NCBI GenBank assembly: GCA_030998015.1 | Contig: JARWMV010000077.1 | Location: forward strand, 1-64,000 | Length of the DNA stretch: 64,000 bases | From: Ceratorhiza oryzae-sativae | Lineage: Eukaryota > Basidiomycota > Agaricomycetes > Cantharellales > Ceratobasidiaceae | Direction: 5' to 3' | In this document: in pieces, positions 1 through 64,000 of the stretch | How positions within the stretch are numbered: the first letter of the stretch is position 1 | How the letters are laid out: each line of letters begins with the position of its first letter | Notes under the pieces: model-generated | Told to the model about the DNA's origin: nothing | The model's input: the letters and a program-made list of their open reading frames with translations, nothing else | Database searches by the model: none | Position numbers and translations under genes: made by a program

Positions 1-241
1 TGCACGTACGTGCAACAACCTAGGGGACGGGTCAGGAAAAATAGGGGATTCAAAACTATCCCGGAGTTTCTCCGCTCTGTTGTGGGAAAGCGGGATAGGA
101 ACGATAATAGCGTCAATCGGCGCTTGAGGCGTGGAAGAAGGCATGCCAGGCAAATCATCATGCCATCAAAGTTGCCCGCAAAGGGGGTTTTTTTTTAGAA
201 AAACCGGAATTTTATTTCCCCTGCGGCCCTAGATCTGCTCC

Positions 242-465
242 CCGCCGGCGTTAGAGGGAATCCTAAGATGAGGTAGCCTTGACCATGAGTCTCATGGTCC
301 AGGCTACCTCCCATAAAGATTCCCTCGTAGAAAATGACGACCGTTCGTCATTTTCAGCCGGCGGCTAAATATCGATATTATGCCGCGCACTAGCAATCGC
401 AAACGGTTGCGATTGCTCACGTTGGGTGGGTGGTGCCAAGTCCCACCAGCAACTAACGCGCGCGG
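242..465 (+). mobile_element. family A element 1 (long form)
   Basis: Family description. The element opens CCGCCGGCG and closes GCGCGCGG. The first half is an outer CCGCCGGC/GCCGGCGG stem enclosing GAGGGAATC/GATTCCCTC and AAAATGACGA/TCGTCATTTT hairpins. A hinge carries ATATCGATAT. The second half is CCGCGC/GCGCGCGG enclosing GCAATCGCAA/TTGCGATTGC and GTGGGACAAGTCCCAC. The long form adds a GAGGTAGCCT/AGGCTACCTC hairpin in the first loop. There is no protein and no visible target duplication. Confidence 0.9.
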
Positions 466-526
466 GGAGCGGGCCGGGCCTGCGGTCAATGAAAAGCTAC
501 CCTAACCCTGTCGAAGAGTATTCACC

Positions 527-617
527 CTCAAGCTTCGGAGCCGTCTGTGTACGGCTTAAGCCGCACACAGACGTCTCCTCTACAAGCGTGAAATTGTTGC
601 ACGTACGTGCAACAACC
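527..617 (-). mobile_element. family B element
   Basis: About 90 bp: the perfect palindrome GTTGCACGTACGTGCAAC, a spacer CACGCTTGTAGAGGAGACG, a hairpin CTGTGTGCGGCTTAAGCCG-type arm, and AAGCTTGAG. Further copies: 4,933-5,022 (-), 3,790-3,886 (+, second hairpin missing), 12,810-12,899 (+), 13,946-14,040 (-), 17,219-17,307 (+), 17,814-17,902 (+). Confidence 0.8.
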
Positions 618-665
618 TAGGGGACGGGTCAGGAAAAATAGGGGTCTTATTCAAATTCTCGAAGT

Positions 666-736
666 GGTGTTATAGCATAGTGGTCATGCGGAGTACTGTT
701 AATACTTTTAACAGAGGTTCAATTCCTCTTAACGCC
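666..736 (+). tRNA. trnN: tRNA-Asn (GTT)
   Basis: A cloverleaf can be drawn: acceptor GGTGTTA/TAACGCC (one U-G pair), anticodon stem GAGTA/TACTT with loop CTGTTAA (anticodon GTT), and T arm AGAGG-TTCAATT-CCTCT. No acceptor mismatch calls for 5' editing. Left-arm copy of palindrome 1. Confidence 0.9.
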
Positions 737-739
737 TTT

Positions 740-1137
740 GGGTTTGCTCGTAGGAGCCTGGGGCCTGCTCCACGCTCCGGCCCCTGGCTCACCTCGAGCA
801 CAAGCACAACCACCATGGCAGCGCTTTAACCCGCCATGGCGTGTTAAAACATGTCCTGAATGAGAAGGCTTGGCATGTATTAACTTCTTGAAGTTAATGC
901 GTATGTGCGTGCCAAGAGGGAGTCGTCATACACTGTGTATCCTTTGGATACCAGTGTATGGCATTGCGAGGTATCCTTCCACGCAAGATTTATAAAATCT
1001 TGCTGGACAGGATTAATTAATCCGGTCCAGCAATTGCATTCCAGCAATTGCATGGAAGGATACCTCGGAATCATGGCCTCCAGCGCGAAATTCTTATAAA
1101 AGAAGAGTATAAGAAATCTTATCCTCTTAAAATTTTC
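740..1137. other. non-coding region rich in hairpin elements
   Basis: No gene seen. It holds stacked palindromes: CCATGGCAGC...GCCATGG, CATTAACTTC/GAAGTTAATG, CATACACTG...CAGTGTATG, and a family F segment (CAAGATTTATAAAATCTTGC) nested in an outer GAGGTATCCTTCC/GGAAGGATACCTC stem. Mirrored at about 16,695-17,095. Confidence 0.6.
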
Positions 1138-1589
1138 AACCATACTCCACTGACTAACCCATTTTGATGGCGCGATTCTTTTGCGCTGTGGATTCCGAGG
1201 TACCCGGATTAATTAATCCGGGATACCTCGCAATCAGGAGGATTCCGACTAAAGTAGGCGTTTCGACTGTGTTTGGCTAAAGCTCTATGCAGAGCGAATT
1301 AACCTGCACTTCTGACAAGTATATAGTTCAGGAATTATCAGAATGGCCCTAGGTTTCGTCTTATGGTGAAGGGCTGTGTTTTATTTCTACTCCGTGGTTG
1401 TGCTTTAACCAGGTTCCCGTGGTTTGGTGAAATACCAATAAATCCGATTTAAGCCTATTCTGGGTGGGATTTTCCTGGACTGTATTTATAGTATAAACAC
1501 GCGAAACCACAGTTCTTCATTCATAGAGGATGTGATTATATTAATCTTTAATATGATATACCTTTAAAATGTCAGTCTTATAAATATTT
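1138..1589 (+). promoter_or_regulatory. nad1-like 5' leader cassette in front of LAGLIDADG ORF 1
   Basis: Four blocks occur here in the same order as upstream of nad1 exon 1: CCATACTCCACTGACTAACC (about 1,141), CCTAGGTTTCGTCTTATG (about 1,350), TAGAGGATGTGATTATATTA (about 1,526) and GATATACCTTTAAAATGT (about 1,555) followed by AGTCTTATAAATATTT. The ORF starts at 1,590. A GAGGTATCCCGG-type hairpin (about 1,196-1,230) splits it. Shared placement before start codons suggests a promoter or processed 5' leader. The function is inferred. Confidence 0.5.
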
Positions 1590-2573
1590 TTGATTAAAAC
1601 CATGAAAAGAAATAGCATGACTCAAGCAGAACGATTACAGTTCTCTTTACCTCAAAATCTGAAAGACATTCTTGTCGGGCTTATCCTCGGGGACTCTCTT
1701 CGAATATTCCCTTTTTTAATTCTAATAACAACTTTTGTATTTTATTGTGCTACGAAATTATTATTCTATATCGATTATACTCAATTAATTGAGTCTGATA
1801 TAAATTTGTATAGTCAACTATTCCTTTCTTCTTTAGTGCCTGTTAAAACCAAACGGCTAACAAAAAAGGAAAGAGAGGAATTTGTTATACCTGAAAATTT
1901 ACGAGAAATCACTATAGACCCCCCAAACTGATGCAGCTACGCTGCATTGTTTGGGGGGCTATAGCCCCCCAAAATACGCGGTCCCTACGGGCCAGCGTAT
2001 TGGGGGTCTATAGGGTTATTATTAGGAGATTTGTCTGCACAGAAACAAACCATTAAAGGAAATGCTTATTTTAGATTTGAACAAGGAATAGTTCATAAAG
2101 ATTACCTTTACCATTTGTACGAACTATTTCAAACTTATTGTTCAAGTGCCCCAAAAATAACTAATCGTCTTCCTGACAGTAGAACAGGAAATGTATATTC
2201 TCGTGTTTCTTTTTTCACTTATTGCTTACCCTGTTTTACCGAGCTATATAATTTATTTTACATATCAGGTAAAAAGGTAGTTCCAAGCATTATAGAGGAC
2301 TTGTTAACACCTTTGTCTTTAAGCTATTGGATAGCAGATGATGGTAGCTGGAATAAACCTGGCAAATATACCGTATTATGTACGGATTCTTTCACATTAG
2401 AAGAAGTTGAACTTTTAATTGAAGTTTTAAATAACAAATTTAACTTAAAATGCTACAAATGTAGACAAGGAACTTCTTACAGAATAATAATTCCTTCTTA
2501 TTCAATTCCTGTTTTACGAAATTTGTTGGCGGCGCACATGGCTCCTATGATGCGACATAAAATAGGTTTATAG
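1590..2573 (+). pseudogene. LAGLIDADG homing endonuclease 1, split by a family G element
   Basis: Intron-type LAGLIDADG endonuclease, which would cleave a homing site in mitochondrial DNA. The N-terminal part (1,590-1,916) has a fragment LKDILVGLILGD, then a hydrophobic segment (about residues 31-55) and ...LREITI. The frame resumes at 2,013 with GLLLGDLSAQKQ (first LAGLIDADG motif), YWIADDGSW (second motif) and a C-terminal MMRHKIGL ending in TAG at 2,571. The break is a 91-bp family G element (1,917-2,007) between two CTATA copies. Removing the element and one copy restores the motif. The GLILGD fragment near the N-terminus looks like a second, partial HEG fused in. Probably inactive as it stands. 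Confidence 0.8.
1917..2007 (+). mobile_element. family G palindromic element with CTATA duplication
   Basis: It opens GACCCCCCAAAC and closes ATTGGGGGT, with two hairpins. CTATA sits on both sides (1,912-1,916 and 2,008-2,012), whereas the uninterrupted HEG codons ACT ATA GGG need only one. Confidence 0.85.
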
Positions 2574-2710
2574 TTTTATATATTATTATTATTAACAACA
2601 AACCCCTCCTTATTTTCCCCAAGGAGTCGATATCCTGGCCTGTTTCAACTCGAAGAGTTGAAGCAGGCCTCGATCCTGGCCTCTCGAAGAGTTGAAGCAG
2701 GCCACGGTAG

Positions 2711-3253
2711 ATGTGCATTCGTAAACGAAAAGCAAGTGTGAATGCAAGATTGCAATTTGAACAAAGTATTTTACATGAGGATTACTTGCTCCACCTTTAT
2801 GATTTGTTTAAAACTTATTGTTCTTCATTGCCCAAAACAACTAATCGACCGCCGCACAAAGTAACACGTAAAATATATACTAGAGTTACGTTTAATACCT
2901 TTTCCTTACCTTGCTTTAATGAACTCTATGATTTGTTCTATCCGAATGGGCAAAAAGTAGTTCCATTAAACATAGGGGAGTTGCTTACTCCTTTGTCTTT
3001 AGTTTACTGGCTTTGTGACGATGGTAGTTTTAATAAAAAAGACCGGGCATTGGTGCTAAGTACTCAAAGTTTCACTATTGCTGAGGTAGAACTTCTAGTT
3101 CAAGTTTTAACTGACAAATTCGGGTTAAAAAGCACAATTAATGCAAATAATGGTGGTTTTACAATCAGAATTTCAGCCAAATCAACACCGGTTTTACAAT
3201 CCTTATTGAAGGACCTTATGCCATCCATGATGCTATACAAAATCGGGCTATAA
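2711..3253 (+). CDS. LAGLIDADG homing endonuclease 2, N-terminally truncated
   Basis: A 180-residue ORF of the same family as ORF 1. It shows ARLQFEQSILHEDYLLHLYD, LPCFNELYDLFY, LLTPLSLVYW and the second LAGLIDADG motif YWLCDDGSF, then VELLVQVL and the family C-terminal signature MMLYKIGL before TAA. The first motif (GLILGDL) is missing. The 5' side is replaced by a short hairpin block (GGCCTGTTTCAACTC / GAGTTGAAGCAGGCC, about 2,637-2,704), so it is a fragment that happens to have an ATG. No further break is visible. Lacking one of two catalytic helices, it is unlikely to cut DNA. Confidence 0.75.
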   Translation: MCIRKRKASVNARLQFEQSILHEDYLLHLYDLFKTYCSSLPKTTNRPPHKVTRKIYTRVTFNTFSLPCFNELYDLFYPNGQKVVPLNIGELLTPLSLVYWLCDDGSFNKKDRALVLSTQSFTIAEVELLVQVLTDKFGLKSTINANNGGFTIRISAKSTPVLQSLLKDLMPSMMLYKIGL

Positions 3254-3336
3254 AATATAGTAATAATTTAGCCTGCCAAAATAAATACATCAGAAAATAC
3301 CTCTAAGGCCGACACAGGCGTCAATTGCCACCGTCG

Positions 3337-3445
3337 ACCCCCCAAACTGATGCAGCTATGCTGCATTGTTTGGGGGGGTGATGGCACTCCCAAATACGCT
3401 GGCCCGTAGGGCGTGCCTTACAGGCTTGGTAACGCATTGGGAGGC
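3337..3445 (+). mobile_element. family G element with CGTCG duplication
   Basis: It opens ACCCCCCAAAC and includes the GCCCGTAGGGC hairpin and the AATGCGTTACC-type arm. CGTCG is present on both sides (3,332-3,336 and 3,446-3,450). Mirrored near 14,385-14,495. Confidence 0.75.
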
Positions 3446-3562
3446 CGTCGTGTTGGTATAACCGCGCCTAAATTCATACCCCAATTTATCTGTCGGCGTA
3501 GCCGCCGGACCATAACCATGGTTCAGGCCCATGATCCGCCGCCGTATGGACTCTAGGGCTGC

Positions 3563-3784
3563 CCGCCGGCGTTAGAGGGAATCCTCAGATGAGGTAGCCT
3601 TGACCATGAGTCTCATGGTCCAGGCTACCTCCCATAAAGATTCCCTCGTAGAAAATGACGACCGTTCGTCATTTTCAGCCGGCGGCTAAATATCGATATT
3701 ATGCCGCGCACTAGCAATCGCAAACGGTTGCGATTGCTCACGTTGGTTGGTGGGACAAGTCCCACCAGCAACTAACGCGCGCGG
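3563..3784 (+). mobile_element. family A element 2 (long form)
   Basis: Intergenic, followed by a family B copy. Confidence 0.9.
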
Positions 3785-4308
3785 GCTGGCTGAAATTGTT
3801 GCACGTACGTGCAACAACTTCACGCTTGTAGAGGAGACGGCTCCGAAGCTTGAGTTAAATCATGCAAGCATGATTATTTCCTCAAGCTGCCCTAGAGGGA
3901 CAGGAGGCGGCGGAAGGGCCGGCGGACGATCGTGCAAGCACGATCCTCCGCCGGCCCTGTTAAATGAACCCTCGTCGAATCGGTTTAGTGCGTCCCTGCC
4001 GGACATCTTCGATGACCGAGCAGGGAACGTGCGGAGATTCCAGCGTACACCTGACCCGTTGGGGAATGGGGCACGAGGCCGGCCCTCTGGCGGTGAGCCT
4101 GCTCCCGTTAACCTAGATACCAGGGCCGACGATCTTAGAGAGAAAGAACGCCGATCGAGGCGAGTATGGATCATATGGGGGTAACAACCGACCGAAGGTT
4201 GCGGACTATGACTGGTCCTTGCCCAAATTTGTCTGGCCTCTATCTCGGTCAACATCGTTCCGTGGTTTGCTTCCATGCAAGATTTATAAAATCTTGCTGG
4301 ACCTGTAT

Positions 4309-4530
4309 CCGCCGGCGTTAGAGGGAATCCTCAGATGAGGTAGCCTTGACCATGAGTCTCATGGTCCAGGCTACCTCCCATAAAGATTCCCTCGTAGAAA
4401 ATGACGACCGTTCGTCATTTTCAGCCGGCGGCTAAATATCGATATTATGCCGCGCACTAGCAATCGCAAACGGTTGCGATTGCTCACGTTGGTTGGTGGG
4501 ACAAGTCCCACCAGCAACTAACGCGCGCGG
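4309..4530 (+). mobile_element. family A element 3 (long form)
   Basis: Preceded by a family F hairpin and directly abutting C2. Confidence 0.9.
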
Positions 4531-4740
4531 GCCCCCGCTCTATCGGCTAAAATCTTAGGTGTAACCCAAGATTTCAGCCGCCCTGCCTAGAGAACTGCGC
4601 TTTAGCGCACGTCTTGGCAGGGGTAATAAAGCGGAGGGTCAACGACCCGTGGGCATTGTTAACGAGGCCGCGTTCGCGGCGAGCCGCGCGCACGCCAGGG
4701 CCGCCTTGGCAAGCCAAGGCGTTCGCAGGCGTGCACGGGT
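4531..4740 (-). mobile_element. family C2 element between two family A copies
   Basis: It reads CCCCCGCTCTATCGGC... to GCACGGGT and includes a TGCCTAGAG / CTTGGCAGG hairpin and the GGCCGCGTTCGCGG arm. It is sandwiched directly between A copies at 4,309-4,530 and 4,742-4,913. The same A-C2 junction recurs at 13,301, 26,978, 48,059, 48,993 and 56,881. Confidence 0.8.
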
Positions 4741-4741
4741 C

Positions 4742-4913
4742 CCGCCGGCGTTAGAGGGAATCCTAAAGATTCCCTCGTAGAAAATGACGACCGTTCGTCA
4801 TTTTCAGCCGGCGGCTAAATATCGATATTATGCCGCGCACTAGCAATCGCAAACGGTTGCGATTGCTCACGTTGGTTGGTGGGACAAGTCCCACCAGCAA
4901 CTAACGCGCGCGG
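4742..4913 (+). mobile_element. family A element 4 (short form)
   Basis: Second A copy on the other side of the C2 element. Confidence 0.9.
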
Positions 4914-6198
4914 ACGCTAAACCACGGTTCGACTCAAGCTTCGGAGCCGTCTGTGTACGGCTTAAGCCGCACACAGACGTCTCCTCTACAAGCGTGAAAT
5001 TGTTGCACGTACGTGCAACAACTTCAGAGTAGTTGACACGAGATAGGGTAGGGGAACTTAAGTTCTCCTTCTTCCCGTCTGCGGCCGTGTTCCTGGAACA
5101 CGACCACAGACGCAGGTGACCCCCAAACTGCCATTTCTTGACAATTCCTTAGGAATTGTCAAGGAGCCTGATTCCGAGCTGCATCAGTTTGGGGGGTCAA
5201 TGGCGCCACAAGTCTTGTGGCGCGCATTGCAATCATTGGGGAGCAGCTGAAAGGGAAGAACCTGGGTACCCCGCTTAGGCCGCCCTTCGGGCGATCAAAG
5301 AGCGTTAGAAGTGAGGGCAAAAGTGCGGTAACGAAATTTGACCGAGCCCTTCGGGGCTGAAGTAAAAACGCTCTTACGGATAGTGGTATCCCTTCGGAGT
5401 TTTCCCCAAAGACCGCGCCTTTCTGAGCATCATGGTCAAAAATCATGCATGGCAACGGCCTCCCAATGCGTTACCAAGCCTGTAAGGCACGCCCTACGGG
5501 CCAGCGTATTGGGAGTGCCATTACCCGGGGTGGTTTTGGGCCCTAGTGCCCCCCAAACATGTGCAGCTACGCTGCATTGTTTGGGGGGCATCCACCCCCC
5601 AAATGAAGCAATTACGGGGCCTCTAAAATAGCTTTGCTATTTTAAGTGGCCCCTAATTGCATCATTGGGGGTCTACGGGCACTCTTTGCCCAACTATCTG
5701 GGATCTTCTGGTAATAAAAAAAAATAACACCCAGAACCCTTGAACACATGTCCTGGGGCTCTGGATTGAATTTTCCTTACCTTGCTAGGTACGCTGCTGA
5801 ATCGGCGATCGTAAGCTCGTTTTCATTGTTGAGGTAACTCAACTTCTGAAAACGATCGGTTTGTATTACTCGGTTTCAGCTAGATCAAATAAAAACAAAA
5901 ATAAACTTCTGGCTAGCTGGTGCAATAAAGTGTTCCATCAATACCCTAGTCAAATTGTGGTTAAGTTTCAAGGAAAACCTATCCTGTATAAAAATAAAAT
6001 ACTGGATTCAGCCTTTTTCGCCTCGACTGTGGGCGGCTTTAGCCGCCCACAGGCTCCGGCCCCTCCAAACAATGCAGCGTAGCTGCACATGTTTGGGGGG
6101 CAGAAGTCTGCGGTCGTGTTCATGGAACAAGACCACAGACGAGGTAAAAACAAATATTTAGAAATGCGAAAGCATAGGCACAATTAAACAAAAAAAAA

Positions 6199-6876
6199 AT
6201 GATAAACAACTTTTTATTAGACGTGTTAGCCGCTGGAGCTATCTTATCAGGTATTTTAGTTATTACTTCTAAAAACCCTGTAATTGCTGTACTTTTCTTA
6301 ATTTCAGCTTTCTGCAACGCCGCAGGTTACCTAATCTTACTTGGAGTGGGCTTTGTAGGTATTTCATACATAATAGTCTACATTGGAGCCATAGCTGTGC
6401 TTTTCCTATTTGTAATTATGATGATTAATATTAATTTATCTGACATACTGGACATTGGAAGTCAGTATACAAAAAACCTACCTTTGGCTTTAACTGTAGG
6501 TTTTCTATTTACATATGAGATTTTCACAGTAATTCCCGTGAACTTCGGTAAAGTTGCTATATTAAATCTGCCTTTGGAATTATTAACTTATTTAAATGGA
6601 TTACTATACGGTTCAACCGTTCCTTCAATATCTGATGTAAATATTTCCCAAAATCCGTATACTTGGGACATTTCAAGTTTTAGTTTCCTACAAGTAGAAT
6701 CATTGGGCCACGGACTGTACACCTATGGAGCCCCATTGTTCATTTTATGTAGTATAATACTATTGCTTTCGATGTTGGCTCCTATTTCAGTTGTCCATTT
6801 AAAATCAAGTAATAACCAAAAAACTTATCAAACTTCTAACCCCTCCCAAACCAGAAACTCTATTTCATTTAATTGA
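6199..6876 (+). CDS. nad6: NADH dehydrogenase subunit 6, left-arm copy
   Basis: A 225-residue membrane protein of respiratory complex I in the inner mitochondrial membrane. It shows the diagnostic nad6 block ISYIIVYIGAIAVLFLFVIM (about residues 54-73) after a first helix LAAGAILSGILVITSKNPV, and a C-terminal GHGLYTYGAPLFILCSIIL helix. Length is normal for fungi. The ATG follows an A-tract. It ends with TGA at 6,874-6,876, and the same frame then runs straight into a LAGLIDADG domain. Codons are AT-rich, unlike the GC-rich elements around it. An element (TGTGGGCGGC/GCCGCCCACA) and a family G hairpin lie just upstream (about 6,012-6,100). It is uncertain whether this copy exists as a separate gene or only through the palindrome. 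Confidence 0.95.
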   Translation: MINNFLLDVLAAGAILSGILVITSKNPVIAVLFLISAFCNAAGYLILLGVGFVGISYIIVYIGAIAVLFLFVIMMININLSDILDIGSQYTKNLPLALTVGFLFTYEIFTVIPVNFGKVAILNLPLELLTYLNGLLYGSTVPSISDVNISQNPYTWDISSFSFLQVESLGHGLYTYGAPLFILCSIILLLSMLAPISVVHLKSSNNQKTYQTSNPSQTRNSISFN

Positions 6877-7277
6877 ACAAGATCAGTTAAACATAATCTT
6901 GGGCTCAACTCCGGTAATAGAGCTTCTTACCATACATCTTCTTACTCGGGTAAATTAGATCCTTGGGCTGTTACAGGTCTAGTGGATGCTGAGGGCTATT
7001 TTGGTTTCACTATTACAAAAAAAAGTGGGAGAAAACTAGGTTTCGAACTAAAACCCCAATTTTGTCTTCACATGCATGCTAGAGAGTATGATCTACTTGT
7101 CAGTTTAAAAGAATTCTTTGGGTAGGTACAGTCACTTTAAGAAGTAAAGACGCGTATTATGCTGTATATTCTAAAAGGGATCTCGAAATTATTGTTCAAC
7201 ATTTTAAACTATTCCCTTTATTGACCTCAAAAAGAAATAGTTTCTTTATATTTTTAATTGTTTTTGATATGTTCTGT
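6877..7277 (+). pseudogene. LAGLIDADG endonuclease in frame behind nad6, frameshifted
   Basis: After the nad6 TGA the same frame stays open: KLDPWAVTGLVDAEGYFGF holds a LAGLIDADG motif, followed by FELKPQFCLHMHAREYDLLV, typical of intron-encoded enzymes. In this arm a missing G near 7,121 (GGGTAG in place of GGGGTAG) creates a stop after SLKEFF. The right arm is intact there. A family A element (7,278) ends the domain after FLIVFDMF. Confidence 0.75.
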
Positions 7278-7449
7278 CCGCCGGCGTTAGAGGGAATCCT
7301 AAAGATTCCCTCGTAGAAAATGACGACCGTTCGTCATTTTCAGCCGGCGGCTAAATATCGATATTATGCCGCGCACTAGCAATCGCAAACGGTTGCGATT
7401 GCTCACGTTGGTTGGTGGGACAAGTCCCACCAGCAACTAACGCGCGCGG
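7278..7449 (+). mobile_element. family A element 5 (short form)
   Basis: Interrupts the LAGLIDADG gene behind nad6, between VFDMF and HLSVEGF. Confidence 0.9.
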
Positions 7450-7485
7450 ACATCTTTCTGTGGAAGGTTTCATGAGAGCTGTTTC

Positions 7486-7734
7486 ATACCCCCGCTTAGG
7501 GTCAACCAGCATTGTATTTATATATAAATACATGCTGTTGACCCGTGGGTATGGATATCGAGGCCGCGTTCGCGGCGAGGTATTGCGAGGTACCCTGGAA
7601 CTTTAAGTTCCAGGGTACCTCGGAATCAGACGCCGCGCGCACGCCAGGGCCGCCTTGGCTTACATTGACCTTAAGGTCAATATGAGCCAAGCTTGCTTGG
7701 CTTAAGCCAAGGCGTTCGCAGGCGTGCACGGGTC
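7486..7734 (-). mobile_element. family C element
   Basis: Full form from TCATACCCCCGC to GCACGGGTC, with nested hairpins (TTATATATAA, GGTACCCTGGAACTT arm, TTGACCTTAAGGTCAA, CTTGGCTTAAGCCAAG). It abuts a family A copy at 7,735. Confidence 0.85.
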
Positions 7735-7906
7735 CCGCCGGCGTTAGAGGGAATCCTAAAGATTCCCTCGTAGAAAATGACGACCGTTCGTCATTTTCAG
7801 CCGGCGGCTAAATATCGATATTATGCCGCGCACTAGCAATCGCAAACGGTTGCGATTGCTCACGTTGGTTGGTGGGACAAGTCCCACCAGCAACTAACGC
7901 GCGCGG
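7735..7906 (+). mobile_element. family A element 6 (short form)
   Basis: Abuts the family C element inside the same broken LAGLIDADG gene. Confidence 0.9.
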
Positions 7907-7979
7907 AAACTATCTTAACAGACCATTAGAACCCGAGACATTAAACTCTATCACAGGGATTTACGGAAAACTACCATTG

Positions 7980-8074
7980 ACCCCCCAAACTGATGCAGCT
8001 ATGCTGCATTGTTTGGGGGGGTAATGGCCCTCCCAATACGTTGGCCTTACAGGCTTGGTAACGCATTGGGAGGT
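7980..8074 (+). mobile_element. family G element with CATTG duplication
   Basis: CATTG lies on both sides (7,975-7,979 and 8,075-8,079). It follows the LAGLIDADG fragment ITGIYGKLPLT. Mirrored near 9,755-9,855. Confidence 0.8.
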
Positions 8075-8220
8075 CATTGTTAATCTTACCGCCTGTTGTA
8101 AAGTATTCTAGTGTAACTATTCCAAGTCCTTGGTGGGTTATTGGGTTTATATCCGGACAATCTAAATAAAGGTTTGCCTGAAGAATTGAAAATAGCGTTC
8201 ACAAATGTTGTCCCTGTAGA

Positions 8221-8293
8221 CCCCCAATGATTACATTATTGGGGGCTACTGCCCCTCAAACAATGCAGCGTAGCTGCACATGTTTGGGGGTCA
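8221..8293 (+). mobile_element. family G element with GTAGA duplication
   Basis: GTAGA flanks both ends (8,216-8,220 and 8,294-8,298). Collapsing one copy joins the LAGLIDADG codons FTNVVPV to ERPEYGF in frame. Confidence 0.85.
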
Positions 8294-8529
8294 GTAGAGA
8301 GACCAGAGTATGGTTTCAACTGGTCCAGTTGCATGGTGGTCCAGTTGCATGGTGGTCCAGATGGAAATATACCTTATCCTATGTGGATCTCCGGGTTTGT
8401 TTCTGGAAAATGATAACCTCGACTGTGGGCGGCTTTAGCCGCCCACAGGCTCCGGGCAGCGTAGCTGCACATGTTTGGGGGGCAGAAGTCTGCGGTCGTG
8501 TTCCTGGAACAAGACCACAGACGAGGTAG

Positions 8530-9300
8530 AAATAGTAATTCAAGTTTTTATCCTTAAAAATAAATTATTTGAAACTAATCTTAGTTACGAGGCTAACTTT
8601 TTTTAAAAGTTTATTTCTGAGTTGTCTCCTAATGATAAATATCCATTTAGGAAGACAAGCCAACTTTTAGGTCCGGGGTTCCAAGATTGGTCTTTCTGTC
8701 TCCGAGGGCTCCAGTGATGGACTCCTCAGCCGGGAAGTCGATTTGAGCTTTACTTCTATCCAGATATGGAAGAAACCGGACCTTTGGATTCTATTGTTCT
8801 CCGTATAGAGATGTAGACGATTCCAAAGTTAGGTCAGATTCCTAAAATTTGAAGAAAGTTTTGAGTCCTATAATCGCCTGAATCATACCCCCGCTACGCT
8901 GAAATCTTGGTTACACCTAAGATTTCAGCCGATAAGCGGGGGTATGATTCAGGCGATTATAGGACTCAAAACTTTCTTCAAATTTTAGGAATCTGACCTA
9001 ACTTTGGAATCGTCTACATCTCTATACGGAGAACAATAGAATCCAAAGGTCCGGTTTCTTCCATATCTGGATAGAAGTAAAGCTCAAATCGACTTCCCGG
9101 CTGAGGAGTCCATCACTGGAGCCCTCGGAGACAGAAAGACCAATCTTGGAACCCCGGACCTAAAAGTTGGCTTGTCTTCCTAAATGGATATTTATCATTA
9201 GGAGACAACTCAGAAATAAACTTTTAAAAAAAGTTAGCCTCGTAACTAAGATTAGTTTCAAATAATTTATTTTTAAGGATAAAAACTTGAATTACTATTT
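8530..9300. other. palindrome 1 apex region, no gene seen
   Basis: An AT-rich arm with no recognisable coding sequence, meeting its inverted copy at the hairpin near 8,895-8,945. Nothing resembles a known telomere repeat. Confidence 0.6.
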
Positions 9301-9924
9301 CTACCTCGTCTGTGGTCTTGTTCCAGGAACACGACCGCAGACTTCTGCCCCCCAAACATGTGCAGCTACGCTGCCCGGAGCCTGTGGGCGGCTAAAGCCG
9401 CCCACAGTCGAGGTTATCATTTTCCAGAAACAAACCCGGAGATCCACATAGGATAAGGTATATTTCCATCTGGACCACCATGCAACTGGACCACCATGCA
9501 ACTGGACCAGTTGAAACCATACTCTGGTCTCTCTACTGACCCCCAAACATGTGCAGCTACGCTGCATTGTTTGAGGGGCAGTAGCCCCCCAATAATGTAA
9601 TCATTGGGGGTCTACAGGGACAACATTTGTGAACGCTATTTTCAATTCTTCAGGCAAACCTTTATTTAGATTGTCCGGATATAAACCCAATAACCCACCA
9701 AGGACTTGGAATAGTTACACTAGAATACTTTACAACAGGCGGTAAGATTAACAATGACCTCCCAATGCGTTACCAAGCCTGTAAGGCCAACGTATTGGGA
9801 GGGCCATTACCCCCCCAAACAATGCAGCATAGCTGCATCAGTTTGGGGGGTCAATGGTAGTTTTCCGTAAATCCCTGTGATAGAGTTTAATGTCTCGGGT
9901 TCTAATGGTCTGTTAAGATAGTTT

Positions 9925-10096
9925 CCGCGCGCGTTAGTTGCTGGTGGGACTTGTCCCACCAACCAACGTGAGCAATCGCAACCGTTTGCGATTGCTAGTG
10001 CGCGGCATAATATCGATATTTAGCCGCCGGCTGAAAATGACGAACGGTCGTCATTTTCTACGAGGGAATCTTTAGGATTCCCTCTAACGCCGGCGG
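9925..10096 (-). mobile_element. family A element 7 (mirror of 6)
   Basis: Right-arm counterpart of 7,735-7,906. Confidence 0.9.
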
Positions 10097-10346
10097 GACC
10101 CGTGCACGCCTGCGAACGCCTTGGCTTAAGCCAAGCAAGCTTGGCTCATATTGACCTTAAGGTCAATGTAAGCCAAGGCGGCCCTGGCGTGCGCGCGGCG
10201 TCTGATTCCGAGGTACCCTGGAACTTAAAGTTCCAGGGTACCTCGCAATACCTCGCCGCGAACGCGGCCTCGATATCCATACCCACGGGTCAACAGCATG
10301 TATTTATATATAAATACAATGCTGGTTGACCCTAAGCGGGGGTATG
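10097..10346 (+). mobile_element. family C element, right-arm copy
   Basis: Mirror of 7,486-7,734. Confidence 0.85.
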
Positions 10347-10381
10347 AAACAGCTCTCATGAAACCTTCCACAGAAAGATGT

Positions 10382-10553
10382 CCGCGCGCGTTAGTTGCTG
10401 GTGGGACTTGTCCCACCAACCAACGTGAGCAATCGCAACCGTTTGCGATTGCTAGTGCGCGGCATAATATCGATATTTAGCCGCCGGCTGAAAATGACGA
10501 ACGGTCGTCATTTTCTACGAGGGAATCTTTAGGATTCCCTCTAACGCCGGCGG
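10382..10553 (-). mobile_element. family A element 8 (mirror of 5)
   Basis: Right-arm counterpart of 7,278-7,449. Supplies the stop codon of the ORF behind nad6. Confidence 0.9.
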
Positions 10554-10955
10554 ACAGAACATATCAAAAACAATTAAAAATATAAAGAAACTATTTCTTT
10601 TTGAGGTCAATAAAGGGAATAGTTTAAAATGTTGAACAATAATTTCGAGATCCCTTTTAGAATATACAGCATAATACGCGTCTTTACTTCTTAAAGTGAC
10701 TGTACCTACCCCAAAGAATTCTTTTAAACTGACAAGTAGATCATACTCTCTAGCATGCATGTGAAGACAAAATTGGGGTTTTAGTTCGAAACCTAGTTTT
10801 CTCCCACTTTTTTTTGTAATAGTGAAACCAAAATAGCCCTCAGCATCCACTAGACCTGTAACAGCCCAAGGATCTAATTTACCCGAGTAAGAAGATGTAT
10901 GGTAAGAAGCTCTATTACCGGAGTTGAGCCCAAGATTATGTTTAACTGATCTTGT
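10515..10955 (-). CDS. LAGLIDADG endonuclease N-terminal domain behind nad6, right-arm copy
   Basis: Frame-intact counterpart of 6,877-7,277. It is open from the codon after the nad6 TGA through VTGLVDAEGYFGF, VGTVTLRSKDAYYAVYSKRD and FPLLTSKRNSFF, then enters the family A element at 10,382-10,553, whose CCGCCGGCG end supplies PPALEGILKIPS and TAG. The nearest methionine gives a 111-residue ORF (10,515-10,850). If TGA were read as Trp or read through, it would be a C-terminal fusion to nad6. Continuation of the domain is found past the elements, further left. Confidence 0.75.
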   Translation of the reverse strand, partial: TRSVKHNLGLNSGNRASYHTSSYSGKLDPWAVTGLVDAEGYFGFTITKKSGRKLGFELKPQFCLHMHAREYDLLVSLKEFFGVGTVTLRSKDAYYAVYSKRDLEIIVQHFKLFPLLTSKRNSFFIFLIVFDMFCPPALEGILKIPS

Positions 10956-11633
10956 TCAATTAAATGAAATAGAGTTTCTGGTTTGGGAGGGGTTAGAAGT
11001 TTGATAAGTTTTTTGGTTATTACTTGATTTTAAATGGACAACTGAAATAGGAGCCAACATCGAAAGCAATAGTATTATACTACATAAAATGAACAATGGG
11101 GCTCCATAGGTGTACAGTCCGTGGCCCAATGATTCTACTTGTAGGAAACTAAAACTTGAAATGTCCCAAGTATACGGATTTTGGGAAATATTTACATCAG
11201 ATATTGAAGGAACGGTTGAACCGTATAGTAATCCATTTAAATAAGTTAATAATTCCAAAGGCAGATTTAATATAGCAACTTTACCGAAGTTCACGGGAAT
11301 TACTGTGAAAATCTCATATGTAAATAGAAAACCTACAGTTAAAGCCAAAGGTAGGTTTTTTGTATACTGACTTCCAATGTCCAGTATGTCAGATAAATTA
11401 ATATTAATCATCATAATTACAAATAGGAAAAGCACAGCTATGGCTCCAATGTAGACTATTATGTATGAAATACCTACAAAGCCCACTCCAAGTAAGATTA
11501 GGTAACCTGCGGCGTTGCAGAAAGCTGAAATTAAGAAAAGTACAGCAATTACAGGGTTTTTAGAAGTAATAACTAAAATACCTGATAAGATAGCTCCAGC
11601 GGCTAACACGTCTAATAAAAAGTTGTTTATCAT
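10956..11633 (-). CDS. nad6: NADH dehydrogenase subunit 6, right-arm copy
   Basis: Inverted copy of nad6 encoding the same 225 residues. It lies on the coding strand shared by cob, nad4 and nad1, so it is the copy expected if the segment between the two apices is the real chromosome. Confidence 0.95.
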   Translation of the reverse strand: MINNFLLDVLAAGAILSGILVITSKNPVIAVLFLISAFCNAAGYLILLGVGFVGISYIIVYIGAIAVLFLFVIMMININLSDILDIGSQYTKNLPLALTVGFLFTYEIFTVIPVNFGKVAILNLPLELLTYLNGLLYGSTVPSISDVNISQNPYTWDISSFSFLQVESLGHGLYTYGAPLFILCSIILLLSMLAPISVVHLKSSNNQKTYQTSNPSQTRNSISFN

Positions 11634-12918
11634 TTTTTTTTTGTTTAATTGTGCCTATGCTTTCGCATTTCTAAATATTTGTTTTTACCTCGTCTGTGGT
11701 CTTGTTCCATGAACACGACCGCAGACTTCTGCCCCCCAAACATGTGCAGCTACGCTGCATTGTTTGGAGGGGCCGGAGCCTGTGGGCGGCTAAAGCCGCC
11801 CACAGTCGAGGCGAAAAAGGCTGAATCCAGTATTTTATTTTTATACAGGATAGGTTTTCCTTGAAACTTAACCACAATTTGACTAGGGTATTGATGGAAC
11901 ACTTTATTGCACCAGCTAGCCAGAAGTTTATTTTTGTTTTTATTTGATCTAGCTGAAACCGAGTAATACAAACCGATCGTTTTCAGAAGTTGAGTTACCT
12001 CAACAATGAAAACGAGCTTACGATCGCCGATTCAGCAGCGTACCTAGCAAGGTAAGGAAAATTCAATCCAGAGCCCCAGGACATGTGTTCAAGGGTTCTG
12101 GGTGTTATTTTTTTTTATTACCAGAAGATCCCAGATAGTTGGGCAAAGAGTGCCCGTAGACCCCCAATGATGCAATTAGGGGCCACTTAAAATAGCAAAG
12201 CTATTTTAGAGGCCCCGTAATTGCTTCATTTGGGGGGTGGATGCCCCCCAAACAATGCAGCGTAGCTGCACATGTTTGGGGGGCACTAGGGCCCAAAACC
12301 ACCCCGGGTAATGGCACTCCCAATACGCTGGCCCGTAGGGCGTGCCTTACAGGCTTGGTAACGCATTGGGAGGCCGTTGCCATGCATGATTTTTGACCAT
12401 GATGCTCAGAAAGGCGCGGTCTTTGGGGAAAACTCCGAAGGGATACCACTATCCGTAAGAGCGTTTTTACTTCAGCCCCGAAGGGCTCGGTCAAATTTCG
12501 TTACCGCACTTTTGCCCTCACTTCTAACGCTCTTTGATCGCCCGAAGGGCGGCCTAAGCGGGGTACCCAGGTTCTTCCCTTTCAGCTGCTCCCCAATGAT
12601 TGCAATGCGCGCCACAAGACTTGTGGCGCCATTGACCCCCCAAACTGATGCAGCTCGGAATCAGGCTCCTTGACAATTCCTAAGGAATTGTCAAGAAATG
12701 GCAGTTTGGGGGTCACCTGCGTCTGTGGTCGTGTTCCAGGAACACGGCCGCAGACGGGAAGAAGGAGAACTTAAGTTCCCCTACCCTATCTCGTGTCAAC
12801 TACTCTGAAGTTGTTGCACGTACGTGCAACAATTTCACGCTTGTAGAGGAGACGTCTGTGTGCGGCTTAAGCCGTACACAGACGGCTCCGAAGCTTGAGT
12901 CGAACCGTGGTTTAGCGT

Positions 12919-13090
12919 CCGCGCGCGTTAGTTGCTGGTGGGACTTGTCCCACCAACCAACGTGAGCAATCGCAACCGTTTGCGATTGCTAGTGCGCGGC
13001 ATAATATCGATATTTAGCCGCCGGCTGAAAATGACGAACGGTCGTCATTTTCTACGAGGGAATCTTTAGGATTCCCTCTAACGCCGGCGG
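12919..13090 (-). mobile_element. family A element 9 (mirror of 4)
   Basis: Right-arm counterpart of 4,742-4,913. Confidence 0.9.
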
Positions 13091-13301
13091 GACCCGTGCA
13101 CGCCTGCGAACGCCTTGGCTTGCCAAGGCGGCCCTGGCGTGCGCGCGGCTCGCCGCGAACGCGGCCTCGTTAACAATGCCCACGGGTCGTTGACCCTCCG
13201 CTTTATTACCCCTGCCAAGACGTGCGCTAAAGCGCAGTTCTCTAGGCAGGGCGGCTGAAATCTTGGGTTACACCTAAGATTTTAGCCGATAGAGCGGGGG
13301 C
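13091..13301 (+). mobile_element. family C2 element, right-arm copy
   Basis: Mirror of 4,531-4,740. Confidence 0.8.
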
Positions 13302-13523
13302 CCGCGCGCGTTAGTTGCTGGTGGGACTTGTCCCACCAACCAACGTGAGCAATCGCAACCGTTTGCGATTGCTAGTGCGCGGCATAATATCGATATTTAG
13401 CCGCCGGCTGAAAATGACGAACGGTCGTCATTTTCTACGAGGGAATCTTTATGGGAGGTAGCCTGGACCATGAGACTCATGGTCAAGGCTACCTCATCTG
13501 AGGATTCCCTCTAACGCCGGCGG
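13302..13523 (-). mobile_element. family A element 10 (mirror of 3)
   Basis: Right-arm counterpart of 4,309-4,530. Confidence 0.9.
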
Positions 13524-14047
13524 ATACAGGTCCAGCAAGATTTTATAAATCTTGCATGGAAGCAAACCACGGAACGATGTTGACCGAGATAGAGGCCAGA
13601 CAAATTTGGGCAAGGACCAGTCATAGTCCGCAACCTTCGGTCGGTTGTTACCCCCATATGATCCATACTCGCCTCGATCGGCGTTCTTTCTCTCTAAGAT
13701 CGTCGGCCCTGGTATCTAGGTTAACGGGAGCAGGCTCACCGCCAGAGGGCCGGCCTCGTGCCCCATTCCCCAACGGGTCAGGTGTACGCTGGAATCTCCG
13801 CACGTTCCCTGCTCGGTCATCGAAGATGTCCGGCAGGGACGCACTAAACCGATTCGACGAGGGTTCATTTAACAGGGCCGGCGGAGGATCGTGCTTGCAC
13901 GATCGTCCGCCGGCCCTTCCGCCGCCTCCTGTCCCTCTAGGGCAGCTTGAGGAAATAATCATGCTTGCATGATTTAACTCAAGCTTCGGAGCCGTCTCCT
14001 CTACAAGCGTGAAGTTGTTGCACGTACGTGCAACAATTTCAGCCAGC

Positions 14048-14269
14048 CCGCGCGCGTTAGTTGCTGGTGGGACTTGTCCCACCAACCAACGTGAGCAATC
14101 GCAACCGTTTGCGATTGCTAGTGCGCGGCATAATATCGATATTTAGCCGCCGGCTGAAAATGACGAACGGTCGTCATTTTCTACGAGGGAATCTTTATGG
14201 GAGGTAGCCTGGACCATGAGACTCATGGTCAAGGCTACCTCATCTGAGGATTCCCTCTAACGCCGGCGG
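14048..14269 (-). mobile_element. family A element 11 (mirror of 2)
   Basis: Right-arm counterpart of 3,563-3,784. Confidence 0.9.
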
Positions 14270-14577
14270 GCAGCCCTAGAGTCCATACGGCGGCGGATCA
14301 TGGGCCTGAACCATGGTTATGGTCCGGCGGCTACGCCGACAGATAAATTGGGGTATGAATTTAGGCGCGGTTATACCAACACGACGGCCTCCCAATGCGT
14401 TACCAAGCCTGTAAGGCACGCCCTACGGGCCAGCGTATTGGGAGTGCCATCACCCCCCCAAACAATGCAGCATAGCTGCATCAGTTTGGGGGGTCGACGG
14501 TGGCAATTGACGCCTGTGTCGGCCTTAGAGGTATTTTCTGATGTATTTATTTTGGCAGGCTAAATTATTACTATATT

Positions 14578-15120
14578 TTATAGCCCGATTTTGTATAGCA
14601 TCATGGATGGCATAAGGTCCTTCAATAAGGATTGTAAAACCGGTGTTGATTTGGCTGAAATTCTGATTGTAAAACCACCATTATTTGCATTAATTGTGCT
14701 TTTTAACCCGAATTTGTCAGTTAAAACTTGAACTAGAAGTTCTACCTCAGCAATAGTGAAACTTTGAGTACTTAGCACCAATGCCCGGTCTTTTTTATTA
14801 AAACTACCATCGTCACAAAGCCAGTAAACTAAAGACAAAGGAGTAAGCAACTCCCCTATGTTTAATGGAACTACTTTTTGCCCATTCGGATAGAACAAAT
14901 CATAGAGTTCATTAAAGCAAGGTAAGGAAAAGGTATTAAACGTAACTCTAGTATATATTTTACGTGTTACTTTGTGCGGCGGTCGATTAGTTGTTTTGGG
15001 CAATGAAGAACAATAAGTTTTAAACAAATCATAAAGGTGGAGCAAGTAATCCTCATGTAAAATACTTTGTTCAAATTGCAATCTTGCATTCACACTTGCT
15101 TTTCGTTTACGAATGCACAT
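14578..15120 (-). CDS. LAGLIDADG homing endonuclease 2, right-arm copy
   Basis: Inverted copy of 2,711-3,253 with the same protein and the same loss of the first LAGLIDADG motif. Confidence 0.75.
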   Translation of the reverse strand: MCIRKRKASVNARLQFEQSILHEDYLLHLYDLFKTYCSSLPKTTNRPPHKVTRKIYTRVTFNTFSLPCFNELYDLFYPNGQKVVPLNIGELLTPLSLVYWLCDDGSFNKKDRALVLSTQSFTIAEVELLVQVLTDKFGLKSTINANNGGFTIRISAKSTPVLQSLLKDLMPSMMLYKIGL

Positions 15121-15257
15121 CTACCGTGGCCTGCTTCAACTCTTCGAGAGGCCAGGATCGAGGCCTGCTTCAACTCTTCGAGTTGAAACAGGCCAGGATA
15201 TCGACTCCTTGGGGAAAATAAGGAGGGGTTTGTTGTTAATAATAATAATATATAAAA

Positions 15258-16244
15258 CTATAAACCTATTTTATGTCGCATCATAGGAGCCATGTGCGCC
15301 GCCAACAAATTTCGTAAAACAGGAATTGAATAAGAAGGAATTATTATTCTGTAAGAAGTTCCTTGTCTACATTTGTAGCATTTTAAGTTAAATTTGTTAT
15401 TTAAAACTTCAATTAAAAGTTCAACTTCTTCTAATGTGAAAGAATCCGTACATAATACGGTATATTTGCCAGGTTTATTCCAGCTACCATCATCTGCTAT
15501 CCAATAGCTTAAAGACAAAGGTGTTAACAAGTCCTCTATAATGCTTGGAACTACCTTTTTACCTGATATGTAAAATAAATTATATAGCTCGGTAAAACAG
15601 GGTAAGCAATAAGTGAAAAAAGAAACACGAGAATATACATTTCCTGTTCTACTGTCAGGAAGACGATTAGTTATTTTTGGGGCACTTGAACAATAAGTTT
15701 GAAATAGTTCGTACAAATGGTAAAGGTAATCTTTATGAACTATTCCTTGTTCAAATCTAAAATAAGCATTTCCTTTAATGGTTTGTTTCTGTGCAGACAA
15801 ATCTCCTAATAATAACCCTATAGACCCCCAATACGCTGGCCCGTAGGGACCGCGTATATTTTGGGGGGCTATAGCCCCCCCAAACAATGCAGCGTAGCTG
15901 CATCAGTTTGGGGGGTCTATAGTGATTTCTCGTAAATTTTCAGGTATAACAAATTCCTCTCTTTCCTTTTTTGTTAGCCGTTTGGTTTTAACAGGCACTA
16001 AAGAAGAAAGGAATAGTTGACTATACAAATTTATATCAGACTCAATTAATTGAGTATAATCGATATAGAATAATAATTTCGTAGCACAATAAAATACAAA
16101 AGTTGTTATTAGAATTAAAAAAGGGAATATTCGAAGAGAGTCCCCGAGGATAAGCCCGACAAGAATGTCTTTCAGATTTTGAGGTAAAGAGAACTGTAAT
16201 CGTTCTGCTTGAGTCATGCTATTTCTTTTCATGGTTTTAATCAA
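15258..16244 (-). pseudogene. LAGLIDADG homing endonuclease 1, right-arm copy
   Basis: Inverted copy of the 1,590-2,573 gene. It has the same family G interruption (15,823-15,916), differing by a few bases inside the element. The second half from GLLLGD to HKIGL is open and can also be read with a start inside the element. Confidence 0.8.
15823..15916 (-). mobile_element. family G element, right-arm copy
   Basis: Mirror of the element at 1,917-2,007, three bases longer inside. The CTATA repeats flank it. Confidence 0.85.
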
Positions 16245-16696
16245 AAATATTTATAAGACTGACATTTTAAAGGTATATCATATTAAAGATTAATATAATC
16301 ACATCCTCTATGAATGAAGAACTGTGGTTTCGCGTGTTTATACTATAAATACAGTCCAGGAAAATCCCACCCAGAATAGGCTTAAATCGGATTTATTGGT
16401 ATTTCACCAAACCACGGGAACCTGGTTAAAGCACAACCACGGAGTAGAAATAAAACACAGCCCTTCACCATAAGACGAAACCTAGGGCCATTCTGATAAT
16501 TCCTGAACTATATACTTGTCAGAAGTGCAGGTTAATTCGCTCTGCATAGAGCTTTAGCCAAACACAGTCGAAACGCCTACTTTAGTCGGAATCCTCCTGA
16601 TTGCGAGGTATCCCGGATTAATTAATCCGGGTACCTCGGAATCCACAGCGCAAAAGAATCGCGCCATCAAAATGGGTTAGTCAGTGGAGTATGGTT
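16245..16696 (-). promoter_or_regulatory. nad1-like 5' leader cassette, right-arm copy
   Basis: Inverted copy of the cassette at 1,138-1,589, directly upstream of the minus-strand LAGLIDADG ORF 1. Confidence 0.5.
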
Positions 16697-17097
16697 GAAA
16701 ATTTTAAGAGGATAAGATTTCTTATACTCTTCTTTTATAAGAATTTCGCGCTGGAGGCCATGATTCCGAGGTATCCTTCCATGCAATTGCTGGAATGCAA
16801 TTGCTGGACCGGATTAATTAATCCTGTCCAGCAAGATTTTATAAATCTTGCGTGGAAGGATACCTCGCAATGCCATACACTGGTATCCAAAGGATACACA
16901 GTGTATGACGACTCCCTCTTGGCACGCACATACGCATTAACTTCAAGAAGTTAATACATGCCAAGCCTTCTCATTCAGGACATGTTTTAACACGCCATGG
17001 CGGGTTAAAGCGCTGCCATGGTGGTTGTGCTTGTGCTCGAGGTGAGCCAGGGGCCGGAGCGTGGAGCAGGCCCCAGGCTCCTACGAGCAAACCCAAA

Positions 17098-17168
17098 GGC
17101 GTTAAGAGGAATTGAACCTCTGTTAAAAGTATTAACAGTACTCCGCATGACCACTATGCTATAACACC
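17098..17168 (-). tRNA. trnN: tRNA-Asn (GTT), right-arm copy
   Basis: Inverted copy of the tRNA-Asn at 666-736, identical in all stems. It lies on the same strand as nad6, cob, nad4 and nad1 of the central segment. Confidence 0.9.
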
Positions 17169-17368
17169 ACTTCGAGAATTTGAATAAGACCCCTATTTTT
17201 CCTGACCCGTCCCCTAGGTTGTTGCACGTACGTGCAACAATTTCACGCTTGTAGAGGAGACGTCTGTGTGCGGCTTAAGCCGTACACAGACGGCTCCGAA
17301 GCTTGAGGGTGAATACTCTTCGACAGGGTTAGGGTAGCTTTTCATTGACCGCAGGCCCGGCCCGCTCC

Positions 17369-17590
17369 CCGCGCGCGTTAGTTGCTGGTGGGACTTGTCC
17401 CACCAACCAACGTGAGCAATCGCAACCGTTTGCGATTGCTAGTGCGCGGCATAATATCGATATTTAGCCGCCGGCTGAAAATGACGAACGGTCGTCATTT
17501 TCTACGAGGGAATCTTTATGGGAGGTAGCCTGGACCATGAGACTCATGGTCAAGGCTACCTCATCTGAGGATTCCCTCTAACGCCGGCGG
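17369..17590 (-). mobile_element. family A element 12 (mirror of 1)
   Basis: Right-arm counterpart of 242-465, part of the block directly duplicated at 17,785. Confidence 0.9.
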
Positions 17591-18009
17591 GGAGCGGAGC
17601 TAGGGCCGCAGGGGAAATAAAATTCCGGTTTTTCTAAAAAAAAACCCCCTTTGCGGGCAACTTTGATGGCATGATGATTTGCCTGGCATGCCTTCTTCCA
17701 CGCCTCAAGCGCCGATTGACGCTATTATCGTTCCTATCCCGCTTTCCCACAACAGAGCGGAGAAACTCCGGGATAGTTTTGAATCCCCTATTTTTCCTGA
17801 CCCGTCCCCTAGGTTGTTGCACGTACGTGCAACAATTTCACGCTTGTAGAGGAGACGTCTGTGTGCGGCTTAAGCCGTACACAGACGGCTCCGAAGCTTG
17901 AGGGTGAATACTCTTCGACAGGGTTAGGGTAGCTTTTCATTGACCGCAGGCCCGGAGAAATATTGATTTTCCCTTGGGTTTTCCCTTGGGTTTTCCCCCG
18001 GCCCGCTCC

Positions 18010-18181
18010 CCGCGCGCGTTAGTTGCTGGTGGGACTTGTCCCACCAACCAACGTGAGCAATCGCAACCGTTTGCGATTGCTAGTGCGCGGCATAATATCG
18101 ATATTTAGCCGCCGGCTGAAAATGACGAACGGTCGTCATTTTCTACGAGGGAATCTTTAGGATTCCCTCTAACGCCGGCGG
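18010..18181 (-). mobile_element. family A element 13 (short form)
   Basis: In the direct-duplication copy (17,785-18,206) this site carries a short-form A where the parent block has a long form. Confidence 0.9.
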
Positions 18182-18494
18182 GGAGCAGATCTAGGGCCGC
18201 AGGGGATGTATTTATCTCTTTTAATTAAAACGGACTAGCATAATATGGCATCCTTAACACTGCCCCATTCCTATGCTCATTTACCCTGACACTGGCATCA
18301 TAGTTCCTGCACACGGAAGGAGGCCGTAGTGTGCGGGGCTTATCCCTGACGACTTCGATCTTGCCTCCCTAATCTCTCCCCTTTCAGTTTGGGTGTGTCC
18401 CTGCCGGACAGCTTCGATGACCGAGCAGTGAACGCCTAACGCTCTTTGATCGCGCCTTTAGGCGCGGCCTAAGCGCTGAACGCTCCTTACAAAT
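18182..18494. other. no gene seen
   Basis: AT-mixed spacer with a copy of a hairpin CGCGCCTTTAGGCGCGGCC and no recognisable coding or tRNA sequence. Confidence 0.5.
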
Positions 18495-18635
18495 CCCTCC
18501 GCGCTCTTTGATCGCCCGCAGGGCGGCCTAAGCGCGGAGGGCTCAACTAATCGATGATTTGCGAAGGCAAATCTACACCCTGCCTAGAGAACTGCGCTTT
18601 AGCGCACGTCTTGGCAGGGGTATCGATTAGCGGGG
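18495..18635 (+). mobile_element. family D element
   Basis: 141 bp from CCCTCCGCGCTCTTTGATCG to TATCGATTAGCGGGG, built of CCTCCGCGC/GCGCGGAGG, ATCGATGATTTGCG.../AATCGAT and TGCCTAGAG/TTGGCAGG hairpins. Other copies listed separately: 30,839, 33,390, 38,068, 52,171 (+) and 23,676, 28,440, 35,177, 50,357 (-). Confidence 0.85.
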
Positions 18636-18652
18636 TGATGCTTTGCGTAGGC

Positions 18653-18874
18653 CCGCGCGCGTTAGTTGCTGGTGGGACTTGTCCCACCAACCAACGTGAG
18701 CAATCGCAACCGTTTGCGATTGCTAGTGCGCGGCATAATATCGATATTTAGCCGCCGGCTGAAAATGACGAACGGTCGTCATTTTCTACGAGGGAATCTT
18801 TATGGGAGGTAGCCTGGACCATGAGACTCATGGTCAAGGCTACCTCATCTGAGGATTCCCTCTAACGCCGGCGG
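18653..18874 (-). mobile_element. family A element 14 (long form)
   Basis: Follows a family D element in a gene-free region. Confidence 0.9.
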
Positions 18875-19239
18875 ACATCAATTTGTAGGGGCGAGGACGG
18901 GAAGAGTACGTCAAACTCGATCCTACCTCGGCGGGATGGCAAATAGGTCTTCCACAAAGGGGTTGAAAGTTTCATTTTTGCAGCGCGCTATGCGGCTGCC
19001 CACAAATTGAATTTTGGACTATTGTTCTTGACATTAAAAATTACCCGACTTCGCTTAGATCCGATTTAGCTTGAGGGTAAATCGGGCTCCTCGAATGTAC
19101 GTCTTCCAGGATGGAGATTAAGCTCCATCCGGAAGCCCATGGGAAATTAGGCGTTCTTCCATGCAAGATTTATAAAATCTTGCTGGACCTGCATCCTACC
19201 CAACAGGGCGGATGCCAGAACTTTATTTTGTTTTTACCT

Positions 19240-19461
19240 CCGCGCGCGTTAGTTGCTGGTGGGACTTGTCCCACCAACCAACGTGAGCAATCGCAACCGT
19301 TTGCGATTGCTAGTGCGCGGCATAATATCGATATTTAGCCGCCGGCTGAAAATGACGAACGGTCGTCATTTTCTACGAGGGAATCTTTATGGGAGGTAGC
19401 CTGGACCATGAGACTCATGGTCAAGGCTACCTCATCTGAGGATTCCCTCTAACGCCGGCGG
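19240..19461 (-). mobile_element. family A element 15 (long form)
   Basis: Abuts a deleted family C copy at 19,462. Confidence 0.9.
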
Positions 19462-19612
19462 GACCCGTGCACGCCTGCGAACGCCTTGGCTTAAGCCAAG
19501 CAAGCTTGGCTCATATTGACCTTAAGGTCAATAATCAAGCCAAGATTACCCCTCGGGTCAACAGCATGTATTTATATATAAATACAATGCTGGTTGACCC
19601 TAAGCGGGGGTA
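19462..19612 (+). mobile_element. family C element, internally deleted
   Basis: Lacks the GGCCGCG and GGTACC arms and keeps both ends. Abuts a family A copy at 19,461. Confidence 0.8.
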
Positions 19613-19680
19613 TGAATTTGGGTTTTCTAAAGCAAGATCCATTAAAGTATTTTCGATTACACCTGTTACTCCCCAGGAAG
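19611..19680 (-). pseudogene. cob: second, diverged copy of the cob 3' end
   Basis: The minus strand reads GVTGVIENTLMDLALEN, matching the last residues of the real cob exon (GIIENTLMDLALEG at 22,515-22,560) with substitutions. The rest of the exon is absent and a family C copy follows. It looks like a leftover of a mobile-intron event that carried or replaced the terminal exon, as described for HEG-invaded genes in glomeromycete mitochondria. Confidence 0.7.
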
Positions 19681-19853
19681 AAGGTTAATAACGGGTTTAT
19701 TGAATTGATGTTACATTCCTATTTCCAACTCTCTGATCGCGCCTTTAGGCGCGGCCTAAGCGCTGAGGACTCTGATTCCGACGGAATCAGGCGCCTCCCG
19801 TGGTGGATGGGCCAGAGCGAAGCGACGGTCCTCACCACCACGGGGGGCGAGTA

Positions 19854-21011
19854 AGCAGGGATTCTAATTGTATGAGAATCACCTCTTTTGGATTTATAGC
19901 ATTTTAAGCCCCACTTAGAGTTTAAAGCATTGATTAACAACTCAACTTCATTCAATGTAAAGGAATGAGTACATAATTCAACATATCGACACTGTTTATT
20001 TCTTGTCCCATCATCTGCAAAAAGCCTGACTTTTTGCCAATAAGCTAAGCCTAAGGGAGTTAAAAGATTCCCGCGCGCGTTAGTTGCTGGTGGGACTTGT
20101 CCCACCAACCAACGTGAGCAATCGCAACCGTTTGCGATTGCTAGTGCGCGGCATAATATCGATATTTAGCCGCCGGCTGAAAATGACGAACGGTCGTCAT
20201 TTTCTACGAGGGAATCTTTAGGATTCCCTCTAACGCCGGCGGGCAGGAACTACTTTTTTTCCATCGATATAGAACAATTCAAAGAATATATTAAAGCAAG
20301 GCAAGGAAAGGGTGTTAAACCTGACCCGTGCCCGCCTACGATCGCAGCTCCGCCTCAAGCTAGAACTATATTCAGCACCAGTTACTTTGTGGGGCCCGGT
20401 TTTAGTTGTTTTAGGTTCCAGGTTACAATAACTAGTGACCCCCAATAAGGCAATGGCCTCCCAATGCGTCACAAACGTATTGGGGGGGGCCATTACCAAC
20501 ATCAATCCTTGACATTTCCTAAGGAATTGTCAAGGAATGGCAGTTTGGGGGGTCAATGGCGCCACAAGTTTTGTGGCGCGCATTGCAATCATTGGGGGTC
20601 TACTGAATAATTTATACAAATGTTCAAGATATTCTCTGTTAGGAGCCCCTTGAACAAAAAATAATCTTGCATTTGCATATTGTTTCTGAATATATAAATC
20701 GCCCAGGCAGAGACCAATTAAAATATATTTCAATTCACTCCCCTACGCCCCGACGGGAAATTGACGTCTGCAAAAAAGTCAGTTGGTCTGACCAGATCAA
20801 CTTCCGTCAATTATCCCGGCGGGAATTTGGAGACGGCTCTCCGCGCGTGGGCCGCGCCTCTGGCGCGATCTAAGCGCGGAGGGAGGTAAAGTGATTTGGG
20901 GTCTTTCTTCCTTGCTTAACAGCACAGATCTAGTTCTTTTCTCTTCAGATGATTTAATAGGCACTATAGAAGAAAGGGAAAGTAGACAAAATACATGATT
21001 ACTTACGTCAA
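19854..21011 (-). pseudogene. LAGLIDADG homing endonuclease 3, broken by at least five insertions
   Basis: The minus strand reads LSSIVPIKSSEEKRTR, then an element (about 20,740-20,885), LKYILIGLCLGDLYIQKQ (first motif), EYLEHLYKLF, a family G block (about 20,440-20,605), PHKVTG, a small element, RFNTLSLPCF, KKVVPA, family A, NLLTPLGLAYW and VELLINALNSKWGLK. The second motif is split by an in-frame mini-hairpin (CAAAAAGCCTGACTTTTTG, about 20,017-20,036), giving YW-QKVRL-FADDG. A GGTGGTGAGGACC-type hairpin (about 19,790-19,853) ends it. Not functional as it stands. Confidence 0.75.
20071..20242 (-). mobile_element. family A element 16 (short form)
   Basis: Inside LAGLIDADG gene 3, between KKVVPA and NLLTPLGLAY. 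Relative to family length about nine target nucleotides are missing. Confidence 0.9.
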
Positions 21012-21017
21012 ATATGA

Positions 21018-21263
21018 CCCGTGCACGCCTGCGAACGCCTTGGCTTAAGCCAAGCAAGCTTGGCTCATATTGACCTTAAGGTCAATGTAAGCCAAGGCGG
21101 CCCTGGCGTGCGCGCGGCGTCTGATTCCGAGGTACCCTGGAACTTAAAGTTCCAGGGTACCTCGCAATACCTCGCCGCGAACGCGGCCTCGATATCCATT
21201 ACCCCTCGGGTCAACAGCATGTATTTATATATAAATACAATGCTGGTTGACCCTAAGCGGGGG
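21018..21263 (+). mobile_element. family C element with TATGA duplication
   Basis: TATGA at 21,013-21,017 and 21,264-21,268. Full-length form, upstream of LAGLIDADG gene 3. Confidence 0.85.
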
Positions 21264-21301
21264 TATGATAGACTTCGTGTAAAGTACAAAAATTGCCATT
21301 G

Positions 21302-21394
21302 ACCCCCCAAACTGATGCAGCTATGCTGCATTGTTTGGGGGGGTAATGGCTCTCCCAATACGCTGGCCTTACAGGCTTGGTAACGCATTGGGAG
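21302..21394 (+). mobile_element. family G element with CCATTG duplication
   Basis: CCATTG precedes (about 21,296-21,301) and follows (21,395-21,400) the element. Confidence 0.75.
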
Positions 21395-21785
21395 GCCATT
21401 GCTAGAATGGCTATGAAGTAAAATAACCAAATTATAAGTCCCCAACTTCCAGTTCCAGCCTGTTTAGGGCTAAATACGTAAGTTTGATTTAAGATGTTTC
21501 CAAAAAACACCTTCACGGTGGTTTTGGGCCCTACGGGCTTCAATTTTCATGTAAAGGATAAGATACGGTAACACGGTGTTAAGTACCAGGAAAATCCTTC
21601 TCGGCAGAAATATCTGCCTAGATGATTTAAGGCTAAGAAATGGCAACAACATTTCTATGCCCAGGGTTAATAGCCCGCGGCAGTAAGGACTTTGATTCCG
21701 AGGTAGCCTGGAACCTCGGGGGTCCAGGCTACCTCGCAATACCCCGCCTCCTGGATCTCTAGAGATCCAGGGAGCGGAGCTTAAA

Positions 21786-21906
21786 TTGTTGCACGTACGT
21801 GCAACAACTTCACGCTTGTAGAGGAGACGTCTGTGTGCGGCTTAAGCCGTACACAGACGGATCCGAAGCTTGAGTTAAATCATGCAAGCATGATTATTTC
21901 CTCAAG
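21786..21906 (+). mobile_element. family B element, fullest copy
   Basis: Contains both main hairpins plus a third (ATCATGCAAGCATGAT) ending CCTCAAG, which pairs with CTTGAG upstream. It defines the outer stem of the family. Confidence 0.8.
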
Positions 21907-21916
21907 GGCAGCATGT

Positions 21917-22088
21917 CCGCCGGCGTTAGAGGGAATCCTAAAGATTCCCTCGTAGAAAATGACGACCGTTCGTCATTTTCAGCCGGCGGCTAAATATCGA
22001 TATTATGCCGCGCACTAGCAATCGCAAACGGTTGCGATTGCTCACGTTGGTTGGTGGGACAAGTCCCACCAGCAACTAACGCGCGCGG
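21917..22088 (+). mobile_element. family A element 17 (short form)
   Basis: Lies between family B (21,786) and a short family D (22,098). Confidence 0.9.
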
Positions 22089-22097
22089 GTATATAAA

Positions 22098-22190
22098 CCC
22101 TCCGCGCTCTTTGATCGCCCGCAGGGCGGCCTAAGCGCGGAGGGCTCAACTAATCGATGATTTGCGAAGGCAAATCATCGATTAGCGGGG
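22098..22190 (+). mobile_element. family D element, short form
   Basis: Lacks the inner TGCCTAGAG...TTGGCAGG arm and closes as a simple nested hairpin, indicating that the inner arm is itself a separable insert. Confidence 0.8.
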
Positions 22191-22514
22191 TACATATAAA
22201 TACAATGCTGGCTGAAGTAGTTGCACATACGTGATGTGCAACTATTTCACATTTTTATTCCATGTTAAAAAGAAAAACCTCTTCTTTTAGAAATTTTCCA
22301 TGGTTAAGGGGACTTCTTAGATCCAACGCTCTCTGATCGCGCCTTTAGGCGCGGCCAGATCATAGGCCGCCGCGTGACAAAACATGAATTTGCCTTAGAG
22401 TGAAGGAGGGGTTGAAAGTTTCATTTTTCAATTTTTATCCAAAAATATAACCACTGCCTGGATCTTACTAGTCCCGTGTTGAGGGAAACAGAAAGGCATT
22501 TACTATTGATAACT

Positions 22515-22802
22515 TTAACCTTCTAAAGCAAGGTCCATTAGAGTGTTTTCGATTATACCAACAGCCGGAACAATAATTACAAACCAAGCAAAGTACAATG
22601 CTGTAGCTACTTGTCCTACTTCCACAAATGGTGAGTTTGGGTGTTGACTTCCAATCCACATTAGGATGAAGAAGTCAGCCACAAATACCCAGAAGAAGAA
22701 TTTCATTATTGGTCTGAATTGGTTACCTCTAATTCTAGATGTGTCAACGATTGGCATTATTAATAGTATTAACAATGAAGCAAACATAGCTATAACTCCT
22801 AG
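22515..22802 (-). CDS. cob: cytochrome b, last exon
   Basis: C-terminal part of the complex III haem protein. It reads LGVIAMFASLLILLIMPIVD, then QFRPIMKFFFWVFVADFFIL, IGSQHPNSPFVEVGQVAT and ends IIENTLMDLALEG plus stop, the normal fungal cob C-terminus with three membrane helices. The exon most likely begins at CTA GGA GTT, so that the previous exon (...IPNKL, 28,213) joins as NKL-LGVIAMF. The intron before it is about 5.4 kb and holds three ORF systems. A second degenerate copy of the terminus lies at 19,611. Confidence 0.93.
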   Translation of the reverse strand, partial: LGVIAMFASLLILLIMPIVDTSRIRGNQFRPIMKFFFWVFVADFFILMWIGSQHPNSPFVEVGQVATALYFAWFVIIVPAVGIIENTLMDLALEG

Positions 22803-22829
22803 CCGTATGAAGCTACTTTGTAACGGATT

Positions 22830-23198
22830 TTATTTAACGCCATTTTCGCTATTCAGCAGAGAATCTATGTAGCATTTTAAAGAAATATCTCGATATTCAA
22901 TAGCCTGTTTAAGTGCTTGTAATGATTCAAATTCATTTGTAAAACCAAACTGTCGAGATTTTATATTAAATTCACTAGGAAAGACACATTTCCAAGCTAC
23001 GATACTCCCTTTTAATGGCCCTCGTCCAAAAACCGCCTGAATATTATTTTCGCCTGATTTAGTATCATTTGCTCGGGATTTAAACCAAGATTGAATATTA
23101 TCAAGCCAATATTCTTTACCCTTGACTTGGCTTAGCCAAGCTAGACTCTTCCCTGCCCAGTCAACAGGGACCACAGGCGAGCCTGGCGAGGGCCCCAA
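22830..23198 (-). CDS. intronic ORF of unknown type in the cob intron, possibly AP2-like
   Basis: A 122-residue ORF ending 27 bases before the last cob exon. The first about 17 residues are element-derived (GPSPGSPVVPVDWAG region). Then KEYWLDNIQSWFKSRA, GSIVAWKCVFPSEF and RQFGFTNEFESLQALKQAIE follow. The W...FGFT...E-ALKQA pattern recalls the AP2-type DNA-binding domain found on some homing endonucleases, but no catalytic motif is visible. I do not recognise the family with certainty. Confidence 0.4.
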   Translation of the reverse strand: MGPSPGSPVVPVDWAGKSLAWLSQVKGKEYWLDNIQSWFKSRANDTKSGENNIQAVFGRGPLKGSIVAWKCVFPSEFNIKSRQFGFTNEFESLQALKQAIEYRDISLKCYIDSLLNSENGVK

Positions 23199-23262
23199 CG
23201 AACGTTAGTTGGTCTTACTAGACCAACTTATTCGAAGAGTGCTAGAAAACAGGTTTAAAGAC

Positions 23263-23434
23263 CCGCGCGCGTTAGTTGCTGGTGGGACTTGTCCCACCAA
23301 CCAACGTGAGCAATCGCAACCGTTTGCGATTGCTAGTGCGCGGCATAATATCGATATTTAGCCGCCGGCTGAAAATGACGAACGGTCGTCATTTTCTACG
23401 AGGGAATCTTTAGGATTCCCTCTAACGCCGGCGG
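23263..23434 (-). mobile_element. family A element 18 (short form)
   Basis: Abuts a family C copy upstream of the intronic ORF at 23,198. Confidence 0.9.
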
Positions 23435-23669
23435 GACCCGTGCACGCCTGCGAACGCCTTGGCTCATATTGACCTTAAGGTCAATAATCAAGCCAAGTCG
23501 GCCCTGGCGTGCGCGCGGCGTCTGATTCCGAGGTACCCTGGAACTGAAAGTTCCAGGGTACCTCGCAATACCTCGCCGCGAACGCGGCCTCGATAACCAA
23601 ACCCCTCGGGTCAACAGCATGTATTTATATATAAATACAATGCTGGTTGACCCTAAGCGGGGGTTTGAA
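23435..23669 (+). mobile_element. family C element
   Basis: Abuts family A element 18. No duplication is visible, as expected if it lies in a composite. Confidence 0.8.
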
Positions 23670-23675
23670 GCATCA

Positions 23676-23816
23676 CCCCGCTAATCGATACCCCTGCCAA
23701 GACGTGCGCTAAAGCGCAGTTCTCTAGGCAGGGTGTAGATTTGCCTTCGCAAATCATCGATTAGTGGAGCCCTCCGCGCTTAGGCCGCCCTGCGGGCGAT
23801 CAAAGAGCGCGGAGGG
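23676..23816 (-). mobile_element. family D element
   Basis: Follows the C-terminus of LAGLIDADG gene 4. Confidence 0.85.
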
Positions 23817-24039
23817 TAGTTGGCATTGTGGATCCTAATAAGGAATGTAAAATAGGTAATGATTTTTTTGGAATTCGTATTATGTAACCGTTACCGTCTT
23901 TGTTAATAGTGCATTTGAGATCCCATTTCTCATTCAGAGTTTTGGCTAAAAGTTCAACTTCTTCCTTTGTGAAACCTTGAGTATTTAATATTACTACATG
24001 GTAAGTTCTACAAAAAGAACCATCATCACAAATCCAGTA

Positions 24040-24157
24040 GACCCCCAACAAGGCAATGGCCTCCCAATGCGTCACAAACGTATTGGGGGGGGCCATTACC
24101 TTATTGGGGGGCGGATGCCCCTCAAACAATGCAGCGTAGCTGCACATGTTTGGGGGG
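24040..24157 (-). mobile_element. family G element with CAGTA duplication
   Basis: CAGTA at 24,035-24,039 and 24,158-24,162. The intact HEG codons GCC TAC TGG (LAYW) contain one copy only. Confidence 0.88.
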
Positions 24158-24259
24158 CAGTAGGCTAATCCTAGTGGCGTTAATAATTCTGCAATAATTA
24201 ATGGAACTATTTTTTTACCATCAAGGTAAAATAGATTGTAAAGCTCATTAAAACAAGGT

Positions 24260-24432
24260 CCGCGCGCGTTAGTTGCTGGTGGGACTTGTCCCACCAACCA
24301 ACGTGAGCAATCGCAACCGTTTGCGATTGCTAGTGCGGCGGCATAATATCGATATTTAGCCGCCGGCTGAAAATGACGAACGGTCGTCATTTTCTACGAG
24401 GGAATCTTTAGGATTCCCTCTAACGCCGGCGG
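24260..24432 (-). mobile_element. family A element 19 (short form, +1 base)
   Basis: Splits LAGLIDADG gene 4 between SIRFKT and PCFNELY, with about seven target nucleotides missing. Confidence 0.9.
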
Positions 24433-24651
24433 GAGTTTTGAATCTTATACTATAATGTATTTTCCCTGTTTTATTGTTTGATAGAGGATTATGTGTCTGT
24501 ATCATTGGAACTTGAGAACAATATTCTTGAAATATAGAATAAAGGTGGAACAAATATTCTTTGTGAATAACTCCTTGTTCAAACCGTAATCGTGCATTGA
24601 CACCACCTTTTTGTTTCTCAATATTAAGATCGCCTAGAATAAGCCCAACGG

Positions 24652-24746
24652 CCTCCCAATGCGTTACCAAGCCCTACGGGCCAGCGTATTGGGAGTGCCA
24701 TTACCCCCCCAAACAATGCAGCATAGCTGCATCAGTTTGGGGGGTC
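24652..24746 (-). mobile_element. family G element with AACGG duplication
   Basis: AACGG at 24,647-24,651 and 24,747-24,751. Collapsing one joins AV to GLILGDL in frame. Confidence 0.88.
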
Positions 24747-24983
24747 AACGGCAATTTCTGTTAGTTTTTGAGAAAGAGTAAATTGTTCTTTTTCCTTATT
24801 AGTTAAGCGGTGGCGTTTATCATCAGCGGGGTTAATGGGAACTGCAGAACTAAATAATAGTCCACTAAAGATAGCCATTTCAAATCCAATTGACTGAATA
24901 CAATCCATATAGAATAAAAATGCCGTGGCACAAAGTAGAATTAAAAAAAGAAATATTCGAAGAGAAGATATTAAATAAAACAT

Positions 24984-25040
24984 TGTTAAAATAAATACAT
25001 ATTATAAGACTAACATATTAAAGGTATATCATACCGTCGC
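24984..25040 (-). promoter_or_regulatory. nad1-type leader motif before LAGLIDADG gene 4
   Basis: GATATACCTTTAATATGT followed by AGTCTTATAA, ending a few bases before the ATG, as before nad1 and LAGLIDADG ORF 1. A related CCATACTCCACTAACTACC block lies further upstream at about 25,780. Confidence 0.5.
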
Positions 25041-25429
25041 GTTGGGACCGCCCGAATGGTTTCGGTCCAGCAAGATTTTATAAATCTTGCATGGAAGGAT
25101 TCCATAGGAATCCTTGTGCCCGTAGACCCCCAATGATGCAATTAGGGGCCACTTAAAATAGCAAAGCTATTTTAGAGGCCCCGTAATTGCTTCATTTGGG
25201 GGGTGGATGCCCCCCAAACAATGCAGCGTAGCTGCACATGTTTGGGGGGCACTAGGGCCCAAAACCACCCCCAAACAATGCAGCGTAGCTGCACATGTTT
25301 GGGGGTGTTTTTGGAAATCGCATTTCGGGCGTCCCCAGCGCGGCCGGCGCGGCCGAGAGTGCATGATTTGGTGTCCCATTGATGGGACGCCAAATCTACA
25401 TGCATTCTCGAGTGTCAGAGAGTGATCTC

Positions 25430-25601
25430 CCGCCGGCGTTAGAGGGAATCTGAAAGATTCCCTCGTAGAAAATGACGACCACTCGTCATTTTCAGCCGGC
25501 GGCTAAATATCGATATTATTCCGCGCACTAGCAATCGCAAACGGTTGCGATTGCTTACGTTGGTTGGTGGGACAAGTCCCACCAGCAACTAACGCGCGCG
25601 G
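25430..25601 (+). mobile_element. family A element 20 (diverged)
   Basis: Carries several changes (TCTGAAAGATT, ACCACTCGTC, ATTATTCCGCGC), so it is one of the oldest copies by divergence. Confidence 0.85.
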
Positions 25602-26197
25602 CACATCCTCTACCCCCCCCAACATGCTGTAAGTCATTGGGGGGGGGCCCAGTGGAAATGGGTTGCTGCCCACCAAACAATGCAGCGTAGCTGCACATGT
25701 TTGGGGGTCAGTAGAAACGCCTACTTTAGTCGGAGTCCACAGCGCAAAAACAACCGTGCCGTCAAAATGGGGTAGTTAGTGGAGTATGGTAAAATAGGTA
25801 AATAGATAAAATTACTTACCTTCTCTTTTATTCTTTTTAGGGTGAATATTTGATTTAAATTAAAAAGCTTAACAAAGACGGTTTATAAAACATAGATTAA
25901 GCGTTAAATAAAATTTTAGGCTGGAATTAATTTATAGGAAGTATTAATTAAAATTAAACTTTTTTAGGTCCGAATTTCCTCCATTAAGTATAACTTCTTA
26001 TGGTGTTTCACCAAAATGACTAATAATTTTACCCGAAGAACAATTCCGTAACGATGGATACATTTCAATTGTCCATCGTGAGAATCCCTAAACCAAGACT
26101 CAACATCTCGCCCAATTTCAAGCTCATAAATGTTTATTGAAGTCGTTTGTTAGGATAACTCCGCTCCCTGGATCTCTAGAGATCCAGGAGGCGGATA
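25602..26197. other. non-coding, contains part of the leader cassette
   Basis: A family G copy (25,612-25,720), then AAACGCCTACTTTAGTCGGA and GTTAGTGGAGTATGG (reverse of the cassette's first block), then AT-rich sequence without a gene. A small CTGGATCTCTAGAGATCCAG hairpin is at about 26,167. Confidence 0.5.
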
Positions 26198-26520
26198 ATG
26201 CCCCCGCTCTATCGGCTAAAATCTTAGGTGTAACCCAAGATTTCAGCCGCCCTGCCTAGAGAACTGCGCTTTAGCGCACGTCTTGGCAGGGGTATCGATT
26301 AGCGGGGTACTGCTAAGCCCCCCATTTACAGTCACCAAGAATAAACCCTATAATGCCCCCGCTCTATCGGCTAAAATCTTAGGTGTAACCCAAGATTTCA
26401 GCCGCTAAAGCGGAGGGTCAACGACCCGTGGGCATTGTTAACGAGGCCGCGTTCGCGGCGAGCCGCGCGCACGCCAGGGCCGCCTTGGCAAGCCAAGGCG
26501 TTCGCAGGCGTGCACGGGTA
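26198..26520 (-). mobile_element. hybrid C2/D copy and a C2 copy
   Basis: 26,198-26,306 starts like C2 (CCCCCGCTCTATCGGC) but ends like D (TATCGATTAGCGGGG), so it is a recombinant. 26,355-26,519 is a C2 lacking the TGCCTAGAG arm. Confidence 0.75.
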
Positions 26521-26768
26521 ATAAAAAATATAGATGGGGTAGTCAAATTATCAGTGTAAGTGGGAAGTTTTACATTAGTTAAATTAAGACTCATTAAATT
26601 TAATTGTTCCGATAAAGATAGTTTTCTATTTACTCCATCTGCTGAAAGGTCATAAACAATGTGTGTAGCAAGAGCCAGTGAAAAAGGATCTAATTTTAAA
26701 TTATTAGATGTTAAACGTCGTATGTCTGACAATTTTTGAAAAGCAATAAATTTTTCTCCATAAATATT

Positions 26769-26978
26769 ACCCGTGCACGCCTGCGAACGCCTTGGCTTGC
26801 CAAGGCGGCCCTGGCGTGCGCGCGGCTCGCCGCGAACGCGGCCTCGTTAACAATGCCCACGGGTCGTTGACCCTCCGCTTTATTACCCCTGCCAAGACGT
26901 GCGCTAAAGCGCAGTTCTCTAGGCAGGGCGGCTGAAATCTTGGGTTACACCTAAGATTTTAGCCGATAGAGCGGGGGC
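26769..26978 (+). mobile_element. family C2 element joined to family A 21
   Basis: CCCGTGCACGCC to GAGCGGGGGC with the recurrent C2-A junction. Confidence 0.8.
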
Positions 26979-27200
26979 CCGCGCGCGTTAGTTGCTGGTG
27001 GGACTTGTCCCACCAACCAACGTGAGCAATCGCAACCGTTTGCGATTGCTAGTGCGCGGCATAATATCGATATTTAGCCGCCGGCTGAAAATGACGAACG
27101 GTCGTCATTTTCTACGAGGGAATCTTTATGGGAGGTAGCCTGGACCATGAGACTCATGGTCAAGGCTACCTCATCTGAGGATTCCCTCTAACGCCGGCGG
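26979..27200 (-). mobile_element. family A element 21 (long form)
   Basis: Joined to a C2 element. The pair splits the endonuclease in the cob intron between NSYSKY and IYGEKF. Confidence 0.9.
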
Positions 27201-27368
27201 ATATTTAGAATAGGAATTAAGTATTGTATCCCAACTTTCAGAAGATAACCGTATAACCAATTTCCCGTGTTTATTGACAGTTATGCCTAATGTACCTGTT
27301 TGCCCTAAAACATACCAAAGAGTTAGAAAAAATTCTAAACTTTGAGGTGATAGATTCTGATTAATAGC

Positions 27369-27582
27369 CCGCGCGCGTTAGTTGCTGGTGGGACTTGTCC
27401 CACCAACCAACGTGAGCAATCGCAACCGTTTGCGATTGCTAGTGCGCGGCATAATATCGATATTTAGCCGCCGGCTGAAAATGACGAACGGTCGTCATTT
27501 TCTACGAGGGAATCTTTATGTGAGGTAGCCTGGACTCATGGTCAAGGCTACCTCAACTGAGGATTCCCTCTAACGCCGGCGG
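27369..27582 (-). mobile_element. family A element 22 (long form, shortened loop)
   Basis: Splits the cob-intron endonuclease between CRIRGNNFM and INQNLSPQ. Confidence 0.9.
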
Positions 27583-27711
27583 GCATAAAGTTATTACCTC
27601 TAATTCTACAAGAAATATGTCCTTCAGCTTGGAAAAATCCATTTGCTACTAAACGAAACTCTTCCGGATTAAAATTAGGAGGTAATTTGAAATTCGCAGG
27701 AACTCCTTCTC

Positions 27712-27758
27712 CCGCCGGCGTTAGAGGGAATCTGAAAGATTCCCTCTAACGCGCGCGG
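27712..27758 (+). mobile_element. family A element 23 (47-bp internally deleted remnant)
   Basis: Keeps only the CCGCCGGCG start, the GAGGGAATC/GATTCCCTC hairpin and the TAACGCGCGCGG end. The diverged AATCTGAAAG form matches element 20. Confidence 0.85.
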
Positions 27759-27889
27759 GAGAAGGCGGTTCGTTTTTACATCGGTTTAATTGCTCACGTG
27801 CAGAAGAGATAGACAAATTGTTTTTATCGGTTGAATTGAAATTGGAAAATTCAGAATTTTGAGCATAGATTAAAATAAGAAATACTATT

Positions 27890-28212
27890 TCCGTAAAATC
27901 TTCCAGCCTTTATTGACTATATCTTATCTAAAAATTGAACCAGCAATTCTCAAATTTGGGCAATTGCTGTGCACTAACCAGTCCGTAAGATTGAACCAGG
28001 AAAATTTTGTAATCTAGAGTTTTACGTATAGTCTATGAAGTTTTTTGACCGAGCAAAGCACGAGGCGCCTGATTCCGAGCTCGCAATACCTCGGTAATGA
28101 AAAACTTGCTGGTTATCTTAAACAAGTTTTAAGATTTTTACTGTGAAATACAGTACTTAAACTACAAGACTTCCAAGCATACAGTAAAATTTATACAAAC
28201 CACTAGAAGATT
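27890..28212 (-). other. group I intron core, second cob intron
   Basis: Directly after the cob exon ending IPNKL, the minus strand has GATAACCAGCAAG, GACTATACGTAAAAC and AAGATATAGTCAATAAAG, which resemble the conserved P/Q, R and S segments of group I introns. The endonuclease ORFs lie in its long downstream part (27,880-22,830). Confidence 0.65.
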
Positions 28213-28258
28213 TAATTTGTTAGGGATAGATCGTAAAATTGCATAGTAAGGTAAAAGA
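28213..28258 (-). CDS. cob: cytochrome b, short internal exon
   Basis: Encodes LLPYYAILRSIPNKL, the conserved cob segment that follows PEWY. It completes a Tyr codon if the previous exon ends GAG TGG TA and this one starts T CTT. Only 15-16 codons long, too short for ORF finding. Flanked by group I intron sequence on both sides. Confidence 0.88.
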
Positions 28259-28800
28259 TCACATTTATAATATAACCCCAAATTGGGGGTGTAGATTTGC
28301 CTGCGCAAATCACCCCCAATTTAGGAGTCCTCAGCGCTTAGGCCGCGCCTAAAGGCGCGATCAGAGAGTTGGAAATTATATATTATCCATTTTTGTTAAT
28401 AAAATGGCTGGACTATTTCTTCATCCTCAATTTACAATTCCCCGCTAATCGATACCCCTGCCAAGACGTGCGCTAAAGCGCAGTTCTCTAGGCAGGGTGT
28501 AGATTTGCCTTCGCAAATCATCGATTAGTGGAGCCCTCCGCGCTTAGGCCGCCCTGCGGGCGATCAAAGAGCGCGGAGGGAAGGAGCTTTACGTATAGTC
28601 TCTTAGGGTACTACTATTAAACTGTAACAACAATTTTGCATTTATTATTGTATGTAAGTATAACTTTGTTCCCTGTTGATTATCCATTGTTACATTGTTA
28701 AGTTTTTATTTAGAATTAAATATTAACATCTTTAGGATTTTCCAACAAATAGTAAAGTTAATTTTTCATAAGATTACTCTTAAGCGTGGCATCTTTACTT
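28259..28800 (-). other. group I intron in cob, no ORF
   Basis: Begins AAGTAAAGATGCC after the exon. It contains AATCAACAGGGAAC (P-like), AGAGACTATACGTAAAGC (R-like) and GATGAAGAAATAGTCC (S-like) in order. A family D element (28,440-28,580) is inserted between the R- and S-like parts, and two smaller hairpins lie at about 28,275-28,375. About 540 bp in total. Confidence 0.7.
28440..28580 (-). mobile_element. family D element inside a cob group I intron
   Basis: Complete 141-bp copy within the intron core. If spliced, the RNA must tolerate the extra hairpins in a peripheral loop. Confidence 0.85.
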
Positions 28801-28868
28801 ACCACTCAGGAACAATTGAGGCTGGAGTAGACATTGGATTTGCTGGGATATAATTGTCCGAGTGCATT
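28801..28868 (-). CDS. cob: cytochrome b, internal exon
   Basis: Encodes HSDNYIPANPMSTPASIVPEW, with the quinol-site PEW motif (Qo site). The exon edges are inferred from cob alignment. Upstream cob exons (residues before about 240) are not in this window's recognisable sequence. Confidence 0.88.
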
Positions 28869-28959
28869 TTAATAAATACTTCTTCTAAAAAATGGTTTTG
28901 ATTCGATTCGTGTTCTGCGAGGCCCCAGTCCAGGGGAATTAATAAATTTTAGTGATAGT

Positions 28960-29131
28960 CCGCGCGCGTTAGTTGCTGGTGGGACTTGTCCCACCAACCA
29001 ACGTGAGCAATCGCAACCGTTTGCGATTGCTAGTGCGCGGCATAATATCGATATTTAGCCGCCGGCTGAAAATGACGAACGGTCGTCATTTTCTACGAGG
29101 GAATCTTTAGGATTCCCTCTAACGCCGGCGG
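28960..29131 (-). mobile_element. family A element 24 (short form)
   Basis: Ends the helix-turn-helix-like remnant (FNPKEKS) upstream of a cob exon. Confidence 0.9.
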
Positions 29132-29356
29132 AACTTTTTTCCTTGGGGTTAAATAAAGGGGCACCACTATTAATGAATTTGTAAATTGTCACATCGGATA
29201 GACCAAAAAAAGCACATAGCTCAGATTTACTTGAAAAATATAGAGGTTTCATAGAATCTGTTTGTGAACTCAAAGCAAGTGTTTCTTTACTTTCAAAATA
29301 TGGTGTTAACATGAAAAATTTAGCACTTGTAACCCATTGTTTATTAGATATAACTC

Positions 29357-29528
29357 CCGCGCGCGTTAGTTGCTGGTGGGACTTGTCCCACCAACCAACG
29401 TGAGCAATCGCAACCGTTTGCGATTGCTAGTGCGCGGCATAATATCGATATTTAGCCGCCGGCTGAAAATGACGAACGGTCGTCATTTTCTACGAGGGAA
29501 TCTTTAGGATTCCCTCTAACGCCGGCGG
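29357..29528 (-). mobile_element. family A element 25 (short form)
   Basis: Splits the same intronic endonuclease remnant between LYEFSDQG and VISNKQW. Confidence 0.9.
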
Positions 29529-29875
29529 GCACCTTGATCTGAAAATTCATATAAAGGAGGTAGACTTAATATATCGATATTAGAGGCAGTAGACCCCCAA
29601 TGATTGCAATGGCCCTAGTGCCATTACCCCCCCAAACAATGCAGCATAGCTGCATCAGTTTGGGGGGTCAACTGGGGAAAATGTCCGACCCCGATTCATT
29701 CCGGATATTAGTTCTAATAAAAAGTTTTTACCCATGGTTGTTAAGTGTAGACCTCTAACTAGAACTTCAACCCCTTTTCTCCAATCTTGAAAGTCTAACT
29801 CTTTTATACTTAAAAATTTCAAGTCACTAAGAAAGGGTATAAAGAAGTGATAAATGAAATAAACAAAATAAAAAA

Positions 29876-29932
29876 GTGGTTGATAAAGAGGGGTGGTTGA
29901 TAAAGAGGGGTGGTTGATAAAGAGGGGTTAAA
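29876..29932. repeat. 18-bp tandem repeat, three copies
   Basis: TGGTTGATAAAGAGGGGT repeated three times in an AT-rich spacer. Confidence 0.8.
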
Positions 29933-29953
29933 AGAGATAAAATTTTGAAACTT

Positions 29954-30125
29954 CCGCGCGCGTTAGTTGCTGGTGGGACTTGTCCCACCAACCAACGTGA
30001 GCAATCGCAACCGTTTGCGATTGCTAGTGCGCGGCATAATATCGATATTTAGCCGCCGGCTGAAAATGACGAACGGTCGTCATTTTCTACGAGGGAATCT
30101 TTAGGATTCCCTCTAACGCCGGCGG
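29954..30125 (-). mobile_element. family A element 26 (short form)
   Basis: Lies between LAGLIDADG remnants 7 and 10. Confidence 0.9.
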
Positions 30126-30181
30126 AGTACCTTTCCATTGTTCAATGTCCAAGTATTAAAATATTAAAGACCTATCTTATG

Positions 30182-30414
30182 AACCCGTGCACGCCTGCGA
30201 ACGCCTTGGCTCATATTGACCTTAAGGTCAATAATCAAGCCAAGTCGGCCCTGGCGTGCGCGCGGCGTCTGATTCCGAGGTACCCTGGAACTTAAAGTTC
30301 CAGGGTACCTCGCAATACCTCGCCGCGAACGCGGCCTCGGTAACCAAACCCCTCGGGTCAACAGCATGTATTTATATATAAATACAATGCTGGTTGACCC
30401 TAAGCGGGGGTTTG
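30182..30414 (+). mobile_element. family C element
   Basis: Inserted between the HKIGL codons and the body of LAGLIDADG remnant 7. Confidence 0.8.
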
Positions 30415-30838
30415 AAGCATCACCCCGCTAATCGATACCCCTGCCAAGACGTCTTGGCAGGGGTAGGATTGTAAAATAGGTAATGATCTTCGTGGGATTA
30501 CTATTCTAGCACCTCCATTATTTGTTTTATTCACTCGAGAATGCATGTAGATTTGGCGTCCCATCAATGGGACACCAAATCATGCACTCTCGGCCGCGCC
30601 GGCCGCGCTGGGGACGCCCGAAATGCGATTTCCAAGCCCTACGGGCATCCATTCGGGCGGTCCCAGCGCGACGGTATGTAGCATTCTAAATTCCATTTGC
30701 AATTTAGAGTATTCGCTAATAAGTTAACTTCTTCTAAAGTAAAACATTCTGTACAAAGAATAACCCTTTGGTCTGATTTATTGAAACTACCGTCATCACA
30801 CAACCAAAAAGCTAAAGAATGAACTGTCAGTAACTCAT

Positions 30839-30979
30839 CCCTCCGCGCTCTTTGATCGCCCGCAGGGCGGCCTAAGCGCGGAGGGCTCCACTAATCGATG
30901 ATTTGCGAAGGCAAATCTACACCCTGCCTAGAGAACTGCGCTTTAGCGCACGTCTTGGCAGGGGTATCGATTAGCGGGG
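30839..30979 (+). mobile_element. family D element
   Basis: Interrupts LAGLIDADG remnant 7 upstream of ELLTVHS. Confidence 0.85.
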
Positions 30980-31082
30980 TTCAGTTAAAAAATCCTTTTG
31001 ATGATTTCCATCTGACTGTGGGAGGCCTGCCTCAGGCGATTTAGCGCATGTTAAAGGAATAATACTTAATAACACACATTCT

Positions 31083-31254
31083 CCGCGCGCGTTAGTTGCT
31101 GGTGGGACTTGTCCCACCAACCAACGTGAGCAATCGCAACCGTTTGCGATTGCTAGTGCGCGGCATAATATCGATATTTAGCCGCCGGCTGAAAATGACG
31201 AACGGTCGTCATTTTCTACGAGGGAATCTTTAGGATTCCCTCTAACGCCGGCGG
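31083..31254 (-). mobile_element. family A element 27 (short form)
   Basis: Forms the 3' end of nad4 and provides its stop codon. Confidence 0.9.
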
Positions 31255-32742
31255 GGAGGGGATTGTGTTAAATAATAAAGATGTTACTGAAGTATGAAGA
31301 GATTCCAAAATTACATTAGGAAATATACCAAAAAATACTGTCGGAATCAAGAGAGAGATTAGTAACATAAATTCTCTTCTATCCAAGTCTATCACAGGAA
31401 CTAGGTAAGGTGAGAATTTCCCATAAGAAATTCTATTGTGGAACCAAATAGAATAACAAGCTGAAAGGACTATAGTTGTAGCACCAATTACACCAGCAAG
31501 CGCATTTCTTTCAAAAATACCAATTAAAGATAGAAACTCCCCTATGAAATTAACAGTTAAAGGAATTCCGGTATTTGCTATAGTAAAGATAAGAAAGAAT
31601 ACTACAAACAGAGGCATTGTTTGTGCTAATCCACGATAGTAATTTATAATTCTTGTATGATATCTATTGTACAAGACACCACCTACTAGTATAAATAATG
31701 CTGGACTTACAAAACCATGTGCTAATGACAGCACAATAGCTCCTTCGATACCAATTATAGTGTTAGAAAATAGACCTAAAATTATTACTGCCATGTGCGC
31801 AACAGATGAATACGCTACTAATACTTTAGTGTCGTGTTGGATTATTGTAGCTAGAGAAGCATAAACTAAAGTGATTATTGCAATAGTTTGAACTAAAGGA
31901 CCAAAATAATTACTTGCATCAGGTAAAAATGGTAGTAGTATTCTCATAATTCCATACACAGGGAATTTAAGTATAATAGCAGCTAGTAAGATTGAAGCGG
32001 CTAAAGGAGCTTCACTGTGGGCTCTAGGTAGCCAAATATGGAACGGGTATAATGGAGTTTTTACAGCAAATGCTAAAAAGAACCCCAACCATAAATATTT
32101 TTGGCTTTCCAGACTTATGTTATTCATTGATAGAAGAGTAAAATCTGTAGAACCTACATTGTAATATATTAACATTATAGCCAATAACATGAATAGAGAT
32201 CCAGCTAAAGTATAAAGGAATAATAAGAAAGACGCTCTGATTCTAGCCTCACCTGCTCCCCAAATTCCTACAATTAGGAATAAAGGAATTAATACACTTT
32301 CGAAGAAGATATAGAACAATAGAAGATCTAATACCACGAAAACTGCTATTTGAAGAGTTTCTAATACTAAAAAAGCAATTAAGAAGTATTTTAATCCTAC
32401 TTTAATATCATGCCAATTAGATAAGATACAAATAGGTGTAATAAAGGTTGTTAGAAGAACAAAATATAGGGAGATACCATCGATACCTAAGTGAAAATGG
32501 CAAAAACTAATTTGTGTGAATTCTTCTTGAAATTGGTAATGACTAACACTTGAATCAAATTGAGCCCACATTACCATTGAGATAATAAAATTAACTATAG
32601 ATGTAAATAGAGCTAATTGTTTCATTCTGGCTTCAGAATTTAGGCCTAAATATCTAGCAAATGAAGAACCTTTTGCGTCAGTTGAAAAGGGTAAAAGGGC
32701 CGCAGCCCCCAGTAAAGGAATTATTAATAATAATTGTAACAT
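31216..32742 (-). CDS. nad4: NADH dehydrogenase subunit 4
   Basis: A complete 508-residue complex I proton-pumping subunit. Landmarks in order: N-terminal MLQLLLIIPLLGAAALLPF, HLGIDGISLYFVLLTTF, FYIFFESVLIPLFLIVGIWG, KTPLYPFHIWLPRAHSEAPL, VAYSSVAHMAVIILGLF, LAHGFVSPALFILVGG and NFIGEFLSLIG. All Trp are TGG and there is no intron. The last genuine residues are SVTSLLFNTIPS. Then PPALEGILKIPS and TAG are encoded by the end of family A element 27, so the element truncated or extended the natural C-terminus by about 12 residues. A hairpin TTCGGCTTAAGCCGAAA lies about 20 bases upstream of the ATG and recurs at the duplicated nad4 start. Confidence 0.97.
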   Translation of the reverse strand: MLQLLLIIPLLGAAALLPFSTDAKGSSFARYLGLNSEARMKQLALFTSIVNFIISMVMWAQFDSSVSHYQFQEEFTQISFCHFHLGIDGISLYFVLLTTFITPICILSNWHDIKVGLKYFLIAFLVLETLQIAVFVVLDLLLFYIFFESVLIPLFLIVGIWGAGEARIRASFLLFLYTLAGSLFMLLAIMLIYYNVGSTDFTLLSMNNISLESQKYLWLGFFLAFAVKTPLYPFHIWLPRAHSEAPLAASILLAAIILKFPVYGIMRILLPFLPDASNYFGPLVQTIAIITLVYASLATIIQHDTKVLVAYSSVAHMAVIILGLFSNTIIGIEGAIVLSLAHGFVSPALFILVGGVLYNRYHTRIINYYRGLAQTMPLFVVFFLIFTIANTGIPLTVNFIGEFLSLIGIFERNALAGVIGATTIVLSACYSIWFHNRISYGKFSPYLVPVIDLDRREFMLLISLLIPTVFFGIFPNVILESLHTSVTSLLFNTIPSPPALEGILKIPS

Positions 32743-32909
32743 AGTTTTAATTTTTATATATTTTCGGCTTAAGCCGAAACAAAATATCTAAGGATTAAAA
32801 TTTTATTTTTAAAGAAAAGAACAAGAAACAAATCTTGGGGGGGGTTGAAATTATGCAAAATTAAATGAAACAAACAAAAGATTTTTGAGTTTTAGATCGA
32901 CTACAAACT

Positions 32910-33081
32910 CCGCGCGCGTTAGTTGCTGGTGGGACTTGTCCCACCAACCAACGTGAGCAATCGCAACCGTTTGCGATTGCTAGTGCGCGGCATAATATCG
33001 ATATTTAGCCGCCGGCTGAAAATGACGAACGGTCGTCATTTTCTACGAGGGAATCTTTAGGATTCCCTCTAACGCCGGCGG
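32910..33081 (-). mobile_element. family A element 28 (short form)
   Basis: Between nad4 and the tail of LAGLIDADG remnant 6. Confidence 0.9.
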
Positions 33082-33389
33082 GCGCATCATAGGGGGCAGT
33101 ATGGGTCCTATTAAGCCCTGCCTGGGCAACTGCGCTTTAGCGCACGTCTTGGCAGGGGTAGATTGTAGAATCGCTAATTTTCTTTGTGGTATAACAATTC
33201 TATAACCACCATTTGAAGCTTTTTTTTTGTAACTCTCTAAATCCCATTTGTCATTTAAAACATTGATTAATAGTTCAACTTCTTTTATTGTAAAAGATTC
33301 TGTACAAAGAATGACTCTTTTAGTTGATTTATCAAAACTACCATCAGCGCAAATCCAATAGGCTAAAGACTTAGTTGTGAATAAGTCAC

Positions 33390-33530
33390 CCCTCCGCGCT
33401 CTTTGATCGCCCGCAGGGCGGCCTAAGCGCGGAGGGCTCCACTAATCGATGATTTGCGAAGGCAAATCTACACCCTGCCTAGAGAACTGCGCTTTAGCGC
33501 ACGTCTTGGCAGGGGTATCGATTAGCGGGG
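33390..33530 (+). mobile_element. family D element inside LAGLIDADG remnant 6
   Basis: Lies between the codons FIPTNI and GDLFTTKSLAY. The inferred empty site CACCTATG leaves at most 1-2 bp of duplication, unlike families C and G. Confidence 0.8.
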
Positions 33531-34057
33531 CTATGTTAGTTGGAATGAATTTTTTACCCTCGAAATAAAACAAACTCCCGAGCGTAGATCGCGCCTTAGC
33601 GCGGCCCACGCTCGGGCAGCGCCTAACGATCGGGATGATTTCCGTAGACCCCCAACAATTGACCCCCAATACGTTGGCCCGTAGGGCGTGCCTTACAGGC
33701 TTGGTAACGCATTGGGAGGCCATTGCATTATTGGGGGGCGGATGCCCCTCAAACAATGCAGCGTAGCTGCACATGTTTGGGGGGCAGTAGGGAAATCGAC
33801 GCCCGATCGTTGGGGTCATAAAACTCGTTAAAACAAGGTAAACTCCGCTCCCTGGATCTCTAGAGATCCAGGAGGCGGGGTATAAAATCTCATAGAACTA
33901 TGTTTTTTTTCTTTTAAAGAAATAAAATTTGTCTTGGGGTTTGAACCACAATACTCTTTAAATAAATTCTCAGCGCTCTTTGATCGCCCGAAGGGCGGCC
34001 TAAGCGCTGAGAACTCTAAATACCCCGCCAATGTTCCATTGGCGGATTTGCGAAGGC

Positions 34058-34269
34058 CCGCGCGCGTTAGTTGCTGGTGGGACTTGTCCCACCAACCAAC
34101 GTGAGCAATCGCAACCGTTTGCGATTGCTAGTGCGCGGCATAATATCGATATTTAGCCGCCGGCTGAAAATGACGAACGGTCGTCATTTTCTACGAGGGA
34201 ATCTTTCGGTCCAGCAAGATTTATAAATTTATAAATCTTGCGTGGAAGGATTCCCTCTAACGCCGGCGG
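34058..34269 (-). mobile_element. family A element 29 with nested family F
   Basis: The first loop holds CAAGATTTATAAATTTATAA-type family F sequence. It is preceded by family E (about 33,969-34,057), forming an E-A-F composite. Confidence 0.9.
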
Positions 34270-34459
34270 TCTATTTGGGGTCTTGTAAATGGCCCTGCCT
34301 GGCAACTGCGCTTTAGCGCACGTCTTAGCAGGGCTTGAGTAAATAATCTTTGTGTATAGTACTTTGTTTAAACTGCAATCTAGCATTTCTAGAAGCTTTT
34401 TGTTTTTGAGCATAAAGGTCAACCAATAAAAGGCCCCGCGGCAGTACCCTGTCGTCAGC

Positions 34460-34631
34460 CCGCGCGCGTTAGTTGCTGGTGGGACTTGTCCCACCAACCA
34501 ACGTGAGCAATCGCAACCGTTTGCGATTGCTAGTGCGCGGCATAATATCGATATTTAGCCGCCGGCTGAAAATGACGAACGGTCGTCATTTTCTACGAGG
34601 GAATCTTTAGGATTCCCTCTAACGCCGGCGG
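34460..34631 (-). mobile_element. family A element 30 (short form)
   Basis: Splits LAGLIDADG remnant 6 downstream of its nad4-derived start. Confidence 0.9.
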
Positions 34632-34848
34632 GCTGTAAATTCCGGGCTCACTGAAAAGGGGGTTTGCTCAGTTTTGGTAAACGGCTTGATGCTTTTTCAT
34701 CACGCGGAGCAACAGGTACCCTTAACAGGCAAGTTAGCGGGTTGAATAGTTCACTAAAGTTAACTAAACCAAATCCAATTGGCTGAATATAAACGTCAAT
34801 AATATAAACTGCTCCAATTAAAGGTACTATTAATAATAATTGTAACAT

Positions 34849-35176
34849 AGTTGTAACTTGTATATATTTTCGGCTTAAGCCTAAACAAAATATCTTATGA
34901 GGATACTGGGCGGCTGTTTTCCTCTTCTGATCAACTAAGATGACACAGAAGGGAATATGGTCAACCTTCCGGTCAACAGAGTTGACACGAGAAGGTGAAA
35001 CATATTAAAGAAAAACTGGGTCTAAGGGCAGGAAAACCCTTAATATAAAAAAACTCATAATTTAAAGGAAAAAGAACAAGAAACAAATCTTGGTGGGAAG
35101 GGGTGGGTAGCCTAATTACTTAGCCTCAAGGCTAGGGCCGCCCAAAATGTTTAGAGACCTATCTTATATAGCATTA
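34849..35176. other. spacer with copied nad4 leader, no gene
   Basis: Starts with the nad4-like leader (ATATATTTTCGGCTTAAGCC). The rest shows no coding sequence. Confidence 0.5.
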
Positions 35177-35317
35177 CCCCGCTAATCGATACCCCTGCCA
35201 AGACGTGCGCTAAAGCGCAGTTCTCTAGGCAGGGTGTAGATTTGCCTTCGCAAATCATCGATTATTGGAGCCCTCCGCGCTTAGGCCGCCCTGCGGGCGA
35301 TCAAAGAGCGCGGAGGG
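35177..35317 (-). mobile_element. family D element
   Basis: Full length. TTATTGGAG replaces TTAGTGGAG at one stem base. Confidence 0.85.
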
Positions 35318-35759
35318 TAGATGGAATAATATTTTTTAATAACCCCAAGGATGCTTGTCTTCCGACAAGCATCCTTAGGAGTCCCCTGCCGCCTACGGCC
35401 GCTTTACCGATCTACCGGCAAAAATCCAAAGCGCCACCTGCCGGACAAGCCCCCCAATAAGGTAATGGCCCCCCCAATGCGTTGTAACGCATTGGGAGGC
35501 CATTGCCTTGTTGGGGGTCTCCTGCCTTGTTGGGGGTCTCCTTGTTGGGGGTCTACTGCCCCTCAAACATGTGCAGCTACGCTGCATTGTTTGAGGGGCA
35601 TCCGAGCAGGTAACGCGAGGTTATACTTTGGTATACCTAGGGCAGGGGAGGCTTGTCAGGCTTGTACAATTGGTACACTTTTTTGGGGAATTCTAACCCC
35701 TATTTTTCCTGGAGAAATATAGGAGCCATTACCATTTTTATTTATGGTACAATTTATAT

Positions 35760-35831
35760 CGGACAGGTTCGATTCGAACGAACAAGATCTTACTCCCAAA
35801 GTAAGCAACAGGCCAATTTGTTTTCTATCCG
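35760..35831 (-). tRNA. trnP: tRNA-Pro (TGG)
   Basis: On the minus strand: acceptor CGGATAG/CTGTCCG, D arm AACA/TGTT, anticodon stem CTTAC/GTAAG with loop TTTGGGA (anticodon TGG), T arm GTTCG-TTCGAAT-CGAAC. Confidence 0.9.
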
Positions 35832-36077
35832 TTTATTTACTTTAGTACCCCAAAATGTTTCTGGGCAACCCCCTGTCGTGGCTTGTATTAATACATGCCA
35901 CGACAGTATAAATCCTGAATAGTTTTTGGGTGATTTATCATTTTTTTTGCTAGCCCCTTCGCGTTCATCTAAAAATTATGGGGTTCCTCAAATTTGATTA
36001 TTTGTATAACAATATATTTAAGGGATTCCCATAATTGTGGTAAGAGGGACCCCAGAACTTAAGGGTTTGCAGACAAA

Positions 36078-36287
36078 TCAAACCCCCGCTTAGGGTCATC
36101 CAGCATTGTATTTATATATAAATACATGCTGTTGACCCGAGGGGTTTGGTTATCGAGGCCGCGTTCGCGGCGAGGTATTGCGAGGTACCCTGGAACTTTA
36201 AGTTCCAGGGTACCTCGGAATCAGACGCCGCGCGCACGCCAGGGCCGCCTTGGCTTAAGCCAGGGCGTTCGCAGGCGTGCTCGGGTC
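36078..36287 (-). mobile_element. family C element
   Basis: TCAAACCCCCGC to GCTCGGGTC, joined to family A 31. Confidence 0.82.
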
Positions 36288-36459
36288 CCGCCGGCGTTAG
36301 AGGGAATCCTAAAGATTCCCTCGTAGAAAATGACGACCGTTCGTCATTTTCAGCCGGCGGCTAAATATCGATATTATGCCGCGCACTAGCAATCGCAAAC
36401 GGTTGCGATTGCTCACGTTGGTTGGTGGGACAAGTCCCACCAGCAACTAACGCGCGCGG
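36288..36459 (+). mobile_element. family A element 31 (short form)
   Basis: Abuts a family C copy (36,078-36,287). Confidence 0.9.
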
Positions 36460-36654
36460 AAACATAACCCTCCGCCGATGGAGGATCGTGCTAGCACGAT
36501 CGTAATCGGCGGATCCGTGGCATCCAGTCATGCTTGCAGCGCGCTATGCGGCTGCCCGCAAAACACTGTTTTACCGTCTCGTGTCAACATAGTTGACCGG
36601 CCGGTACTGTTTTACTACTCGTCGCGCTGGGACCACCCGAATGGATAAATCACA

Positions 36655-36918
36655 CCCCCGCTCTATCGGCTAAAATCTTAGGTGTAACCCAAGATTTCAG
36701 CCGCCCTGCCTAGAGAACTGCGCTTTAGCGCACGTCTTGGCAGGGGTAATAAAGCGGAGGGTCGACGACCCGTGGGTGTGGTTATCGAGGCCGCGTTCGC
36801 GGCGAGGTATTGCGAGGTACCCTGGAACTTTAAGTTCCAGGGTACCTCGGAATCAGACGCCCGCGTACGCCAGGGCCGCCTTGGCTTAAGCCAAGGCGTT
36901 CGCAGGCGTGCACGGGTC
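36655..36918 (-). mobile_element. composite C2 element within a family I block
   Basis: The C2-type start joins a C-type GGTACCCTGG arm. The whole is embedded between CGTCGCGCTGGG...CCCGAATGG and TTTCGGGCGTCCCCAGCGCG (family I). Near-identical composites are at 38,684-38,941 and 44,996-45,260. Confidence 0.75.
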
Positions 36919-37181
36919 ACCTTTCGGGCGTCCCCAGCGCGGCCGACTCGCCGAGAATCGATGATTTGCGAAGGCAAATCTACATCGATTCTCGAGGGTG
37001 TTTTACCGTCTCGTGTCAACATAGTTGACCGGCCGGTAAAACCAAAACCTCAAAAAACCTCGACAGGGTACTGCCGCGGGCTATGGACTCATAGCCCATG
37101 TAAAATTAAGGGCACTGAATCCCGCGAGCGTAGCTCGCGGCCGCCGCCTTAAAGCGGCGGGGTGATTAGATTCCGGTGATT

Positions 37182-37258
37182 AGAGTCAAGAGGGAATTGA
37201 ACCCTAACTTTATCAAATTTGCAGTCTGACTACAGAACCATTCTGTAAACTTAACTCT
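37182..37258 (-). tRNA. trnC: tRNA-Cys (GCA)
   Basis: On the minus strand: acceptor AGAGTTA/TGACTCT, D stem TACAG/CTGTA, anticodon stem TCAGA/TTTGA with loop CTGCAAA (anticodon GCA), T loop TTCAATT between AGGG and CCCT. The T stem has one weak pair, so this is slightly less certain. Confidence 0.75.
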
Positions 37259-37659
37259 GCAGATAAATTTTGTTTAAGATTTTGACATTTGTACTATTCC
37301 CTGAAGGGGAAGAGAGCAAATTTTTTATTATCCACCTCTATGAGATGGTACCTAATAAAATTTTCCTTCGAGGGGGAACTCGAAATATTAAAGGTTGTCT
37401 ACAACCCCGTAAATTTCCGAAGGGGTCGGCATATAGTTTTTTTTATGAAAAACCCCAGTGCATTATAAAACTATTTTATACAACATCATAGGGGGCATGT
37501 GCGGAGATAATCCTTGTTGCAGCGCGCTATGCGGCTGCGCAGAAGATCAGTTAGTGATTTAGCTGAAATTCGAATTCTAAAACCAGCATCTTGTTTGGCA
37601 AGAGTACATTTTAAACCGAATTTGTTCTCTAAAACATTAATTAGAAGCTCAACTTCAGC

Positions 37660-37831
37660 CCGCCGGCGTTAGAGGGAATCCTAAAGATTCCCTCGTAGAA
37701 AATGACGACCGTTCGTCATTTTCAGCCGGCGGCTAAATATCGATATTATGCCGCGCACTAGCAATCGCAAACGGTTGCGATTGCTCACGTTGGTTGGTGG
37801 GACAAGTCCCACCAGCAACTAACGCGCGCGG
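37660..37831 (+). mobile_element. family A element 32 (short form)
   Basis: Splits LAGLIDADG remnant 8 just upstream of EVELLINVL. Confidence 0.9.
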
Positions 37832-37848
37832 AGAATGTGTTGCTATTG

Positions 37849-37926
37849 ACCCCCCAAACAAATGCAGCTACGCTGCATTGTTTGGGGGGGCAATAGCCCC
37901 CCAATACGCTGCAACGCATTGGGGGT
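37849..37926 (+). mobile_element. family G element with CTATTG duplication
   Basis: CTATTG at 37,843-37,848 and 37,927-37,932. Confidence 0.8.
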
Positions 37927-38067
37927 CTATTGTAACTCTTTGACTAGATTTGCAAAAACCTCCGTCTAATTATCATGTACAATGCCTTGTCTAAACATTA
38001 AACTGGGATTTAAACTCGTTATTCGTTTATTTTTATAAAGATCAGAGGGGTTACTTATAACCCAATT

Positions 38068-38619
38068 CCCTCCGCGCTCTTTGATCGCCCGCAGGGCGGC
38101 CTAAGCGCGGAGGGCTCCACTAATCGATGATTTGCGAAGGCAAATCTACACCCTGCCTAGAGAACTGCGCTTTAGCGCACGTCTTGGCAGGGGTATCGAT
38201 TAGCGGGGTTGTGTTTCATCACTGGAGGGGTTTCTTATAACCCAATTCCCTCCGCGCTCTTTGATCGCCCGCAGGGCGGCCTAAGCGCGGAGGGCTCCAC
38301 TAATCGATGATTTGCGAAGGCAAATCTACACCCTGCCTAGAGAACTGCGCTTTAGCGCACGTCTTGGCAGGGGTATCGATTAGCGGGGTTGTGTTTCATC
38401 ATTGGAGGCATCACATTGGCTAACAATTCTTGTAAGACAGAAATTGAATAAGACGGTATTACAATTATATAACCAATTCCCTCCGCGCTCTTTGATCGCC
38501 CGCAGGGCGGCCTAAGCGCGGAGGGCTCCACTAATCGATGATTTGCGAAGGCAAATCTACACCCTGCCTAGAGAACTGCGCTTTAGCGCACGTCTTGGCA
38601 GGGGTATCGATTAGCGGGG
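38068..38619 (+). repeat. three family D copies in tandem with endonuclease tail
   Basis: Copies at 38,068-38,208, 38,248-38,388 and 38,479-38,619. The first two are separated by a 39-bp spacer whose ends (ACCCAATTC, TTGTGTTTCATCA) are repeated with the element, so a unit of D plus spacer was duplicated. The spacer before the third encodes, on the minus strand, the LAGLIDADG tail IVIPSYSISVLQELLANVMP then PMMKH. Confidence 0.8.
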
Positions 38620-39300
38620 TTTTGTTTATTTGCGTAACATTCCGTCGCGCTGGGTGCGCCCGAATGGATAAATCACACCCCCGCTCTATCGGCTAAAATC
38701 TTAGGTGTAACCCAAGATTTCAGCCGCCCTGCCTAGAGAACTGCGCTTTAGCGCACGTCTTGGCAGGGGTAATAAAGCGGAGGGTCGACGACCCGTGGGT
38801 GTGGTTATCGAGGCCGCGTTCGCGGCGAGGTATTGCGAGGTACCCTGGAACTTTAAGTTCCAGGGTACCTCGGAATCAGACGCCCGCGTACGCCAGGGCC
38901 GCCTTGGCTTAAGCCAAGGCGTTCGCAGGCGTGCACGGGTCACCTTTCGGGCGCACCCAGCGCGGCCGTCTCGCCGAGAATCGATGATTTGCGAAGGCAA
39001 ATCTACATCGATTCTCGAGGGTTAAATTCCACTCATTTAAAACCTTAATTAGAAGATTGACTTCCCGCCGGCGTTAGAGGGAATCCTAAAGATTCCCTCG
39101 TAGAAAATGACGACCGTTCGTCATTTTCAGCCGGCGGCTAAATATCGATATTATGCCGCGCACTAGCAATCGCAAACGGTTGCGATTGCTCACGTTGGTT
39201 GGTGGGACAAGTCCCACCAGCAACTAACGCGCGCGGAAGGTTGACAATTCATCCCATTTTACGGTCTTTTTATTACCCGTGCACGCCTGCGAACGCCTTG
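38390..39300 (-). pseudogene. LAGLIDADG homing endonuclease remnant 9
   Basis: Pieces EVNLLIKVLNEWNL (about 39,020-39,063, next to family A 33) and VIPSYSISVLQELLANVMPP (38,400-38,470) lie on either side of elements D, I and C2. Confidence 0.55.
39065..39236 (+). mobile_element. family A element 33 (short form)
   Basis: Splits LAGLIDADG remnant 9 before EVNLLIKVL. Confidence 0.9.
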
Positions 39301-39441
39301 GCTTGCCAAGGCGGCCCTGGCGTGCGCGCGGCTCGCCGCGAACGCGGCCTCGTTAACAATGCCCACGGGTCGTTGACCCTCCGCTTTAGCGGCTGAAATC
39401 TTGGGTTACACCTAAGATTTTAGCCGATAGAGCGGGGGCAT
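39277..39441 (+). mobile_element. family C2 element
   Basis: Short C2 lacking the TGCCTAGAG arm, CCCGTGCACGCC to GAGCGGGGGCATTA. Confidence 0.78.
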
Positions 39442-39755
39442 TATAACCCCAACTAGCTGCCCACCAAACAATGCAGCGTAGCTGCACATGTTTGGGGGTC
39501 AGTAGGGATCCTGTGGAGTCCGAAGAGGGCTAGGGTAGGGTAAAGCTTTGCTTTACTCGGCCCTAGCTAGTTGAAGCCTCTGCCGAGCCCCGGCCGATCC
39601 ATAGTAAGATGGTGCGATCTAATCTGGTTTCTATCTCGGTCAACATAGTTGACACGAGATAGGGTAAGGCCGGCAGGGGTATGATACGATATCCTTTTCT
39701 AACCCCAATACACATTATTTTACTTACGTTTTCCCTTCTGGTAAATTACGAAGTC
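39442..39755. other. no gene seen; G and J hairpins
   Basis: Contains a family G hairpin (39,455-39,505) and family J (ATCTCGGTCAACATAGTTGA, TTGACACGAGATAGGGT). No coding sequence recognised. Confidence 0.5.
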
Positions 39756-39927
39756 CCGCCGGCGTTAGAGGGAATCCTAAAGATTCCCTCGTAGAAAATG
39801 ACGACCGTTCGTCATTTTCAGCCGGCGGCTAAATATCGATATTATGCCGCGCACTAGCAATCGCAAACGGTTGCGATTGCTCACGTTGGTTGGTGGGACA
39901 AGTCCCACCAGCAACTAACGCGCGCGG
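39756..39927 (+). mobile_element. family A element 34 (short form)
   Basis: 29 bp from the next A copy. Flanks AAGTC/GACTT extend the palindrome. Confidence 0.9.
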
Positions 39928-39955
39928 GACTTCAAGAATATTCACCCCAAATACA

Positions 39956-40167
39956 CCGCCGGCGTTAGAGGGAATCCTTCCACGCAAGATTTATAAATTT
40001 ATAAATCTTGCTGGACCGAAAGATTCCCTCGTAGAAAATGACGACCGTTCGTCATTTTCAGCCGGCGGCTAAATATCGATATTATGCCGCGCACTAGCAA
40101 TCGCAAACGGTTGCGATTGCTCACGTTGGTTGGTGGGACAAGTCCCACCAGCAACTAACGCGCGCGG
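39956..40167 (+). mobile_element. family A element 35 with nested family F
   Basis: Followed by an E segment (to about 40,215). Same composite as elements 29, 40 and 44 in the other orientation. Confidence 0.9.
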
Positions 40168-40537
40168 GCCTTCGCAAATCCGCCAATGGAACATTGGCGG
40201 GGTATTTAGAGTAGACCCTACGCGCTCAACAGGGCGGATACCACTAATAGAGCAGGGTACATACTTTATATGGTTATGATAGATTATTTTATTTTGGAAT
40301 ACAAGGGTCCCTGTATTTTTCTTTTCGTCTTCCAGATGGAAATAGTCTCCACCCAGATTAAAACATGACAAATTAGGGGAATCCCTGTTGAAGATATACT
40401 TCTAAAGGGACCCAGTAATTTAATTTTATGTACATTTCAATTTTTCAAATTGACTGTTTATTTTTTACAAAAATGTCATCACTCAATTCAGGGGTCCCTA
40501 GATAAGCCACATCAAAGATGTGGCTATTTGCTTATGA

Positions 40538-40741
40538 CCCGTGCACGCCTGCGAACGCCTTGGCTTAAGCCAAGGCGGCCCTGGCGTGCGCGCGGCGTCT
40601 GATTCCGAGGTACCCTGGAACTTAAAGTTCCAGGGTACCTCGCAATACCTCGCCGCGAACGCGGCCTCGATATCCATTACCCCTCGGGTCAACAGCATGT
40701 ATTTATATATAAATACAATGCTGGTTGACCCTAAGCGGGGG
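40538..40741 (+). mobile_element. family C element with TATGA duplication
   Basis: TATGA at 40,533-40,537 and 40,742-40,746, just before the tRNA-like sequence at 40,756. Confidence 0.85.
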
Positions 40742-40755
40742 TATGATTGTTTGAT

Positions 40756-40890
40756 ATGAGTAATCAGACTCGAACTGATGATATCTACGTTTTGGCTGGC
40801 TCAAAGATTACAACCTACTAGTATCCTCTAGAATTTAAGGCACTTCCGATAGATGCCAAGAACTCCAAGAACTAGTATTGTGGGCGCAAG
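40756..40890 (-). tRNA. tRNA-like sequence, identity uncertain
   Basis: The minus-strand 3' end ATCAG-TTCGAGT-CTGAT-TACTCAT is identical to the T arm and acceptor of tRNA-Gly at 42,817, but the body differs. It has a GGCA...TGCC D-type stem and a TTTG-AGCCAGC-CAAA extra arm, suggesting a class II tRNA or a chimera. I cannot place a convincing anticodon or 5' acceptor strand. Confidence 0.35.
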
Positions 40891-41122
40891 GTAAGGGGAT
40901 TGGAGTATTAATAGAATAACAAGTTTAACCTGGCAAGGGTATTGGCGGCCGTGTCAATTTCATTGACCGGGCGCCAATACTTGGACGGGCCCCCCAGTTT
41001 TACTACTGCCCCCCAAACAATGCAGCGTAGCTGCACATGTTTGGGGGTCAGTAGACGACAGGGGACTGCCGCGGGGTGATTTGCGAAGGCAAATCTAAAG
41101 GTTATTTAGGGGAATTAAAGGC

Positions 41123-41294
41123 CCGCCGGCGTTAGAGGGAATCCTAAAGATTCCCTCGTAGAAAATGACGACCGTTCGTCATTTTCAGCCGGCGGCTAAA
41201 TATCGATATTATGCCGCGCACTAGCAATCGCAAACGGTTGCGATTGCTCACGTTGGTTGGTGGGACAAGTCCCACCAGCAACTAACGCGCGCGG
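41123..41294 (+). mobile_element. family A element 36 (short form)
   Basis: Cuts off the 3' part of LAGLIDADG gene 5 after AIDEVE. Confidence 0.9.
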
Positions 41295-41608
41295 GCCTCT
41301 ACTTCGTCAATTGCAAATGATTCTGTACAAAGAATCACTCTTTGACTTGATTTTTCGAAAGTTCCGTCCTCACATAACCAAAAAGCTAATCCCAGAGGAG
41401 TTAAAAGATCCCCAATGTTTGCAGGAATTATTTTTTTCCCCTCCGGATAGAATAAATCAAAGAATTCATTACAGCAAGGTAGTGCATGAGTTTGAAATCT
41501 TATAGTAGGATAAACTTTACCCGTTCTTTTATCAGGTCGGGGTGTTAAGATTTTAGGAGCTACAGAACAATAATCTTGGAATTTTGTATAAAGGTACTCT
41601 AAATACTC

Positions 41609-41780
41609 CCGCCGGCGTTAGAGGGAATCCTAAAGATTCCCTCGTAGAAAATGACGACCGTTCGTCATTTTCAGCCGGCGGCTAAATATCGATATTATGC
41701 CGCGCACTAGCAATCGCAAACGGTTGCGATTGCTCACGTTGGTTGGTGGGACAAGTCCCACCAGCAACTAACGCGCGCGG
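41609..41780 (+). mobile_element. family A element 37 (short form)
   Basis: Splits LAGLIDADG gene 5 between CLRFLQST and EYLEYLY, with about nine target nucleotides missing. Confidence 0.9.
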
Positions 41781-41995
41781 AGTACTTTGGAGAAATCTCA
41801 AACAAGCATTACCATTAATAGCTCGTTTATCTTTCTGAACATTAAGATCCCCTAGAATAAGACCAATGATTATTTCTTTTAACTCTTTTGAAAAATTAAA
41901 TTGAGGTTCATTACTTAGCCGTGTGGGTTTAATGGGCGCTATCGAATTGGAGCAAAATACTAGGCCAGTATAAAAGTGTAATTCGCTAACAATTG

Positions 41996-42073
41996 ACCCC
42001 CAATGCCTTACAGCATGTTGGGGGGCAATTGCCCCCCCAAACAATGCAGCGTAGCTGCACATGTTTGGGGGGT
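41996..42073 (-). mobile_element. family G element with CAATTG duplication
   Basis: CAATTG at 41,990-41,995 and 42,074-42,079, in the leader of LAGLIDADG gene 5. Confidence 0.85.
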
Positions 42074-42206
42074 CAATTGACTGAGTATAAACAACATAGA
42101 TTAATAATGCGAAGGTTATTACTTTAATAAAAAGATAAGTTTGTTTTGTGTTTAGCATGGTTTGGTTTTTATTTATCGATCTTATGACTTCATGTTTCCT
42201 CTTCAT

Positions 42207-42563
42207 TCTCTAAGACTAAACGCTTTTGAGAGTGAATGAGTTGGAACTTATCTAACAATGTTGGTTGTATAAGTCCCAATTTGGGTTTCCAAGTCCTCTG
42301 CGTGTGATGGAGATCTCCTTTATTAATAGGAGAATCCTCCGCAAACAAATTAGGTGCATTTCTCACGAAATGTTAAACCTAACTAGTTAACACAGAGATG
42401 GGCTGCGGATGCGGCGCATCAGTAGAACTTAGACCCTTTAGACCCCCAACAAGGCAATGGCCTCCCAATGCGGATGCCTGGGTAATTGCCCCCCAACATG
42501 CTGTAAGGCATTGGGGGTCAATTGCAATGTCGCCATTCAGTAGCTGACGACAGGGTTAGGCCT
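42207..42563. other. no gene seen
   Basis: Mixed sequence with a TCTCCTTTATTAATAGGAGA hairpin (about 42,312) and a family G derivative (42,440-42,525). Confidence 0.45.
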
Positions 42564-42785
42564 CCGCCGGCGTTAGAGGGAATCCTCAGATGAGGTAGCC
42601 TTGACCATGAGTCTCATGGTCCAGGCTACCTCCCATAAAGATTCCCTCGTAGAAAATGACGACCGTTCGTCATTTTCAGCCGGCGGCTAAATATCGATAT
42701 TATGCCGCGCACTAGCAATCGCAAACGGTTGCGATTGCTCACGTTGGTTGGTGGGACAAGTCCCACCAGCAACTAACGCGCGCGG
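42564..42785 (+). mobile_element. family A element 38 (long form)
   Basis: Intergenic, 31 bp from tRNA-Gly. Confidence 0.9.
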
Positions 42786-42816
42786 AGAGTAAAGCACCCT
42801 TTGGCGCGAAGGAGTT

Positions 42817-42887
42817 ATGAGTAATCAGACTCGAACTGATCATATCTAGGTGGAAGCTAGAAGTTATACCAACTTAACTATACTCAT
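42817..42887 (-). tRNA. trnG: tRNA-Gly (TCC)
   Basis: On the minus strand: acceptor ATGAGTA/TACTCAT, D stem GTTA/TAAC, anticodon stem TCTAG/CTAGA with loop CTTCCAC (anticodon TCC), T arm ATCAG-TTCGAGT-CTGAT. Confidence 0.92.
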
Positions 42888-43156
42888 GAAAATTCATGCT
42901 CCAAATTTTTAAATTTTAGGGGGAAGTATCTTCTTTTATTAATTTTAGTATATCTAGAACATACTTTAGTTTGGAGTGCATAGCCTCACGGTTGGGATCT
43001 ATAGATCCCCCTATTTTTCCTTAAGGACCGCAGTTGGGAGGCCCTCCCTCCATCCAGAGGAGAAAAATTATTAGGCGTCCTGCTTCGTAGATGCCCAAAT
43101 TTTCATTTTAAGACCTTAAAATTAAATTTACCTAACAGATGTCATAAAGCCGATAA

Positions 43157-43228
43157 ACATCTTATTGGATTTGAACCAATACCAGACTGCTTCGAAGGCA
43201 GTTGCTATACCAATTAAGCTAAAGATGC
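43157..43228 (-). tRNA. trnR: tRNA-Arg (TCG)
   Basis: On the minus strand: acceptor GCATCTT/AAGATGT, anticodon stem ACTGC/GCAGT with loop CTTCGAA (anticodon TCG), T arm ATTGG-TTCAAAT-CCAAT. Confidence 0.92.
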
Positions 43229-43497
43229 CAGATCTAATGCAGCGCTCCTGTGCGTAACGCGTCCAAGTATTGGCGCCCGGTCAATGAAATTGACACGGCC
43301 GCCAATACCCTAGCCCTCTTCGGTGCCCTACGAGGCAGCTGCAGTAGTAAATTAATCTAATCTGGTCTCTATCTCGGTCAACATAGTTGACACGAGATAG
43401 GGTAAGGCCGACACGGGCGGCAGAGTCCCCGCACACGGAGGGTCATGACCGGAGACCCCCAATGATTGCAATCATTGGGGGGTGACCCCCGACATTG

Positions 43498-43669
43498 CCG
43501 CGCGCGTTAGTTGCTGGTGGGACTTGTCCCACCAACCAACGTGAGCAATCGCAACCGTTTGCGATTGCTAGTGCGCGGCATAATATCGATATTTAGCCGC
43601 CGGCTGAAAATGACGAACGGTCGTCATTTTCTACGAGGGAATCTTTAGGATTCCCTCTAACGCCGGCGG
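43498..43669 (-). mobile_element. family A element 39 (short form, nested in G)
   Basis: Sits inside a family G copy at the same internal site (CCCGACATTG / GCATTACAATATCGGGG) as element 52. Confidence 0.9.
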
Positions 43670-43881
43670 GCATTACAATATCGGGGGGTTGCTGCCCACC
43701 AAACAATGCAGCGTAGCTGCACATGTTTGGGGGTCAGTAGTGACCGGGGGCTTAAACAATCGGGGTTTGTCAAACCTAAAGCTACCGCGCTTCTCAGCGC
43801 TCTTTGATCGCCCGAAGGGCGGCCTAAGCGCTGAGAACTCTAAATACCCCGCCAATGTTCCATTGGCGGATTTGCGAAGGC

Positions 43882-44093
43882 CCGCGCGCGTTAGTTGCTG
43901 GTGGGACTTGTCCCACCAACCAACGTGAGCAATCGCAACCGTTTGCGATTGCTAGTGCGCGGCATAATATCGATATTTAGCCGCCGGCTGAAAATGACGA
44001 ACGGTCGTCATTTTCTACGAGGGAATCTTTCGGTCCAGCAAGATTTATAAATTTATAAATCTTGCGTGGAAGGATTCCCTCTAACGCCGGCGG
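43882..44093 (-). mobile_element. family A element 40 with nested family F
   Basis: E-A-F composite with E at about 43,793-43,881. Confidence 0.9.
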
Positions 44094-44435
44094 TGTATTT
44101 GGGGAAATGGTCCCCTTTGCGCGGTACAATTTCCTAACTACGCGCCCCACCGGGGAGGTCGTTCTTATAAAACAAAAACGAGGTAATGTCGACAAAACCA
44201 CCCGCGGCGGAATATGAGGGGACCCCGTTTGTTTTTTTTTTTGATTGAACTTAGTGCTGACACAGCAGGGAAAACCAGGTGTTAGAGGGTTTTATAACCC
44301 CTATTTTTCCTGGGGGGCATTACCTGCTCGGTCATCGCAGATGTCCGGTTTTACCGGCCGGTCAACTATGTTGACACGAGACGGTAAAAAACAGGTAATG
44401 CATGGAGGAGCCCCTGCGAGCCCCCGGCCCGCTCC

Positions 44436-44607
44436 CCGCGCGCGTTAGTTGCTGGTGGGACTTGTCCCACCAACCAACGTGAGCAATCGCAACCGTTTGC
44501 GATTGCTAGTGCGCGGCATAATATCGATATTTAGCCGCCGGCTGAAAATGACGAACGGTCGTCATTTTCTACGAGGGAATCTTTAGGATTCCCTCTAACG
44601 CCGGCGG
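44436..44607 (-). mobile_element. family A element 41 (short form)
   Basis: Flanks GCTCC/GGGTGC resemble those of elements 1 and 13. Confidence 0.9.
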
Positions 44608-44661
44608 GGTGCGGATCTAGGGGTCGCAGGGGTGTACATAAAATGTAGTTCCTTCCGAAAT

Positions 44662-44744
44662 ACGAGTAAAGAGATTTGAACTCTTACAATCAAATGATCA
44701 TGAATTCCTAAGATTCACCTGGCTACCAGTTTCAGCATACTCGT
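44662..44744 (-). tRNA. trnL: tRNA-Leu (TAG)
   Basis: Class II tRNA on the minus strand: acceptor ACGAGTA/TACTCGT, D stem CTG/CAG, anticodon stem TGAAT/ATTCA with loop CTTAGGA (anticodon TAG), extra arm GATCA/TGATT, T arm AAGAG-TTCAAAT-CTCTT. Confidence 0.9.
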
Positions 44745-45618
44745 TTTGAGTTACTACTTGGATTTTCTAACGCCGATTTTGGTAAGGACAGCACTTAGTG
44801 CTGCCCATCCCCGCCCCGCCTTGATCTCCAGGCGGTAAGATAAGTCGCGCTGAATCCAACCACGTCTGTGACGTCCCCCTGGGGTCACTCTGGCCAAAGA
44901 GGGACCATTCGGGGTTGGTCGCTCCCGACCCGTATACTCTTCTCTTAAAGGAAAACTAAACCGTCGCGCTGGGACCGCCCGAATGGATAAATCACACCCC
45001 CGCTCTATCGGCTAAAATCTTAGGTGTAACCCAAGATTTCAGCCGCCCTGCCTAGAGAACTGCGCTTTAGCGCACGTCTTGGCAGGGGTAATAAAGCGGA
45101 GGGTCGACGACCCGTGGGTGTGGTTATCGAGGCCGCGTTCGCGGCGAGGTATTGCGAGGTACCCTGGAACTTTAAGTTCCAGGGTACCTCGGAATCAGAC
45201 GCCCGCGTACGCCAGGGCCGCCTTGGCTTAAGCCAAGGCGTTCGCAGGCGTGCACGGGTCACCTTTCGGGCGCATTACCTATTTTTCACCGTCTCGTGTC
45301 AACATAGTTGACCGGCCGGTGAAAACTCGGTCATCGCAGATGTCCGGCAGGGGTTAGTCAAAGACTAACCCGCTTACCGTCCCCAGCGCGGCCGGCTCGA
45401 GGGTTAGTTTTGAGGTTAGGGTTGATTGTACATGGGCTTCGCCGAAGGCCATGGGTCCCAGGCCCGGTTAGGCCGCGTTCGTGGCGAGGTATTGCGAGGT
45501 ACCCTGGAACTTTAAGTTCCAGGGTACCTCGGAATCAGACACCCGCTAGGGTATTTACCTTAAACTGTAGTTGCATGGCAAATTTTCTATCAGGGTTGAA
45601 ATTGTCAATTACATTATC
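44745..45618. other. spacer dominated by a C2/I/J composite, no gene identified
   Basis: 44,960-45,345 is element sequence (I, C2 with a C arm, J). 45,400-45,545 repeats a C-type GGTACCCTGG arm. Plus-strand 45,546-45,618 reads an AT-rich piece of unknown nature. Confidence 0.5.
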
Positions 45619-45790
45619 CCGCCGGCGTTAGAGGGAATCCTAAAGATTCCCTCGTAGAAAATGACGACCGTTCGTCATTTTCAGCCGGCGGCTAAATATC
45701 GATATTATGCCGCGCACTAGCAATCGCAAACGGTTGCGATTGCTCACGTTGGTTGGTGGGACAAGTCCCACCAGCAACTAACGCGCGCGG
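45619..45790 (+). mobile_element. family A element 42 (short form)
   Basis: In a region with no firmly identified gene. Confidence 0.9.
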
Positions 45791-46020
45791 AGGTTAACTA
45801 TTGACCCCCCAAACTGATGCAGCTATGCTGCATTGTTTGGGGTTGGGGGTCTACGGCAGGAGAAAAATCGGATAATTACGGTTTTATAACAAAAACTGTA
45901 AAATATATATTAAATGAAATCAGTTTTGCAGCGCGCTATGCGGCTGAGGCAGCGCGCTATGCGGCTGCCCATAACAAAAATAGATTAATAAAAGGGTTAA
46001 TAAAATCATTTTTATAACGC
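45791..46020 (+). other. unidentified AT-rich open frame with two H units
   Basis: After a family G remnant, the plus strand reads EKSDNYGFITKTVKYILNEI, then two 23-bp H units (45,926-45,969), then NKNRLIKGLIKSFL and TAA. The lysine-rich ending could belong to a ribosomal protein or intron protein. I do not recognise it. Confidence 0.3.
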
Positions 46021-46475
46021 CGGAACCTGTGACTCGGCGCCCTTAAACTTACATGGGCCATACCGTATCTATGATGTCCGACAGCCAATACAGGAGGTCC
46101 ACGTTTACAACAAAGTTGACACGAGACGAAAAACTTAGAAAAATTAGTCTGGCCTCTATCTCGGTCAACATAGTTGACACGAGATAGGGTAGGGTTAAAT
46201 TTGATTAACATATATAAAAAATAATGTCTCTTTTATATTTTACCTACCTCCTTTGTATTTGGGGTTTCTAAGGGCAAGCTCGTCCATAGGGAGAGGAAGC
46301 CCTCATAAATCCTAGGGAAGAGTCCGATCAAGAATAATACTGCGGACTCATACAGGGCTTGGACTAAAAACACTAGAGAACTTAACTTATCGCAGAAAGT
46401 TCAGTTATCTCTGTAGGGTAGACTGACTATACCCATGGGATAAATTATAATTCTCTTCCGGATTAGAAACGGAGC
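46021..46475. other. no protein gene seen; possible unidentified RNA
   Basis: 46,260-46,475 is moderately GC-rich with local hairpins (CCCTCATAAATCCTAGGG, TCCGATCAAG...TGCGGACTC) unlike the mobile families. It could be a structured RNA fragment, but no conserved rRNA, RNase P or intron motif was recognised. Confidence 0.3.
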
Positions 46476-46647
46476 CCGCGCGCGTTAGTTGCTGGTGGGA
46501 CTTGTCCCACCAACCAACGTGAGCAATCGCAACCGTTTGCGATTGCTAGTGCGCGGCATAATATCGATATTTAGCCGCCGGCTGAAAATGACGAACGGTC
46601 GTCATTTTCTACGAGGGAATCTTTAGGATTCCCTCTAACGCCGGCGG
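46476..46647 (-). mobile_element. family A element 43 (short form)
   Basis: Abuts a tRNA-like 5' half at 46,648. Confidence 0.9.
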
Positions 46648-46685
46648 GATTTGAAGTTCTACCACTCTACCCAAACCCCAAAATT
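46648..46685 (-). other. tRNA-like 5' half abutting a family A element
   Basis: The minus strand reads GGGTTTGGGTAGAGTGGTAG then AACTTCAAATCC, with a D-arm-like TAGAGTGGTAGAAC, and ends exactly where family A 43 begins. No matching 3' half is found beyond the element. Confidence 0.25.
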
Positions 46686-46975
46686 TCTAGGGACCAACAG
46701 CCCATGACAAATTAGGGGTTAAATGAACCCTCGGCTAGATCTAAAGATCTGGATGACCCTTACTTACTCCCTGAAAGGGAGGAATCACGGGTCGGGTTTA
46801 ATTTTCCTAACCTGACACGGTCGACAATTGACGCCGCCGGTTCGGCATTACCTCGTTTTTGGTTCATAAAAACGACTACCGCGCTTCTCAGCGCTCTTTG
46901 ATCGCCCGAAGGGCGGCCTAAGCGCTGAGAACTCTAAATACCCCGCCAATGTTCCATTGGCGGATTTGCGAAGGC

Positions 46976-47187
46976 CCGCGCGCGTTAGTTGCTGGTGGGA
47001 CTTGTCCCACCAACCAACGTGAGCAATCGCAACCGTTTGCGATTGCTAGTGCGCGGCATAATATCGATATTTAGCCGCCGGCTGAAAATGACGAACGGTC
47101 GTCATTTTCTACGAGGGAATCTTTCGGTCCAGCAAGATTTATAAATTTATAAATCTTGCGTGGAAGGATTCCCTCTAACGCCGGCGG
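46976..47187 (-). mobile_element. family A element 44 with nested family F
   Basis: E-A-F composite with E at about 46,886-46,975. Confidence 0.9.
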
Positions 47188-47481
47188 TGTATTTGGGGAA
47201 ATGGTTCCCTTTGCGCATTGGGAGGGGTTAAGAACTGTTAAAGTTAATAACCTTGGGGCTAAGCATTACAAACCATGACCCGGCGGCATGCTGTGACCCT
47301 AATGGTAAAAATTAAGCTGTGCTTATTTTACGCCCAAAATTTTAGTAGGTTCGTCATCACTTGTGGGGCGTGCTTCATCCTAGGTCTCTGCTGGGGCCTA
47401 GGAGGAAGCGGGAATTTAAGGATTCCCTAACACTCCGACAGGGTTGAACCAGCACTCCGAAAGCTTTCAAAATTACATTTT

Positions 47482-47716
47482 GACCCGTGCACGCCTGCGA
47501 ACGCCTTGGCTCATATTGACCTTAAGGTCAATAATCAAGCCAAGTCGGCCCTGGCGTGCGCGCGGCGTCTGATTCCGAGGTACCCTGGAACTTAAAGTTC
47601 CAGGGTACCTCGCAATACCTCGCCGCGAACGCGGCCTCGATAACCATTACCCCTCGGGTCAACAGCATGTATTTATATATAAATACAATGCTGGTTGACC
47701 CTAAGCGGGGGTATGA
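47482..47716 (+). mobile_element. family C element
   Basis: GACCCGTGCACGCC to GCGGGGGTATGA. Flanks are TTTTGA and TATGA, not a perfect repeat. Confidence 0.8.
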
Positions 47717-47724
47717 ATGAAGAA

Positions 47725-47887
47725 CGAAGCCCTTCACCATAAGACGAAACCTAAGGCCATTTTAAGATTTACGGCAGAGTTCGCAGATTCTACCGTGCAT
47801 CTAAATATACTGTTAAAATGGGTAATCTAGTGGAGTATGGTAATATTTGAGAGTTAGGGTTAATAACTCCTTCTTTTATAAAAATTT
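47725..47887 (-). promoter_or_regulatory. partial leader cassette downstream of nad1
   Basis: The minus strand has CCATACTCCACTAGATTACC (about 47,838) and CCTTAGGTTTCGTCTTATGG (about 47,750), the first two blocks of the nad1 leader, at closer spacing than upstream of nad1. The later blocks are absent. Confidence 0.45.
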
Positions 47888-48059
47888 CCGCCGGCGTTAG
47901 AGGGAATCCTAAAGATTCCCTCGTAGAAAATGACGACCGTTCGTCATTTTCAGCCGGCGGCTAAATATCGATATTATGCCGCGCACTAGCAATCGCAAAC
48001 GGTTGCGATTGCTCACGTTGGTTGGTGGGACAAGTCCCACCAGCAACTAACGCGCGCGG
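47888..48059 (+). mobile_element. family A element 45 (short form)
   Basis: Joined to a C2 element just downstream of nad1 exon 4. Confidence 0.9.
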
Positions 48060-48272
48060 GCCCCCGCTCTATCGGCTAAAATCTTAGGTGTAACCCAAGA
48101 TTTCAGCCGCCCTGCCTAGAGAACTGCGCTTTAGCGCACGTCTTGGCAGGGGTAATAAAGCGGAGGGTCAACGACCCGTGGGCATTGTTAACGAGGCCGC
48201 GTTCGCGGCGAGCCGCGCGCACGCCAGGGCCGCCTTGGCTTAAGCCAAGGCGTTCGCAGGCGTGCACGGGTC
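48060..48272 (-). mobile_element. family C2 element joined to family A 45
   Basis: CCCCCGCTCTATCGGC to GCACGGGTC with a TTAAGCC loop in place of the usual CAAGCC. Confidence 0.8.
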
Positions 48273-48347
48273 ATATTAGATATAATAAATATTCAAACCT
48301 GCGGACAGTTGCGCCTTACTCACAGATTCTGTTCAGGGAGGGGATTA

Positions 48348-48707
48348 TTAGTTAGGTGATATATCAAATGCAATCAATAAGCCTGGCACTAATGCGATTA
48401 AGGCGATTGCTACAGGTAGTAAACCAGTCCAGCAGAAAATCATTAGTTGATCATATCTCAATCTAGGCAGAGTGGCTCTAAACCACACGAATAGGAAACA
48501 TACTAAACTAGTTTTTATAGCTAACACTACTGATTGCAGGTTTACAACCGTATCGTTAACAAAAATTTCAGGTAGCAAGTAGCCTCCAAAAAACAATATA
48601 GCTGTTATACATGAGAATAACACTATTGAGCTATACTCTGCTAAGAAAAAGAAAACAAAAGGCACACTAGAGTGTTCTGTAAAGAATCCAGCCACAAGCT
48701 CGGATTC
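48348..48707 (-). CDS. nad1: NADH dehydrogenase subunit 1, exon 4
   Basis: Last 119 codons of nad1: ESELVAGFFTEHSSVPFVFF, FLAEYSSIVLFSCITAILFF, IKTSLVCFLFVWFRATLPRL and ending LIAFDISPN plus TAA. It starts at GAA TCC GAG, giving a phase-0 junction (EA-ESELVAGF) with exon 3. Confidence 0.95.
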   Translation of the reverse strand, partial: ESELVAGFFTEHSSVPFVFFFLAEYSSIVLFSCITAILFFGGYLLPEIFVNDTVVNLQSVVLAIKTSLVCFLFVWFRATLPRLRYDQLMIFCWTGLLPVAIALIALVPGLLIAFDISPN

Positions 48708-48821
48708 CGTAAAGAAGAGAAATTTGAGAGGGTAACTTAGAAAAACTCACCAAAGTAAGGTGAGTTTCCCCGAATAAATTAAAATTTAAAGTCAGCTAAA
48801 ACGAATTATTTATCTAATTTT

Positions 48822-48993
48822 CCGCCGGCGTTAGAGGGAATCCTAAAGATTCCCTCGTAGAAAATGACGACCGTTCGTCATTTTCAGCCGGCGGCTAAAT
48901 ATCGATATTATGCCGCGCACTAGCAATCGCAAACGGTTGCGATTGCTCACGTTGGTTGGTGGGACAAGTCCCACCAGCAACTAACGCGCGCGG
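48822..48993 (+). mobile_element. family A element 46 (short form)
   Basis: Joined to a C2 element at the tail of GIY-YIG gene 1 in the nad1 intron. Confidence 0.9.
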
Positions 48994-49157
48994 GCCCCCG
49001 CTCTATCGGCTAAAATCTTAGGTGTAACCCAAGATTTCAGCCGCTAAAGCGGAGGGTCAACGACCCGTGGGCATTGTTAACGAGGCCGCGTTCGCGGCGA
49101 GCCGCGCGCACGCCAGGGCCGCCTTGGCAAGCCAAGGCGTTCGCAGGCGTGCACGGG
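48994..49157 (-). mobile_element. family C2 element joined to family A 46
   Basis: C2 without the TGCCTAGAG arm. Begins right after NGKY codons of GIY-YIG gene 1. Confidence 0.78.
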
Positions 49158-49254
49158 TAATATTTACCGTTAAAAATTTTACCTGATCTAACTTTTCGGG
49201 AAACTGTGGTCTTATTAACACCAAATTCAGCAGCTAGCTCTATTTGATTTTTGA

Positions 49255-49481
49255 CCCGTGCACGCCTGCGAACGCCTTGGCTCATATTGACCTTAAGGTC
49301 AATAATCAAGCCAAGTCGGCCCTGGCGTGCGCGCGGCGTCTGATTCCTAGGTACCCTGGAACTTAAAGTTCCAGGGTACCTCGCAATACCTCGCCGCGAA
49401 CGCGGCCTCGATAACCAAACCCCTCGGGTCAACAGCATGTATTTATATATAAATACAATGCTGGATGACCCTAAGCGGGGG
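49255..49481 (+). mobile_element. family C element with TTTGA duplication
   Basis: TTTGA at 49,250-49,254 and 49,482-49,486. Collapsing one copy joins IKTFK to NQIELA in frame. Confidence 0.9.
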
Positions 49482-49608
49482 TTTGAATGTTTTAATCAAA
49501 TTATTTTCCATGTCGTATATTCCTAAGGGATTTTTACTCATTACATCAGAAATTTTATTTCTAGTTTCAGAGGTATGGGTGAACATAGGATTTAACTCGC
49601 CAGGTTTG

Positions 49609-49643
49609 CTTCCATGCAAGATTTATAAAATCTTGCTGGACCT
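49609..49643 (+). mobile_element. family F hairpin inside GIY-YIG gene 1
   Basis: CTTCCATGCAAG...CTTGCTGGACC around AAGATTTATAAAATCTT, 33 bp (11 codons), inserted between KLIR and KPGELNP without frameshift. Other copies: about 978, 4,271, 13,526, 16,780, 19,158, 25,065, and nested in A elements 29, 35, 40 and 44. Confidence 0.75.
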
Positions 49644-49671
49644 GATTAACTTAATTGATTCTAGTGTATGA

Positions 49672-49915
49672 CCCGTGCACGCCTGCGAACGCCTTGGCTT
49701 AAGCCAAGCAAGCTTGGCTCATATTGACCTTAAGGTCAATGTAAGCCAAGGCGGCCCTGGCGTGCGCGCGGCGTCTGATTCCGAGGTACCCTGGAACTTA
49801 AAGTTCCAGGGTACCTCGCAATACCTCGCCGCGAACGCGGCCTCGATAACCATACCCACGGGTCAACAGCATGTATTTATATATAAATACAATGCTGGTT
49901 GACCCTAAGCGGGGG
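49672..49915 (+). mobile_element. family C element with TATGA duplication
   Basis: TATGA at 49,667-49,671 and 49,916-49,920. Collapsing one copy joins FGKNH to TLESI in frame. Confidence 0.9.
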
Positions 49916-49995
49916 TATGATTTTTCCCAAACATCGGGTGGTTGGTTTTATCTACAAATCTAGCTTTCATTTTAGATATTGCCTCAGCCGTGTGT

Positions 49996-50217
49996 CCGCC
50001 GGCGTTAGAGGGAATCCTCAGATGAGGTAGCCTTGACCATGAGTCTCATGGTCCAGGCTACCTCCCATAAAGATTCCCTCGTAGAAAATGACGACCGTTC
50101 GTCATTTTCAGCCGGCGGCTAAATATCGATATTATGCCGCGCACTAGCAATCGCAAACGGTTGCGATTGCTCACGTTGGTTGGTGGGACAAGTCCCACCA
50201 GCAACTAACGCGCGCGG
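49996..50217 (+). mobile_element. family A element 47 (long form)
   Basis: Splits GIY-YIG gene 1 between AKSMLG and HTAEAISKM. Family spacing suggests about five nucleotides lost. Confidence 0.9.
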
Positions 50218-50299
50218 GCCTAGCATAGATTTAGCTTCCTGTTTGAAATTAAATAATTCTTCGAAAGGAAAGCTTTTAATAACCTCTGTTTCAATATCA

Positions 50300-50500
50300 C
50301 CCCCCGTGGTGGTGAGGACCGTCGCTCCGCTCGGGCCCATCCACCACCAAACCCTACCCCGCTAATCGATACCCCTGCCAAGACGTGCGCTAAAGCGCAG
50401 TTCTCTAGGCAGGGTGTAGATTTGCCTTCGCAAATCATCGATTAGTGGAGCCCTCCGCGCTTAGGCCGCCCTGCTGGCGATCAAAGAGCGCGGAGGGGGC
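50300..50500 (-). mobile_element. family D element plus GGTGGTG hairpin
   Basis: D copy at 50,357-50,497 (one base differs, CTGCTGGCG). It is preceded at about 50,300-50,350 by a CCCCGTGGTGGTGAGGACC hairpin also present at 19,790-19,853. Confidence 0.8.
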
Positions 50501-50506
50501 AGGCTT

Positions 50507-50651
50507 ACCCGTGCCGTGGGTTGTGCGCGAGGCGGCCCCTCTGGCCGCGAGGTATTGCGAGGTACCCTGGAACTTTCAGTTCCAGGGTACCTCGGAATCA
50601 GACGCCCGCGCACGCCAGGGCCGCAGCTGCGATCGTAGGCGGGCACGGGTC
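50507..50651 (-). mobile_element. family C variant
   Basis: Shares the GGTACCCTGGAACTT arm and outer ACCCGTGCC/GGGCACGGGT ends but has a different inner arm (CAGCTGCGATCGTAGGCG). Confidence 0.75.
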
Positions 50652-50680
50652 AGTTAAAACTACAGCGACTCTAGCTGAAA

Positions 50681-50769
50681 TTGTTGCACGTACGTGCAAC
50701 AACTTCACGCTTGTAGAGGAGACGTATGTGTGCGGCTTAAGCCGTACACAGACGGATCCGAAGCTTGAG
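50681..50769 (+). mobile_element. family B element inside GIY-YIG gene 1
   Basis: Lies directly after the codons ...VVYYYHEDPL of the endonuclease (read on the minus strand), between family A and family C copies. Confidence 0.8.
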
Positions 50770-50868
50770 TTAAAGGATCTTCGTGATAATAATAAACTAC
50801 AAAAATAAAATTATTTATACCATGTTTTTTCATACTTCGCTGTAATCTGGCATTTGTTGTGATACCCT

Positions 50869-51040
50869 CCGCCGGCGTTAGAGGGAATCCTAAAGATTCC
50901 CTCGTAGAAAATGACGACCGTTCGTCATTTTCAGCCGGCGGCTAAATATCGATATTATGCCGCGCACTAGCAATCGCAAACGGTTGCGATTGCTCACGTT
51001 GGTTGGTGGGACAAGTCCCACCAGCAACTAACGCGCGCGG
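50869..51040 (+). mobile_element. family A element 48 (short form)
   Basis: Splits GIY-YIG gene 1 between MYERFTD and GITTNARLQ. Confidence 0.9.
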
Positions 51041-51349
51041 GATCTGTGAATCTTTCATACATATCTTTGCTGGACCCTATGTATTGTTTTCCATCTTTAG
51101 TGTTGACTAAACCATAAACACCGCCAACTTTTTTAAGATCTGCACGAACATCTTTAGGATCATTTAAATCAGAATATACCTTTAAAGGCACTAATGCAGA
51201 GATTAAGCTAGATACCATATTATTTGGAAGGATAAAGTTAAGTATCTCTTCAAATTCAATTAACATAGTAAATATAACTGTAATTAAAAACACACAAAGT
51301 AAAATTGAAAATAGATATCCTCTAAGAGGAAATAAGAAATTAATCAAAC

Positions 51350-51557
51350 CCCCGCTTATCGGCTAAAATCTTAGGTGTAACCCAAGATTTCAGCCGATAC
51401 GCGTAGACCCGAGGGGTTTGGTTATCGAGGCCGCGTTCGCGGCGAGGTATTGCGAGGTACCCTGGAACTTTCAGTTCCAGGGTACCTCGGAATCAGACGC
51501 CGCGCGCACGCCAGGGCCGCCTTGGCTTAAGCCAGGGCGTTCGCAGGCGTGCTCGGG
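51350..51557 (-). mobile_element. family C element with TCAAA duplication
   Basis: TCAAA at 51,345-51,349 and 51,558-51,562, immediately upstream of the GIY-YIG gene 1 start. Confidence 0.87.
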
Positions 51558-51663
51558 TCAAATTTGATAACATTTTTATTGGTAGATATTGTAATAGTCT
51601 CTAAATCTAAATACGCCCCACCAGTTCAAATGGCAAAGGATTTATCTTGTCACAAGACTTGGC

Positions 51664-51835
51664 CCGCCGGCGTTAGAGGGAATCCTAAAGATTCCCTCGT
51701 AGAAAATGACGACCGTTCGTCATTTTCAGCCGGCGGCTAAATATCGATATTATGCCGCGCACTAGCAATCGCAAACGGTTGCGATTGCTCACGTTGGTTG
51801 GTGGGACAAGTCCCACCAGCAACTAACGCGCGCGG
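51664..51835 (+). mobile_element. family A element 49 (short form)
   Basis: In the nad1 intron upstream of GIY-YIG gene 1. Confidence 0.9.
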
Positions 51836-51839
51836 ATTT

Positions 51840-52170
51840 CTTCATAGTTGCAGCGCGTTACGCGGCTGCCCAGACCCCGAGGCTAACAATCGTAGCCAAG
51901 AGAGGGGGAGTGGGACCCTGTAAATTCCATTTTGCATATAAAATTAAATTTTCAACTAGAATCTCTTTTAAAAAATTTTGCAACTAGTTCAAATTTCAGC
52001 ACTGATCTAGTTGCCGAACGGGGGCAAACCTTCATAGGCCCATTCGAGAAGCTATGTGATCTGGGGTTTAGAGTTATAGACTTGCTAGTTAGCCTTTAAA
52101 TTTAATTTATTCTATTTACCTAGATTAAAAAGGAATATATCTTAATGGAAAACTAAACATTAAACTAAAA
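51840..52170 (-). other. probable group I intron core part, nad1 intron 3
   Basis: The minus strand has AACTCTAAACCCCAGATCAC, CGGCAACTAGATCAGTGC and paired stretches (GAACTAGTTGCAAAA / TTTTGCAACTAG). A single H unit lies at 51,849-51,870. No ORF. Confidence 0.45.
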
Positions 52171-52311
52171 CCCTCCGCGCTCTTTGATCGCCCGCAGGGC
52201 GGCCTAAGCGCGGAGGGCTCCAATAATCGATGATTTGCGAAGGCAAATCTACACCCTGCCTAGAGAACTGCGCTTTAGCGCACGTCTTGGCAGGGGTATC
52301 GATTAGCGGGG
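52171..52311 (+). mobile_element. family D element in nad1 intron 3
   Basis: Full-length copy, TCCAATAATCG variant. Confidence 0.85.
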
Positions 52312-52559
52312 TATAGTTTAAGAATTCCATTGACCACGTCTATTCTCTGAGGATACCAAACTTGCCCCAAGCGGGAACCCTGTCGTCAGCTCATAAAATG
52401 CTAGTGCCCCCCAAACATGTGCAGCGGACCCAATCCCAGGTGGGAGGGTCCGCTGCATTGTTTGAGGGGCATCCGCCCCCCAATAAGGTTACCCCCCCAA
52501 ACAATGCAGCATAGCTGCATCAGTTTGGGGGGTCAATGGCGACATTGCAATTATTGGGG

Positions 52560-52723
52560 GTCTACAGGGAACTAGCGGGAAGTTTAGTGTTTCCTGCTGA
52601 TTGTTCTACTAAACATACAGAAAGAACGGCTATGTGTTCAACCGGTAGAATTTTCCAGCATATAGCGGTCTTTAAGGAGACCGAATCCTTAGAGCCAAAT
52701 TGTGGTTATACTCTTAGTAATGC
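52560..52723 (-). other. 5' part of group I intron 3 of nad1
   Basis: Starts after GAG GCT with GCATTACTAAGAG and has GCTATATGCTGGAAAATTC and AACAATCAGCAGGAAAC, matching the P-segment signature of group I introns. A family G composite (52,400-52,565) interrupts what follows. Confidence 0.65.
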
Positions 52724-53083
52724 AGCCTCCTGAAGATCAAATGGAGTTCTTGATGTTTCTGCCAATACTGATATGAAATAGAATAAAAATATTGTTAGTA
52801 GGGGTATAACACTCCAAACAGCTTGTTGGCTCTCAATGATTTTTGTAATGTTGAACGAACCTGTGATTAAAATTACAATTACTACCGCTGAACTAAGTAC
52901 TAACTCGTAACTTATCATAGCCGCAGTTGATCTTAAAGAACCTAAAAAGGCGTATTTAGAATTAGCAGACCATCCCGCAAATAATACTCCATAGATTCCT
53001 AGAGAGGATAGAGCTAATGTATACAAGATTCCTAAAGAGAAATCGAAGAGTACTAAACCATCTCCGAAAGGAATTACTGCCCA
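52724..53083 (-). CDS. nad1: NADH dehydrogenase subunit 1, exon 3
   Basis: 120 codons: WAVIPFGDGLVLFDFSLGIL, GWSANSKYAFLGSLRSTAAM, SYELVLSSAVVIVILITGSF and ending AETSRTPFDLQEA. It begins TGG GCA GTA after intron 2 and ends GAG GCT before a group I intron start. With exons 1, 2 and 4 it gives 329 residues, the normal nad1 length. Confidence 0.95.
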
Positions 53084-53123
53084 CAAAACTATGCAAAATA
53101 TGCCCTTTGAACATTAAAGACCC

Positions 53124-53345
53124 CCGCCGGCGTTAGAGGGAATCCTCAGATGAGGTAGCCTTGACCATGAGTCTCATGGTCCAGGCTACCTCCCATAAAG
53201 ATTCCCTCGTAGAAAATGACGACCGTTCGTCATTTTCAGCCGGCGGCTAAATATCGATATTATGCCGCGCACTAGCAATCGCAAACGGTTGCGATTGCTC
53301 ACGTTGGTTGGTGGGACAAGTCCCACCAGCAACTAACGCGCGCGG
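53124..53345 (+). mobile_element. family A element 50 (long form)
   Basis: Between the nad1 intron 2 endonuclease and nad1 exon 3, where it truncates the endonuclease C-terminus. Confidence 0.9.
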
Positions 53346-53974
53346 GCATTGAGGGTATGATGTGGGGTTTAACTAAGTTAATTAAAGAGGGCATTGAGGA
53401 TTTGTTAATTCGGATTCGATAAGAGATATTTCCGCCTTTTGTAATTCCATGGTTAATCAATCCACAAGATAATCCAAATTTAGAATTAAAAATATCAATT
53501 AAGCGTAGCCCGTAGGGCCCAAAACCACCGTGAAGGTGTTTTTTGGAAACATCTTCTTTTGAGTAAGAATCTGTACAAATGACTAAATGGCCTTTTGTTA
53601 TGTTAAACGAAGCATCATCCATAATAAGAAAAGCTAAACCAACGGGTGTTAGTTTTTCATGGGCATTTAAGGGTACAATTTTTATGTTATTTTGTAAATC
53701 TTTAACATAAAAGTCGTCAATTACCCAGTTAAACATAGGATATTTTAAGGTAGAAAACCGTATATCTGTATGAATTTTCCCAGTAAGTTCGTTTTGTTTT
53801 CTGGTAACTTCTTTGGGGGCTGTTCTAACAAAGGGTTTAAAAATAGAATATAAATGAAAAATTAATTCTTGGTTTACATTAGACATATAAAACCGCAATC
53901 TTGTGTTACCATTTAATTGAGATTTTTCTGCTGTAGCATCTCCCAGCATTGTTCCAAATATTACTTCTTTTTGA

Positions 53975-54168
53975 CCCGTGCACGCCTGCGAACGCCCTGG
54001 CTTAAGCCAAGCAAGCTTGGCTCATATTGACCTTAAGGTCAATAATCAAGCCAAGGCGGCCCTGGCGTGCGCGCGGCTCGCCGCGAACGCGGCCTCGATA
54101 ACCAAACCCCTCGGGTCAACAGCATGTATTTATATATAAATACAATGCTGGATGACCCTAAGCGGGGG
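53975..54168 (+). mobile_element. family C element with TTTGA duplication
   Basis: TTTGA at 53,970-53,974 and 54,169-54,173. Collapsing one gives DLTEYQKEVIFGT in frame. Lacks the GGTACC arm. Confidence 0.9.
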
Positions 54169-54265
54169 TTTGATATTCGGTCAGATCTGGGGCGTCCGGA
54201 GTTCTAGGCCCCTTTATACGGCTATTTTTTACGTCCGTAGAATCAGTAGAATATTTTCTTAGACT

Positions 54266-54487
54266 CCGCCGGCGTTAGAGGGAATCCTCAGATGAGGTAG
54301 CCTTGACCATGAGTCTCATGGTCCAGGCTACCTCCCATAAAGATTCCCTCGTAGAAAATGACGACCGTTCGTCATTTTCAGCCGGCGGCTAAATATCGAT
54401 ATTATGCCGCGCACTAGCAATCGCAAACGGTTGCGATTGCTCACGTTGGTTGGTGGGACAAGTCCCACCAGCAACTAACGCGCGCGG
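54266..54487 (+). mobile_element. family A element 51 (long form)
   Basis: Splits the nad1 intron 2 endonuclease between LIKFYCYM and SLRKYSTDS. Confidence 0.9.
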
Positions 54488-54719
54488 AGGCATATAGCAG
54501 TAAAATTTTATTAAAGTAGTTAACACAAAAAATTTGAATTTAGCATAAGCATCTTTAACATATGCGTTAAATATAAATAACCAATTTTTAATTTTATTAA
54601 CGAATTCAACTATATTTGCTAAAATATTTTGCATTAGTTTGGACTATGTCTTTTTTCTCAATAGATTAATGAAAAGGCGTAAAGCATTGGAATTAATGCA
54701 CTTTTCTGTCTATTTTACA

Positions 54720-55038
54720 AAATTTTCACGTATAGTCTCTGAGGCTTTGATTTTTGTCATTAAAGCCTGCTAGTCGAAAGTTAATATCACAAATAAGAAA
54801 TTTTCTTGCTGTTTGTAGACAACAAGGGATAATAATACCTCAGAATTTATAGCCTAACATGCCATTTCACCTACAATGGAATGGCCAGCTACCCAGAGGT
54901 TTTTGACAATTGACCCCCCAAACAATGCAGCTACGCTGCATTGTTTGGGGGGGCAATTGCCCCCCAACATGCTGTAAGGCATTGGGGGTCAATTGTTCTA
55001 GCATATAGTGAAATTTTAATTAAGCCAGGTTATTTTAG
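54720..55038 (-). other. group I intron core, nad1 intron 2
   Basis: From the exon 2 end: CACTATATGCTAGAAC (P-like, split by family G), GGGTAGCTGGCCATTCC, TTTCGACTAGCAGGC (R-like) and CAGAGACTATACGTG (S-like). The LAGLIDADG gene follows downstream in the same intron. Confidence 0.75.
54913..54989 (-). mobile_element. family G element with CAATTG duplication, in group I intron
   Basis: CAATTG at 54,907-54,912 and 54,990-54,995, inside the 5' part of nad1 intron 2. Confidence 0.85.
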
Positions 55039-55143
55039 ACCTAATAGACTAAAGATTAAAGTAGCAACAGGTGCTAAATAAAAAAGTACTTTATTTGCTT
55101 GTGCTGGTATAATTGTTTCTTTAAGCACTAATTTAGCCGCATC
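55039..55143 (-). CDS. nad1: NADH dehydrogenase subunit 1, exon 2
   Basis: 35 codons from GAT GCG GCT to TTA GGT: DAAKLVLKETIIPAQANKVL then APVATLIFSLLG. It joins in phase 0 to exon 1 (QPFA-DAAKL) and exon 3 (SLLG-WAVIPF). Too short for ORF detection, but an exact filler of the nad1 gap. Confidence 0.93.
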
Positions 55144-55349
55144 TGCGACTTTTCTTGGGGAAAGGGGATTGATTTTAATGGTTTTTATATTGTGAATTGA
55201 GCATGACTGTAATAATAATATCCTTTGAATGGTTTTTTCGTATCTAGATTTCTGCCAAGTGTTCTTGCAGAAATGTGCGTTACCTTTGCAGCCATTCGGA
55301 TACTTCGAAAAGGGCCCCCACTCACAAGTGTAAAATTAGTTGCATCATA

Positions 55350-55512
55350 CCCCCGCTTATCGGCTGAAATCTTAGGTGTAACCCAAGATTTCAGCCGATA
55401 AGCGGAGGGTCAACGACCCGTGGGTATGGTTATCGAGGCCGCGTTCGCGGCGAGCCGCGCGCACGCCAGGGCCGCCTTGGCTTAAGCCAAGGCGTTCGCA
55501 GGCGTGCACGGG
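55350..55512 (-). mobile_element. family C/C2 element with TCATA duplication
   Basis: TCATA at 55,345-55,349 and 55,513-55,517. Collapsing one joins KIYVYD to ATNFTLVSGG in frame. Confidence 0.9.
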
Positions 55513-56003
55513 TCATATACATAAATTTTAGTTCCAGCTTTTTCAGCTGCTCCCCAATGATTGCAATGCGCGCCACAAGACTTGTGGCGCTCATTGCATA
55601 AGGTAATGGCCCCCCCCCAATACGTTTGTGACGCATTGGGAGGCCATTGCCTTATTGGGGGTCACCTGCAATATCTAAAGCTCGGATTCCGGGACCTTTA
55701 CCATAAAATGGATTATTTATTCCCAGTTTTGAAATACTTTTTCGAACTCGAGTGGCTTCAGAATCTTTTCGACCCTGTAAGCTAGAACTAATCTTTGCTC
55801 GAGTTAATGCCGATAAAATACCTGGAACTCGTGGATCCGATGATGCAATCATTAAAATATTAAGGAGCGGTTTGAAGTTAGATAAATACCAATTTTCTCG
55901 GTCATTTAGCTGTTCTCGGGTACAAGTTTCTACTACTGACCCCCAAACATGTGCAGCTACGCTGCATTGTTTGGTGGGCAGCAACCCCCCGATATTGTAA
56001 TGC

Positions 56004-56175
56004 CCGCCGGCGTTAGAGGGAATCCTAAAGATTCCCTCGTAGAAAATGACGACCGTTCGTCATTTTCAGCCGGCGGCTAAATATCGATATTATGCCGCGC
56101 ACTAGCAATCGCAAACGGTTGCGATTGCTCACGTTGGTTGGTGGGACAAGTCCCACCAGCAACTAACGCGCGCGG
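56004..56175 (+). mobile_element. family A element 52 (short form, nested in G)
   Basis: Inside a family G copy that splits GIY-YIG gene 2. Same nested composite as element 39. Confidence 0.9.
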
Positions 56176-56266
56176 CAATGTCGGGGGTCTACAGTGATTG
56201 AAAATAAAGACCAACCAAATACTTTAAGAAATATACCCAAGAAGTTGTTTTGTTTGGGTCCATTGT

Positions 56267-56541
56267 GGGCAGCCGCATAGCGCGCTGCTGGGCAGCCGCA
56301 TAGCGCGCTGCTGGGCAGCCGCATAGCGCGCTGCTGGGCAGCCGCATAGCGCGCTGCTGGGCAGCCGCATAGCGCGCTGCTGGGCAGCCGCATAGCGCGC
56401 TGCTGGGCAGCCGCATAGCGCGCTGCTGGGCAGCCGCATAGCGCGCTGCTGGGCAGCCGCATAGCGCGCTGCTGGGCAGCCGCATAGCGCGCTGCTGGGC
56501 AGCCGCATAGCGCGCTGCTGGGCAGCCGCATAGCGCGCTGC
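56267..56541. repeat. 23-bp tandem repeat, 12 copies (H unit)
   Basis: The unit core is GCAGCCGCATAGCGCGCTGC plus TGG, a near-palindrome with GCAGC/GCTGC ends. Twelve copies span 275 bp, the last one base short. There is no stop codon in any minus-strand frame because 23 is not a multiple of three and all frames cycle. Single or double units occur at 18,980, 36,536, 37,519, 45,926 (two) and 51,849. It lies inside GIY-YIG gene 2. Confidence 0.95.
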
Positions 56542-56671
56542 AAAAATGATATTTGAATCGGGCCCCTAAATCAACACTAGAACCATAGTAGCTAAATAAC
56601 CGGAATGGTAGAAACGTGATTTTGTAAATACCGCTAACTCCATTCCAGGCTTTTCGGAAAGAAAGAATATT

Positions 56672-56881
56672 ACCCGTGCACGCCTGCGAACGCCTTGGCT
56701 TGCCAAGGCGGCCCTGGCGTGCGCGCGGCTCGCCGCGAACGCGGCCTCGTTAACAATGCCCACGGGTCGTTGACCCTCCGCTTTATTACCCCTGCCAAGA
56801 CGTGCGCTAAAGCGCAGTTCTCTAGGCAGGGCGGCTGAAATCTTGGGTTACACCTAAGATTTTAGCCGATAGAGCGGGGGC
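56672..56881 (+). mobile_element. family C2 element joined to family A 53
   Basis: Full C2 with TGCCTAGAG arm, recurrent C2-A junction at 56,881. Confidence 0.8.
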
Positions 56882-57103
56882 CCGCGCGCGTTAGTTGCTG
56901 GTGGGACTTGTCCCACCAACCAACGTGAGCAATCGCAACCGTTTGCGATTGCTAGTGCGCGGCATAATATCGATATTTAGCCGCCGGCTGAAAATGACGA
57001 ACGGTCGTCATTTTCTACGAGGGAATCTTTATGGGAGGTAGCCTGGACCATGAGACTCATGGTCAAGGCTACCTCATCTGAGGATTCCCTCTAACGCCGG
57101 CGG
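56882..57103 (-). mobile_element. family A element 53 (long form)
   Basis: Joined to a C2 element. The pair splits GIY-YIG gene 2 before its GIY motif. Confidence 0.9.
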
Positions 57104-57262
57104 AGGTACATCTTGACAATGATCAAGGGCTATATGTTTTTTAAATCGCTCAATCTTAGGCCAAGACATATATCGAATTATCTGGCGATATATAAATCCT
57201 GGTTCCTTACAAACAAGGAGATTGAAAGCAAGATAAGTATTTTCAATAGAATCTAAATGCAC

Positions 57263-57600
57263 AATTGTGTAAATAATAAAATTTAATAATAAAATTAATG
57301 CGACTTTCCCTTAAGAAATAGATCATATCAATAATATTAGTTATACCCAACTTACCGGGTTCTTTGTTATTTAAGCAGCTGGAAGCTAGATAACTTATTT
57401 CAGTAGTATTACAATACACAAGGCACTAGATTTTAGGGATCACTTTAAAGTTCCCTCGCTAATCCGCCCCGCCAATCGGTTTTGACCAACCGCTTGCTCA
57501 ATTTGTGAAATTAGTCCATTTCAATTTTCCCTAACCCTATCCGTAGGGCGTGACATCCTAAAAATGTACGCTGGAGGGGAGGGGAAAAAATTTAATATAA
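57263..57600 (-). other. probable intron sequence, no ORF
   Basis: AT-rich with GATATGATCTATTTCTTAAG, which is also found at 59,035 and 63,818 (ATGATCTATTTCTTGAGG), and an ACCCTATCCGTAGGGCG hairpin. Likely part of nad1 intron 1. Confidence 0.4.
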
Positions 57601-57895
57601 CTACAGCCCAATTTTGTGTAACATCATAACAGGCATAAGGTTTTTTAGTAAACTTTGCATTTTAGGTAAGCTTCGTTTGGGTATTTTGATTCTATAACTA
57701 TCTCTTTCTTTGTAAACATAACTCTCTAAATTCCAGTTGGCATTTAAAGTATTAGATAATAGAGTTACTTCTTCGTAACTAAATGAGTCAGTACAAAGAA
57801 TAACCAATGACCCCCCAAACTGATGCAGCTATGCTGCATTGTTTGGGGGGGTAATGGCTCGGAGGCCATTGAGTGTGTTTTTTGACCCGTGCACG

Positions 57896-58079
57896 CCTGC
57901 GAACGCCCTGGCTTAAGCCAAGCAAGCTTGGCTCATATTGACCTTAAGGTCAATAATCAAGCCAAGGCGGCCCTGGCGTGCGCGCGGCTCGCCGCGAACG
58001 CGGCCTCGATAACCAAACCCCTCGGGTCAACAGCATGTATTTATATATAAATACAATGCTGGATGACCCTAAGCGGGGG
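57896..58079 (+). mobile_element. family C element with TTTGA duplication
   Basis: TTTGA at 57,891-57,895 and 58,080-58,084, right after the EDGSF motif. Confidence 0.88.
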
Positions 58080-58335
58080 TTTGAAAAGATCCATCTTCAG
58101 CAATTAAGTGAGCCAAACCTCTAGGTGTTAGCAGATTTGCAATATTTAATGGTATTACTTTTTTACCCTCATGGTAAAATAGGTTATATAAATAATTAAA
58201 ACAAGGCAAGGAATAGGTAGTAAATACAATTCGAGTATAAACTTTACCGGTTCTGGTATCCGGTTGTCTATCATAGATTTTGGGGGTTGAACTACAATAG
58301 CTTTCAAATAATTCAAATAAATAGAATAAATAGTC

Positions 58336-58507
58336 CCGCGCGCGTTAGTTGCTGGTGGGACTTGTCCCACCAACCAACGTGAGCAATCGCAACCGTTTGC
58401 GATTGCTAGTGCGCGGCATAATATCGATATTTAGCCGCCGGCTGAAAATGACGAACGGTCGTCATTTTCTACGAGGGAATCTTTAGGATTCCCTCTAACG
58501 CCGGCGG
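58336..58507 (-). mobile_element. family A element 54 (short form)
   Basis: Splits the nad1 intron 1 LAGLIDADG gene between FEQGVS and DYLFYLF. Confidence 0.9.
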
Positions 58508-58824
58508 GACTTACTCCTTGTTCGAAATATAAAGTTACATTTCCCGTTTGATAACGGTCTCGACAGTGTAAATCACCCAAAAGGCAGCCAACTAGAATTT
58601 CTTTCAAATTTTCTGCCAGTTCAAAACTATTTCTTTCCGCTTGACTCAATCGCCGTTTTGGTTTTTGTGCAGAGTTTTCTTCGGGTTTTGTAGGCACTAC
58701 AAAAGACAGCACTAACAATGGACTACAATTAATGTCACCCAATCCTGCAATTACAGAGTAAAAAAAATTGTTGAGATGTTCACAAAAGTAAGCTGATTCA
58801 ATTTCAAAAGAGCAAATATTTATT

Positions 58825-58988
58825 ACCCGTGCACGCCTGCGAACGCCTTGGCTTGCCAAGGCGGCCCTGGCGTGCGCGCGGCTCGCCGCGAACGCGGCCT
58901 CGTTAACAATGCCCACGGGTCGTTGACCCTCCGCTTTAGCGGCTGAAATCTTGGGTTACACCTAAGATTTTAGCCGATAGAGCGGGGG
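58825..58988 (+). mobile_element. family C2 element at the N-terminus of the intron 1 endonuclease
   Basis: Short C2. Its mirror begins at 63,881 and is cut by the window end. Confidence 0.78.
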
Positions 58989-59199
58989 CATTATATTAAG
59001 AACAATAAATAAAAAGGCGGCAGCGGCATTCCTCAAGAAATAGATCATATCATCATACTATAATATGCCAGGCTTGGTAACGCATTGGGAGGCCAGTAGA
59101 CCCTGCCGGCGGCAAGAATTTATTAAGGGAAACCCGACCGGAAACTAGGGTCCCCACCATACTTGAAAGTATGCAGAACGTGTGATCGTTGAAGGGAGT

Positions 59200-59481
59200 T
59201 GAACTCTTACTTGCTGATTGTGCCTAAAAACTTAATTGTCACTCTACTGACCCCCAAACATGTGCAGCTACGCTGCATTGTTTGAGGGGCAGTAGCCCCC
59301 CAATAATGCGCAATTATTGGGGGTCTACGAGTATAAATTTTTAATTGACGGTTCCCAGCATATAGTTCTGTTTTCAATTATCTCTGCCCCAAATGATTCT
59401 GTCTAAGGTAAGAGGGTATTCACCATGGTGAATACCCTAGGGACGCACCGCGACGCATCCATGAGATAATGCCACTCGCTA
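59200..59481 (-). other. 5' part of group I intron 1 of nad1 with G and hairpin inserts
   Basis: After the exon: a GTATTCACCATGGTGAATAC palindrome, then GAACTATATGCTGGGAACC (group I P-like), a family G element, and GGCACAATCAGCAAG with a T-arm-like GAGTTCAACTCCC whose tRNA nature could not be established. Mirrored at 63,391-63,670. Confidence 0.5.
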
Positions 59482-59646
59482 GGCAAATGGTTGAGCTATA
59501 CCATAGATACCAACAGTATCTGGACCTACTCTTCTTTGCATGGCCGCTAATACTTTTCTTTCTATTATGGTCATGAAAGCAACACCTAATAACATAGGTA
59601 CAAGAACAATAAGGACGTTTAAAAAATTAAATCCTGTGGATGACAT
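59482..59646 (-). CDS. nad1: NADH dehydrogenase subunit 1, exon 1
   Basis: 55 codons of the complex I membrane subunit: start [20 protein letters not shown], then [32 protein letters not shown]. The next codon is TAG inside the intron. The gene runs across more than 11 kb on the minus strand, with exons at 59.6, 55.1, 53.0 and 48.7 kb and three introns holding two LAGLIDADG and two GIY-YIG genes. The start is fixed by the conserved MIIERKV context and the leader motif 10-60 bases upstream. Confidence 0.95.
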
Positions 59647-59850
59647 TGATTTGTAAAATTGTAAATATTTATAAGACTTACATTTTAAAGGTATATCATA
59701 TTACAGAATCATGCTATATTTTTAATTCAGGCATCTACCTGAAAAACATGTTTTCCAGGATGCTGAACTTAGGATCCCGTGGGGCGCCACAAATAAATGA
59801 TAGAATGACTTGATAATATAATCACATCCTCTATGAATATTAAACTTATG
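59647..59850 (-). promoter_or_regulatory. nad1 5' leader
   Basis: Gene-strand order: TAGAGGATGTGATTATATTA (about 59,812-59,831), a hairpin insert CTGGAAAACATGTTTTTCAG, GATATACCTTTAAAATGT (about 59,680-59,697), AGTCTTATAAATATTT, then ATG at 59,646. The same motifs precede two LAGLIDADG ORFs. Mirrored at 63,022-63,225. Confidence 0.55.
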
Positions 59851-60099
59851 TAGTTATTCTATTTTCTTATTTCTTAGGGAAATCCCCCGCGCCGGTAAGG
59901 ACTTTCCATGTCGTGCATTGTATTGCCACAAGCCCCGACAGGGGCAGCCAAAAACCATTTTGGGAGTACTGCAGCGGAGCTGCAGTATCTTTGTTTCACT
60001 AAATTTTCCTTAGGACTGGCGATTGGATTTCCAACCCCCGATTTGCGCATCATGATGCGCAAATCGGACTCTTCCCGTCCTCGGTTGGGTTAGGCGTTC

Positions 60100-60400
60100 A
60101 CTGATCGGTCATCGAAGATGTCCGGCAGAGACGCACCCAAACTGAAAGGGAAACTAATCCGTCGCGCTGGGACGCCCGAATGGATGTCCCTTGGGCCCGT
60201 AGGGCCCAAAACCACCCCCAAACAATGCAGCGTAGCTGCACATGTTTGGGGGTGTTTTTGGAAATCACATTTCGGGCGTCCCCAGCGCGGCCGGCTCGAG
60301 GGTCTTAAAGAAACCGTCGCGGCCGGCTCGCCGAGAATCGATGATTTGCGAAGGCAAATCTACATCGATTCTCGAGGGTTAGTTTTTAGGTTAGGGTCGG
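60100..60400. mobile_element. family I/G composite near palindrome 2
   Basis: CGTCGCGCTGGGACGCCCGA / TTTCGGGCGTCCCCAGCGCG arms enclose a family G hairpin, followed by GAGAATCGATG / CATCGATTCTCGAGGG. Related blocks at 25,040-25,420, 30,533-30,677, 36,623, 38,641 and 44,960. Confidence 0.7.
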
Positions 60401-60479
60401 GAATAATTCGCTAGCCCATGGGGAACTAGGTCGCCAGCTCTTTGGACACATACAAAAAGGTTTAGAAAGATTTTCGATA

Positions 60480-60960
60480 CATAGCCTAATAACATAAGAC
60501 GAAACCTAGGGCCTTTTCTTCAATTATTATAATTAGGGGAATACCTCTAATATATTGTTATACAAATAACAATACTAGTGGGACACCATAATTAGAAATT
60601 TATTTGTTTTGTGTACTATCGAAATCAAATGAACTAAACCCAACACGTGTTGGAGTATACCTGGGGCATGTCTTCCAGTTGGAGACTAGTAGGAAGCCCA
60701 GGGGTAACTGGGCGCCCCACCCAACAGGGCGAATGCCATAATTCGATTCCACAGTAGACCCCCAATGATTGCAATGGCCCTCCCAATACGTTGGCCCGTA
60801 GGGCGTGCCTTACAGGCTTGGTAACGCATTGGGAGGTCATTGCATTATTGGGGGGCTACTGCCCCCCAAACAATGCAGCGTAGCTGCACATGTTTGGGGG
60901 TCAGTAGTAATATTTTAAGAAAAGGGTAAGTAAGTGGAGTATGGTTGAAATGTTAAATTA
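60480..60960 (-). promoter_or_regulatory. distal blocks of the nad1 leader cassette
   Basis: Gene strand: CCATACTCCACTTACTTACC (about 60,935), family G (60,758-60,901, CAGTAG on both sides), TTATTTGTATAACAATATATT (about 60,555-60,575) and CCTAGGTTTCGTCTTATG (about 60,495). Mirrored at 61,910-62,390. Function inferred from recurrence. Confidence 0.45.
60758..60901. mobile_element. family G element with CAGTAG duplication
   Basis: CAGTAG at 60,752-60,757 and 60,902-60,907. Contains two G hairpins. Mirrored at about 61,970-62,115. Confidence 0.8.
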
Positions 60961-63225
60961 TGGGGTCCCTGTAGAAGTATATCTTCTAATGAGATTCTCC
61001 TAAACTAAAGCAGCTCCGATCGTCCATTTTATGGACTTCTTCATACGGAAGATTGAAGCTGCGTGATCTTAGGGGAGGGGTTTGTTGGAAATTCATTTTT
61101 TTTTTTGACTAAAAATGATTAATATTGACTAATATTAATTAATATTAAGGAAGTCTGCCATAACTCCCAATCAAAGAAAGAAACAATACTCTAAACATTA
61201 AAGACCTATTTTATATCGCATCATCGGTTTAGTGCGCCCCTGCCGGACATCTTCGATGACCGAGCAGGGAACGCGCGGAGGCATTATAGGTGATAACCAT
61301 TTTGTAGTTCAGGTATGGACTTAGAAGAAATTCGTATTCTAAAATTACCATTGTTTTTACTGATGGAACATTCCGTCGCGCTGGGGACGCCCGAAATGGT
61401 GTTGGCCAAAACCACCCCCAAACAATGTGCAGCAACTGCATGTTTGGGGTGGTTTTGGCCAAGCCACGGGCATCCATTCGGGCGTCCCCAGCGCGACGGA
61501 ATGTTCCATCAGTAAAAACAATGGTAATTTTAGAATACGAATTTCTTCTAAGTCCATACCTGAACTACAAAATGGTTATCACCTATAATGCCTCCGCGCG
61601 TTCCCTGCTCGGTCATCGAAGATGTCCGGCAGGGGCGCACTAAACCGATGATGCGATATAAAATAGGTCTTTAATGTTTAGAGTATTGTTTCTTTCTTTG
61701 ATTGGGTTATGGCAGACTTCCTTAATATTAATTAATATTAGTCAATATTAATCATTTTTAGTCAAAAAAAAAAAATGAATTTCCAACAAACCCCTCCCCT
61801 AAGATCACGCAGCTTCAATCTTCCGTATGAAGAAGTCCATAAAATGGACGATCGGAGCTGCTTTAGTTTAGGAGAATCTCATTAGAAGATATACATCTAC
61901 AGGGACCCCATAATTTAACATTTCAACCATACTCCACTTACTTACCCTTTTCTTAAAATATTACTACTGACCCCCAAACATGTGCAGCTACGCTGCATTG
62001 TTTGGGGGGCAGTAGCCCCCCAATAATGCAATGACCTCCCAATGCGTTACCAAGCCTGTAAGGCACGCCCTACGGGCCAACGTATTGGGAGGGCCATTGC
62101 AATCATTGGGGGTCTACTGTGGAATCGAATTATGGCATTCGCCCTGTTGGGTGGGGCGCCCAGTTACCCCTGGGCTTCCTACTAGTCTCCAACTGGAAGA
62201 CATGCCCCAGGTATACTCCAACACGTGTTGGGTTTAGTTCATTTGATTTCGATAGTACACAAAACAAATAAATTTCTAATTATGGTGTCCCACTAGTATT
62301 GTTATTTGTATAACAATATATTAGAGGTATTCCCCTAAATATAATAATTGAAGAAAAGGCCCTAGGTTTCGTCTTATGTTATTAGGCTATGTATCGAAAA
62401 TCTTTCTAAACCTTTTTGTATGTGTCCAAAGAGCTGGCGACCTAGTTTCCCCATGGGGCTAGCGAATTATTCCCGACCCTAACCTAAAAACTAACCCTCG
62501 AGAATCGATGTAGATTTGCCTTCGCAAATCATCGATTCTCGGCGAGCCGGCCGCGACGGTTTCTTTAAGACCCTCGAGCCGGCCGCGCTGGGGACGCCCG
62601 AAATGTGATTTCCAAAAAACACCCCAAACATGTGCAGCTACGCTGCATTGTTTGGGGTGGTTTTGGGCCCTACGGGCCCAAGGGACATCCATTCGGGCGT
62701 CCCAGCGCGACGGATTAGTTTCCCTTTCAGTTTGGGTGCGTCTCTGCCGGACATCTTCGATGACCGATCAGTGAACGCCTAACCCAACCGAGGACGGGAA
62801 GAGTCCGATTTGCGCATCATGATGCGCAAATCGGGGGTTGGAAATCCAATCGCCAGTCCTAAGGAAAATTTAGTGAAACAAAGATACTGCAGCTCCGCTG
62901 CAGTACTCCCAAAATGGTTTTTGGCTGCCCCTGTCGGGGCTTGTGGCAAACAATGCACGACATGGAAAGTCCTTACCGGCGCGGGGGATTTCCCTAAGAA
63001 ATAAGAAAATAGAATAACTACATAAGTTTAATATTCATAGAGGATGTGATTATATTATCAAGTCATTCTATCATTTATTTGTGGCGCCCCACGGGATCCT
63101 AAGTTCAGCATCCTGGAAAACATGTTTTTCAGGTAGATGCCTGAATTAAAAAATATAGCATGATTCTGTAATATGATATACCTTTAAAATGTAAGTCTTA
63201 TAAATATTTACAATTTTACAAATCA

Positions 63226-63390
63226 ATGTCATCCACAGGATTTAATTTTTTAAACGTCCTTATTGTTCTTGTACCTATGTTATTAGGTGTTGCTTTCATG
63301 ACCATAATAGAAAGAAAAGTATTAGCGGCCATGCAAAGAAGAGTAGGTCCAGATACTGTTGGTATCTATGGTATAGCTCACCATTTGCCT
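63226..63390 (+). pseudogene. nad1: nad1 exon 1, right-arm copy with a one-base deletion
   Basis: Inverted copy of exon 1. It lacks one A near 63,380 (CTCACC for CTCAACC), so [10 protein letters not shown] becomes GIYGIAHHLP. It may be a sequencing error or real decay of a non-expressed arm. Confidence 0.85.
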
Positions 63391-63880
63391 AGCGAGTGGC
63401 ATTATCTCATGGATGCGTCGCGGTGCGTCCCTAGGGTATTCACCATGGTGAATACCCTCTTACCTTAGACAGAATCATTTGGGGCAGAGATAATTGAAAA
63501 CAGAACTATATGCTGGGAACCGTCAATTAAAAATTTATACTCGTAGACCCCCAATAATTGCGCATTATTGGGGGCTACTGCCCCTCAAACAATGCAGCGT
63601 AGCTGCACATGTTTGGGGGCAGTAGAGTGACAATTAAGTTTTTAGGCACAATCAGCAAGTAAGAGTTCAACTCCCTTCAACGATCACACGTTCTGCATAC
63701 TTTCAAGTATGGTGGGGACCCTAGTTTCCGGTCGGGTTTCCCTTAATAAATTCTTGCCGCCGGCAGGGTCTACTGGCCTCCCAATGCGTTACCAAGCCTG
63801 GCATATTATAGTATGATGATATGATCTATTTCTTGAGGAATGCCGCTGCCGCCTTTTTATTTATTGTTCTTAATATAATG

Positions 63881-64000
63881 CCCCCGCTCTAATCGGCTAA
63901 AATCTTAGGTGTAACCCAAGATTTCAGCCGCTAAAGCGGAGGGTCAACGACCCGTGGGCATTGTTAACGAGGCCGCGTTCGCGGCGAGCCGCGCGCACGC
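63881..64000 (-). mobile_element. family C2 element, cut by the window end
   Basis: Mirror of 58,825-58,988, with one extra A (CTCTAATCGGC). Confidence 0.78.

Follow-up and report, generated by a model that had tools for sequence, protein, structure and literature searches.

Mitochondrial hairpin elements of Ceratorhiza oryzae-sativae insert beside short words that covary with an internal complementary segment

Results

The locus and the survey

The window, the whole stretch of DNA analysed here, comprises bases 1-64000 of a 72,711-base contig (C77; other contigs are named likewise) in the 48.8 Mb assembly of C. oryzae-sativae. It contains nad4, nad6, six tRNA genes and several LAGLIDADG open reading frames (ORFs), and the ORFs of the surveyed contigs also include cox1, cox2 and additional nad domains; the window is thus mitochondrial DNA. 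It also contains many copies of a hairpin element that we refer to as family C (Table 1), two of which, at 49,255 and 49,672, are the focal copies of this study. Mitochondrial sequence is highly redundant in the assembly, the same stretches occurring in many contigs (a 190-base stretch of the window is found at 25 places in the assembly with 100% identity), and copy counts taken over the whole assembly are therefore inflated; the right-end 14-mer of family C, for example, occurs 708 times in these redundant contigs.

We surveyed 316,880 bases of mitochondrial DNA from seven contigs, two of them in full and five in part, leaving out occurrences 40 bases or less from the start or 420 bases or less from the end of a contig piece. 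This yielded 144 left ends of family C, 57 of them with distinct left flanks. Distinctness was decided on 13 bases of left flank, which reduces the many copies fused at their left to a second hairpin family, X, to just two. Removal of these two, of three copies with no recognisable internal segment and of nine with X at their right left 43 distinct two-ended copies; the nine were used solely in one count of complementarity to the left word (n = 52) and in the CATTA lineage test, both described below. The window itself has 27 left ends, and 16 of these belong to copies that also have an identifiable right end and are not fused to a second family.

Family C elements are 116-262 bp long, GC-rich, palindromic and dispersed many times in the mitochondrial DNA, as expected of GC clusters and double-hairpin elements, and six representatives fold as hairpins. 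Some copies (window 49350-49380 and 49785-49815) contain a nested palindrome, GGTACCCTGGAACTTAAAGTTCCAGGGTACC, that others lack, which partly accounts for the range of lengths. A single-hairpin relative of family C, with flanks of its own, occurs at three loci. The three copies of the TGTGA group in the window have similar flanks and apparently represent one larger repeat.

Table 1. Positions of family C copies and related features in the window. Paired words are the left and right flanking pentamers.
Feature	Position	Strand	Remarks
Single TATGA of natural empty site	16309..16313	+	CACATCCTC-TATGA-ATGAAGAAC; filled at C81:37240
C element	21018..21263	+	TATGA/TATGA
C element, CATTA subfamily	26356..26518	-	
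C copy	30184..30410	+	left TATGA plus one extra A, right TTTGA
C element, TGTGA group	36655..36916	-	left GGTGA; guide CACACCC
C element, TGTGA group	38678..38939	-	similar flanks
C element, CATTA subfamily	39276..39438	+	left TATTA, right CATTA; guide AATGCCC
C element	40538..40741	+	TATGA/TATGA
C element, TGTGA group	44997..45258	-	similar flanks
C copy	47484..47711	+	left TTTGA, right TATGA
Left (target) pentamer TTTGA, first focal copy	49250..49254	+	
C element, TTTGA subfamily, first focal copy	49255..49481	+	CCCGTGCACG to GCGGGGG
Guide-like internal segment CAAACCCC	49416..49423	+	complementary to right end GGGGTTTG
Right pentamer TTTGA, first focal copy	49482..49486	+	bases 0-3 complementary to the guide-like segment; placed in the closing stem of the 3' hairpin by the fold of the 53975 copy
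Left (target) pentamer TATGA, second focal copy	49667..49671	+	
C element, TATGA subfamily, second focal copy	49672..49915	+	
Guide-like internal segment CATACCC	49851..49857	+	complementary to right end GGGTATG
Right pentamer TATGA, second focal copy	49916..49920	+	
C element	51349..51557	-	TTTGA/TTTGA
C element	53975..54168	+	TTTGA/TTTGA
C element	55350..55512	-	TATGA/TATGA; duplicate at C77 67348 within NUMOD1 frame
C element	57886..58079	+	TTTGA/TTTGA; within LAGLIDADG_2 frame
C element, CATTA subfamily	58826..58988	+	

Four bases are shared by the two flanking words

Left and right pentamers are identical in eight of the 16 two-ended copies of the window, and their last four bases in 14. 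The preliminary description of this DNA had named eight copies with identical 5-bp flanks; all eight are so flanked (we re-read the words of five) and they are exactly the window copies with five-base identity, the other eight two-ended copies having been omitted. Its coordinates were accurate apart from 57,891, which should be 57,881, and 51,345, where the pentamer occupies 51344-51348. It had looked to a wider survey for copies lacking the duplication, and our survey upheld the matching words: five bases are identical in 30 of the 43 distinct copies and four in 39. When right ends were shuffled among copies, four-base identity averaged 16.3 and never exceeded 27 in 20,000 permutations. With loci grouped at 60% similarity of either flank, it was seen in 27/30 groups, compared to a maximum of 24 in 100,000 shuffles. 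Moreover, in the control hairpin family X from the same DNA, no site out of 97 shares words in register, and a single one does so with a one-base offset. The permutations and this control rule out chance as the source of the matching words.

The size of the shared unit can be read from the first base of the pentamer (base 0). Left flanks have T at base 0 in 40/48 cases and A at base 4 in all 48, with A/T enriched at two more bases on each side of the word. In the two-ended CATTA copies, base 0 is T on the left (6/6) and C on the right (6/6), and four other copies have G on the left and T on the right. The right word thus receives its base 0 from the element, and any duplication is of 4 bp at most, except that a fifth shared base is possible in the two CATGA copies, in which both words begin with C. 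Judged as a duplication of fixed length, the flanks are equal over 4 bp in 39/43 copies, but base 0 follows the element, as does the right word in each of the four discordant copies. The 5-bp staggered duplication by an integrase proposed in the preliminary description is rejected on these grounds, since the first base of the right word comes with the element rather than from the target, and the six-frame searches of the assembly gave no candidate for such an enzyme (see below). Its statement that the target is always the same type of pentamer was likewise too strong, given the TATTA...CATTA copies (26518-, 39276+, 58826+) and the GGTGA...TGTGA copies (36916-, 38939-, 45258-).

Empty sites and interrupted reading frames

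Sequence-selective insertion at a single pre-existing word, as first suggested for this locus, is borne out both by these copy statistics and by natural empty sites, which are paralogous places inside this genome whose alignments were read by eye. The filled site at C81 37240 aligns with window bases 16296-16323 at 26 of 28 bases with the TATGA intact, the match being nine bases long on the right and longer on the left. The TTTGA copy at C67 15516 corresponds to an element-free stretch, C81 8164-8233, with 89% identity over 71 columns and TTTGA present once. Five further copies (C81 40941, C81 57553, C81 8246, C85 28364 and C85 33382) show a gapless junction relative to their paralogs, in which the single word has diverged to varying degrees. 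The scan for paralogs returned eight candidates, several of which are filled copies themselves, and the scrambled control gave 4/43. For the two focal copies, no empty allele was seen among the 40 scored of 304 candidates in the assembly: these 40 gave 90 matches to the joined focal flanks, and the middle of the joined flanks was found at 25 places with 100% identity and at two with 99%, each interrupted at both junctions.

The restoration of endonuclease frames by collapsing one word, claimed in the preliminary description for five copies, held in part. We examined ten single-pentamer frames, chosen as the most endonuclease-like of 43. A Pfam endonuclease or NUMOD match (E <= 0.001) spans the junction in five of them (57886, the 67348 copy of 55512, C81 40941, C81 57553 and C85 28364), although at 57886 the match passes the junction by only four residues. 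Three frames have a weak junction-crossing match (best E 0.0067 to 0.086), and in the remaining two (53975 and C81 55182) the match lies to one side of the junction. As for the two peptides quoted previously, KIYVYD-ATNF was recovered and FGKNH-TLESI was not seen among the longest frames per site.

An internal segment complementary to the flanking words

A feature absent from the earlier account, together with the subfamily-specific targets, is a short internal segment (CATACCC, CAAACCC, AATGCCC or CACACCC) located 5' of the 3' palindrome. It is complementary to bases 1-3 of the right word in 42/43 copies and to the same bases of the left, or target, word in 38/43 (46/52 with the X-at-right copies added); sliding the segment by one to four bases reduces complementarity to 0-3/43. 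The pairs formed differ between subfamilies, which show compensatory changes between segment and word. At base 1, the pairs are A:T in 29 copies, T:A in 10, G:C in three and T:T in one; at base 3, they are G:C in 37 and T:A in six. At base 0, T:A occurs in 28 copies and C:G in six, and nine, each with guide type CATTACCCC, do not pair in register. There are five guide types altogether, representing some three or four independent compensatory changes. The right word forms part of the closing stem of the 3' hairpin in four of the six folded representatives (those of TATGA, TTTGA, CATTA and TGTGA) with RNA and DNA parameters alike. The CATGA representative folds differently, its expected closing stem not forming fully, and that of guide CATTACCCC pairs across an internal loop with RNA parameters and has its outer bases open with DNA parameters.

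Target preference follows the element lineage

Loop markers that lie outside both the word and the guide predict the target. Copies with the marker GGATGACCC have TTTGA as their left word in 7/7 cases, versus 1/21 of those with GGTTGACCC (Fisher p = 6.8e-6), and left ATTA is found in 13/15 copies of the CATTA lineage and 0/37 of the others, both tests treating loci as independent, which is roughly true only. Preference for a target is thus a property inherited within element lineages, which a duplication without memory does not account for. In the whole, redundant assembly, 50 exact matches to the right half bearing guide CATACCCC and the T marker precede TATGA, and none precedes TTTGA.

In the four copies with unequal tetramers (C77 30184, C77 47484, C81 55182 and C81 57553), the right word fits the guide and the left word does not. 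Copy 47484 has the same right flank as C81 37240 and a different left flank, and is therefore probably a recombinant of two dispersed C copies. The left words of C81 57553 and C81 55182 may have mutated later, since C85 3041, a paralog of the former, has TTTGA, and a left flank similar to that of the latter, at C81 40304, has TATTA. The reverse exception is C67 15516, in which both words are TTTGA and the guide is CATACCCC. Its loop marker is that of the TTTGA lineage (the A marker, which places this copy outside the string count above), and its guide may thus have changed after insertion.

Candidate enzymes and other hairpins

Six-frame searches of the 48.8 Mb assembly, which intron-split genes could escape, gave no match to the Y1 transposase family PF01797 (control positive in 5/14 genomes) or to the tyrosine recombinase family PF00589 (control positive in 14/14 genomes). 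Within the reach of these searches, a classical integrase or tyrosine-recombinase (Crypton-like) element was rejected as an identity for family C. In the mitochondrial DNA, we scanned 58 of 102 distinct ORFs of at least 130 codons against Pfam (E <= 0.001). They match 16 families, which comprise homing endonuclease, NUMOD and respiratory-chain domains together with a few weak matches found once each (YkiC, Tower and helix-turn-helix). Homing endonucleases are the commonest (14 LAGLIDADG_2, five GIY-YIG and three LAGLIDADG_1), and no recombinase, HUH or reverse transcriptase domain was found in these 58. Reverse transcriptases are numerous in the genome, nuclear and mitochondrial together (150 scored of 811 candidates). 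At Rfam gathering scores, the window contains no group I or group II intron core, its only matches being four tRNAs.

Family X (CCGCGCGCGTTAG...CTAACGCCGGCGG) has 98 distinct left flanks in the survey and occurs at window positions 13302, 23263, 27369, 43498 and elsewhere. It lacks direct repeats and has inverted four-base flanks at 19/97 sites, as if it entered hairpin tips. C and X elements are also joined end to end with exact borders (window 10099, 19464, 23437, 36285, 26770, 48270, 49157 and 56673), the word then being missing on the fused side. Large palindromes occur as well, and seven of nine centres lie on hairpin elements (C77:8915 and 61432; C67:40832 and 65031; C85:15435; and pieces of C92 and C93). 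They reflect snap-back or hairpin-ended DNA, if they are not artefacts of the assembly.

Discussion

Our analysis of family C revealed elements with precise ends and four bases of identity between their flanks, empty sites that hold a single word, a right-hand base 0 borne by the element, an internal segment whose complementarity covaries with the word, and a target that is linked to markers elsewhere in the element. We consider it about an even call that family C is a non-autonomous, GC-cluster-like mitochondrial double-hairpin element in which the terminal stem or the internal segment specifies the target by pairing. On this model, the element would insert precisely 3' of a word of the NNTKA type (mostly TATGA, TTTGA or TATTA), whose last four bases match the right terminus of the element at the base of the 3' hairpin stem. 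The internal segment, or the terminus itself, would select the target by base pairing, with each subfamily carrying its own address of three to four bases, although that pairing is the cause of the choice is our inference from the covariation. Less certain still is a further step, in which a single-stranded or hairpin intermediate would be processed by an enzyme as in IS200/IS605. Several observations weigh against a guided element: neither a Y1 transposase nor a tyrosine recombinase was found in the assembly or among the 58 scanned mitochondrial ORFs, no guide was seen at the left end, the subfamilies are few, two of six folds deviate, base 0 is unpaired in the nine copies with guide CATTACCCC and the guide of C67 15516 is mismatched to its words. 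The discordant copies that favour an element-borne right word number only four.

Homing endonucleases of the LAGLIDADG type leave 4-nt 3' overhangs. An enzyme that cuts with a 4-nt stagger could generate an ordinary 4-bp target-site duplication, the internal complement then being made later by hairpin-templated correction. The equal tetramers of 39/43 copies and the prevalence of homing endonucleases among the scanned mitochondrial ORFs speak for such an origin, as does C67 15516, where the equal words are not matched by the guide and the empty site holds TTTGA; intron endonucleases have also been proposed as helpers of GC-cluster mobility, in the part of that account considered here (PMC4478555). 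We nevertheless think it improbable, as it leaves unexplained why a loop marker predicts the target (7/7 versus 1/21) and why base 0 is borne by the element, the right word fits the guide and the left does not in 4/4 discordant copies, and the target, apart from being AT-rich at two bases to either side, has no long recognition sequence of the endonuclease kind. We give similarly little credence to template switching during replication through a microhomology of four to five bases, whereby a strand would jump to the left word of a donor copy and return from its right word with no need of a dedicated enzyme. This scheme does predict that a new copy takes its left word from the target and its right one from the donor, which fits the four discordant copies. 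Copies also seem to recombine with one another (47484), and most of the large contig palindromes (seven of nine) are centred on hairpins. What it fails to explain is the covarying internal segment, the precision of the ends in spite of four shared bases and the lack of such words in the control family (0/97). Stagger duplication and template switching are both possible, and neither alone accounts for a covarying segment together with an inherited preference.

Even less probable, in our estimation, is a route through RNA, in which an RNA of the element would pair with the target and be inserted by reverse splicing or by target-primed reverse transcription. The elements do form stable RNA hairpins, the genome is rich in reverse transcriptases, and the part of PMC4478555 considered here suggests copy-and-paste by reverse transcription for the yeast GC42 cluster. 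On the other side of the balance, the window has no intron family at Rfam gathering scores, the 58 scanned of 102 mitochondrial ORFs have no reverse transcriptase domain, and annealing of a whole-word primer would result in a right word derived from the target, contrary to the discordant copies.

Elements of Allomyces mitochondrial DNA have a two-hairpin architecture. They resemble family C in being mitochondrial hairpins whose mobility is inferred, and differ from it in that the flanking duplications typical of DNA transposition are absent there, according to the portion of PMC2800124 available to us, which compares sponge elements with those of Allomyces. Palindromes of Fusarium are presented in PMC7218506. 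The yeast GC clusters (GC42 and others) are flanked by AG or ACT, and their mechanism is left open in the sections of PMC4478555 used here. Family C differs from them in its length of 116-262 bp and in its four-base word, which varies by subfamily in step with an internal segment; covariation of this kind does not figure in those sections of the yeast account (PMC4478555). More broadly, of the papers listed by literature searches on mitochondrial hairpin elements and GC clusters, none mentions in its title or abstract opening that mitochondrial elements carry segments complementary to their targets.

A further parallel comes from bacteria. In IS608, as set out in the part of PMC5934647 considered, each terminal palindrome is preceded on its 5' side by a guide that pairs with a cleavage site of four nucleotides, insertion occurs 3' of the target, and changes in the guide retarget the element. 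Family C shares with IS200/IS605 elements, IS608 among them, and with bacterial REP elements the subterminal palindromes, the guide 5' of a palindrome and the insertion 3' of a word, as far as the excerpts used describe them (PMC5934647; PMC8266576). Its right end has the anatomy of that of IS608 as described there, with a guide, a 3' palindrome and a word that would correspond to the cleavage site. There are also differences: the two IS608 words, TTAC and TCAA, are unlike each other, whereas the target and right-end words of family C are the same; no TnpA-like gene was found in the assembly; and the host DNA here is that of an organelle. By eye, no left guide (CAT, CAA or AAT) was seen in the stretch that separates the left word from the first hairpin of the C sequences examined. 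Family C is patterned like a guided element, but we do not assign it to IS200/IS605, since neither the Y1 enzyme nor a left guide was found. We tentatively put forward, while judging it somewhat unlikely, that family C is an organellar counterpart of the DNA-guided transposition of IS608, in which guide pairing would choose the site, a change of guide would provide a new address and the enzyme would probably be encoded in the nucleus. The parts of PMC4478555 and PMC2800124 considered here do not settle by what mechanism mitochondrial GC clusters and hairpin elements move, and the matched targets and segments of family C make a mechanism testable. If target choice by pairing proves true, nucleic-acid-guided transposition would extend to organelles, and the precision with which an element without genes inserts would be explained.
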